Source: Sphingomonas sp. LaA6.9
GTDB taxonomy: Bacteria; Pseudomonadota; Alphaproteobacteria; Sphingomonadales; Sphingomonadaceae
Direction of reading: 5' to 3'
Length of the DNA stretch: 37,194 nucleotides
NCBI RefSeq assembly: GCF_022601895.1
Contig: NZ_JAKVIO010000039.1
Coordinates: forward strand, 1-37,194
A program made the position numbers and the translations under genes. The notes beneath the pieces are model-generated. The model saw nothing but the letters and a program-made list of their open reading frames with translations. It ran no database searches and was not told where the DNA came from. This document shows, piece by piece, positions 1 to 37,194 of the stretch (position 1 is the first letter of the stretch; each line of letters begins with the position of its first letter).

Positions 1-1013
1 TTCTTGCGGAACCAGTCGGCGGGGGCAATGCGGTCGCGTTCGAGCCCGGTCGCTTCGGCATAGGCGGCCCAGCCCTTCATCAGGTGCGGGCCGTTGTTGC
101 GCCCCGAGATCGGGGCAGCGGGCGAGACCTTCAGCGCTTTTTCGACCGCCTGATACGAGGCGTCGAGGCGCGCTTCGTTGATCGGCGCGCCGAGCGCATG
201 CCAGGTCGCGAGCACGTCGTCGGCGAGCGGGTGGCTCCGCCCTTCCTCCTTCACGCGCAGGCAGATCCCGTTGTTGATGACGGTCGAGCCACCGACGCAG
301 CGTCCCTGAAAGACAATTATGTCGCGGTCGCGCGTGGTCTGGATGGCACCGTCGACGAACAGCCGCGCGGCCATGCGCTTTTCCTCGTGCGTGATGCGTG
401 CCGAGGGGTAATGCGGTCCCGCTTCGACGATCAGCACGCGGTAGCCCTGTCGCGCGAGTTCGGCGGCGGCGGTAGCGCCGCCAGCACCCGAGCCGATGAC
501 GATCACTTCTTCCTCGTCGGGCAGCGCGTCATGACCGACAAATGCCTCGTGCGTCAGGTCGTGGCCGGTGCGGACCTCGAGCTTCTGCTCGACCATGGCG
601 CTGCGGTCGCGCAGCGCCGGAAGCGTGTAACCGATCGCCTCGAAAACGGGGTTGTCGGCATTGTCCTCCTGCGTGTTGCCCTGCCAGTGGCCGTAATAGC
701 CGGCATAGATGATTCCGCGCAGCCGCGCGAAATCCTGCATCAGATCGTTCTTCGAGCGCTCGAGCCGGTTGCGCATCCGGCGCACGCGCGTGTCGACGCT
801 GCCCCAGATGAAGAACGGGCCACCGAGCAGGACGCCGAGCAGCAACACGGTCAGCCCGATTTCGCGCGGCTTCTTGCCCGTGATGTTGCCGAACAGGTCC
901 TGTAGATTTTCGACCACCTGTTGCGGGGTGATCGCCATGGGCTGGCCGTGGAAGAGAGCCTCGGCCATCTTGCGCAGAATCAGCGCCTGTATGCGGTTGA
1001 ACGGACGTCGCAT
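1..1013 (-). CDS. GMC-family FAD oxidoreductase with N-terminal membrane anchor (C-terminus outside window)
   Basis: The frame opens at ATG 1013, preceded by a GGGGGAA ribosome site, and stays open to the window edge, so only the first 337 residues are visible. Residues about 52-71 form one hydrophobic segment, followed by a basic stretch. A dinucleotide-binding GSGAGG motif lies at 174-179 and is followed by the usual E-A-G (197-199). The GRCVGGSTVINNG segment is the typical GMC signature that contacts FAD. Family members oxidise alcohols, sugars or sterols with FAD. The N-terminal extension with a membrane helix suggests membrane attachment; substrate and electron acceptor are unknown. The S9 hydrolase gene lies upstream on the same strand, 117 bp away. 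Confidence 0.88.
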   Translation of the reverse strand, partial: MRRPFNRIQALILRKMAEALFHGQPMAITPQQVVENLQDLFGNITGKKPREIGLTVLLLGVLLGGPFFIWGSVDTRVRRMRNRLERSKNDLMQDFARLRGIIYAGYYGHWQGNTQEDNADNPVFEAIGYTLPALRDRSAMVEQKLEVRTGHDLTHEAFVGHDALPDEEEVIVIGSGAGGATAAAELARQGYRVLIVEAGPHYPSARITHEEKRMAARLFVDGAIQTTRDRDIIVFQGRCVGGSTVINNGICLRVKEEGRSHPLADDVLATWHALGAPINEARLDASYQAVEKALKVSPAAPISGRNNGPHLMKGWAAYAEATGLERDRIAPADWFRK

Positions 1014-1130
1014 GCATTTCCCCCGAAGCTGCGACCCACGGGTAAATTCGTATTATTATGCGCGACATAGCACGGATCACGCCGTCCGCAAAAACGGACG
1101 GCGTGTTGCGGCCCCGGATGCCGCAAGATC

Positions 1131-3113
1131 CTATCTCAGCGCGGCCTCAAGTCCTGCCGTGAAGGCCGCGCCTTCGGGCACGGTAGCGCTCGAAGCCCCG
1201 AGAGTTGCGCCGATCGGCTCGGCACGGCCGCCGAGCCAGGTTTCAAGGAAATTCTCGGCAATCGCGTTGAATGCGATGTTGTTCTCGGGCCGCGCAAAGC
1301 CGTGCCCTTCATCGGGGAAGAGTACATAGGTGACGGGAATCCCCTTCGCCTTCATGGCCGCGACAATCTGATCCGATTCGGCCTGATTGACGCGCGGGTC
1401 GTTGGCACCCTGACCGATCAGAAGCGGCTTCACGATCCGGTCGGCCTGGTGGAGCGGTGAGCGTGCCTTGATGAGTGCCAGCCCCTCGGGCGTATTCGGG
1501 TTGCCCATGCGCTGGTGGAACTGTTCGCGCGCGGCTTCCCAATAGGGCGGGATGGTCTGGAGCAGCGTTTCGAGATTGGACGGGCCGACGATGTCGACGC
1601 CGCAGGCGAAGACGTCGGGCGTGAACGCAAGCCCGGCAAGCGTCGCATAGCCGCCATAGGAGCCGCCCATGATCGCGATCCTGTCCTTCTGCGCGATGCC
1701 CTGTCCGACGGCCCAGTCGACCGTGTCGATCAGATCGTCGTGCATCGCCGCACCCCATTGCAGGTCCGCGGCCGAGATGAAGCGCTTGCCGAACCCCGTC
1801 GACCCGCGAAAATTGACCGACAGCACCGCATAGCCGCGATTGGCCAGCCATTGATGATAGGGGTTGAAGGCGAAGCTGTCGCGCGCCCAAGGACCGCCAT
1901 GGACGAGCAGCACCATCGGCACCGGTGCCTTTGGTCGGCCATCGCCGTCAGCATCGCTGCCGGGCGGGAGCGTCAGATAGGCGGTGAGGACCAGCCCGTC
2001 GCGCGCCGCGATTTCCAGTGCGTGCATTGGCGCGAGCGGGGCGTCGGCAAGCTCAGGGCGCGAAACATAGAGTTCCGTGAGCGCTCTCGTGGAGCGATCA
2101 TAAAGATAGACGATGGGAACGGTCGCGACGGGATCGTGCGCGACGGTCCATTTGTCGTCGGCCTCGGTGCGCGACGTGACCGCGATCTCGCCGGGCAACC
2201 GTGACTGGAGGAAGGCAAGATCGTCGCCGATCGCGGGATCGATCGCGGTCCATTCGGTGGTGAGGTAGTTCGCCGCCCATGCCTCGACGACGCCTGTTTT
2301 GGGATTGGTCAGCACAGCGCCGATATCGGCGCGGTCGTGCGCGGCGATGATGTGCGCCTCGCCCGAGGCGACGTCCTGCGCGATCAGTGCGGCGGTGTCG
2401 CGTCCGCGGCTGTCGATCCAGTAGAGCGTGCTGCCATCGGCGGTGAATCCCGCGGGCTGGGTGGTGAGCGCATCCTCCAGCGTGGTCGCGGTGAAGGGTT
2501 CTTCCTCGATCACATTGTCGCTGACGCGGTGAAAGTCATAGCCGCCCGCCGCGTTGGGGGCGAGCGCCATGCGCAGCGTCAGCGTGTCGTCGGCGAGGAA
2601 GCCGGCCATGCCATCGCCATGAATGATGGTGCTGAGCGCGCCCGTATTGAGGTCGAGGCTGTGGACATCGTGCCAGTGCGGGTCGCGGTTGTTCAGCCCG
2701 ATGAGGATGCGATCCCTGATCGTGTGCGAGATGCCGACGATCATGACGCGCGTATTCTCGAAAGGCGTCAGGCAGGTCTCGATGCCGCTTTCGACATCGA
2801 CGCCATAGAGCAGGAAATTCTCGTCACCGCCCTTGTCCTGGACATAGAGCACCGAGCGGCTGTCGGGCGCCCAGAAATGTTCGCGGATGGGGCGGACCGT
2901 TTCGCGCGTGACCGCGCGGGCCTCGTCGAGCGCACCGGCCGGCGCGATCCAGATGTTGAGCACATCGTCGAGTGGCGCGATCCAGCTCAGCCAGTTGCCG
3001 TCGGGACTGAGCGTGCCCGCCATGCGGCTGGGATTGCCGAAGAACCTGGCGCGTTCGATGAGCGGGGCTGCGGCCTGTACGGCCTCGGCGGCGGGCGGGG
3101 AGAGCGTGGTCAT
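1131..3113 (-). CDS. S9 family (prolyl oligopeptidase-type) serine hydrolase
   Basis: The 660-residue protein has an N-terminal beta-propeller-like half and a C-terminal alpha/beta-hydrolase half. The catalytic triad reads as Ser485 in GGSYGG, Asp572 in GANDPR and His604 in DEGHGF. The oxyanion region VHGGPWAR is also present. I chose ATG 3113 because a longer frame starting at 3308 runs back into the end of the GFA gene and has low-complexity, non-homologous sequence. No signal peptide is visible, so it should be cytosolic. Family members cleave short peptides, often after proline or with dipeptidyl/acylaminoacyl specificity; which one applies here is not readable. A poorly conserved tail of about 25 residues follows the hydrolase domain. 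Confidence 0.92.
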   Translation of the reverse strand: MTTLSPPAAEAVQAAAPLIERARFFGNPSRMAGTLSPDGNWLSWIAPLDDVLNIWIAPAGALDEARAVTRETVRPIREHFWAPDSRSVLYVQDKGGDENFLLYGVDVESGIETCLTPFENTRVMIVGISHTIRDRILIGLNNRDPHWHDVHSLDLNTGALSTIIHGDGMAGFLADDTLTLRMALAPNAAGGYDFHRVSDNVIEEEPFTATTLEDALTTQPAGFTADGSTLYWIDSRGRDTAALIAQDVASGEAHIIAAHDRADIGAVLTNPKTGVVEAWAANYLTTEWTAIDPAIGDDLAFLQSRLPGEIAVTSRTEADDKWTVAHDPVATVPIVYLYDRSTRALTELYVSRPELADAPLAPMHALEIAARDGLVLTAYLTLPPGSDADGDGRPKAPVPMVLLVHGGPWARDSFAFNPYHQWLANRGYAVLSVNFRGSTGFGKRFISAADLQWGAAMHDDLIDTVDWAVGQGIAQKDRIAIMGGSYGGYATLAGLAFTPDVFACGVDIVGPSNLETLLQTIPPYWEAAREQFHQRMGNPNTPEGLALIKARSPLHQADRIVKPLLIGQGANDPRVNQAESDQIVAAMKAKGIPVTYVLFPDEGHGFARPENNIAFNAIAENFLETWLGGRAEPIGATLGASSATVPEGAAFTAGLEAALR

Positions 3114-3186
3114 ATTCCAGCCAGATAGGAGCCGCATCGCCCCGGGCAAGTGGACGGCGCGCGGCTTGCTTGGAAATGCGGCGCCG

Positions 3187-3567
3187 CTACTGCGCGTTCT
3201 GCGGCAGCCCGTCGGCGATGTCGTAGTAATCGCCCTTGTCGACGACGAAGATGTGCATCGCCAGATGTGTGTCGGTAGGCGTGTCGAAGGCGCCCATCGC
3301 AACGGCAATGCTGTCCTTGAAGATCGGCTTCCAGAAGAGCGCGGAGCCGCATGTCGAGCAGAAGCCGCGTTTCACCTTTTCCGAGGACTGGAACCATGTC
3401 AGCGCGTCGGCGCCGTTCAGGCGCAGCCTTGATTCAGGCAAATCGGTCGATGCCCAGAAATGGCCCGAGGTCTTGCGGCACTGGCTACAATGGCAGGCAT
3501 CGGGGCCGTGCAACTCCCCCTCGATCTCGAATGTCACTGCGCCGCAGAGGCATGATCCCTTGTGCAT
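3187..3567 (-). CDS. GFA / CENP-V family zinc protein
   Basis: This is a 126-residue protein with the cysteine pattern of the glutathione-dependent formaldehyde-activating (Gfa/CENP-V) fold: CLCGAV near the N-terminus, CHCSQCRK, and a late CSTCGS. These cysteines bind two zinc ions in the family. An in-frame ATG exists at 3582, but GGGAG lies six bases before ATG 3567 and nothing comparable precedes 3582, so the shorter start is preferred. Most bacterial members have no proven enzyme activity; formaldehyde-glutathione adduct formation is only shown for a few. It lies 31 bp after the DNA glycosylase gene, so co-transcription is likely. Confidence 0.9.
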   Translation of the reverse strand: MHKGSCLCGAVTFEIEGELHGPDACHCSQCRKTSGHFWASTDLPESRLRLNGADALTWFQSSEKVKRGFCSTCGSALFWKPIFKDSIAVAMGAFDTPTDTHLAMHIFVVDKGDYYDIADGLPQNAQ

Positions 3568-3598
3568 GTCCAGCTCCCGCATCCCGGCCGACCGTTCG

Positions 3599-4225
3599 TC
3601 AGACCGGCAGTCCCATGTCGGTATTGTAATGGTGCCACGTCATGATCGCGGCGGCGCCGCGGTGCGGGCGCCATTTCTCGGCGAGTTCACGGGTGAGCTT
3701 TTCGCTCGGACGTTCGGGCAGACCAAGGATGCGTCCGATCTCGATCTGCACGGCCAGATCGCCCGCGGGCCAGATATCGGGCCGGCCCTCTGCGAAGAGC
3801 AGGTAGATCTCTGCCGACCAGCGGCCGATCCCCTTGATCCTGACGAGCGCGTCGATCGCCTCCTCGTCATTGTCAGGCAGTGCGTGAAGGTCGAGTTCAC
3901 CCGAGAGTACAAGCTCGGCGAGGCTGCGCGCATAACCCTGCTTCTGGCGCGACAGGCCGCAGGCGCGCAGCGCGTCGTAATCGTGCGAGAGGAGCGTGGC
4001 GGGATCGCAGCCGGCACCGAGTTGGGCTTCGAGCTTGTCCCACACCGCCTGCGCCGCTTTCACGCTGACCTGCTGGCCGACGATCGTGCGCAAAAGCGTC
4101 TGATAGCCGCGCGGGCGGATCCTTGGCTCAGGATAGCCGATCCGACCGAGTGCGGCGGCAAATCCCGGTTCGATCGCAGCGACGGCGTCGATCGAGGCGA
4201 TGATCTGTTCCTGTGATAGTCCCAT
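3599..4225 (-). CDS. DNA-3-methyladenine glycosylase II-like (AlkA/HhH-GPD) base-excision enzyme
   Basis: The 208-residue protein removes alkylated bases from DNA by hydrolysing the N-glycosidic bond. It carries the helix-hairpin-helix (RIKGIGRWSAE, residues 129-139) followed by the Gly/Pro-Asp loop with the catalytic Asp156 (PAGDLAVQ). It has no iron-sulphur cluster cysteines at the C-terminus, as expected for AlkA rather than Nth/MutY. The length fits the compact bacterial AlkA-like group that lacks the E. coli N-terminal domain. ATG 4225 is preceded by GAGA at a workable distance. A 45-base longer in-frame start at 4270 would run through the terminator of the receptor gene and is less likely. 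Confidence 0.9.
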   Translation of the reverse strand: MGLSQEQIIASIDAVAAIEPGFAAALGRIGYPEPRIRPRGYQTLLRTIVGQQVSVKAAQAVWDKLEAQLGAGCDPATLLSHDYDALRACGLSRQKQGYARSLAELVLSGELDLHALPDNDEEAIDALVRIKGIGRWSAEIYLLFAEGRPDIWPAGDLAVQIEIGRILGLPERPSEKLTRELAEKWRPHRGAAAIMTWHHYNTDMGLPV

Positions 4226-4267
4226 TTTGTTCTCATGCCGCAATCCGGATGGCTTGGCCAGCCCGAA

Positions 4268-4302
4268 CAAAGAAGGGCAGACCGCGCAAGCGCAATCTGC
4301 CC
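4268..4302 (-). terminator. Rho-independent terminator of the TonB-dependent receptor gene
   Basis: GGGCAGA and TCTGCCC (4275-4281 and 4296-4302) form a perfect 7-bp stem. An inner CGC/GCG pairing closes a four-base loop. On the minus strand it starts 20 bases after the receptor stop codon and is followed by TTCTTTGTT, a T-rich tail. It also separates the receptor from the glycosylase gene. Confidence 0.75.
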
Positions 4303-4322
4303 TCAGGGGAGGAACTGTTCGG

Positions 4323-6743
4323 TCAGCGCGCGCCGAATGCGTAGCGCATGCTGAGTCCGAATTCTCTGGGCGGGGTCATCGAGGTGATGCCGACATAGGT
4401 GCTGGTGGCCGTCGCCCCTGCCGTCGTGCGGAAGGTGGGCGGCGTCAGTACCTGATAACCGGTGGTCTGGGGTGAGGACCGTGCCAGCGCCTTCTCCACG
4501 TTGAAGGCGTTTTTCACGAACAGCGAAATCTCCCATTGCCCTGCATGATCGCGCAGCCCCGTATAAAGGTTGAGCAGCCCGTAGCTGTCGACATTGTCGA
4601 AGCTGTTGGTCGGGTCAGCCTGTGAATTGCCGTAGAAACTGAACAGTCCGCGAAGATAGGCTTGGCTGATCGACGACAGGTCCATCCGGTATTCGGACTG
4701 CAGCGTAAAGCTGAACGGCGGCTGGAATGACGAGCGCTGCGTTGCCTGACAGGATGACAGGTTGTCCGACCCCACAGCCGCCTGTAACGCGGCGAGCGTC
4801 GGGGCCGTGCCAACGGGGTCGGGAACACCATCGCCGTTGAGATCGGTGCAAGGGATCAGGCCGTTCTTGATCTTGCCAAGCGAATAGCTGGCAACGGCGC
4901 CGATGTCCCAATTGTCCGATGCCGCATAACTGACATCGGCCTCGACCCCGTTCACCTTCACGGGAACCGCGGCGACGAAATTGAACTGGCTGACAGTGGG
5001 GGTGATGGTGACGACACCCCCCGTCACCGTTGCCGCGTAATTCACATAATAGACGCCCGTTGGCGAGCGATAGGGATAGTTCTCATAATCCTGATGATAA
5101 GCCGTGACGTTGAGGCGAAGCCGCTTGTCGAACAAGGTCGACTTGAAGCCGATTTCATAGGATTCCGACTTTTCCGGCGGCAGGTTCAGGAATGAATTTT
5201 CGAGTGCCGATTTCGCGACGCTGAAGTCGCCGACGACGTTGATGGGCGGACGCCACGAACTCCCCGTGGCCGCGTAAATCATCAGATCATCGCTGAAATT
5301 ATGCTTGATCGATGCGGTGTAGATGATCGTGTCCTCGTCCACCGTGGGATCCGGAGTGGCTCCCCGGTTGGCGATGTTGAGGCTGCCCTCGTTATGATAG
5401 TCGATGTAACGCAGGCCGCCGGAAATCTCGGTCCGATCGCCAATCTGTGCGGTGAGATTCCCGAAGAATGACTGCTCGTGCGACTTGCCCGTTCTTGCGA
5501 CGGGTGTCTGGGCGACCGTGACGATCCGACCTCCCAGAAACGGCGGCAGCGCGACCGGCGTTTCATTGACAAGATCACTTGGTGAGTTGGTCTTGTTGTC
5601 GAAAAAGCCCACCACATAGTCGAACAGGTCGAACAGCCGTTCCTCGTTCTGGATGCGGATTTCGTGCGACGTCGCCCTGGCGTGGGTTTCCAGCACCTGC
5701 CCGAACTCGAAATCGGGGAAGAAATTCGCCTGATCCTGTGGCGAGTAGGCGTTCAGATCGAGCGTATAGTGCTGGCCGACATAGATCAGCCGCTGTCCGG
5801 CAAGTGCCAGCTGCGCCTGCCAGTTGTAGACGTCCATCTCCTGATGAACCGAACGTGGCGCATCGAGAATCGACAGGCGGTCCTTCGCACGAATGAGGAC
5901 CGGGCTGGGAGCGGCGGCCGGATTGGTGAGGCTGAACGATTCAACCTGGTCATAGGCCCGCAGCACCTTGTCCATCTTCTGATAGCTGCCCTCCAGCGAC
6001 AGGGCATCGAATGGCTCGATCTTTGCGGATATGCGGCCGCCCTTTGTGCGCTGATAAGGATCGCGCCGGTCGATACCGCCATTGATCGTTCTGACGCGAT
6101 CGACGTCATTTTCGTCCCACACGCCTGCGACGCGAATTGCGGCGACGCCTTCGATGATCGGGATGCCGAAGCCGCCATTCAGGTTGATGGTGCCGATATC
6201 GTTGCCGGTGGCGCTGACATAGCCGCCGATGTCGAAAAGGTCGGGCTTGCGCGTCGTCACGGTGATCGAACCCGAGGGCGCGGCGCGCCCACGCAACGTA
6301 CCCTGCGGCCCACGCAGCACCTCGACCTGCCCGATGTCGTACATGGCCTGCAGCACAAGCCCGGCCTGGATGGGTGCGTCGTTCTGGTAGAACTCGACCG
6401 TCGGGTTGAATCCGCTTGCATTGACGTCGAAATTGACGCCGCGGAGCGACGCATTTCCGCCCGTACCGTTGGAGACGTTGCTCAGGCTGAGGCCCGGAAC
6501 GAGATTCTGCACGTCATTGAAGTTGCGCAGGTTCAGCTTCTCGATGTCCTCTCCGGTCACCGCATTGACCACCAGCGGTACGTCCTGCGCACTCTCATCC
6601 CTGCGGCGCGCGGTGACGATGATGTCGTTGGAGGCGGCTTCATTCCCGGCCATCGCCGATGAACTGGCATCCTGAGCAAGAGCCGGAATCGAAAATGACG
6701 AAGCGCCGACACATAAAAATGAAAGAAAATATCTTTTATTCAT
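4323..6743 (-). CDS. TonB-dependent outer-membrane receptor
   Basis: This 806-residue precursor takes up a large or scarce substrate across the outer membrane using energy from TonB-ExbBD. A signal peptide (MNKRYFLSFLCVGASS... ending at ALAQ) precedes a TonB box-like NDIIVTARRR. The plug domain follows at about residues 45-150, with the motif GPQGTLRGRAAPSGS, a variant of the usual GRNATGG. The rest is beta-barrel, ending in aromatic-rich strands (MRYAFGAR). The start at 6743 gives the signal peptide and has GAGGGG upstream; 17 extra residues from an earlier in-frame start are rejected. The type is common in sphingomonads and its ligand cannot be read. Its own promoter and terminator suggest a single-gene unit beside the redox operon. 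Confidence 0.93.
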   Translation of the reverse strand: MNKRYFLSFLCVGASSFSIPALAQDASSSAMAGNEAASNDIIVTARRRDESAQDVPLVVNAVTGEDIEKLNLRNFNDVQNLVPGLSLSNVSNGTGGNASLRGVNFDVNASGFNPTVEFYQNDAPIQAGLVLQAMYDIGQVEVLRGPQGTLRGRAAPSGSITVTTRKPDLFDIGGYVSATGNDIGTINLNGGFGIPIIEGVAAIRVAGVWDENDVDRVRTINGGIDRRDPYQRTKGGRISAKIEPFDALSLEGSYQKMDKVLRAYDQVESFSLTNPAAAPSPVLIRAKDRLSILDAPRSVHQEMDVYNWQAQLALAGQRLIYVGQHYTLDLNAYSPQDQANFFPDFEFGQVLETHARATSHEIRIQNEERLFDLFDYVVGFFDNKTNSPSDLVNETPVALPPFLGGRIVTVAQTPVARTGKSHEQSFFGNLTAQIGDRTEISGGLRYIDYHNEGSLNIANRGATPDPTVDEDTIIYTASIKHNFSDDLMIYAATGSSWRPPINVVGDFSVAKSALENSFLNLPPEKSESYEIGFKSTLFDKRLRLNVTAYHQDYENYPYRSPTGVYYVNYAATVTGGVVTITPTVSQFNFVAAVPVKVNGVEADVSYAASDNWDIGAVASYSLGKIKNGLIPCTDLNGDGVPDPVGTAPTLAALQAAVGSDNLSSCQATQRSSFQPPFSFTLQSEYRMDLSSISQAYLRGLFSFYGNSQADPTNSFDNVDSYGLLNLYTGLRDHAGQWEISLFVKNAFNVEKALARSSPQTTGYQVLTPPTFRTTAGATATSTYVGITSMTPPREFGLSMRYAFGAR

Positions 6744-6943
6744 GCCACATTTCCCCTCTCGTTTATAATTATAATGTGATTTAAAGCCGTTCATCGATCA
6801 GCGAAATCATGACAAAAGATCATCGCTAACTGTGTTACGTGCGAGCAATCTCAAATTTTATTGTGAGTTAAGCTGAAATCGACTAATAATGGTCGCAAAC
6901 TACTGCATTGCCGGACCCTTTTCGCCAGGGCTGGCGGGTGGAT
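6744..6943 (-). promoter_or_regulatory. AT-rich promoter region of the TonB-dependent receptor
   Basis: This 200-bp gap is much richer in A+T than its surroundings. On the minus strand a perfect TATAAT (6773 down to 6768) lies 24 bases before the receptor start, leaving a short leader that contains GAGGGG. I see no convincing -35 hexamer at 17 bp, so the promoter may depend on an activator. The right end (6923-6936) holds a small CGCCA/TGGCG hairpin after the DUF1552 stop, without a T tail. Confidence 0.4.
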
Positions 6944-8284
6944 TCAAACGAGCAATTCCCTGATCGCCTTGTTCGTCTCCAGGCTTTCGGTGCCCCAACG
7001 GTCGACCGACACGCCCATGACCTGCTGCAAGGTCAGACCCACACGGCTGACGGGGGTTCCTTCGCCCGCAATGTGCAGCCCGGTGCGGATGCGACCGCCG
7101 CCCGAGCCCGCGGTCATCATCGGGATGTTGTCGACGGTGTGGAACTTGGCGAACTCGGTCTCGCTGTGCGCAAAGACCAGACTGTTGTCGAGCAGCGTGC
7201 GGTCGCCCTCCTTCACCGAGTCCAGCGCCTTGATGAAATAGACCCAGGCTTCCATGCACTTGTTGACGAAGAAGGTCGCCTCCGGCTGGTAGCCGAGGCG
7301 GTTGTCGAGCACCTCCTCATGGGTCAGCTGGTGGTGCGTGATCGTGCTGCCGATCCGCGTGAGCGACGATGCGCCATTGTTGAAATTCATGTTGAAGACG
7401 CGCGTATTGTCGCAGGCCATTGCCATGACGAGGAGGTCCGCCATGATCTCGTGGTTGCGCATCACATTCTCGATCTCGGCATTGACGGGCAGTTCGGGCA
7501 CCTTGCCCGGCACGACGCAGCCCTGCATCGGTTCGGGTTTGGTGAGCTGGACGTCGAGCTGCTTTTCGAGCTGGCGGAGCGAAGTGAAATACTGGTCGAG
7601 CCTTTGCTTGTCGGCCGCCCCCAGCCGCGTTTCGATCGCCTGACGTTGCTCGGTGACGCCCGAAAGCACGCTGCGGCGCGCCAGCACCGCGGGGTCCGGC
7701 GTGAAGTTCGCGCTGTTGGGATCTCGAAAACCGGGGCCGAAGAGCCGCGTGTAGAGCGCAGCGGGCGAGACTTCGGCGGGATTGAGATTGCCGTTGCCGC
7801 GCCCCGAAAGCGAGTTGCGCGGATCGCCAGTTGCCGAAATCTCGAGCGAGCGGAAGCGCGTGCGCGTGCCGATGACATCGCCGATCGCGACGTCGAAAGA
7901 GGTTCCGGGAAGGCCGCGATCGGCGGCGATCGCCATGCCCGTGCGGATGCCGATGCCACCGCTGATGTGCGGCAGGTTGGGCTTGCCGTCGAGCGGCAGG
8001 GTGAAGTCGCCGAGGATGTTGACCTTGTGCCTGAGCGGCTCGATCGCAGCGAGCTCCTCCTTGAGATCATAGTCGGCGCCGATCTTGTTGGGGAACCATC
8101 GCGGCGGGTTGACGCCGAGACCCCAGAACCAGGTGCCGAAACGGACGGGCACCGGCGCCCCCGTTGCGGCCATCGCCTCGCCGTTGACGTCGAGGAAGAT
8201 GTCGAGAAGCGGCAGGCCGATGGCGACCGCCATTCCGTTGACGGCACCCCTGAGCGCGGTCCTGCGATCGAGCGTGAAGGTCAT
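6944..8284 (-). CDS. DUF1552 family protein, Tat-exported
   Basis: The 446-residue protein matches the DUF1552 family (sequence features WFWGLGVNPPRWFP, HQLTHEEV and SETEFA), known mostly from planctomycetes and myxobacteria, where it commonly sits beside DUF1592 proteins. A twin-arginine signal is visible: DRRTALRG at residues 6-13, then a hydrophobic stretch. It should therefore be folded, perhaps with a cofactor, before export to the periplasm. The family has no demonstrated reaction known to me. Its start codon overlaps the stop of the upstream DUF1592 gene (ATGA at 8281-8284), which implies translational coupling and a shared role. It is the last gene of the eight-gene operon. Confidence 0.9.
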   Translation of the reverse strand: MTFTLDRRTALRGAVNGMAVAIGLPLLDIFLDVNGEAMAATGAPVPVRFGTWFWGLGVNPPRWFPNKIGADYDLKEELAAIEPLRHKVNILGDFTLPLDGKPNLPHISGGIGIRTGMAIAADRGLPGTSFDVAIGDVIGTRTRFRSLEISATGDPRNSLSGRGNGNLNPAEVSPAALYTRLFGPGFRDPNSANFTPDPAVLARRSVLSGVTEQRQAIETRLGAADKQRLDQYFTSLRQLEKQLDVQLTKPEPMQGCVVPGKVPELPVNAEIENVMRNHEIMADLLVMAMACDNTRVFNMNFNNGASSLTRIGSTITHHQLTHEEVLDNRLGYQPEATFFVNKCMEAWVYFIKALDSVKEGDRTLLDNSLVFAHSETEFAKFHTVDNIPMMTAGSGGGRIRTGLHIAGEGTPVSRVGLTLQQVMGVSVDRWGTESLETNKAIRELLV

Positions 8285-9996
8285 GGTTTTGCTCCCGTCT
8301 TGCTACGGTGGGGGGACATCATTGCGATCGTTGTGCTGCCGATCGGGCCGGACATGATCCGATAGGCTTCGGGCATGGTCGCGACGCGCAGGAACAGCGC
8401 CTGGATACGATAGCCGTCGGCGGCGAAGCCCTGTTCGATCGTGCCGGCGAGTGCGCCCTCGTCTTCGGGCACGCGTCCGGTGGCATATTCGAAGGCCCGA
8501 CCCGCCACGCATTCGGTGGTGGACTTGCTCGCGGCCATCGCCTTGCCGAGGCCGGAATTGCCCTGGAACTCGGTGCCCTCGAACACGCCGCCAGTATCGA
8601 TCACGGCGCCATTCTCTCTCGCGCGCGCCGCGCCGATGCCGTCGAAGCGTTCAAGGGGAAGACCAAGCGGGTCGGTTATCTTGTGACAGGCAGCGCAAAC
8701 AGGATCGGTGTTGTGCGCATTCAGCCGCATCCGTGCGGTGGGCATTGCCTTGCTGTGGACGTCCTGGACGGCGGTGAAGTTCACATTGCCGGGGGGATTG
8801 GGAACCGGCTGGCAGAGCAGCAGCTCACGGATCGCGCGCCCGCGCAGCGTCGGGGAGCTGCGTCCCGAATGCGAATAGAGCGCAAGGAATCCCGCCTGAC
8901 CGAGCAGGCCGGCGCGATCGTCATCGGCGTCCAGCTCAAGCGGTACCCAGCCCTGCGACGCGCTGACCTTGGTCTGGTAAAGCGGCCCCAGCGCACGGTT
9001 GATGAATGTCTTGCGCGTGGTGAACAGGTCGCGATAGTCGCCCTGTCGTGTCACCAGATGATCGACCACCGTGCGCAGCATCTGTTCTGGCATCGCGGCC
9101 GCGACGTCGGCGTTGAAGCGCGGATAGACGACCTGATCCTTCGCCATCTCCTCGAACTTTTCGAACAGCAGCATGTCCGCGAAAAAGGCGCGGACCCCTT
9201 CCTCCAGTCGCGGCGAGTGCACCATGCGTTCGGCGATCGCGGCAAGTCCGGCCTGATCGGCAAGGCGGCCCTCTGCGGCCGTTTGGAGCAGCGCCTCATT
9301 GGGTGTCGTGTTCCACAGCAGGAAGCTCAGCCGCGCGGCGCGCGAATAATTGTCGAGCCGAAAACTGCCCGGACTTGTCGGATCGGGTTCGGAGCTTTCG
9401 ATGACGTAAAGGAAATTGGGCGAGACGAGCATGGCGGCGAGCGCGAGCTCAAGCCCCTTGTGGAACGAGCCGGCGGGGGCAACAGCATCGCCCGCCATCT
9501 TCACATAGCCCGCGACCTCGCATTCAGTGAGGGGGCGGCGGAACAGGTAGCGCCCAATCGGGACGAGCACCCGGGCGGCACAATCGGGATCGGGCGCGGC
9601 CGCGTCGCGCGGGGTGCACGCCATGAATTGCGCGCGATTGTCCTCCGCAAAAACCTGCGCGGCGATGTTGCGCGCCATGGAATCGAATTGCTCGAGACCG
9701 GCAGGCGAGATCGTGGAGGCTGCCGCGCCCGTCGCGATCAGCTCATGGACGGGACGCACGATCGGCTCGAAGCGGCCGGCGACCTTGATGTCCGGACCGA
9801 AGATGTCCGCGATGCTGTTGCGATACTGCGCCTCGGTCAGCCGGCGCATCGCGACGATCTGATTGAGCGGATCCCTGAGCGCTCCGAGCGAGGGCTCGGC
9901 AGCTGCGCCTTGCGGGGTGCGCTCGGCGGTACAGGCGGCCAGCGCGAACGGGATGAGCAACGCGCAGCGCGCGCGTCTGAAGCGTGCGAGAGTCAT
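8281..9996 (-). CDS. DUF1592/DUF1588/DUF1585 lipoprotein with a c-type haem site
   Basis: The 571-residue protein has a lipobox (LAAC, Cys22), so it is probably anchored in a membrane and faces the periplasm. RRLTEAQYRNSIADIFG (51-67) resembles DUF1587. DUF1592 spans about residues 145-370. DUF1588 starts near SPTLRGRAIRELLLCQPVP and contains CAACH (434-438), a CxxCH haem c attachment motif. A DUF1585-like C-terminus (ATGR, residues 505-508) follows. This domain order is that of the planctomycete cytochrome-like proteins whose function is unproven. The gene overlaps both neighbours by four bases (ATGA at 9993-9996 and 8281-8284). Haem attachment is inferred from the motif only. Confidence 0.9.
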   Translation of the reverse strand: MTLARFRRARCALLIPFALAACTAERTPQGAAAEPSLGALRDPLNQIVAMRRLTEAQYRNSIADIFGPDIKVAGRFEPIVRPVHELIATGAAASTISPAGLEQFDSMARNIAAQVFAEDNRAQFMACTPRDAAAPDPDCAARVLVPIGRYLFRRPLTECEVAGYVKMAGDAVAPAGSFHKGLELALAAMLVSPNFLYVIESSEPDPTSPGSFRLDNYSRAARLSFLLWNTTPNEALLQTAAEGRLADQAGLAAIAERMVHSPRLEEGVRAFFADMLLFEKFEEMAKDQVVYPRFNADVAAAMPEQMLRTVVDHLVTRQGDYRDLFTTRKTFINRALGPLYQTKVSASQGWVPLELDADDDRAGLLGQAGFLALYSHSGRSSPTLRGRAIRELLLCQPVPNPPGNVNFTAVQDVHSKAMPTARMRLNAHNTDPVCAACHKITDPLGLPLERFDGIGAARARENGAVIDTGGVFEGTEFQGNSGLGKAMAASKSTTECVAGRAFEYATGRVPEDEGALAGTIEQGFAADGYRIQALFLRVATMPEAYRIMSGPIGSTTIAMMSPHRSKTGAKP

Positions 9997-11195
9997 TTGT
10001 GCGCCACCTTCGCTTCGGGCAGCCGGTCATTGACGAAGGCGGGCACCGCCGTCGCCTCCAGTCCGCTGGAAATCGTCGTGCACTGGCCGGTGCGCGGATC
10101 GCGGTCGCCATCGGCCAACTTGCGGAGCGCCGCGTACATCGCCGCGCAGTCATAGCCCGCGGTCGTCGCCGCGCCTTCGCCACCGATCGAGGCGCTGGCC
10201 ATCACATTCCAGAAAGGCTGATAGCCGCCGACCAGCCCCTTGAGCGTCCCGTCGGGCTGGAAGGCGAGGCGAAGCCGGCCGCGCCGCAGATCCCATTCGG
10301 TGCGCATGCCCCTTATGTCGCGCGCCGATCCCTGTCCCCAGGTCTGCCGCAGACGGATATCGGCGGGGTCCGTCATCAGCACGCCGTCCACGATCCGGCC
10401 GCGCAGCACGTTGCGATGCCGGGCATTTTCGGTGACGGTATAGCTGGCGCCATCGACGAACTTCTGGCCCGAATCCACGATCGCGCGATCCTCGCTATTG
10501 GCATAGATCACCTCGACATCGGGATCGTCGGCCAGGCTGTCGACGCCGCGCAGCAGAAGCACCTGCGTATGCTCGCCGCTCACCAGGAACTGGTCGAGGC
10601 CGCGGACGATATCTCCGCCCATGCCGTCGACCCCGCGCCAGGTGCGCACGCAGCCCATGGCGCGCCACATCTGATTGTCGATCCCAGCTTCGCCCGCGGG
10701 GCTGGTGAAATTGTCATGCGCGCAGCCTTCCGCGCTCGCGCCGCTATTGCCCGTGTCGTCATCGAGGTTCAGCCCATGCGCCACCTTGCCCTGCACCGTG
10801 CGCTGCGGCGGGCGATCGAACTTGTCGGGATGCGAGCAGATGTTGAGGCCGTCGGGGCCGAATGCGGTGAGCTGCCATCTGCCGGTCAGCTCCTTCTCAT
10901 TCGCCTTTTCGAGCAACCGCGAGCGTTCGGGGGGCGCGACCGTCTGCAGGTAATTTTCGCGCAGCGTACCGGCGAGACCTTCCGGACAATCCCCTTCGCC
11001 CTGATGAACGGCGGGAGCAAAATGGGTGACGATGAACCCCATTTCGCCATTGGCGGGCGGTGCGGGCAAGGCCGGAGCGGCGGCGCGCGCCGGCGTCTCC
11101 AGTTCGCTGCCGCCCGATCCCATCATCAGCGCGACGGCCGCTACCGGGAACGCGACAAGCGCGATTGCCCAATGCTGTTTCCTTCGCCGTTGCAT
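9993..11195 (-). CDS. Secreted protein of unknown function, part of the redox operon
   Basis: I do not recognise this 400-residue protein. It starts with a basic stretch and a hydrophobic segment (QRRRKQHWAIALVAFPVAAV), so it is exported or anchored once in the inner membrane. An Ala/Pro-rich linker to about residue 55 follows. The globular part has several cysteines (in GDCPEG, NICSHP, EGCAHDNF, MGCVRTW, YDCAAM, GQCTTI), which suggests disulphides in the periplasm. There is no CxxCH. ATG 11195 is chosen over a longer open frame that runs into the next gene; AAAGGA lies upstream. It overlaps the DUF1592 gene by four bases, which ties it to that protein, perhaps as a subunit. Confidence 0.8.
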   Translation of the reverse strand: MQRRRKQHWAIALVAFPVAAVALMMGSGGSELETPARAAAPALPAPPANGEMGFIVTHFAPAVHQGEGDCPEGLAGTLRENYLQTVAPPERSRLLEKANEKELTGRWQLTAFGPDGLNICSHPDKFDRPPQRTVQGKVAHGLNLDDDTGNSGASAEGCAHDNFTSPAGEAGIDNQMWRAMGCVRTWRGVDGMGGDIVRGLDQFLVSGEHTQVLLLRGVDSLADDPDVEVIYANSEDRAIVDSGQKFVDGASYTVTENARHRNVLRGRIVDGVLMTDPADIRLRQTWGQGSARDIRGMRTEWDLRRGRLRLAFQPDGTLKGLVGGYQPFWNVMASASIGGEGAATTAGYDCAAMYAALRKLADGDRDPRTGQCTTISSGLEATAVPAFVNDRLPEAKVAHK

Positions 11196-11251
11196 CTCGT
11201 GCCATCCTTTCAGTTTCGGTCGCCGCTCCGGCGCTGTTCTGCGGTGGTGCC

Positions 11252-12061
11252 TCAGGGATTGAGCAAGACGCCCCCGGCCGGGATATCGGCGGGGTTGCTG
11301 CCCTTGATCTGGTAGACGGGCTTGCCGCGATAGACCCATTGCGCGTGATCCTCGCCCTGCTTCACCGCCCATTCGCCTGTGCCGCGGCGCGCCATTCCCG
11401 ACGCGAAGACCTGCCACCCCGCGCATGCGTCCACGCAGGTCTTCGCCCTGGGGCTGAAGAGCAGGTTGCCCCGCGTATCGGCGAGCACATAGGCCCCGTC
11501 GAGAAGACGCGCCTCGACATTGGGGGGGGCGCTGAGCTCGGGTGCCGGGGGCACATATTTCAGCGTGTTCCAAGTATAGCCGTCATCGCCGTCATGCGCG
11601 ACCGAGCCCGGCCGGTCACCCTTGCGCGTGAAGACCAAGTGGACGCCCTTATAGACCCACTGCGGCCCGCCGGGGCCCTGGACCGCTGCCCAGTCGCCCG
11701 CGTCCTTGTCTGGCGCATCGCTTGCTTCAGGCTTGCGGCGGCCGCCGAACATTGCGGGAATTTCCATCGACGGCGATCCGGCGGGGGCAAGCAGCGGCTC
11801 CCATTGATCGCGGCACGCGTCCGAGCAGAAGGCGAAGGGCCGGCCCGTGCGTCCGGAAACCGCGCGGACATCCATGCCGTAAAGCGTCAGGCCACGGCGA
11901 TCCACATAGACCTTGCCGCCCTCCACACGCTTGACTGACACACCTTCCGGGAAGCGATCCGACGCGGCCGCGGGAATATCCATATCCGATGCCTGTGCCA
12001 GAAGTTCGCCGGGCAGCGTGGCCACAGCGATCGCCAGCAGACAGGTTTGCAAAGCCTTCAC
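11252..12061 (-). CDS. Secreted COG4315/Lipoprotein_15-like repeat protein
   Basis: The 269-residue protein has a cleavable signal (KALQTCLLAIAVATLPGELLAQ). It contains at least two copies of the small repeat seen in COG4315 proteins: a 'name/value' strand pair (TLYGMD; NLLFSP), a Cys-x3-Cys-x2-Trp segment (CSDACRDQW; CVDACAGW), and a WVYKG/WVYRGKPVY strand. The first Cys segment also resembles a YHS metal site. The start is a GTG (12061) set by AAAGGAGG seven bases before it; the upstream frame overlaps the cytochrome c' gene. Such proteins are found next to cytochromes, but their biochemical role is unclear. It lies 16 bp after cytochrome c' and 56 bp before the 400-aa protein. Confidence 0.8.
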   Translation of the reverse strand: MKALQTCLLAIAVATLPGELLAQASDMDIPAAASDRFPEGVSVKRVEGGKVYVDRRGLTLYGMDVRAVSGRTGRPFAFCSDACRDQWEPLLAPAGSPSMEIPAMFGGRRKPEASDAPDKDAGDWAAVQGPGGPQWVYKGVHLVFTRKGDRPGSVAHDGDDGYTWNTLKYVPPAPELSAPPNVEARLLDGAYVLADTRGNLLFSPRAKTCVDACAGWQVFASGMARRGTGEWAVKQGEDHAQWVYRGKPVYQIKGSNPADIPAGGVLLNP

Positions 12062-12067
12062 CGCGCG

Positions 12068-12075
12068 CCTCCTTT
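12068..12075 (-). promoter_or_regulatory. Strong ribosome-binding site that fixes a GTG start
   Basis: The minus strand reads AAAGGAGG, six bases before GTG 12061 of the COG4315-like gene. It shows that translation begins at the GTG and not at any upstream ATG. Confidence 0.8.
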
Positions 12076-12077
12076 GC

Positions 12078-12542
12078 TCAGGGTTCGACACGGAAACTGC
12101 GGTGACAGGTGGTGCAGCTCTGCCCCAGCGCCTTGGCCTGTGCGCGCATCTTCGCGACATCGCCGCTGCCCGCGACGGTGGCGAAGGCGTTGGCCTGTTT
12201 CGCAAAGCCGTCCTGCGCGGCCTTGAATGCTGCTGCCTGCGTCCAGATTTCGGGCTTGGCTGCGGTCTTCACCCCCGGCTTCGGCCCGCTGCCAGCGGGA
12301 AACCAGCCATAATGCTGGCGCGCATAGTCCCTGATCTGGCGCGCCGAAATCTGGATGACATAGGTCTGGGGCGAGCCCGATCGCAGTTCGTCGTTGATGT
12401 TCTTGAACGCGGCACCGACTTCGCGAAATCCGGCAATGCGCGTCGCCACGATATTGGCTGGCGCGGCGAGCAAGGGCACCCCCACCCCGCACGCCATGGC
12501 GAGCGCGGCCGCAGTCCAACCTGTTATACTTCTCGCAACCAT
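12078..12542 (-). CDS. Cytochrome c' family protein
   Basis: The 154-residue precursor has a signal peptide (to about LLAAPA, residue 28), a predicted four-helix body and a single haem site, CTTCH (143-147), very near the C-terminus, followed by RSFRVEP. This layout is typical of class II cytochromes c (cytochrome c'), where the haem iron is usually five-coordinate with the CxxCH histidine as its only protein ligand. Known members carry electrons or bind NO/CO in the periplasm. Here it is sandwiched between a cytochrome b561 and the secreted redox proteins, so it could receive electrons from the pathway or from b561. Confidence 0.9.
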   Translation of the reverse strand: MVARSITGWTAAALAMACGVGVPLLAAPANIVATRIAGFREVGAAFKNINDELRSGSPQTYVIQISARQIRDYARQHYGWFPAGSGPKPGVKTAAKPEIWTQAAAFKAAQDGFAKQANAFATVAGSGDVAKMRAQAKALGQSCTTCHRSFRVEP

Positions 12543-12591
12543 TCCCGAACTTTCCTCTTTGCTTGTCCTGTCCGTTTTCGATCGCGCCGCC

Positions 12592-13266
12592 CTAGAAATA
12601 CGGCTCCGCGAAGACCCACCAGGAAATGGCGCCCGACAGCATCAGGGCGCACAACAGCTGGACGACACCCGCGCGGCGAACGGTGACGGGTGTGTGGGCT
12701 CCGGGCGGCTTCCTGCGGCCCGTGACCATTGCACCGACCAGATTCTGCCGCCTTACGATCAGGTGGAAGATGATCGCGACGATGTGCAGCAGGATCAGCG
12801 CGATCAATATGTTGAAGCTGATGTCGTGGACCGCCGAGGCGAGGCGCCCCTGATCGAAATCGACGAGATAGGAGAGGGGGCCGGACTCGATCCCGTCCAC
12901 ATCGACCGCGAACAGTCCGGTCACGACCTGCGCGCCGAGCGCAAGCAGCATCGCGACGACGCTCCATCCGCCGAGCGGATTATGGCCGACGTCCGAGGCC
13001 GGGCCATATTCGCCCCGGCTACGGACATAGGTCCAGATCGCGCGCGGGCCCTTGATGAAATGACGAAAACGCGCGGTGTCGGAGCCGATGGCGCCCCACA
13101 GCAGCCGGAAGAGCAGGAGGAAGAGCACGGCCTGTCCCGACAGACGATGCCAGTCCATCTGGTGGTTCTCGGCGCTCCACCACGAAAAGGCCAGCAGCGC
13201 GACCAGCGACCAGTGGAAAATGCGGATCGGGACATCCCAGACATATTGGTGGTGGGCATCGGACAT
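12592..13266 (-). CDS. Cytochrome b561-type membrane haem b protein
   Basis: The 224-residue protein has four to five hydrophobic helices (about residues 17-32, 44-60, 101-120, 146-171 and 199-220). Histidines lie where b-type haem ligands are expected in the bacterial b561/NiFe-hydrogenase-cytochrome-b group: His18 (FHW), His40, His147, His161 and His168. Such proteins pass electrons between the quinone pool and periplasmic carriers. It is five bases downstream of the HiPIP gene and next to cytochrome c', which makes it the likely membrane junction of the electron route encoded here. The direction of electron flow cannot be told from sequence. Confidence 0.9.
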   Translation of the reverse strand: MSDAHHQYVWDVPIRIFHWSLVALLAFSWWSAENHQMDWHRLSGQAVLFLLLFRLLWGAIGSDTARFRHFIKGPRAIWTYVRSRGEYGPASDVGHNPLGGWSVVAMLLALGAQVVTGLFAVDVDGIESGPLSYLVDFDQGRLASAVHDISFNILIALILLHIVAIIFHLIVRRQNLVGAMVTGRRKPPGAHTPVTVRRAGVVQLLCALMLSGAISWWVFAEPYF

Positions 13267-13271
13267 CGCGA

Positions 13272-13622
13272 TCAGCCCTTTGCCGCCCAGGAATCGCAGA
13301 CCCCGTCAGCGGGCACGATGCCGCCGCTCAGCAGCGCGCACTTGCCACAGCCGGTGCCCGCGGCAGTGAAGAAGGCGCAGGCGCTGCACTTCTTCTTTGG
13401 ATCGGCCGAGGGAAGCCTGAAGCCCAGTGACTTGCGCATGCTCTTCTGCGCGGCGGAGAGCGTGTCCTGATTGACGCATGCCTGCGCGCGCGCCGCCTCG
13501 GTGACCATCGCCAGGCCCAACGGCGCACAGGCGAACAGCGCAAGCAGCGTCCGGCGCGAATGTCCCCGGTCCGATGCTGGCAAAGCTGCGTTTCCGCCGA
13601 CGGATTGCTGATGGTCTGTCAT
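13272..13622 (-). CDS. High-potential iron-sulphur protein (HiPIP), Tat-exported
   Basis: The 116-residue precursor has a twin-arginine motif (SRRTLLALF, residues 22-30), then a mature part with the HiPIP cysteine pattern: Cys79 and Cys82 (CSACAFF), Cys95 (GCGKC), and Cys109 (GVCDSW). These four should hold one [4Fe-4S] cluster that cycles between +2 and +3 at high potential. An extra Cys92 is present, and the usual aromatic before the last Cys is a Val. HiPIPs carry electrons in the periplasm. The gene lies five bases after the small secreted protein gene and five before b561, clearly one transcript. Confidence 0.93.
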   Translation of the reverse strand: MTDHQQSVGGNAALPASDRGHSRRTLLALFACAPLGLAMVTEAARAQACVNQDTLSAAQKSMRKSLGFRLPSADPKKKCSACAFFTAAGTGCGKCALLSGGIVPADGVCDSWAAKG

Positions 13623-13627
13623 GCTGA

Positions 13628-13936
13628 TTACTTGACCGGCACTTTCGCAAGCTCGACGTCGATCTTTGCGAGCACCTCATCGCTGAGCTCCTGGGGCGCA
13701 TAGCCCTGCAGCGCCTTGAGCGGCATTGGGGCTACTGCGTCGATCTGCGAGCTGGACGTGATCCGCGGCGCGTGTTTCGCGATGATCGCGCGCGCCGCAG
13801 GATTGGCGAGCAGTTCGCCGATCGGCGTCTCGGCGGTCGAATATCTTGCGGCCTGTTGCTGCGACGGGGTTTGCTGAGCCACCGCTGGCCCCGCGAAGCA
13901 GGCCGTCAAAATTGCTGCGAAAACGAGCGCGCGCAT
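13628..13936 (-). CDS. Small secreted protein, first gene of the redox operon
   Basis: This 102-residue protein starts at ATG 13936, with GGGAG six bases upstream; a longer frame through the intergenic region is rejected. A signal peptide (MRALVFAAILTACFAGPAVAQ) leaves a mature chain of about 80 residues. The motif ETPIGELLANPAARAIIAKHAP followed by ALQGYAP and a C-terminal LAKIDVELAKVP resembles a short helical module that I recall at the ends of secreted sphingomonad hydrolases, but I cannot name a family. There are no cysteines in the mature part, so it is not itself a cofactor protein of the usual types. Confidence 0.75.
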   Translation of the reverse strand: MRALVFAAILTACFAGPAVAQQTPSQQQAARYSTAETPIGELLANPAARAIIAKHAPRITSSSQIDAVAPMPLKALQGYAPQELSDEVLAKIDVELAKVPVK

Positions 13937-14161
13937 ATCGTCTCCCAAGGATCTGTGATGATCGGGTGAGAGCGGTGCCGCGCTGCCCGATGCTGTTATT
14001 GGCTCGAGGCAAAATCTAGCAGCTAAGTGCCGGATTCGTTTGTCTCCCCCGACAAGAATCCACCGTCTTTGACGGAGCGCCGGAAAGGCCGGTAATCGGG
14101 GAAGAAAGCCCAGATACGTTCGTCGATATCGCGCGCCGGAGTGGCGATACCGGGTCGATTG

Positions 14162-14175
14162 TGTCAGCACTGACA
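14162..14175. promoter_or_regulatory. Candidate operator palindrome TGTCAG-CA-CTGACA
   Basis: A perfect 6-bp inverted repeat around CA, 85 bp before the response-regulator start. It may bind the encoded regulator or a third factor; this is inference from position and symmetry. Confidence 0.35.
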
Positions 14176-14190
14176 AAGACGGACAAACCA

Positions 14191-14217
14191 GCGCCATCAA
14201 AATGGCTATCATGGCGC
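14191..14217. promoter_or_regulatory. Inverted repeat GCGCCAT-N13-ATGGCGC before the response regulator
   Basis: Perfect 7-bp arms, 30 bp before the response-regulator start. Arm 14191-14197 can also pair with ATGGC at 14202-14206, so two alternative hairpins exist in the probable leader. It could be an operator or a translation-affecting RNA structure. Confidence 0.35.
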
Positions 14218-14246
14218 AATGGAGAGAGGCACTTGCGAGCTGAGCG

Positions 14247-14993
14247 ATGCAGATGAACGTCACGCTGAACGCTGACGAGCAGGAGCCCGGCCAGCTCAGC
14301 ATTCTGGTTGTCGACGACGATCCTTCATTGAGGTCGCTCGTGCGCGATTTTCTCGTTGCACAGGGCTATGCGGTGCACGAGGCCGAGGATGGCCCGTCGA
14401 TGCGCCGGGTCATGGCACAGTCGGAGGTTCACATCGTCATCCTCGATGTGATGATGCCGGGCGAGGATGGCCTGTCCATTGCCCGCTCGCTGGCGCAGCA
14501 GGGCGATGTGGGGGTCATCATGGTTTCCGCGCTCGGCAGCGAGACCGACCGGATCATCGGCCTGGAAGTGGGCGCCGACGACTATTTGCCGAAACCGATA
14601 TCGCCGCGCGAACTACTCGCGCGAATTCGTGCGCTGCAGCGGCGGCGGCGGCCTTCGTCGGGCGCGCAGTCGGGCACCGCCCAATTCTGCTTCGAAGGCT
14701 GGCGGCTGGACCCGATCCGGCGCGTGCTGCGCGATCCCGGCGGGGTGATCATCAGCCTGTCCGAGGGCGAGTTCGGACTGCTGCTCACGCTGGTGGAGCG
14801 ACCCCAAAGGGTGCTCAGTCGTGACCAGCTTCTCGAACTGTCGCGAGGCCAGGATTCGGAGGCGTTCGACCGGGCGATCGACACGCAGGTCAGCCGCTTG
14901 CGGCGCAAGCTTGCGACGCGCATGCGGGGCGAGATCATCCGCACGATCCGCAGCGAAGGCTATATGTTCCTGCCACCGGTGACGCGCGGATGA
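14247..14993 (+). CDS. OmpR-family response regulator
   Basis: The 248-residue protein has a receiver domain at about residues 17-130 and a winged-helix DNA-binding domain at about 145-245. The phosphorylated Asp67 (ILDVMMPGEDG), acidic residues in VVDDDP, a Ser in VSAL and Lys116 (LPKPISP) are all present. It should bind direct repeats in promoter DNA when phosphorylated by the kinase encoded next; the two genes overlap by four bases (ATGA 14990-14993). A second ATG six bases downstream (14253) is an alternative start. It is divergent from the eight-gene redox operon, so regulation of that operon is the simplest proposal. Confidence 0.93.
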   Translation: MQMNVTLNADEQEPGQLSILVVDDDPSLRSLVRDFLVAQGYAVHEAEDGPSMRRVMAQSEVHIVILDVMMPGEDGLSIARSLAQQGDVGVIMVSALGSETDRIIGLEVGADDYLPKPISPRELLARIRALQRRRRPSSGAQSGTAQFCFEGWRLDPIRRVLRDPGGVIISLSEGEFGLLLTLVERPQRVLSRDQLLELSRGQDSEAFDRAIDTQVSRLRRKLATRMRGEIIRTIRSEGYMFLPPVTRG

Positions 14994-16348
14994 CGGGCCG
15001 GGCGGGCGGGTGGCTCGAGCGCACGCTGCTGTGGATGAACTCGATCCAGGTATATATCCTGGCGCTCGTCCTTGGTGCGATCGTGGTGCTTACCGCACTG
15101 AGCCTGTCCATCATGTCTTACGTGACGCCGGAAGTTGGCGCGCCGGTTTCGGTCTATGAGATGTCGCGCATGGTTCGGGGGCAGCCGCTGGCGCAGGACA
15201 TGTCTTCGATCCGTTCGCGAACCCAGGTCGCCGAGCCGCGGCCATCGGACGATAATGCCGAAAGGCTGATCGCCGCCGCACTGGCGCGTCGGCTCGGCGT
15301 GTCTGGCGGTGACGTTCGCGTCTATCTCAACGATGGGGATCGCGCTCGTCACGACCTGATAGCGCGCGAGATGGCATTATATGGCGGGGAAGGCGCCGCC
15401 GATCCGGTCGTGCTGGGCAGTTTCACCATCGCGGTCAGAACATCGCCGGGGCAGTGGCGGACGATCACGCGCGAGGCGCGCAATCCCGATACTCTCTGGC
15501 AGCATATCGGCCGCAATTCGGTCCCGATCGGGTTGCTCGTGATCCTTCCCCTGAGCTTGTGGGTCAGCGCGCTGCTGACGCGTCCCATCCGCGCCTTCGC
15601 CGCTTCGGCCGAAAGGCTTGGCGCGGGGATCGAGGAAAGCCCGGTGCGGGTGGAGGGGCCGACCGAAATCCGCATGGCAGCGCGTTCGCTCAATGAGATG
15701 CAGTCGCGCATCGCGCGCTACATCCGCGAGCGGACCTCGGTGGTCGGCGCGATTGCCCATGATCTTCGGACGCCGTTGTCGCGGCTCCACTTCCATCTCG
15801 CCTCGGCACCGGAGCATGTGCGAAAGGCGGCGGAGGAGGAAATCCGACAGATGGAACAACTCATCGGTACCACGCTCGATTTCGTCGACAATGAAAGCCG
15901 GCCGCGGGTGATGGAGCCATTGGACCTCGGCTTGCTGGTCGAAGGACTGGCCGACGACTTTGCCGACATGGGCAAGGACGTCGCCATCGCCGATGCCCAA
16001 CCGGTCACGATCGCGGGCGACGTGATCCTGCTCAAGCGGCTGTTCACCAACCTCATCGACAATGCCGTGAAATATGGCGGTAGCGCCAGAATTTCGGTGC
16101 GACGCGAGGGCCCGACCGCGATCGTCGAGGTCGCGGATAATGGCCCCGGCATGACAGACGCACAGATCGCGCGCGCGTTCGAACCCTTTTTTCGCGGAGA
16201 ACCCTCACGCAATCCCAGGACGGGCGGCGTGGGGCTCGGCCTGTCGATCGTGCAGTCCGCGACCGAGGCTCATGGCGGGTCGGTCACGCTGCAACAGCGG
16301 GCGGGTGGCGGCCTGAGCGCTCGGGTTGCGTTGCCGCTTTCGGATTGA
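14990..16348 (+). CDS. EnvZ-type sensor histidine kinase
   Basis: The 452-residue kinase has transmembrane helices at about residues 21-43 and 178-196. They flank a periplasmic sensor of roughly 130 residues with no recognised fold. A HAMP linker (about 197-250) precedes the dimerisation/phosphotransfer helix with His257 (IAHDLRTPLSR). The ATPase domain has N-box NLIDNAVKYGG, G1 VADNGPGM, F-box EPFFRGE and G2 GGVGLGLSI. It phosphorylates the coupled response regulator. A periplasmic sensor fits a pathway whose components are exported. It ends 12 bp from the convergent hydrolase gene. Confidence 0.93.
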   Translation: MTGRAGGWLERTLLWMNSIQVYILALVLGAIVVLTALSLSIMSYVTPEVGAPVSVYEMSRMVRGQPLAQDMSSIRSRTQVAEPRPSDDNAERLIAAALARRLGVSGGDVRVYLNDGDRARHDLIAREMALYGGEGAADPVVLGSFTIAVRTSPGQWRTITREARNPDTLWQHIGRNSVPIGLLVILPLSLWVSALLTRPIRAFAASAERLGAGIEESPVRVEGPTEIRMAARSLNEMQSRIARYIRERTSVVGAIAHDLRTPLSRLHFHLASAPEHVRKAAEEEIRQMEQLIGTTLDFVDNESRPRVMEPLDLGLLVEGLADDFADMGKDVAIADAQPVTIAGDVILLKRLFTNLIDNAVKYGGSARISVRREGPTAIVEVADNGPGMTDAQIARAFEPFFRGEPSRNPRTGGVGLGLSIVQSATEAHGGSVTLQQRAGGGLSARVALPLSD

Positions 16349-16360
16349 CGTTCCAGCGCG

Positions 16361-17383
16361 TCAGTAGCCCGCGACGTCGATTACGGCCTGGGCGAAATCG
16401 CGGGGGGCTTCCTGCGGGAGGTTATGGCCGATGCCGCCCGTGACAAGCCGATGGGCGTATTTGCCCGAAAATTTCTTTGCATAGGCCGCGGGATCGGGAT
16501 GCGGCGCGCCATTGGCATCGCCCTCTAGCGTGATCGTCGGAACGGAAATGACGGGCGCGACGGCAAGCCGCTTTTCCAGCGCGTCATATTCGGCTTCACC
16601 CGCTTCGAGACCGAGGCGCCAGCGGTAATTATGGATGACGATCGCGACATGATCGGGGTTGTCGAACGCCTGTGCCGAGCGGTCGAACGTCGCGTCGTCG
16701 AACGCCCATCTGGGCGAGGCGGTCTGCCAGATGAGCCGCGCAAAATCGCGGCGGTTGCGATCATAGCCGACGCGGCCGCGTTCGGTCGCGAAATAGAACT
16801 GGTACCACCAGGAAAGCTCCGCCCTCGGGGGCAGGGGCGCCTGATTGGCTTGCTGGCTGCCGATCAGATAGCCGCTCACCGAGACCATCGCCTGACAGCG
16901 TTCCGGCCAGAGCGCGGCGACGATGTTGGCGGTGCGCGCACCCCAGTCGCAGCCGCCGATGATCGCGCTACGAATATGGAGCGCGTCCATCAACGCGATG
17001 ACGTCCGATGCGAGCGCCGATTGCTGCCCGTTGCGCATCGTCGCATCGGACAGGAACCGTGTCGTGCCATAGCCGCGCAGATAGGGGATGATCACGCGGT
17101 AACCCGCCGCAGCGAGCAGCGGCGCGACATCGACATAGGTGTGAATGTCGTATGGCCAGCCGTGGAGCAGGATTACGGGGCGGCCCGTCGGCGGGCCCGC
17201 CTCGGCATAGGCGATGCTGAGCTTCCCCGCCGTGACCTGCTTGAGCGACGCGAAGCCGGCAGGGGCGGGTGCTGCGGCGGCGTGCAGGGGCCCGGCGGAG
17301 GCCGCGACCAGCGTTGCGGCGGCAGCGGCGAGGAAGCGCCGGCGCTGCGGATCGAAAAGGCCGTTGTTCATGTCGTACTGCAT
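16361..17383 (-). CDS. Epoxide-hydrolase-like alpha/beta hydrolase, Tat-exported
   Basis: The 340-residue precursor begins with a twin-arginine-like signal (DPQRRRFLAAAAATLV) ending near LHAAA. The hydrolase core has the HGWP oxyanion motif and, where lipases have GxSxG, GGCDWGAR with Asp146 as nucleophile; His320 (GIGHNLP) completes the charge relay. An Asp nucleophile marks the epoxide hydrolase/haloalkane dehalogenase branch, which works through an ester intermediate. HGWP favours epoxide hydrolase. ATG 17383 is used because AAAGGA lies six bases before it; an earlier ATG at 17407 lacks this. Export to the periplasm is unusual for this branch. It follows DUF1097 by 42 bp and may be in the ohr transcript. 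Confidence 0.87.
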   Translation of the reverse strand: MQYDMNNGLFDPQRRRFLAAAAATLVAASAGPLHAAAAPAPAGFASLKQVTAGKLSIAYAEAGPPTGRPVILLHGWPYDIHTYVDVAPLLAAAGYRVIIPYLRGYGTTRFLSDATMRNGQQSALASDVIALMDALHIRSAIIGGCDWGARTANIVAALWPERCQAMVSVSGYLIGSQQANQAPLPPRAELSWWYQFYFATERGRVGYDRNRRDFARLIWQTASPRWAFDDATFDRSAQAFDNPDHVAIVIHNYRWRLGLEAGEAEYDALEKRLAVAPVISVPTITLEGDANGAPHPDPAAYAKKFSGKYAHRLVTGGIGHNLPQEAPRDFAQAVIDVAGY

Positions 17384-17425
17384 CACATGTCCTTTCAGAA
17401 TCCGCACTTCACATCGGGATTGGTG

Positions 17426-17959
17426 TCAGGGGCGATCGCCCCGTTCGAGCCTCGCCTGGAGCAGGCCGGCGAGTGCCGCTGAACCCGCGCCGATGATACC
17501 GGCCGTGGCAAGAACCGCGAAGCTCGCGCCCGCGGGGGGCAGGGCGGAGTAGAAGAAGCTCGTCAGTCCCAGGAAATAGGCAAGCGCATTGTTGAACGGC
17601 GCCATCTTTCTGAGGCTCAGGACAAGCACGACGATGCCGGTGACGGCAAGCGGCGTGGCGGCCGATCCGAGTGCGGGTGTGAGGAGGTTGATGACGAGCG
17701 CGGTGCCGATCCCGAAGGCCACCCCGAGCACGAATGACGCAATGTCGGCGACGCCCTGCCGCATGGTCGTGCCGCTGATGGCAAAGGCGATCCAGCCCAG
17801 AAACATCGCGGGTGCGGCCAGGGAAACGGTGAAGGTGCCGAAGGTGGCGAGGCCGGCCACGACCGCGACGGCGAGCGTGGCGGCGTGAAAGCGGAGCGGC
17901 AACGCAGAGGCGAACGAGGGCGGGACAGTTGCGGGAAGGGCGCGCGGACGAGTGCTCAT
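17426..17959 (-). CDS. DUF1097 family membrane protein
   Basis: The 177-residue protein has about five to six hydrophobic helices, with FLGWIAFAISGTT and LAYFLGLTSFFY typical of DUF1097 proteins. The family has no established function; members are inner-membrane proteins sometimes found near transport or stress genes. ATG 17959 has GGAA upstream; a longer frame from 18037 adds a proline-rich, unlikely N-terminus. It lies between ohr and the epoxide-hydrolase-like gene on the same strand, with a strong hairpin separating it from ohr. Confidence 0.82.
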   Translation of the reverse strand: MSTRPRALPATVPPSFASALPLRFHAATLAVAVVAGLATFGTFTVSLAAPAMFLGWIAFAISGTTMRQGVADIASFVLGVAFGIGTALVINLLTPALGSAATPLAVTGIVVLVLSLRKMAPFNNALAYFLGLTSFFYSALPPAGASFAVLATAGIIGAGSAALAGLLQARLERGDRP

Positions 17960-18006
17960 GGCGGGTTCCATCATTTTGGGGGGGACGGCGGGGTATCGGG
18001 AGGGGA

Positions 18007-18047
18007 TGCGGATCGGGGGCAGAGGGGACGAAGCCACCCGATCCGCA
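18007..18047 (-). terminator. Strong hairpin after ohr (possible terminator or attenuator)
   Basis: TGCGGATCGGG (18007-18017) and CCCGATCCGCA (18037-18047) are perfect 11-bp arms. GGC/GCC inside extends the stem to 14 bp with one bulged base. On the minus strand it begins 8 bases after the ohr stop. There is no T run, so termination may be partial, or the structure may protect the ohr message. Confidence 0.5.
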
Positions 18048-18054
18048 ACGCTGG

Positions 18055-18450
18055 TCAGACGACGTTGGTCGTGACGTCGATATTGCCGTGGACCGCCTTC
18101 GAATATGGGCAGATCGTGTGCGCCGCATCGGCCAGTTCGCGCACGACCTCCTGGTCGAGACCGATCACGCTGACATCGAGGCGCGCGCGCAGGAAATAGC
18201 CATTGTCGCCGTGAGCGAGGTCAATCTGGGCATCGACCACCGGATGGTTCGGCAGCGTGATTTTCCGCGCGGCGGCCGAAATCTCGATCGCGCCGATATA
18301 GCATGCCGACCAGGCGGCAGCGAAAAGCACTTCCGCCGTCGGGTGCGGCTCGGGGAGCTTGATTTCGAAACTGCCATCGCTGCTGCGCGCGCCGCCATTG
18401 GGGCCGCTGGTGGTGCGGGTCTTGCCGGTGAAGAAAACCTTGTCAGTCAT
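18055..18450 (-). CDS. ohr: Organic hydroperoxide resistance protein Ohr
   Basis: The 131-residue protein is a thiol peroxidase that reduces organic and fatty-acid hydroperoxides in the cytosol, recharged by lipoylated proteins in studied species. Both catalytic cysteines are present: Cys50 in WSACYIGA and Cys114 in HTICPYSKA. The conserved Arg (ARSSDG) and Glu40 (TAEVLF, at the position of NPEQLF) are also there. The loop between them is several residues shorter than in most Ohr proteins. It is divergent from ohrR with two palindromic operators between them, the classic peroxide-inducible arrangement. GGAG lies in the leader just before the start. Confidence 0.93.
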   Translation of the reverse strand: MTDKVFFTGKTRTTSGPNGGARSSDGSFEIKLPEPHPTAEVLFAAAWSACYIGAIEISAAARKITLPNHPVVDAQIDLAHGDNGYFLRARLDVSVIGLDQEVVRELADAAHTICPYSKAVHGNIDVTTNVV

Positions 18451-18470
18451 GGGAGATCCTTCTTTGGTAA

Positions 18471-18495
18471 TCGCATCCGATTAAATCGGATGCGA
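18471..18495. promoter_or_regulatory. OhrR operator O1, perfect 25-bp palindrome
   Basis: Arms TCGCATCCGATT and AATCGGATGCGA are perfectly complementary around one central A. It covers the predicted ohr transcription start (about 18491, minus strand), so a bound repressor would block ohr. Its core recurs in O2. Assignment to OhrR is inferred from position. Confidence 0.8.
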
Positions 18496-18497
18496 GT

Positions 18498-18526
18498 CAA
18501 ATAGACTCGCGCATTGACGTTGTCAA
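18498..18526 (-). promoter_or_regulatory. ohr promoter
   Basis: On the minus strand TTGACA (18526-18521) is followed after exactly 17 bp by TATTTG (18503-18498). Transcription would begin inside operator O1. The -35 lies almost back to back with that of ohrR. Confidence 0.6.
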
Positions 18527-18542
18527 CATCTTCCGATTTAAT
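18514..18542 (+). promoter_or_regulatory. ohrR promoter
   Basis: TTGACG (18514-18519) and TTTAAT (18537-18542) are spaced by 17 bp. The -10 is the centre of operator O2, so OhrR would repress its own gene. The start of transcription would be near 18549, 46 bp before the ATG. Confidence 0.6.
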
Positions 18543-18546
18543 CGGA
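18532..18546. promoter_or_regulatory. OhrR operator O2
   Basis: TCCGATT-T-AATCGGA is a perfect 15-bp palindrome sharing its core with O1. The right side continues as CGCGA, one base different from the O1 arm; the left outer arm is degenerate, so binding may be weaker than at O1. Confidence 0.75.
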
Positions 18547-18594
18547 CGCGATCTATATGGATGCGATCCCGTCACGACATGCAGGAAACCAATG

Positions 18595-19056
18595 ATGACC
18601 ACCCAGCCGCCTCCAGCCAGCGACGCGCCAAAACTCGCTGATTTTCTGTGTTTTTCGATCTATTCTGCCAATCTTGCCTTTGGCCGCGCGTATAAGCCGA
18701 TCCTCGAGGAGCTCGGCGTGACCTATACGCAGTGGATCGTCATCGTCGCGCTCTGGGAGGAGGATAACCAGAACGTCAAAGCGCTTGGCGAAAAGCTTTT
18801 CCTCGAATCGAACACGCTCACGCCGATCCTCAAGAAGCTCGAGGAACTGGGCTATCTCCGCAGGCAGCGCGATCCCGCCGACGAGCGTCAGGTCATGATC
18901 AGCCTTACCGAGGCCGGTCGGCATCTCAGGGAAAAGGGCGCGCAGCGAACGCTGGTCGCTGCGTCGGGTCTGGCTCCGAACGAATTCGATCAGGTGCAGA
19001 AGACCGTCGCCCGACTCAGGGACAATCTGCTCGAACACGCCCGGCACCAAAGCTGA
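18595..19056 (+). CDS. ohrR: OhrR-type MarR-family peroxide-sensing repressor
   Basis: The 153-residue winged-helix repressor has the OhrR N-terminal signature LCFSIYSANLAF with the peroxide-reactive Cys20. The DNA-reading region lies around NTLTPILKKLEELGYL, and the wing is RRQRDPADERQV. No other cysteine exists, so it is a one-Cys OhrR like that of Bacillus subtilis, needing an external thiol for full inactivation, unlike two-Cys Xanthomonas OhrR. AGGAAA is six bases before ATG 18595; an adjacent ATG at 18592 is possible. The longer frame from 18514 would begin inside the promoter. It represses ohr and itself until oxidised (inferred). Confidence 0.92.
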   Translation: MTTQPPPASDAPKLADFLCFSIYSANLAFGRAYKPILEELGVTYTQWIVIVALWEEDNQNVKALGEKLFLESNTLTPILKKLEELGYLRRQRDPADERQVMISLTEAGRHLREKGAQRTLVAASGLAPNEFDQVQKTVARLRDNLLEHARHQS

Positions 19057-19072
19057 TTGCCTGGCGATTGGC

Positions 19073-19561
19073 TCACAGGATCTCGAACACGCTATAGACG
19101 GGGCCATTGGCCCGACGATGGCCGATGCCGATACTGGCGATCCGGTTGAGCCATTCATAACGCGGCGCCGAGGTCGTGAAGCCGGGGACGATTCGGAAAT
19201 AATAAGATCCCGGATCGACGTCCTCGCCGCGCCCGATCCGCGCGAGGATATCGGCCGGTCCGTGGCGGATCCCGGCATAGCTCATCGCGATCAGTGCGCC
19301 ATCGTCTGTGGCGAGCGTGACGCGCGCATCGAGCAGTGCGGTGCCGTCTTCACGGATCGTCTGCCAATCGGTGCCGCCGGGCAGGATTTTGCCGGACAGC
19401 CGATCCCCCGAAAACGTGCCTCCCGTCAGGTCGCTGACGCGGCGTTCCGCGCCAACGGGGCCGCCCGTTACGTGGATCGCACCAACTGCGACATTCATGA
19501 CGAACAGCGGACGGCTGCGCAGCTCACGCAATTCGGCGGGGACCAGGTCAGGATTTGTCAC
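19073..19561 (-). CDS. DUF3237 family protein
   Basis: The 162-residue protein matches DUF3237 (VGAIHVTGGPVGAERR, SYAGIRHGP, YYFRIVPGFTTSAPRYEWLN), small beta-barrel proteins of unknown activity that often accompany catabolic operons. The start is GTG 19561, chosen because AGGAGG lies five bases before it; a longer ATG frame from 19741 runs through the nitronate monooxygenase gene. It overlaps the end of that gene by 14 bp, which implies coupled translation. It faces ohrR convergently across 16 bp. Confidence 0.85.
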   Translation of the reverse strand: MTNPDLVPAELRELRSRPLFVMNVAVGAIHVTGGPVGAERRVSDLTGGTFSGDRLSGKILPGGTDWQTIREDGTALLDARVTLATDDGALIAMSYAGIRHGPADILARIGRGEDVDPGSYYFRIVPGFTTSAPRYEWLNRIASIGIGHRRANGPVYSVFEIL

Positions 19562-20654
19562 GTCTGCCTCCTGTCTGGCGGCCGGCGCCGAGCGCCTGTT
19601 CAAGCTCGGCGCCGAGCGTTTGGACGAGGCGCGCAGCGGGCATGGCCCGCGCCAGCGGTGCGCCCTGGCCCGCCCACTGCGCACCATAGCCGAATTCGCC
19701 GCGTGTCTTGCCCGCCACGTGGAGCGCTTTTCCAAGGTCATAGGCGATCGGATAGGCTGGGACGTCGCGCGGGGGAATGTCGAGGCCCAACGCTGTGAAG
19801 CGATTGGCGAGACTGCGCGCGGGCCGGCCCGAGATCACGCGGGTCATGATCGTATGGTTGGCCGCGTCGCTGGTGAGCGCGGCGCGATAGCCCTTGTCGG
19901 CCAGACTCTCGTCGCTGGCGATGAATGCGGTGCCCAGCTGAGCGGCCGCCGCGCCGAGCATCAGCGCGGCCGCGATCCCCGCGCCATCCATGATCCCGCC
20001 GGCCGCGATCACGGGCAAGTCCAGTTCGCGGACAAGAAGCCGGGTCAGCGCCATGGTGCCGATACGATCATCGGGAGCATCGGGATCGAAGGTGCCGCGG
20101 TGCCCGCCCGCCTCCCATCCCTGTGCCACCACGGCGTGGATGCCGGCCGCAGAGATGGCACGGGCTTCAGTGAGGCTTGTCGCCGAAGCGAGCAGCACGA
20201 TGCCCGCGTCACGCAGCGCACGCACCGCGGCTTCGTCGGGCAGGCCGAAATGAAAGCTGACGACCGACGGCCGTTGCTCGATCAGCAGCGCGAGCATGTC
20301 GTCATCCTCGACGAAACTGCGGTAGATTTCGGTCAGCTGCCCAGGCGGCGCGGTGTCGAGCGCCTTGAAATCGGGGCTCAACTTCGCGATCCAGGCCGCC
20401 TCTGTCGCCGGGTCGGCGATCGGCGGGCGGTGCGCGAAGACATTGACGTTGAGCGGCCCTGCCGAACGCGCCCGCACCTCCGCGATCATTGCGCGCGCGC
20501 CCGCGGCATCGGTCGCGCCGACCCCGATCGATCCAAGCGCGCCGGCCTTGCTGACCGCTGCGGCCATCGCCGGCGAGGAGACTCCCGCCATCGGCGCCTG
20601 GATGATCGGCAGGCGAATGCCGAGCAGATCAGGCAGAGAACTGCCGATGGTCAT
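19548..20654 (-). CDS. Nitronate monooxygenase (2-nitropropane dioxygenase family)
   Basis: The 368-residue FMN enzyme oxidises alkyl nitronates, toxic nitro compounds, to carbonyls. The TIM-barrel motifs are clear: IIQAPMAGVSSPAMAAAV near the N-terminus, the catalytic His185 in QGWEAGGHRG, and the FMN-phosphate loop IAAGGIMDGAGIAAAL followed by GAAAAQLGTAF. Length is normal for class I enzymes. The last residues overlap the DUF3237 gene. It lies 37 bp downstream of the DJ-1/PfpI gene, so the three minus-strand genes are probably one transcript. Confidence 0.9.
   Translation of the reverse strand: MTIGSSLPDLLGIRLPIIQAPMAGVSSPAMAAAVSKAGALGSIGVGATDAAGARAMIAEVRARSAGPLNVNVFAHRPPIADPATEAAWIAKLSPDFKALDTAPPGQLTEIYRSFVEDDDMLALLIEQRPSVVSFHFGLPDEAAVRALRDAGIVLLASATSLTEARAISAAGIHAVVAQGWEAGGHRGTFDPDAPDDRIGTMALTRLLVRELDLPVIAAGGIMDGAGIAAALMLGAAAAQLGTAFIASDESLADKGYRAALTSDAANHTIMTRVISGRPARSLANRFTALGLDIPPRDVPAYPIAYDLGKALHVAGKTRGEFGYGAQWAGQGAPLARAMPAARLVQTLGAELEQALGAGRQTGGRRDKS
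19567..19572 (-). promoter_or_regulatory. Ribosome-binding site fixing the GTG start of the DUF3237 gene
   Basis: The minus strand reads AGGAGG, then five bases, then GTG. It lies inside the 3' end of the nitronate monooxygenase gene. Confidence 0.75.
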
Positions 20655-20691
20655 GGTGTCTCTCCTCGCGGACGAGTTTCGGCCGGTGTCT

Positions 20692-21369
20692 TCAGGCCTG
20701 CAGAAGCTTGAGCAGCTTCTGGGCGGCCGATGCCGATGATGCCGGGTTTTGGCCGGTGATCAACCGCCCGTCGACGATGCTGAAATCCGCCCAGTCTTCG
20801 ACCTTTTCGAAATTGCCGCCCAGACGCTTCAGCTCGTCCTCGACAAGGAACGGGACGACATCGGTCAGCTGCACGGCTTCTTCCTCGCTGTTGGTGAAGC
20901 CCGTGACGCGCTTTCCCCTGACGATCGGCTGCCCCTGATAGGTGACTTTCGACAGTACCCCGGGTGCGTGGCAGACCGCCGCGACGGGCTTGCCAGCATT
21001 GTAGAACGCTTCGATGAGCGCGATCGAGTTTGTGTCGTTGACGAGATCCCACATCGGGCCGTGGCCACCGGGATAGAATACGGCATCATAGTCATCCGCG
21101 CTGGCGTCGGCGAGCTTGCCTGTATGGGCGAGCACCGCCTGCGCGGCCGGATCCTGCTTGAAACGCTCCATCGCCTCGGTCTGGTTGCCGGGCTCGTCGC
21201 TCTTGGGGTCGATCGGCGGCTGGCCGCCCTTGGGCGACACCAGCGTGACATCCACGCCCGCGTCCCTGAACACATAATAGGGGGCGGCAAATTCTTCGAG
21301 CCAGAAGCCGGTGGGCTTGCCGGTATCGCCAAGCTGATCGTGCGAGGTCAGAACCATCAGGATTTTCAT
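20692..21369 (-). CDS. DJ-1/PfpI family protein (Hsp31-like class I glutamine amidotransferase fold)
   Basis: The 225-residue protein has the family's reactive Cys133-His134 in AAVCHAPG, the acidic residues in GFWLEEFAAPYY (25-26) and the FYPGGHGPMWDL loop. Relatives act as glyoxalase III, chaperones or deglycases; sequence alone does not separate these, although the length and the EEFA motif point to the Hsp31/glyoxalase III side. The protein is cytosolic. It is divergent from the LysR gene, and the 130-bp gap holds a large inverted repeat, so control by that LysR is plausible. Confidence 0.9.
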   Translation of the reverse strand: MKILMVLTSHDQLGDTGKPTGFWLEEFAAPYYVFRDAGVDVTLVSPKGGQPPIDPKSDEPGNQTEAMERFKQDPAAQAVLAHTGKLADASADDYDAVFYPGGHGPMWDLVNDTNSIALIEAFYNAGKPVAAVCHAPGVLSKVTYQGQPIVRGKRVTGFTNSEEEAVQLTDVVPFLVEDELKRLGGNFEKVEDWADFSIVDGRLITGQNPASSASAAQKLLKLLQA

Positions 21370-21440
21370 TGTCAGTCTCCTTCAGTGAAGCGTTGCGCAT
21401 TTCGCCCAACGCTCCGGGCTGGGTTTCTATTTACTTTCAT

Positions 21441-21483
21441 GCGATAGTCGGGTGAATATCTGCATATCGGCATTCACTATCGC
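21441..21483. promoter_or_regulatory. Candidate LysR-type operator between the DJ-1/PfpI and LysR genes
   Basis: GCGATAGT (21441-21448) and ACTATCGC (21476-21483) are perfect inverted arms. Inside them GTGAAT (21452-21457) pairs with ATTCAC (21472-21477), and ATAT-CTGC-ATAT sits in the middle. The nested symmetry and the position just before the LysR start are typical of an autoregulatory site; no experiment is implied. Confidence 0.45.
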
Positions 21484-21499
21484 GAAAATCGGCAGGATC

Positions 21500-22432
21500 A
21501 TGGATCGCATCGATGCAATGAAGGTCTTCGTGACCGCGCTCGACGAAGGCAGCCTGGCCGGCGCCGCGCGTCGGTTGAAGCGATCACCGACCGCGGTCAG
21601 CCGTGCGCTGGCGTTTCTGGAGGCGCATGTCGGGGTCGAATTGCTGCATCGGACGACACGTTCGATCAAGCTGAGCGAGGCGGGTGAGCGCTATGCGGCC
21701 GCCTGCCGGCGGGTGCTCGTCGATCTTGAGGAGGCCGACATGCTCGCGGCCGGCGAACGCTCGGCGCCGCGCGGCATGCTGACGATTTCAGCGCCGCCGA
21801 TCAGCGGAGAGGAGGTGCTACAGCCGATCCTGGAAGATTTCCTCGATCTTTATCCGGCGGTCTCGGCGCGGCTCCTCCTGCTCGACCGCCCGGTCAACCT
21901 CGTCGATGAAGGCGTCGACATCGCGCTGCGTGTCGGCCAGCTGCCCGACTCCTCGCTCATCGCCACGCGGCTGGGCGGCAATGTCAGACGCGTCGTGGTG
22001 GCTTCCCCGCGCTATCTCGGCAATCATCCCCGCATCGACGAGCCTGCGGACCTTGCCAGGCATCAGATCGTGGCATTCACGAATTTCGGTCTCGATAGCT
22101 GGAACTTCACGCCGGCCACGGGCTCGACCATTCCCCGGACGGTCCAGTTCGCACCGAAATGCATCGTCAACACGGTGCGCGCCGCTGTTGCCTCCGCTGT
22201 CGCGGGCCGGGGCCTGACGCGGCTCTATTCCTACCATGTGGCGGAACAGGTGCGGGACGGGCGGCTGAAGATCGTCCTCGCCGATGCCGAGCACGCGCCG
22301 CTTCCCGTGCATCTGCTCTCGCCGCACGGCCGCATGTCGGTGCCCAAGGTTCGCGCCTTTGTCGATTTTGCGGCGCCGCGCCTGCGCGCGGAATTTGCCC
22401 GGATGGCGGCTGAAGCTGGCGCGCTCGGATGA
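21500..22432 (+). CDS. LysR-family transcriptional regulator
   Basis: The 310-residue regulator has an N-terminal winged helix (MDRIDAMKVFVTALDEGSLAGAARRL, then SPTAVSRALAFLE and LLHRTTR) and a periplasmic-binding-protein-like effector domain from about residue 90. ATG 21500 has AGGA upstream and gives the standard family N-terminus; a longer in-frame start at 21452 would lie inside the candidate operator. LysR proteins usually activate a divergent or adjacent gene on binding a small effector. Candidates are the divergent DJ-1/PfpI gene and the downstream SDR-tautomerase pair. Confidence 0.92.
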   Translation: MDRIDAMKVFVTALDEGSLAGAARRLKRSPTAVSRALAFLEAHVGVELLHRTTRSIKLSEAGERYAAACRRVLVDLEEADMLAAGERSAPRGMLTISAPPISGEEVLQPILEDFLDLYPAVSARLLLLDRPVNLVDEGVDIALRVGQLPDSSLIATRLGGNVRRVVVASPRYLGNHPRIDEPADLARHQIVAFTNFGLDSWNFTPATGSTIPRTVQFAPKCIVNTVRAAVASAVAGRGLTRLYSYHVAEQVRDGRLKIVLADAEHAPLPVHLLSPHGRMSVPKVRAFVDFAAPRLRAEFARMAAEAGALG

Positions 22433-22436
22433 TTAT

Positions 22437-22484
22437 GCCAATATTCGGTTGAGTGTTCGCCAATTTGCAGCAATTCTCGCCAAT
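22437..22484. promoter_or_regulatory. Three phased GCCAAT repeats upstream of the SDR gene
   Basis: GCCAAT occurs at 22437-22442, 22459-22464 and 22479-22484. The last two share TCGCCAAT with a 20-bp period, about two helical turns, so one protein could contact them on the same face. They lie in the 142-bp gap before the SDR. No clear -35/-10 pair was found. Confidence 0.3.
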
Positions 22485-22574
22485 AACGGTTTACCCTAAA
22501 TCGATGACACCGACGCCGAGGGCGTAGGGCGGTGCGCCGAAAGGCGACCGCTGCAATCGATCTAAGGTCATATC

Positions 22575-23288
22575 ATGAGCACCCAGCAGAAAGTCGTCAT
22601 CATCACCGGCGCGTCCCAGGGGATCGGCGCCGCACTGGTTCGCGGCTACCGCGACCGCAACTACCGCGTCATCGCCAATGCCCGCTCGATCAGGCCTAGC
22701 GCAGATGCGGACATCCTCGCCGTGCCCGGCGATGTCAGCCTGCCCGAAACCGCCGAGCGGATCGTTCGCGAGGGCCTTGATCGCTTTGGTCGCATTGACT
22801 CGCTGGTCAACAATGCCGGCGTCTTCCTCTCCAGGCCGTTCACCGAGTTCACGCAGGAGGATTATGCCCATAATATGGGGGTCAATGTCGCTGGCTTCTT
22901 TCACGTCACGCAGCGCGCCGCTGCCGAGATGCTGAAGCAGGGTTCCGGTCACATCGTCAGCATCACGACCAGTCTGGTCGACCAGCCCATCGCGGGCATG
23001 CCTGCAGCGCTGGCCTCCCTGACCAAGGGTGCGCTGAACGCGGTTACCAAATCGCTGGCGATGGAGTTTGCGCAGAGCGGCGTGCGCGTCAACGCGGTCT
23101 CGCCGGGCATCATCAAGACCCCGATGCACCCCGCCGAAACGCACGCCGCGCTGGCCGGCCTGCATCCCGTCAACCGGATGGGTGAGGTCCGTGATATTGT
23201 CGATGCCGTACTCTATCTCGAGAGCGCGTGCTTTGTGACGGGCGAAATTCTCCACGTCGATGGCGGCCAGAACGCCGGTCGCTGGTGA
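22575..23288 (+). CDS. SDR-family protein lacking the catalytic tyrosine
   Basis: The 237-residue protein has a full Rossmann fold: TGASQGIG (11-18), the NNAG motif (79-82), and C-terminal VSPGIIKTP and VDGGQ. At the active site, however, the YxxxK motif reads ALASLTK: Lys151 is kept but the tyrosine position (147) is Ala. The upstream Ser133 lies in ITTSL. Classical oxidoreduction by the Ser-Tyr-Lys mechanism would be impaired, so it may bind NAD(P) without acting as a normal dehydrogenase, or use another residue. TAAGGT precedes the start. It is followed after 46 bp by the tautomerase gene. Confidence 0.9.
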   Translation: MSTQQKVVIITGASQGIGAALVRGYRDRNYRVIANARSIRPSADADILAVPGDVSLPETAERIVREGLDRFGRIDSLVNNAGVFLSRPFTEFTQEDYAHNMGVNVAGFFHVTQRAAAEMLKQGSGHIVSITTSLVDQPIAGMPAALASLTKGALNAVTKSLAMEFAQSGVRVNAVSPGIIKTPMHPAETHAALAGLHPVNRMGEVRDIVDAVLYLESACFVTGEILHVDGGQNAGRW

Positions 23289-23334
23289 GCGCCGTGAAAG
23301 CTGTTCGCATAACCTTCATACAAAGGAGAATGTC

Positions 23335-23574
23335 ATGCCTGTCGTAACGATCCAGGTAACGCGCGAGGGAACCTCGCCCGAGCGAAGCTCAGTGTCCGCT
23401 TCGGAAAAGGCTGCGCTCATCAAGGGGGTCAGTGAGTTGCTGCTGGACGTCCTCAACAAGCCGCTTGAATCGACCTATGTGGTGATCGAGGAAGTCGATC
23501 TCGACAATTGGGGCTGGGGCGGACTTCCGACGGCGGAGTATCGCCGCTTGCGGGCCGAGGCAGCAAAAACCTGA
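23335..23574 (+). CDS. 4-oxalocrotonate tautomerase family protein
   Basis: The 79-residue protein begins MPVVTIQVTREG, so after methionine removal it exposes the N-terminal Pro1 that acts as the general base in this family. AAGGAG lies six bases before the ATG, which fixes the start; an open frame from 23260 is not used. Family members isomerise unsaturated keto acids, dehalogenate, or have unknown substrates. The length is a little above the 62-residue minimum because of a C-terminal tail (NWGWGGLPTAEYRRL). It probably shares a transcript with the SDR gene. Confidence 0.88.
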   Translation: MPVVTIQVTREGTSPERSSVSASEKAALIKGVSELLLDVLNKPLESTYVVIEEVDLDNWGWGGLPTAEYRRLRAEAAKT

Positions 23575-23637
23575 AAGTGCCGGCGTTACACCGAGCCATG
23601 CTTCAGTGAACGGGCTCGGGTGGCCTGTGGCTGATGT

Positions 23638-23715
23638 GGGGGAGGCCCGGTTGCGCGTCGTCCTGAAGCTGGCGGCCGACGCGTCCCCGGGCTCCCCCAA
23701 TTTCGTAATTTTCTG
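23638..23715 (+). terminator. Terminator after the SDR-tautomerase operon
   Basis: GGGGGAG-G-CCCGG (23638-23650) pairs with CCGGGCTCCCCC (23687-23698), a 12-bp stem with one bulged base. GCGTCG/CGACGC (23655-23660, 23677-23682) forms an inner stem. The 3' side runs into AATTTCGTAATTTTCTG. A smaller CCGAGCC/GGCTCGG hairpin lies just upstream (23591-23619). A strong stop before the DUF2459 gene is likely. Confidence 0.6.
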
Positions 23716-23730
23716 ATATTGGCCTTTCCT

Positions 23731-24435
23731 ATGGCCGGGCATCCGCAGAGTCATTTTCGCCGCCGCTTCCGCATCATCGTGCGGGCCGTCCTCATCACTG
23801 TCGTCCTTGCCCCGCTGCTCTATTTCCTCGTCGCCTTCATCGGCGCGATCGTGCCGCGCAATGCGGACTGGCGCGAGCCCGAGGACGGCATCCAGATCTT
23901 CGTCCAGACCAATGGCGTGCATGTCGATCTCGTCCTCCCGGTCGCGGTCGAAGGCCATGATCTCTCCCGTTTGCTGCCCCCCGACCACATCGCGCGGCCC
24001 GACGTGGCGCGCGGCTGGGCTTCGATCGGATGGGGCCAGCGCGAATTCTATCTCGAGACGCCCCGCTGGTCGGATCTGACGGCGCGCAATGCGCTGCGCG
24101 CGGTCGCGGGCGGCGATGTGCTGATGCATGTCACGCATGGCGCACGGCCGGATATCGCGGCCGACACCAGACCGGTCCGCCTCGATCCCGAAGGCTATGC
24201 GAGGCTGATCGCGTTCGTGAAACGCGGCTTTGCGCAGGGGAAGGATGGCAGGCCCATACCGCTCCCCGGAACGGGCTACACCTATAATGACACATTTTAC
24301 GAGGGACGCGGCCGCTACAGCGCCTTGCGCACGTCCAATCAATGGACCGCCGACGCGCTTGCGCATGCCGGGGTGAGGATCGGTATCTGGACGCCCTTTG
24401 CGCAATCAATCATGTGGCGTTTCGACGCTCGCTAG
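23731..24435 (+). CDS. DUF2459 (TIGR02117) family membrane-anchored protein
   Basis: The 234-residue protein has one N-terminal membrane helix (about residues 15-37) after a basic stretch, then a periplasmic domain. TNGVHVDLVLPV, WASIGWGQREFYLETP and TYNDTFYEGRGRYS match the DUF2459 family, which has no known biochemical role and occurs singly in many proteobacteria. ATG 23731 is used; a TTG four codons earlier is possible and neither has a strong ribosome site. It is isolated by the terminator upstream and has no obvious functional link to its neighbours. Confidence 0.82.
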   Translation: MAGHPQSHFRRRFRIIVRAVLITVVLAPLLYFLVAFIGAIVPRNADWREPEDGIQIFVQTNGVHVDLVLPVAVEGHDLSRLLPPDHIARPDVARGWASIGWGQREFYLETPRWSDLTARNALRAVAGGDVLMHVTHGARPDIAADTRPVRLDPEGYARLIAFVKRGFAQGKDGRPIPLPGTGYTYNDTFYEGRGRYSALRTSNQWTADALAHAGVRIGIWTPFAQSIMWRFDAR

Positions 24436-24523
24436 GTCGACCAAGGGTTGGAACCCACCGCGCCTCGTGCGATTATCGCGCTCTCGGCCGCATCGCGACC
24501 GCCCCTGAAAGCGAAAACGGCTC

Positions 24524-25852
24524 ATGGGAATCGACAGGAGACAGTTTCTCGGCGGCGTCGGCGTCACCGTGGCCGCTGGCGCCTCGGCTGCCGCGCAGGT
24601 TCCGGTAACCACGCCGCAGCAACCAGTTCCGGTTCCGCTGCCCGCGCCGCAGCCTGCCGACTGGAGCCATGTTCGCCGCATGTTTCCGATCGCCTACGAC
24701 CATGTAGACATGAGCGCGATGCTGCTCACCGCGCATCCCACGCCCGTCGCAGCCGCCATAAACCGCTATCGCTATGCGCTGGATACGCACCCCGTCACCT
24801 ATCTCCAGCACAACAACCGCCGGCTTCAGAACGCCTCGCGCGATGCGATCGGCGCCTATCTCGGCATTGACGGGCGCAACGTCGCGCTCACCGACAGCAC
24901 GACGATGGGCGTCGCACTTGTCTACCAGGGTCTGAAGCTGGTCCGCGGACAGGAGGTGCTGGTCACCGACGACAGCTATTACGTTACGCACGAATCGCTC
25001 CGTCTCGCCGCCGAGAAATCCGGCATCATCGTCCGCAGCTTTCCCTTGGCCGATCTCCTTGCCGCGCCCAGCGAGGGCGCGATCGTGGAGCGGGTAATCA
25101 GCCAGATCGGGCCGAGGACGCGCGTCCTCGCGCTCACCTGGGTGCATTCGAACACCGGGCTCAAGATGCCGGTGCGCGCGATTGTCGACGCGCTGCGCTC
25201 GGGCAGGTCGCGGAGCAGCTATGGGGTGCTCGTCTGCGTCGACGGCGTCCATGGCTTCGGCTGCGAGGATGCGACGCTTGCCAGCCTTGGCTGCGACTTC
25301 CTGATGGCAGGCTGCCACAAATGGCTCTTCGGTCCGCGCGGCACGGGCATGATCGCGGGCACCGATGCCGCCTGGCAGGCGCTCTCGCCCACCATACCGA
25401 GCTTCATCGACAGCGACGCCTATAGCCGCTGGATCCGCGACGAGCCCGCGATGTTCACCACCGCCGCAATGGCCACCCCCGGCGGCTTCAAGGCGTTCGA
25501 GCATGTCTGGGCGATTCCCGAGGCCTTCGCGATCCACTATATGGCCGGAAAGTCGCGCGTCGCCGCACGCACTGCCGAGCTCGCCTCACAGCTCAAGGAA
25601 GGGCTTGTGGCGATGCCCAACATCATACTGCAGACCCCGCGTTCGCGCGCGCTTTCGGCGGGCATCGTCGCCTTCGATGTCGCGGGGCGCTCGGCACCCG
25701 ACGTGGTCGCTACGCTCCGCGCGCGTGGAATCGTCGCCTCGGTCGCGCCCTACCGTGTGGAGCATGTGCGCCTCGCGCCCTGCATCCGCAACTCGCCCGA
25801 GGAAATCGAACGCGTGCTTCAGGAACTGCGCACGATCGCCGGCGCCGCGTAG
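24524..25852 (+). CDS. Class V aminotransferase-fold PLP enzyme with a Tat signal
   Basis: The 442-residue protein has a twin-arginine signal (DRRQFLGGVGVTVAAGA, residues 4-20) and a Pro-rich linker to about residue 45. A class V PLP-dependent fold follows. Asp240 (VCVDGVHGFG) should bind the pyridine nitrogen and Lys266 (GCHKWLFGPRGTG) should form the Schiff base. The arrangement resembles isopenicillin-N epimerase/EgtE-like enzymes, which catalyse epimerisation, beta-elimination or C-S cleavage. Export fits loading of PLP in the cytosol and folded transport by Tat; a periplasmic PLP enzyme is uncommon. The substrate is unknown. It stands alone, with 189 bp after it before the next gene. Confidence 0.9.
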   Translation: MGIDRRQFLGGVGVTVAAGASAAAQVPVTTPQQPVPVPLPAPQPADWSHVRRMFPIAYDHVDMSAMLLTAHPTPVAAAINRYRYALDTHPVTYLQHNNRRLQNASRDAIGAYLGIDGRNVALTDSTTMGVALVYQGLKLVRGQEVLVTDDSYYVTHESLRLAAEKSGIIVRSFPLADLLAAPSEGAIVERVISQIGPRTRVLALTWVHSNTGLKMPVRAIVDALRSGRSRSSYGVLVCVDGVHGFGCEDATLASLGCDFLMAGCHKWLFGPRGTGMIAGTDAAWQALSPTIPSFIDSDAYSRWIRDEPAMFTTAAMATPGGFKAFEHVWAIPEAFAIHYMAGKSRVAARTAELASQLKEGLVAMPNIILQTPRSRALSAGIVAFDVAGRSAPDVVATLRARGIVASVAPYRVEHVRLAPCIRNSPEEIERVLQELRTIAGAA

Positions 25853-26041
25853 AAAGGCGTGCCATCCCCGGCCCACATTGCAGCCAACCGGAGGCAAATT
25901 TGCGCCCAAGCGGCTGGCCACATCGCCGCCTATAAAATATGTTGACTTAAAGAGTAGAGAATGAGTCGGTAAAGGCGTGTTGCTGGCGGCCGACCAGACT
26001 CAGGGCGGGACAAGCCAGTCAGGCAGGACAAGGAGGTGGCG

Positions 26042-26242
26042 ATGGAACGTAAGGCCAAGGACTTCCTGATCGCATGCTGGAAGGCGGAGCTTCGCGCAGC
26101 CGAGCGGGCGGTCAATCGCGTCGCTGAACTGGCGCATCGGGCGATGGCGGCGCGCTACGCCCGGATGGCCGCGGAGCAATATGCACTCGCCGATCCGCGC
26201 CTCTGCCCCCAGCGTCTGGTTGCCCGGTCCGTTCGGGGCTGA
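26042..26242 (+). CDS. Small helical protein coupled to the FAD protein
   Basis: The 66-residue protein is not recognised. AAGGAGG lies five bases before ATG 26042, a strong ribosome site, and the stop TGA overlaps the next ATG (26240-26244), so translation of both genes is coupled. The chain is basic and rich in Ala, Arg and Glu (KAKDFLIACWKAELRAAER...), probably two amphipathic helices with no signal or membrane segment. Two cysteines are present. The conserved spacing to an FAD enzyme gene suggests a partner or regulator of it, but the function is unknown. Confidence 0.65.
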   Translation: MERKAKDFLIACWKAELRAAERAVNRVAELAHRAMAARYARMAAEQYALADPRLCPQRLVARSVRG

Positions 26243-27657
26243 TGCTCGCCGACATAGGATTACGTGAGGATAGCGCGGGGCCGCAATCGCAGCCCCCGCG
26301 CGCCTGCGAAAGCGTTGTCATAATCGGCGGCGGGTTCAGTGGCACGCTGCAGGCGATCAACCTGCTGCGCCATGACGGCCCCCGCGCGATCCTGGTCGAG
26401 CGTCGCGGAGCGCAGCTTGCGCGCGGCGTCGCGTACAGCGCCGCGCACCCCTCGCACCTGCTCAACGTCCGCGCGGGCAGCATGAGCGCCTTTCCCGACG
26501 ATCCCGACCATTTCGTGCGCTGGCTGGCGCATGAGGGTGGCGGAACGGCGCGCAGCTTCGTGCCGCGTAACACCTATGGGCGTTACCTCGCCAGCCTGCT
26601 CGATTCTGCGCGGCGGGCATCGGGGAATCGGCTGACGGTCGTGGAAGACGAGGCGGTGGATGTTACACCTGGGCAAAGCAGCGTCAGCGTCAGGCTCGCA
26701 AATGGTGCCGAGCTTTCGGCGAACGCCGCCGTGCTCGCACTCGGCAACCTCCCTCCGCATCCTCCGCCGGGCCTCGATACGGCACGGCTGCCGCCGGGGT
26801 GCTATGCTGCCGATCCTTGGGCGGCGGATATCGTCGAAGGGCTCGGTGACGACGATGAGGTGCTGCTGCTGGGGACGGGGCTGACCGCAATAGATGCTGC
26901 GTTGCTGCTCGATGCGCGCGGCTTTCGCGGTCGCATTCTCGCGCTTTCGCGTCGTGGACTTTGCCCGCGATCGCACCACGACGCGCCGCCTGCGATATCG
27001 CCGCTGTCGGATCGCCCGCCTGCCGAGCTCTCCGATCTGGTGCGCTTCGTCCGCTTGCAGGCCGACATGCACGGCTGGCGCGATGCGGTCGATGCGCTGC
27101 GGCCGATGACGCAGATGATGTGGAGCGCAGCACCCGACATGACCCGCCGTCGCTTCCTCCGCCATCTGCGCCCCTGGTGGGACGTGCATCGCCATCGCCT
27201 GGCGCCTGAAGTCGCGGCACGGATCGCTGCGCTGCAGGTCGAAGGTCGGCTGCGCTTCGCCGCGGGCAAGATCGCGCGCGTGGATCGCGTGGGCGGGCAT
27301 GCCGAAATTGCATGGCAACCGCGAGGAGAAACCTGCCTCATCTCGTCGCGATTTCAACGCGTGGTCAACTGCACGGGGCCACAGGGCGACCTGCTGAGGA
27401 CCGATCAGCCGCTGCTCCATAACCTGCTCCTGAGGCGGCGCATTCGTCCCGATTTGCTGCGCCTCGGGCTCGACATCGATGCGCAGTCGCGCGTGATTGC
27501 GGCCAACGGCACGGCCTGGGACTCGCTCTACGCGATCGGACCGATGACGCGTGGCGGATTGTGGGAGATTGTCGCGGTGCCCGATCTCAGACGCCAGACC
27601 TGGAGCCTCGCGCGCCGGCTGGCCAATGCGCATTGGGTGGGCGGCGAAGGCCTGTGA
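26242..27657 (+). CDS. FAD/NAD(P)-binding protein (COG4529 type)
   Basis: The 471-residue protein has an FAD-binding Rossmann motif GGGFSG (29-34) followed about 20 residues later by an acidic strand end (VER), and a LNVRAGSMSAFPDDPDHF segment typical of the COG4529 FAD-NAD(P)-binding family. A second nucleotide motif is LGTGLTAIDAALLL. The family is probably oxidative, but substrates are mostly unknown; some relatives hydroxylate siderophore or hopanoid precursors. No signal peptide is visible. It overlaps the 66-aa gene upstream and is followed by a 329-bp gap. Confidence 0.88.
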   Translation: MLADIGLREDSAGPQSQPPRACESVVIIGGGFSGTLQAINLLRHDGPRAILVERRGAQLARGVAYSAAHPSHLLNVRAGSMSAFPDDPDHFVRWLAHEGGGTARSFVPRNTYGRYLASLLDSARRASGNRLTVVEDEAVDVTPGQSSVSVRLANGAELSANAAVLALGNLPPHPPPGLDTARLPPGCYAADPWAADIVEGLGDDDEVLLLGTGLTAIDAALLLDARGFRGRILALSRRGLCPRSHHDAPPAISPLSDRPPAELSDLVRFVRLQADMHGWRDAVDALRPMTQMMWSAAPDMTRRRFLRHLRPWWDVHRHRLAPEVAARIAALQVEGRLRFAAGKIARVDRVGGHAEIAWQPRGETCLISSRFQRVVNCTGPQGDLLRTDQPLLHNLLLRRRIRPDLLRLGLDIDAQSRVIAANGTAWDSLYAIGPMTRGGLWEIVAVPDLRRQTWSLARRLANAHWVGGEGL

Positions 27658-27986
27658 AGCGCACCATGCCCAATCGTTAGACGACCGTACGCGCGGCGAG
27701 GGCTTCCATGCAGGGCCCACGCTCCGATATTGCCCGAAAGGGGCGGTGGCATATCCGTAGTTGCCGCGATACGTGTCTTGGCCGCGATGCCGGGCTTGTC
27801 ATATAACGGATATATTCGTCGACTAATTTGGTCGATCTGGGAGGCGGCGTCAGTAGTGTTCGCGTGGGGCACATCTGTACGCTGGGCGGGCAATTCCGGG
27901 GCTCCTTGCCTTTATGTAGGGCAAGGACGGCGGTCTCGACGATGCGGTCATGCGTATCGGGCGAGGCGTTGGAAGGAGTCGGTATT
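27658..27986 (+). other. 329-bp leader region before the DUF3141 gene
   Basis: No gene is supported here. A perfect hairpin CCTTGCC-N9-GGCAAGG lies at 27904-27926, 60 bp before the GTG start. ATATCCG (27751-27757) and CGGATAT (27807-27813) form a distant inverted repeat. A weak promoter, TTGGCC (27778-27783) with TATAAC 18 bp later, would give a leader of about 170 nt. Open frames through this stretch look non-coding. Confidence 0.4.
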
Positions 27987-30197
27987 GTGCCCGATCGCGC
28001 GGACGTCCCCACCGTACCCACATTTGAAGATGCGCTCGCCTACGCGGCGGATGCCTGGCAGCGGTCGATCCTCTTTCTTGACGTCATGCGGCGGCGCGGT
28101 CAGCAATATGAAGAGCAGGCGGCGCGCAGCGCGCCACATGTGCTCGACTATGAAGCCGAGCTCATCTGCGACGGCCGCAGCCTCGAGCGCCCGGTGAACT
28201 ATGGACTGGTGCGGATCGAGCCGCCCGCAGGCGTCGTGATCGATCCGCTCATGCGGCCCTTTGTCGTCGTGGACCCGCGCGCGGGTCACGGTCCCGGCAT
28301 TGGCGGCTTCAAGGCCGACAGCGAGATCGGGGTTGCGATGAAGGCAGGACATCCGTGCTATTTCATCGGCTTCCTGCCCGAACCCGTACCCGGCCAGACG
28401 ATCGAGGATATCGCGCGCGCCGAGGCGGTGTTCCTCGAAACCGTGATCGCACGCCATCCGGATGCCAGTGGGAAGCCCTGCGTCATCGGGAATTGTCAGG
28501 CGGGCTGGGCGGTGATGATGCTGGCTTCGCTGAGGCCCGAACTGTTCGGCCCGATCATCATTGCGGGCGCGCCGCTTTCCTACTGGGCGGGCGTGCACGG
28601 GCAATATCCGATGCGTTATTCGGGCGGGCTGCTCGGCGGCAGCTGGCTCACGGCGTTGACCGGCGATCTGGGCGCGGGAAAATTCGATGGCGCCTGGCTG
28701 GTGCAGAATTTCGAAAACCAGAACCCTGCCAATACCTTGTGGACCAAGCAGTATAATCTCTATTCCAAGGTCGACACCGAAGCCGAGCGCTATCTCGGAT
28801 TCGAACGCTGGTGGGGTGGGCACGTCACGCTCAATGCCGAGGAAATGCAGTTCATCGTCGACGAGCTCTTCGTCGGCAACAGGCTTTCCTCAGGCGAGAT
28901 CCGCACGTCCGATGGCGTGGCGGTCGACCTTCGGGCCATCCGCTCGCCGATCGTCGTCTTCTGTTCGAAGGGCGACAACATCACGCCACCCCAGCAGGCG
29001 CTGGACTGGATCCTCGATCTCTATGACAGCGTCGATGAAATCCGCTCGCTCGGCCAGACCATTGTCTACGCGATCCACGAGGATGTCGGCCATCTGGGAA
29101 TCTTCGTGTCGGGTGGCGTGGCGCGCAAGGAGCATGACGAGTTTGCGTCGAACATCGAACTGATCGATCTGCTGCCGCCGGGGCTTTATGAGGCGATCCT
29201 CGAGCCCATGGGCGAGGCCGTGACGCATCCCGAACTCGTGACGGGCCAATGGATCATGCGGTGCGAAAGTCGCACCCTCGACGATATCCGCGCGCTCGGC
29301 GGCAATGACATTCAGGACGAGCGTAGCTTCGCTGCCGCAGCGCGTCTGTCCGAGATGAACCTCGCGCTCTATCGCGCCTTTGCCCAGCCTGCGGTCAGGG
29401 CCACGGTGAAGCCTCTGCTGGCCGAGGCGATGGCGCGGCTTCATCCGCTTCGGCTGTCATATGAATTATTCGGCAAGTCCAATCCGTTCATGGCCTGGGT
29501 CGCGAGCGCTGCCGAGAAGGTTCGCGAAGATCGGCAGGAGGCAGACCCCGAAAACAGGTTCATAGCGCTTCAGGAACAGATGTCCGATCAGATCGTGAGC
29601 GCGCTGGATGGCTGGCGGCAAATGTCTGAAAAGCTCGCGGAAGACACCTTCCAGATGATCTATGGGGCGCCAGCCGTGCAGGCCGCGCTCGGTGTCGATC
29701 CGACATCCGACCGGCCGCCGCGCAAGGCCGCCAAGAGCTTGCTGACGAGCGCTCTGGTAGAGGCACGGACCGCGGCCCTGAAGGAAAGGATCGCGCAAGG
29801 CGGACTGCTGGAAGGCCTTGTGCGGTCGATGCTGTACGTCGGCATCGCGAAGGGTGGTGCCGATGAGCGCGGCTTCGCGGCGATCCGCAAGCTGCGGGCC
29901 GAGCATCCCGATGCCAATTCGCTGCAGCTGGCCGAATTCAAGGCAATGATTCGGGAACAATATTATATCCTGCTCATCGACGAGGCGGCGGCGGTTGCCG
30001 CGATCCCGGCGCTGCTACCGAAGAATGTCGAAGAACGCCGCGCCGCCTTCGAAGCGCTGAAGGGCGTGCTGGAAGCATCCGCGACGTTGAGTGGTGATGC
30101 GGCCGAACGGCTCGCGCGCGTGGCCGAGCTTTTCGATCTCGGAAAAGCCGCGCCCCGGCCGGTCGCCAGCCGCGGCCCGCTTGCGAGGGCTTCCTGA
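27987..30197 (+). CDS. DUF3141 protein with PHA-synthase-like alpha/beta-hydrolase domain
   Basis: The 736-residue protein has an alpha/beta-hydrolase core whose nucleophile motif is GNCQAG (Cys170), the GxCxG form of polyhydroxyalkanoate synthases, not the GxSxG of lipases. Asp330 (FCSKGDNITPP) and His369 (HEDVGHLGIF) complete the triad. A long C-terminal helical region from about residue 420 is the DUF3141 part. The start is a GTG at 27987, supported by AAGGAG eight bases upstream; an ATG frame from 27828 would translate a leader hairpin. Whether it polymerises or hydrolyses acyl-CoA is unknown. It precedes fabI by 26 bp, suggesting a link to acyl metabolism. Confidence 0.85.
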   Translation: MPDRADVPTVPTFEDALAYAADAWQRSILFLDVMRRRGQQYEEQAARSAPHVLDYEAELICDGRSLERPVNYGLVRIEPPAGVVIDPLMRPFVVVDPRAGHGPGIGGFKADSEIGVAMKAGHPCYFIGFLPEPVPGQTIEDIARAEAVFLETVIARHPDASGKPCVIGNCQAGWAVMMLASLRPELFGPIIIAGAPLSYWAGVHGQYPMRYSGGLLGGSWLTALTGDLGAGKFDGAWLVQNFENQNPANTLWTKQYNLYSKVDTEAERYLGFERWWGGHVTLNAEEMQFIVDELFVGNRLSSGEIRTSDGVAVDLRAIRSPIVVFCSKGDNITPPQQALDWILDLYDSVDEIRSLGQTIVYAIHEDVGHLGIFVSGGVARKEHDEFASNIELIDLLPPGLYEAILEPMGEAVTHPELVTGQWIMRCESRTLDDIRALGGNDIQDERSFAAAARLSEMNLALYRAFAQPAVRATVKPLLAEAMARLHPLRLSYELFGKSNPFMAWVASAAEKVREDRQEADPENRFIALQEQMSDQIVSALDGWRQMSEKLAEDTFQMIYGAPAVQAALGVDPTSDRPPRKAAKSLLTSALVEARTAALKERIAQGGLLEGLVRSMLYVGIAKGGADERGFAAIRKLRAEHPDANSLQLAEFKAMIREQYYILLIDEAAAVAAIPALLPKNVEERRAAFEALKGVLEASATLSGDAAERLARVAELFDLGKAAPRPVASRGPLARAS

Positions 30198-30223
30198 AAC
30201 TGCATCATACGGGAGAAGCGACC

Positions 30224-31009
30224 ATGTCCATTCCGGCCGCCACTGCGCAGCTTCTCAAAGGCCGGAAAGGCCTGGTGGTCGGCGTGGCAAACGACCAGTC
30301 GATAGCCTGGGGGTGTGCCCGCGCCTTTCGTGCCTTCGGGGCCGAGCTTGCGATCACCTATCTCAACGACAAGGCCAGGCCCCATGTCGAGCCGCTGGCG
30401 ACCGAGCTGGAGGCGCCGATCTTCATGCCGATGGACATGATGGTCCCCGGCCAGCTTGAGGCGGTGTTCGATCGTATCGCTGAAACCTGGGGCGAACTCG
30501 ATTTCCTCGTCCACTCCATCGCCTTTTCGCCCAAGGATACGCTGGGCGGCCGCGTCGTCGACGTGCCGCGCGAGGGCTTCCTGAAAACCATGGACATTTC
30601 CTGCTGGTCCTTCATCCGGATGGCGCAGCTCGCGGAGCCGTTGATGACGCGCGGTGGCACGCTGTTCACGATGACATTCTACGGCTCGCAGCAGGTCGTC
30701 GAAAACTACAACATCATGGGCGTGGCGAAGGCCGCGCTCGAATGCACCGTCCGCTATCTGGCCGCGGAACTCGGCCCAAAGGGGATACGCGTGCACGCCA
30801 TATCGCCCGGCGCGCTCGCGACCCGCGCGGCCTCGGGCATCCCCGAATTCGATGCGCTGCTGGAAAAGAGCAGGACCAAGGCGCCGGCCCGCGAACTCGT
30901 CAGCATCGACGATGTCGGCGCGGCCACCGCCTTCCTCGCGCATGACGCGGCACGCCTGATCACCGGGCAGGTCCTCTATGTCGACGGCGGCTATCACATC
31001 GTCGACTAA
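30224..31009 (+). CDS. fabI: Enoyl-ACP reductase FabI-type
   Basis: The 261-residue SDR reduces trans-2-enoyl-ACP, the last step of fatty-acid elongation, with NAD(P)H. FabI hallmarks are present: the GVANDQSIAWG nucleotide loop (instead of the TGxxxGIG of classical SDRs), LVHSIAF, and the Tyr162-x6-Lys169 pair (YNIMGVAK), with the second Tyr153 nearby. Cofactor loops read VDGGYHIVD at the end. It is likely a second FabI dedicated to the DUF3141 operon; the housekeeping copy would be elsewhere. GGGAGAAG lies in front of the ATG. Confidence 0.9.
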   Translation: MSIPAATAQLLKGRKGLVVGVANDQSIAWGCARAFRAFGAELAITYLNDKARPHVEPLATELEAPIFMPMDMMVPGQLEAVFDRIAETWGELDFLVHSIAFSPKDTLGGRVVDVPREGFLKTMDISCWSFIRMAQLAEPLMTRGGTLFTMTFYGSQQVVENYNIMGVAKAALECTVRYLAAELGPKGIRVHAISPGALATRAASGIPEFDALLEKSRTKAPARELVSIDDVGAATAFLAHDAARLITGQVLYVDGGYHIVD

Positions 31010-31057
31010 AGCCGGGTTGTGTAGTTCTGCCCGCAGGGCTGGACCGGGACTATCGGC

Positions 31058-31618
31058 TCACCACCGCTCGACCGGCGCGTCGAGCGACAGGGGGCGCTGG
31101 TATGAGACGTCGCGCTTGTCGCGCGTCCCCTTGGTATAGCCCTGCTCGACGAATTTCGGATGCTGGAGGATCGAAGCGTCCCCTGCGAGCAGCGTATCGA
31201 CGGTCGACCGCCGCAGCGCGATCCTCCATTCGCCATCGCGGCGTTCGACCCGGTCAACATAGCGGCCGTTGATGATGCGCGCGGTCTTTCCGCCGCGATC
31301 CAGCAGCGACACTATCACATAGCTTTCGCAATGCGCGACATCGCCGTCGATCTCGCAAAGATGCGTTGTGATATTGTGGAGATGCTGTTCCGAGCCTGCC
31401 GCGTGGACGGCGTTGGACCATTCGGCATATCGGGGGCCGGGATTGATGGCATGGCCATGTTCGTCCACGCCATCCTCGTGATAGGTGCTGGTCAGCAGCT
31501 CGATATCGTGGCGATCATGGCCACGGGCATGGCGTGCGATCAGGTCCTGGATTGCCAGCCTGTCCTTCAGATAGGCTACGTCACGGCGCAGCTGCTCCAG
31601 TTCATTGGCGTCCATCAT
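31058..31618 (-). CDS. SnoaL-like (NTF2-fold) protein
   Basis: The 186-residue protein has the small alpha+beta NTF2/SnoaL fold: QDLIARHARGHDRHDIELLTSTYHEDGVDEHG, then HNITTHLCEIDGDVAHCESYV and GRYVDRVERRDGEWRIALRR. The HD pair and the tyrosine resemble polyketide cyclases and the dehydratases or isomerases of aromatic and terpene catabolism in sphingomonads. It is 26 bp downstream of the SDR gene on the same strand, so the two and the dioxygenase form an operon. It has no signal peptide. Substrate is unknown. Confidence 0.85.
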   Translation of the reverse strand: MMDANELEQLRRDVAYLKDRLAIQDLIARHARGHDRHDIELLTSTYHEDGVDEHGHAINPGPRYAEWSNAVHAAGSEQHLHNITTHLCEIDGDVAHCESYVIVSLLDRGGKTARIINGRYVDRVERRDGEWRIALRRSTVDTLLAGDASILQHPKFVEQGYTKGTRDKRDVSYQRPLSLDAPVERW

Positions 31619-31644
31619 CGAGCCTCCTTGCGGTGAATGCGTGA

Positions 31645-32505
31645 TCAGCGGAGCACGACCGGATACTGGATCCGTGGCGCCACCTTGTGCGTCTCGCGAC
31701 AGGACCGCGGCTGCCGCCCGTCGGCGTCGGTCAGCCGGTATCGGTCCGCCATCTCGGCGCCGATCACGGTCATCCCGCTCAGGTCGATGAGCGCGGGATC
31801 ATTGTAGAGCGCCCAGATGACATGGCCCGTGAACTCGGGCGTTTCGGCTGCGGCCTCCAGGTTCTTGAACTTCACCGGATCGGACGCGATGACCATGCGC
31901 AGCCGGTCTGTCAGCAACGCGCCCATCCAGATCGACATGGCGGCGACGTTGAAGGGCTTCAGATCCACCGCCATGTCGGCCGCGAACTTGTCCATCCCAG
32001 CCTTGTGCGCGCCATAAGCGGGGCCGAACGAGTAGTGCACCGCACCCGAGGCCGAAGTGAAGACGATGAGACCGTGCTGCCGTGCGACCATCAGCGGGGC
32101 GGCGTGGTAGCTCGCGACATAGCCACTGCGCAGCCCGACATCGAGCATGTCGACGATACCGAGCGGCTTTTCCCAGAAGTTGCCGGGCGCGGTCAGCTCG
32201 TCGTGCAGCGCGCAGGCGTTGTTGACGAGAATATCGAGCCTGCCCTGTTCGTGTTCCACCTGCGCGAACAGCGCCTGCACCTGCGCATCATCGCTATGAT
32301 CGACTCGCACCGCGATGCCTTGCCCGCCCGCCGCGGTCACGGCCTGCGCGGTCTCATGGATCGTGCCCGGTAGCGGATGCTCGCCCGTCCGCTCCGATCG
32401 TCCCGTGACATAGACCGTGCAGCCATGGCTTCCGAGCGCAATCGCAATGCCGCGCCCTGCGCCGCGGCTGGCGCCGGTAACTACCGCGACGGGTCTGCTA
32501 TCCAT
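31645..32505 (-). CDS. Short-chain dehydrogenase/reductase (DHRS1-like)
   Basis: The 286-residue enzyme has TGASRGAGRG (10-19), NNAC (95-98), catalytic Ser151 (FTSASG), Tyr164 and Lys168 (YGAHK), all in place for a classical NAD(P)-dependent oxidoreductase. The extra segment PLPGTIHETA after the second strand and the C-terminal ALYNDPALIDLSG are typical of the DHRS1-like group. It sits between the dioxygenase (49 bp upstream) and the SnoaL-like gene (26 bp downstream), probably oxidising or reducing a product of the pathway. Confidence 0.9.
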   Translation of the reverse strand: MDSRPVAVVTGASRGAGRGIAIALGSHGCTVYVTGRSERTGEHPLPGTIHETAQAVTAAGGQGIAVRVDHSDDAQVQALFAQVEHEQGRLDILVNNACALHDELTAPGNFWEKPLGIVDMLDVGLRSGYVASYHAAPLMVARQHGLIVFTSASGAVHYSFGPAYGAHKAGMDKFAADMAVDLKPFNVAAMSIWMGALLTDRLRMVIASDPVKFKNLEAAAETPEFTGHVIWALYNDPALIDLSGMTVIGAEMADRYRLTDADGRQPRSCRETHKVAPRIQYPVVLR

Positions 32506-32554
32506 CGATTTTCTCCGGTTGGTCCGAACATGAGAGGAGAAGCCGCCGCGAAGA

Positions 32555-33370
32555 TCAGGCGAAGGGTTCCTCGCCCGCCAGCGTCGTGCGGTGCATCATC
32601 CGTCCGCTGTCCATCGCATAAGGAAGTGCGCGGTGCATCGTGCCGGTATTGTCCCAGATCACGAGATCGCCGAGCGTCCATTCGTGCCGATAGACGAACC
32701 GGGGCTGCGTCGCATAATCGCGCAGGCGCGTCAGCAGCGCCCAGCCGTCGCGCAGGTCCATTCCCTCGACGTGTGAGGCCGTCGACCCGAGCACGAGAGA
32801 TTTCCGGCCCGAACGATGCGTCCAGACCAGCGGCAGCGTATTGGGTTTGAACTGCTGCCATGTCTGGAGCAGCTCATAGCTGGGTTCGGGATTCACATAG
32901 CGCTGCGAGACCTCGAACATGTGGACGACCTTCAGCGTTTCGAGCGCCTTTTTCTCGGAGTCAGGCAGGTCATCACAGGCAGCATAGGTGTTTGAAAACT
33001 CCGTCTGCCCGCCGGTGTCCGAAAGCCGCCGGCTGCTCATCAGCGAAGCGAAGATTGGGACATCGCCCATGGTCCCGTCGATATGCCAGTAAAAGGCGCC
33101 CTTGATATATTCGGCGACCGGATTTTCCGTCGGATCCATCGTGATCTTGAAGGCCTTTTCTTCGACGATCGTACCGATGGTCTTGGTAAAGGCGATCTGC
33201 TGGTCGTCGCTCAGATTGATCCCGCGGATCGCGACAACCCCGCACTCTTCCAGCAGCGCCCGGATCTGCGTCGAGCAGGCGCCGCTCAGCAACGTCTCGG
33301 CATCGGTCACAATCTCACTGCCGATGCGCGGCGCCAGATCGCGGATCTCGTACTTCTCGGAAACTGGCAT
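32555..33370 (-). CDS. TauD/TfdA-family Fe(II)/2-oxoglutarate dioxygenase
   Basis: The 271-residue enzyme uses Fe(II), oxygen and 2-oxoglutarate to hydroxylate and often cleave an ether, sulphonate or related substrate. The metal facial triad is His96 and Asp98 (WHIDGTM) and His246 (GTMHRALPY); Arg257 and Arg261 (GRMMHR) lie 11 and 15 residues after it, the same spacing as in E. coli TauD. ATG 33370 has GGAGAGAG upstream; an in-frame ATG eight codons earlier does not. It is the first gene of the operon and lies just downstream of the nested operator and the tetR-like gene. Substrate is unknown; TfdA-like ether cleavage is one possibility. Confidence 0.9.
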   Translation of the reverse strand: MPVSEKYEIRDLAPRIGSEIVTDAETLLSGACSTQIRALLEECGVVAIRGINLSDDQQIAFTKTIGTIVEEKAFKITMDPTENPVAEYIKGAFYWHIDGTMGDVPIFASLMSSRRLSDTGGQTEFSNTYAACDDLPDSEKKALETLKVVHMFEVSQRYVNPEPSYELLQTWQQFKPNTLPLVWTHRSGRKSLVLGSTASHVEGMDLRDGWALLTRLRDYATQPRFVYRHEWTLGDLVIWDNTGTMHRALPYAMDSGRMMHRTTLAGEEPFA

Positions 33371-33447
33371 GAGCTCTCTCCGGCATGGTCGCATCTCGCC
33401 AGACGATTGCTGCTGTTCAGCGAGGCCATGGCTGATGCGTCAATTAT

Positions 33448-33472
33448 GCTAAGCATGTGCTTAGCGCTAAGC
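33448..33472. promoter_or_regulatory. Nested operator GCTAAGC-ATGT-GCTTAGC-GCTAAGC
   Basis: The first two half-sites form an inverted repeat with a 4-bp gap. The last two form a perfect 14-bp palindrome that extends to 10-bp arms with one mismatch. TGATGCG (33433-33439) and CGCATCA (33472-33478) flank the whole. It lies 78-102 bp before the dioxygenase start, where a TetR dimer pair would repress the operon (inferred). Confidence 0.6.
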
Positions 33473-33498
33473 GCATCAATGAGGCAAGCGGATTCCGG

Positions 33499-34152
33499 CT
33501 AGGGCGTCGTCGGGCCCGATCTATCGTCACCGCGTTGCTTGAGCCGGGTGAAGAGCCATGCAAGAAATTCCCTTGTGTCCGCATGGCCGCCGAAAATGCC
33601 GACACCTTCCTCCATCACCAGCACGCGTGCGATACCCGCCAGCAGAACGGTGGCCGCAGCCGGCGTGCAAGGTCCCAGATCAAACCTTCCGTCGCTGATC
33701 CCGCGCTCCAGCGCATTGGCCTGGATGGTGCGGATTTCCTCGGCATAGCGCGCAATTTCCGCGCGGATCGATTTCCGGTGATTGGCGAGGGCCATGAACT
33801 CCATCGCCAGCGCCGTGCGGCTTGGATCAGTACTGAGCGCCCAAAGCGCATCCCATGGCTCGTCGGATTCGGCGGCTTCCCTGTGTCGCTCAAGGCTTTG
33901 CTCCGCGCCGCGCCGGTAGGCCGCGACAAGCAGATCATCGGTGGTCGGGAAATAATAATGGACAAGCGACGCGTTCAGGCCGGCCTTGCTCGCCACCTTC
34001 CTGCCGCTGACCGCTGCGTACCCCTCCTCGACGAGGAGCTCGAGCGTCGCATCCAGCAACTGGGCGCGCGTCGCGGGCTTTTCGGTGCCAAATCGCCGTC
34101 CGGCAGCGGCTTTCGTTGCCTTGTCGTCCGAACGGGTCTCACGGCTTCTCAA
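33499..34152 (-). CDS. TetR-family transcriptional regulator
   Basis: The 217-residue regulator has the TetR helix-turn-helix: TRAQLLDATLELLVEEGYAAVSGRKVASKAGLNASLVHYYFPTTDDLL at about residues 28-75. A ligand-binding helical domain follows. The start is a TTG at 34152 with GGAG seven bases upstream; no in-frame ATG gives a sensible length, and the open frame that continues to 34605 overlaps the HxlR gene and reads as nonsense. It lies 128 bp upstream of the dioxygenase on the same strand and probably controls that operon, and perhaps itself. Confidence 0.85.
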   Translation of the reverse strand: MRSRETRSDDKATKAAAGRRFGTEKPATRAQLLDATLELLVEEGYAAVSGRKVASKAGLNASLVHYYFPTTDDLLVAAYRRGAEQSLERHREAAESDEPWDALWALSTDPSRTALAMEFMALANHRKSIRAEIARYAEEIRTIQANALERGISDGRFDLGPCTPAAATVLLAGIARVLVMEEGVGIFGGHADTREFLAWLFTRLKQRGDDRSGPTTP

Positions 34153-34231
34153 TAGCGTGCTCCAGATCCATGGGGAAACCGCCTGTTCGCAAGTTTCCTC
34201 GCCGGGCCGTGCCCAAAATCGACCCAATCGG

Positions 34232-34260
34232 GATATGTCCGACGGACAATCTGCGATCAA
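34232..34260 (-). promoter_or_regulatory. Putative tetR-like promoter with internal palindrome
   Basis: On the minus strand TTGATC (34260-34255) and CATATC (34237-34232) are 17 bp apart. The perfect 13-bp palindrome TGTCCG-A-CGGACA (34236-34248) fills the spacer, as expected for an autoregulatory operator. The -10 is weak. Confidence 0.4.
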
Positions 34261-34640
34261 TGCCCCTGCGTTGCATCCGCCATGTCGTACCGCGCCCGGT
34301 GGTCGTCGATCTCCGCCAAATGATCCGAAATCCAGCCTCCCAACTGCATTCCCCGGTCGGCGAGCGAATGACCCAGTGGTGTCAGGCCATACTCCACCTG
34401 CGGCGGGACGCTGGGATGGACGGTGCGCGTGAGCATGCCGTCGCGTTCGAGCGTCTTGAGCGTGCGGGTGAGCATCTGCTGGGAAATGCCGTCGACCGCG
34501 CGACGCAGCTGGTTGAAGCGCAGCGGTTGCGCATGCAGCGTCACGACCACGCGCAAGGTCCATCGGTCGCCGATCCGGCCGAGCAGTTCGTTCACCTTCA
34601 GGCATTCGCGAGGCGAATGCCCCGGCGCGGTCAATTCCAT
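34257..34640 (-). CDS. HxlR-family winged-helix regulator (YodB-like candidate)
   Basis: The 127-residue regulator has the HxlR pattern: Cys13, LLGRIGDRWTLRVVVTL, RFNQLRRAVDGISQQMLTRTLKTLERDGML and the wing VEYGLTPLGHSL. Cys13 is the only cysteine and lies at the position of the redox-active Cys of Bacillus YodB/HypR-type repressors. ATG 34640 has GAGG upstream; a longer frame runs into the azoreductase promoter. It is divergent from an azoreductase gene, as YodB is functionally linked to AzoR1. A thiol-switch repressor of azoR responding to quinones or diamide-like electrophiles is therefore a good hypothesis. Confidence 0.88.
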   Translation of the reverse strand: MELTAPGHSPRECLKVNELLGRIGDRWTLRVVVTLHAQPLRFNQLRRAVDGISQQMLTRTLKTLERDGMLTRTVHPSVPPQVEYGLTPLGHSLADRGMQLGGWISDHLAEIDDHRARYDMADATQGH

Positions 34641-34729
34641 ATGACTAGACCTCAAAAATATGCGTTCTTGGCCGGTTTGGACCGACTTCATAGCTAGTGC
34701 GGACCAGCAATTTGATCCGGACACCATAG
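34641..34729. promoter_or_regulatory. Divergent HxlR-azoR control region
   Basis: The 89-bp gap contains ACTAG (34644-34648) and CTAGT (34694-34698), an inverted pair, and CGGT-TTGG-ACCG (34673-34684). These are candidate HxlR sites. No convincing -35/-10 pair was found on either strand. Confidence 0.35.
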
Positions 34730-35305
34730 ATGAACCTTCTTCACATCGATTCAAGCATCCAGGCCGACGGATCGGCCAGCCGGATGATCAGCGCGGCCGC
34801 CGTGGAGCGCCTCAAGGCAGCTCATCCGGACATCAACGTCACCTATCGCGACCTTGCGGCCGAGCCGCTTGCGCACATCACGCTTGAGGGCCTTTCGTCC
34901 GCGCACGCGCAAGGCGTGCTCGACGAGTTCCTCAACGCTGATATCGTGGTGATCGGCGTGCCGATGTACAATTTTGGCATTCCCAGCCAGCTCAAGGCAT
35001 GGATCGACCATATCGCCATTGCAGGAAAAACGTTCAGCTATGGGCCCGAAGGCGTCATGGGGCTTGCCGGCGGCAAGCGCGTGACGGTCGCGCTGTCGCG
35101 CGGCGGGCTTTATGGCGAAGGCAGCCCGGCGGCGAGCATCGAGCATGCCGAAACCTATCTGAAGGCGGTGCTTGGCTTCATCGGGCTTGGCGACGCCGAG
35201 TTCATCGTGGCCGAGGGGCTCGCGCTTGGCAGCGAGCAGCGCGAAGCCGCGCTGGCGGGCGCCTTCGCACAGCTCGACGAACGGCTGCTTCAGCCGGCTG
35301 GATGA
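34730..35305 (+). CDS. azoR: FMN-dependent NADH:quinone reductase / azoreductase
   Basis: The 191-residue flavodoxin-fold enzyme reduces quinones and azo dyes by two electrons with NADH and FMN. Signature segments are LLHIDSSIQADGSASR (phosphate loop), PMYNFGIPSQLKAWIDHI (FMN ring contact) and LSRGGLYGEGSP. Length is normal for AzoR. It protects against quinone stress in studied bacteria. It is divergent from the HxlR regulator and followed by a good terminator, so it is a single-gene unit. Confidence 0.92.
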   Translation: MNLLHIDSSIQADGSASRMISAAAVERLKAAHPDINVTYRDLAAEPLAHITLEGLSSAHAQGVLDEFLNADIVVIGVPMYNFGIPSQLKAWIDHIAIAGKTFSYGPEGVMGLAGGKRVTVALSRGGLYGEGSPAASIEHAETYLKAVLGFIGLGDAEFIVAEGLALGSEQREAALAGAFAQLDERLLQPAG

Positions 35306-35311
35306 TAGAAA

Positions 35312-35348
35312 ATGCCGGCACTCGCGTACGCAGGTGCCGGTATTTTTT
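35312..35348 (+). terminator. Rho-independent terminator of azoR (bidirectional)
   Basis: TGCCGGCAC (35313-35321) pairs with GTGCCGGTA (35334-35342) with one G-T wobble, followed by TTTTTT on the plus strand. On the minus strand the same stem is followed by TTTTC, so it may also stop the convergent NTF2-like gene. Confidence 0.85.
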
Positions 35349-35359
35349 GTTTCACGCGA

Positions 35360-35881
35360 TCAGGGCCTGGGCGCTTCGGGCTTCACCCGGGTCCAGAAAT
35401 CGTTGAACGCGACGCTGTCGAAGAAGGCATTCGCCCTGACGATCCTGCCATCGCGCATCTCGAGGAACCACGCATAGGTGTTGGCGTAGGTTTTGCCGTC
35501 GCGCGCGGTGCCGCGGGCATCGAAGAGGGCGATCACGGTATCGCCTTCGGCGTAGAGTTTCCGCATCTGCGGGACGAGCCGGGTACGCATGCGTGCATTG
35601 AACGGACGAATGACCTCGCTCATGAATGCCTCGCGACCGGGATAGGTCTTTGACGCCGCGGAGTTGCCCGTGATCGTCCATTCGGCATCTTCGGCAAGCA
35701 GGTCATAGGGGCTTCCCGTGCCGTTGCGCCACGCCTCGAAGCTGTTCTGGACCAGCGCGCGATTGCGCTCTTCCGCGACTGGCGATGTCTCCTGAGCCGG
35801 GGCGACCTGCGTGAGCAGCATCGTTGCGGCGCCTCCAGCGGCAAGGCCGAACAGCCGGAAGCGTGACGTGATGATATCCAT
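35360..35881 (-). CDS. Secreted NTF2-like (SnoaL-fold) protein
   Basis: The 173-residue precursor starts with a signal peptide (FRLFGLAAGGAATMLLTQVAPAQ). A small NTF2 fold follows: NRALVQNSFEAWRNGTGSPYDLLAEDAEWTITGN, the GREAFMSEVIRPF segment, AEGDTVIALFDARG and YAWFLEMRDGRIVRANAFFDSVAFNDFW. These are typical of the ketosteroid-isomerase-like nuclear transport factor 2 family. ATG 35881 has AAGGAA seven bases upstream; a longer frame is antisense to the next gene and not used. It lies 22 bp after the GlcG-like gene. Catalytic role unknown. Confidence 0.85.
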   Translation of the reverse strand: MDIITSRFRLFGLAAGGAATMLLTQVAPAQETSPVAEERNRALVQNSFEAWRNGTGSPYDLLAEDAEWTITGNSAASKTYPGREAFMSEVIRPFNARMRTRLVPQMRKLYAEGDTVIALFDARGTARDGKTYANTYAWFLEMRDGRIVRANAFFDSVAFNDFWTRVKPEAPRP

Positions 35882-35903
35882 GATCCGGTTCCTTTTTCCT
35901 GAG

Positions 35904-36317
35904 TCAGAGAAGCTGCACTTCGGCGGCGGCGGCTGCGGCCTGCGCGACTTCGAAATCCTGTGCAACCGCGCCGCCCGAGACGCCGACCGCACCGATCAGC
36001 CGGCCGTCCGCGTCATGGACCGGGATCCCGCCCGCGAAGACGATCAGCCCGCCATTGGTGCGGTCGAACCCCGGCGACGTGCCGCCCGGCTTGACGAAAT
36101 CGTAGAGCGCTTCGGTGTTGAAGCCGAAGAGCGCCGCGGTGCGCGCCTTGTTCATCGCGATGTCGGCTGATCCGAGGAAAGCGCCGTCCATGCGGACGAA
36201 GGCCTTCATGTTCGCGCCATCGTCATAGACCGCGATGTTCATCGGAACCCCGATCGCGTCGGCCGTTTTGCGGGCGGCGGCGATGGCGGCGTCGGCCTGG
36301 GCCTGGGTGATGCTCAT
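35904..36317 (-). CDS. GlcG/HbpS family (Haem_degrading, DUF336) protein
   Basis: The 137-residue protein has the compact PF03928 fold: ITQAQADAAIAAARKTADAIGVPMNIAVYDDG, the LGSADIAMNKARTAALFGF segment, and GGIPVHDADGRLIGAVGVSGG. Relatives include GlcG of the glycolate locus and the haem-binding HbpS of Streptomyces. Most bacterial copies sit beside catabolic genes and their function is unproven. There is no signal peptide. It is probably co-transcribed with the NTF2-like gene downstream and is separated from the SDR by a terminator. Confidence 0.9.
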   Translation of the reverse strand: MSITQAQADAAIAAARKTADAIGVPMNIAVYDDGANMKAFVRMDGAFLGSADIAMNKARTAALFGFNTEALYDFVKPGGTSPGFDRTNGGLIVFAGGIPVHDADGRLIGAVGVSGGAVAQDFEVAQAAAAAAEVQLL

Positions 36318-36338
36318 GGCAATTTCTTTCGAAGGAAG

Positions 36339-36371
36339 GACCGGCCGCGGAAGGGGAGGCCGCGGCCGGTC
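36339..36371 (-). terminator. GC-rich terminator hairpin of the SDR gene
   Basis: GACCGGCCGCGG (36339-36350) and CCGCGGCCGGTC (36360-36371) are perfect 12-bp arms around a nine-base loop. On the minus strand it begins 13 bases after the SDR stop and is followed by a pyrimidine-rich CTTCCTTC tail. Confidence 0.65.
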
Positions 36372-36384
36372 AGGGGGAGGGGCT

Positions 36385-37194
36385 TCAGATCCGGTTTTCC
36401 CAGGCTTCGAGCTGGTGCTGCTTCAGCATGTCCTCGATGGCCTTGGGCATGACGTTGCGGAACTTGCCTTCGTCGGCGGGGACGACCTCGATCATGCGGT
36501 CGATCATCTCCTGCGGGTCCATCTTGCCCTCGGGGGTGGCGAAGAAGTCGTCGAAGCCCTTGCGCAGGTCGGCGCGCTTCGTGAAGTTCACCTCGTCGTC
36601 GAGCCAGCGGAAGGGGTTGTCCGCCATCGTCTCGTTATATCCGGTGTAGTAAGCGCCCGGATTGATGGTCTGGACCTTGACGCCATAGCTCGCCAGTTCC
36701 TGCTGCATCGCTTCGGCAAAGGCTTCGAGCGCATGCTTGGTCGACACATAGGTGCCCCAGTTCGCGGGGGTGAACAGCCCGCCCATCGACGAGGTGAAGA
36801 CGACCTTCTTGCCCTTGGCCTTGCCTTCGCGGACCCAGCGCTGGACGATGCCCTGCGTCAGCTGGAGCGGCAGGAAGACGTTGATTTCATAGTTCTTGCG
36901 GACCAGGTCGAGCGGAATTTCCCAGACCGGGCCCGCTTCGCCCATGCCGGCATTGTTCCACAGGATGTCGATGTCCCACTTCTGGGCCTGTTTGATGTCA
37001 TAGGGGTCGGTGAGGTCGAGGCGTTCGACGCGGATCTTGTCGTTGAGGCCGAGCGCTTCGACTTCCTCGCGCAGCGGGGTCACCTGCGAGGAAACCTGCA
37101 CGGTAGCGATGATGTTGTGCCCGTTGCGGGCCATCCCGATAGCTGCGCCCTTGCCGAAGCCGCCAGCAGCACCCGTGATGAGGATCGTCTTGGT
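36385..37194 (-). CDS. Short-chain dehydrogenase/reductase (N-terminus outside window)
   Basis: The frame is open to the window end; 269 residues are visible and only the first few are missing. It begins TKTILITGAAGGFGKG, the NAD(P)-binding glycine motif, so ATG 37134 inside this stretch is not the real start. NNAGMG and the active-site Tyr149 and Lys153 (YVSTK) with Ser in VFTSSMGG are intact, so it should be a working classical SDR. The late LDDEVNFTKRADLRKGFDDFF segment is unusual. Upstream partners lie outside the window. Confidence 0.9.
   Translation of the reverse strand, partial: TKTILITGAAGGFGKGAAIGMARNGHNIIATVQVSSQVTPLREEVEALGLNDKIRVERLDLTDPYDIKQAQKWDIDILWNNAGMGEAGPVWEIPLDLVRKNYEINVFLPLQLTQGIVQRWVREGKAKGKKVVFTSSMGGLFTPANWGTYVSTKHALEAFAEAMQQELASYGVKVQTINPGAYYTGYNETMADNPFRWLDDEVNFTKRADLRKGFDDFFATPEGKMDPQEMIDRMIEVVPADEGKFRNVMPKAIEDMLKQHQLEAWENRI

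Follow-up and report, generated by a model that had tools for sequence, protein, structure and literature searches.

A conserved P400–DUF1592–DUF1552 gene module in Sphingomonas and its possible place in periplasmic electron transfer

The operon and its electron carriers

The window analysed here, a stretch of 37,194 nucleotides from Sphingomonas sp. LaA6.9 (contig NZ_JAKVIO010000039.1), contains eight open reading frames, all on the minus strand, that span positions 6944 to 13936. Listed below in the order of reading, they are followed by a downstream receptor gene and by two divergent genes that lie beside the operon.

13628–13936, minus strand: exported protein of 102 aa that opens the operon, without family match
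13272–13622, minus strand: HiPIP-like [4Fe-4S] protein with twin-arginine signal (PF01355, 1.4e-6)
12592–13266, minus strand: membrane cytochrome b561 (PF01292, 2.3e-22)
12078–12542, minus strand: cytochrome c′, exported (PF01322, 1.8e-24)
11252–12061, minus strand: P283, exported, putative diverged relative of the PF03640 secreted repeat (homologues match PF03640)
9993–11195, minus strand: P400, exported, 400 aa, of an undescribed family (0/65 members in Pfam)
8281–9996, minus strand: DUF1592 protein with one c-haem motif and a lipobox (five Pfam domains)
6944–8284, minus strand: DUF1552 (HXXSHH) protein with twin-arginine signal (Pfam, 3.3e-51)
4323–6794, minus strand: TonB-dependent receptor, downstream of the operon after a 149-base gap
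14247–14993, plus strand: OmpR-type response regulator, divergent
14990–16348, plus strand: sensor histidine kinase, paired with the OmpR-type regulator

The intergenic gaps within the operon measure, from 5′ to 3′, 5, 5, 49, 16, 56, −4 and −4 bases, and both −4 junctions (P400/DUF1592 and DUF1592/DUF1552) are ATGA overlaps; all the reading frames, their order and these overlaps are as an earlier note on this DNA had first described them. A scan for terminators between 6700 and 14400 found four, against 4.8 expected from shuffled sequence, that is, no excess. The export signals that the same note had claimed were also recovered: read by eye in the window, they comprise twin arginines in DUF1552 and HiPIP, a lipobox in DUF1592 and Sec-type signals in four further products. 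In the relatives, where a regular-expression test was used, the twin-arginine motif is present in 74/74 DUF1552 proteins and in 25/25 HiPIPs; the lipobox, although present in the window copy, is not general, as it is found in 28 of the 74 DUF1592 proteins.

The c-type, b-type and iron–sulfur carriers assigned to the operon are backed by Pfam matches and by conserved motifs of predicted ligands. The HiPIP scores 28.9 bits against a cut-off of 22, and its twin arginines and cysteines 49, 79, 82, 92, 95 and 109 are kept in 33/33 aligned sequences; C79, C82, C95 and C109 are presumably the cluster ligands, with C49 and C92 as extra residues. Histidines 18, 40, 95, 147 and 161 of cytochrome b561 are present in 22/22 aligned sequences, and cytochrome c′ carries one CxxCH, its C143, C146 and H147 being found in 47/47.

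The proteins of the core

The DUF1592 protein matches the Pfam family of that name at 6.3e-30, and DUF1588, 1595, 1585 and 1587 also exceed their cut-offs, in the order DUF1587-1595-1592-1588-1585, which corresponds to PSD3-PSD5-PSD4-PSCyt3-PSD2, all present. Its only CxxCH (C434, C437, H438) is invariant in 87 aligned sequences, and the protein is predicted to be a carrier of a single c-haem.

The AlphaFold2 model of DUF1552 (pLDDT 86.9) finds its best Foldseek match in the steroid sulfatase 1p49 (2.6e-6), and 22 PDB chains, mostly sulfatases, are matched at E ≤0.001, with TM values of 0.41 or lower. The predicted fold therefore resembles that of the alkaline phosphatase/sulfatase superfamily, from which DUF1552 nevertheless differs in these low TM values and in that the canonical nucleophile motif is not evident by eye. 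Given this predicted alkaline-phosphatase-like fold, a role of DUF1552 as redox carrier is unlikely, and its inclusion among the redox parts is not upheld by the model. H106, D225, H318, H322, E324, D366 and H382 are conserved. A metal site is possible and, besides the haem, would be the only hint of a catalytic cofactor in the module.

P400, which had been called unrecognised, is so in the present searches as well: 0/65 members match Pfam at E 0.01, and its model (pLDDT 88.1) has no PDB or viral fold match at E 0.001, weak matches to the PknI sensor, PsbO and streptavidin having been set aside. No histidine is conserved in at least 88% of its 106 aligned sequences. When the three core proteins were searched against PDB sequences, both individually and as profiles, no convincing match emerged, only weak ones of DUF1552 alone to Aca1 (E 0.71–0.88) and of the P400 profile to CheY (E 0.3–1).

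Neither Pfam nor NCBIfam gives a match above curated cut-offs for the 400-aa, 283-aa and approximately 102-aa products. With the GTG at 12061 as start, P283 measures 269 aa, and with a start at 12103, 283 aa; the window protein itself falls outside PF03640 by the Pfam cut-off. It is nevertheless, judging by sequence, a diverged relative of that family, because two of its homologues match it (L079 at 4.7e-38 and L122 at 3.1e-26), a third, L075, being without match. P283 is found in 51 of 80 P400 loci. The 102-aa protein has a homologue (68%) in the same place only in Sphingomonas cavernae (L054 = L032) among the 88 loci searched.

Distribution and joint inheritance

The nucleus of the module is a unit of three genes, P400, DUF1592 with its one haem, and DUF1552 with its twin-arginine signal. 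In the 57 P400 loci whose flanks reach 6 kb or more on both sides, a same-strand gene for DUF1592 stands no farther than 6 kb away in 54 and one for DUF1552 in 55, which bears out the earlier proposal of one functional unit with the 400-aa protein tightly tied to the other two. A PF03640-type protein stands beside P400 in 36/57 of these loci, cytochrome c′ in 29/57 (34/80 when all loci are counted), HiPIP in 20/57 and b561 in 13/57. The window-type TonB receptor lies within 6 kb in only 9/57; in Novosphingobium, two loci (L048 and L064) have the closest relatives of the window receptor (58–59%) next to the module.

The distance matrices of P400, DUF1592 and DUF1552 over 59 loci correlate at r 0.91–0.93, whereas 500 permutations gave no value above 0.24, so that the trio, as measured by sequence distance, shows joint inheritance. 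In the order Sphingomonadales, P400 was found in 8/396 genomes, in one of them (G319) as a fragment only, and close DUF1592 proteins in exactly the same eight, at a limit (E < 1e-100) that was chosen after the gap was visible; these large genome searches scored at most 3–4 candidate places per genome. The module extends over Alpha- and Gammaproteobacteria, Vicinamibacteria and Myxococcales. It is thus kept far beyond this strain, and so the gene-order search did not return the lack of co-occurrence that would have counted most against the earlier proposal. The complete order of eight genes recurs among the mapped loci in one other species, S. cavernae, and, minus the 102-aa gene, in five further loci (L056–L060).

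The electron carriers are recurrent across phyla but optional. At least one of HiPIP, c′ and b561 lies within 6 kb in 31/57 loci, and all three went undetected over that distance in 26/57, therefore the electron route drawn from the window is not universal. In 23 P400 genomes, 9 of 13 HiPIP genes are at the P400 locus (0.05 expected at random), as are 22 of 55 cytochrome c′ genes (0.24 expected). As for the combination having been called undescribed, it is not unique to this genome, yet no description of it was found in open-licence PubMed Central text, where no paper treating DUF1552 and DUF1592 together was found either.

Genomic surroundings and possible function

In Chol11, which degrades bile salts, and on a plasmid of Sphingobium (TomMM7A), the module is flanked by glycosidases, which come with a TonB receptor, and by a steroid side-chain-type cluster identified by gene order and annotation. 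On the same basis the adjacent Chol11 genes are Scd4AB, Bsa, Nov2c228 and SclA, as named in Table 1 of PMC8399759; the P400, DUF1592, DUF1552, c′ and b561 genes of that strain would, going by the number of neighbors, be about Nov2c212–216. Seven P400 loci hold a GH106-type gene, out of a total of 38 GH106 genes in 25 genomes; five of the seven are partial matches (1e-25 to 1e-31) and two are full-length. Such surroundings in Sphingobium and Chol11 would point to saponin or steroid compounds. A steroid link as a general rule is rejected, since the steroid marker HsaA, found in 42 of the 396 genomes searched (one marker, E 1e-60), is absent from six of the eight in which the module occurs; by this marker the module differs from the Sphingobium bile-salt and saponin islands that it physically adjoins. 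In S. cavernae, whose operon is the same, a single far-flank gene matches Pfam, an aconitase, which does not amount to a catabolic island.

Besides the sulfatase superfamily and the Sphingobium islands treated above, two known systems come closest. With the PSCyt/PSD cytochromes of the planctomycete type the module shares the PSCyt3 and PSD domain types, whereas it adds P400, a PF03640-type protein and HiPIP/c′/b561, is proteobacterial in the version studied here, and lacks PSCyt1/2 and CBM domains in this copy. In Verrucomicrobia, according to PMC5615132, PSCyt2/PSCyt3 genes usually adjoin a gene from either of two uncharacterized families, often close to sulfatases, some with CBMs. The second system, Cbp2D/Cbp2E of Cellvibrio japonicus, shares with the module a DUF1587 domain and c-type haem, both in Cbp2D, and a proposed electron transfer, although the two proteins are large and modular and linked to cellulose and LPMOs. 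We take the two verrucomicrobial families to be DUF1501 and DUF1552, and neither Cbp2D nor Cbp2E is known to have a DUF1552 or P400 partner.

The reading that we favor, with a confidence somewhat short of even, is that of an oxidation system on the periplasmic or outer-membrane side, with a substrate varying by host and electrons passing to the quinone pool. The imported compound, perhaps plant- or steroid-like, would probably be oxidized outside the membrane. The TonB-dependent receptor would let a bulky compound into the periplasm, where P400 and DUF1552 would bind and process it, within a fixed working unit of P400, DUF1592 and DUF1552 often joined by a PF03640-type protein; the c-haem of DUF1592 would take up the electrons of the oxidation step and hand them to cytochrome c′ and HiPIP, which cytochrome b561 would link with the quinone pool. 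We infer here the formation of the complex, the direction of the electrons, the enzymatic step, the class of substrate and the role of the receptor, and the complete route that the earlier note drew, from oxidation in the periplasm to the membrane, is a reading and not a result. A narrower form, in which a hitherto unrecognized, mobile, multi-phylum system of P400, DUF1592 and DUF1552, with or without the PF03640-type protein, would oxidize polycyclic plant or steroid compounds by means of a metal-dependent DUF1552 and a haem-bearing PSD protein, coupled to quinone through HiPIP, c′ and b561, appears unlikely as a whole; if true, work usual for soluble dehydrogenases and oxygenases inside the cytoplasm would be done outside it. 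DUF1592 and DUF1552 are part of a large protein set that is well known and functionally blank, and the proteobacterial version, with its fixed third partner, its electron carriers and a tractable bile-salt model in Chol11, would make their reaction testable; for the islands of sphingobia that are devoted to saponins and steroids, the module is a concrete candidate, not mentioned in those passages of the literature on which we draw.

The flow could also be reversed, from quinol through b561 and c′/HiPIP to the DUF1592 haem, feeding an oxygen-using reaction, as has been proposed for the Cbp2D cytochromes of Cellvibrio, which reduce LPMOs, and this we hold to be unlikely. Consistent with it, two studies report that the X183 cytochrome of Cbp2D, a protein that bears DUF1587 and c-type domains, serves in vitro as a slow electron donor for two LPMOs (PMC8981238), and list a CBM2-DUF1592 protein in a lignocellulose context (PMC6004670). 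Neither an LPMO nor a cellulose-binding partner was present, however, in the operon and the ten recurrent neighbor families scanned, and P400 shows the lack of conserved histidine described above. Rieske oxygenases, moreover, are cytoplasmic enzymes, and a cluster of them occurs in only 8/80 P400 loci.

It is quite improbable that the module is dedicated to steroids or sapogenins, for example as the portion of side-chain breakdown not yet accounted for in Sphingomonadaceae, a route termed largely unknown in PMC12175502. Its place beside the side-chain-type genes of Chol11 would agree with this, as would the HsaC/HsaA-like genes, below curated cut-offs, that follow the module in S. herbicidovorans; against it, HsaA occurs in 2/8 module genomes, the best match in the window genome reaching 24% with no close copy, and the module is exported, while CoA-dependent steroid steps are cytoplasmic. 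Caenibius tardaugens degrades bile salts with a side-chain cluster that, as described in section 17 of PMC12882949, names none of these genes, therefore the module seems unneeded for that pathway. More improbable still is a protection from redox or NO stress, in which c′, a cytochrome that binds NO, would act with the rest as a buffer of oxidants and the two-component system as the sensor. The recurrence of c′ would favor it, as would the response regulator and the kinase, kept beside the module in L054–L060 at 67–84% and 64–86%, respectively. Nevertheless, P400, DUF1592 and DUF1552 occur in many loci in which no c′ was detected, and the surrounding TonB receptors, glycosidases and SDR genes suggest catabolism.

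Organization of the operon and its products

The best-supported interpretation of the module is that of a unit for oxidation in the periplasm, whose electron carriers can be exchanged and whose substrates would be specific to the host; the order of electron flow, a physical complex and the substrate are what we infer. In the window it takes the following form:

6944-13936, minus strand: eight-gene operon, in the order 102-aa protein, HiPIP, cytochrome b561, cytochrome c', P283 (a diverged PF03640 relative, 269 aa from its GTG), P400 (an exported protein of 400 aa), DUF1592 protein, DUF1552 protein; intergenic gaps, 5' to 3', of 5, 5, 49, 16, 56, -4 and -4 bases

The DUF1592 protein is composed of the Pfam domains DUF1587, 1595, 1592, 1588 and 1585, and it carries one of the two CxxCH motifs in the eight products, the other being in cytochrome c'. 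HiPIPs need four cysteines; the family alignment here conserves six, and the Pfam match is weak, yet over its cut-off. The twin-arginine motif is present in all 74 DUF1552 proteins and all 25 HiPIPs tested, and a lipobox in just 28 of 74 DUF1592 proteins. None of 65 P400 members matched Pfam at E 0.01, and its confident predicted model (pLDDT 88.1) matched no PDB fold at E 0.001. DUF1552, whose model is also good (pLDDT 86.9), is predicted to resemble the alkaline-phosphatase superfamily, sulfatases among them (best E 2.6e-6, with low TM-scores). The P283 of the window has no family hit itself, while two of the three homologues tested match PF03640.

The closest published work found is the literature on planctomycete-type cytochromes (PMC5615132) and that on Cbp2D (PMC8981238); in the open-licence text of PubMed Central, no paper naming DUF1552 and DUF1592 together was found.

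Association of the core with its carriers

A P400 profile search of the genome collection gave 183 relatives, the best 80 of which were retained, and partner genes were detected at these loci with three-round profiles, contig ends interrupting some of them; 57 of the 80 have flanks of 6 kb or more in both directions.

Partner genes at the best 80 P400 loci, and on the same strand within 6 kb at the 57 full-flank loci
DUF1592: 70 of 80; 54 of 57
DUF1552: 73 of 80; 55 of 57
P283: 51 of 80; 36 of 57
Cytochrome c': 34 of 80; 29 of 57
HiPIP: 25 of 80; 20 of 57
Cytochrome b561: 15 of 80; 13 of 57

At least one of the three carriers cytochrome c', HiPIP and b561, on either strand, accompanies 31 of the 57 full-flank loci. 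Depending on the locus, the carrier genes precede the core, follow it or do both, which points to repeated association rather than a single inherited order. Compared with random placement in 23 other P400-bearing genomes (24 with the window's own; hand-picked, mostly isolates), 9 of 13 HiPIP genes are at a P400 locus against 0.05 expected; for cytochrome c' the figures are 22 of 55 against 0.24. The distance matrices of P400, DUF1592 and DUF1552 agree (r 0.91-0.93, 59 loci), which fits joint inheritance without telling it apart from plain common descent.

Some loci depart from this layout. The entire P400-DUF1592-DUF1552-P283 unit is in tandem duplicate in L092, L093 and L100 (P400 copies 6-8 kb apart); L124 and L118 have multiple P400 and P283 copies in series, with DUF1592 detected in neither and DUF1552 at the end of the stretch in L124 and absent in L118. 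Away from the P400 loci found, cytochrome c' adjoins HiPIP at G437:C1:221163-221802 and G417:C146:10614-11763, perhaps as a separate c'-HiPIP unit or as more copies of the module.

Distribution

P400 was found in 8 of 396 genomes of the window's order (in G319 as a fragment only) and DUF1592 in 23, and the eight strongest DUF1592 genomes (E < 1e-100) are the same eight that carry P400. The remaining 15 have much weaker matches, 2e-69 and up, and form a second DUF1592 group of weak similarity, with open frames that are long (above 800 aa in 13 of 15) and in which the 396-genome search found no P400 match. By record titles, carriers among the best 80 loci include Sphingomonas, Sphingobium, Novosphingobium, Rhodospirillales, Hyphomonas, Halieaceae, Steroidobacter, Vicinamibacteria and Myxococcales; many records are MAGs, and Marinimicrobia labels may reflect wrong binning. 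P400 is also on 13 plasmid records, 12 of them Sphingobium. The P400 of S. herbicidovorans (L051 13539-14884) looks frame-broken, as it is annotated as two overlapping ORFs, and in L038 P400 was seen only as a fragment.

Gene surroundings and the question of substrate

In the bile-salt model strain Chol11 the module, ordered P400-DUF1592-DUF1552-c'-b561, has glycosidase genes and a TonB receptor on one side and on the other a run resembling the published side-chain cluster, annotated as acyl-CoA dehydrogenases, amidase, Rieske oxygenase, amidohydrolase and CoA ligase. From annotation and gene order, this run probably corresponds to Scd4AB, Bsa and SclA, names taken from PMC8399759. One Chol11 glycosidase is a GH106, over the Pfam cut-off, and its neighbour is labelled GH3 through NCBIfam matches under cut-off. 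The arrangement is matched on a plasmid of Sphingobium sp. TomMM7A, by its strain name one of the tomatine-soil isolates of PMC10653915, the main text of which does not name it; between its glycosidases and those that act on saponins in strain RC1, the match is in family order only. The operon's first gene, for the 102-aa protein, has a homologue next to the glycosidases of TomMM7A (L050 6565-6852) and at the same place in Chol11 (L134). The module of S. herbicidovorans is followed by genes similar to HsaC and HsaA, which score under the curated cut-offs.

Such surroundings might be read as those of a module that serves steroids only. Against this, however, the HsaA marker of steroid-ring catabolism is found in 42 of the 396 genomes of the order and in 2 of the 8 module genomes; in the window's genome its best match reaches just 24%, and the operon there is flanked by a TonB receptor, a peptidase, a two-component pair and unrelated enzymes. 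Beside the module, two Novosphingobium loci carry relatives of this receptor (58-59%), and L054-L060 conserve the two-component pair.

GH106-type genes are found at seven P400 loci (two Halioglobus loci from MAGs, two of Parahaliea, two more MAG loci of Gammaproteobacteria and one of an alphaproteobacterial MAG), that is, 7 of the 38 GH106 genes in the 25 genomes searched, fragments merged; a possible eighth lies within the L120 locus by coordinates alone. Five of the seven matches are partial and divergent, and two are full-length.
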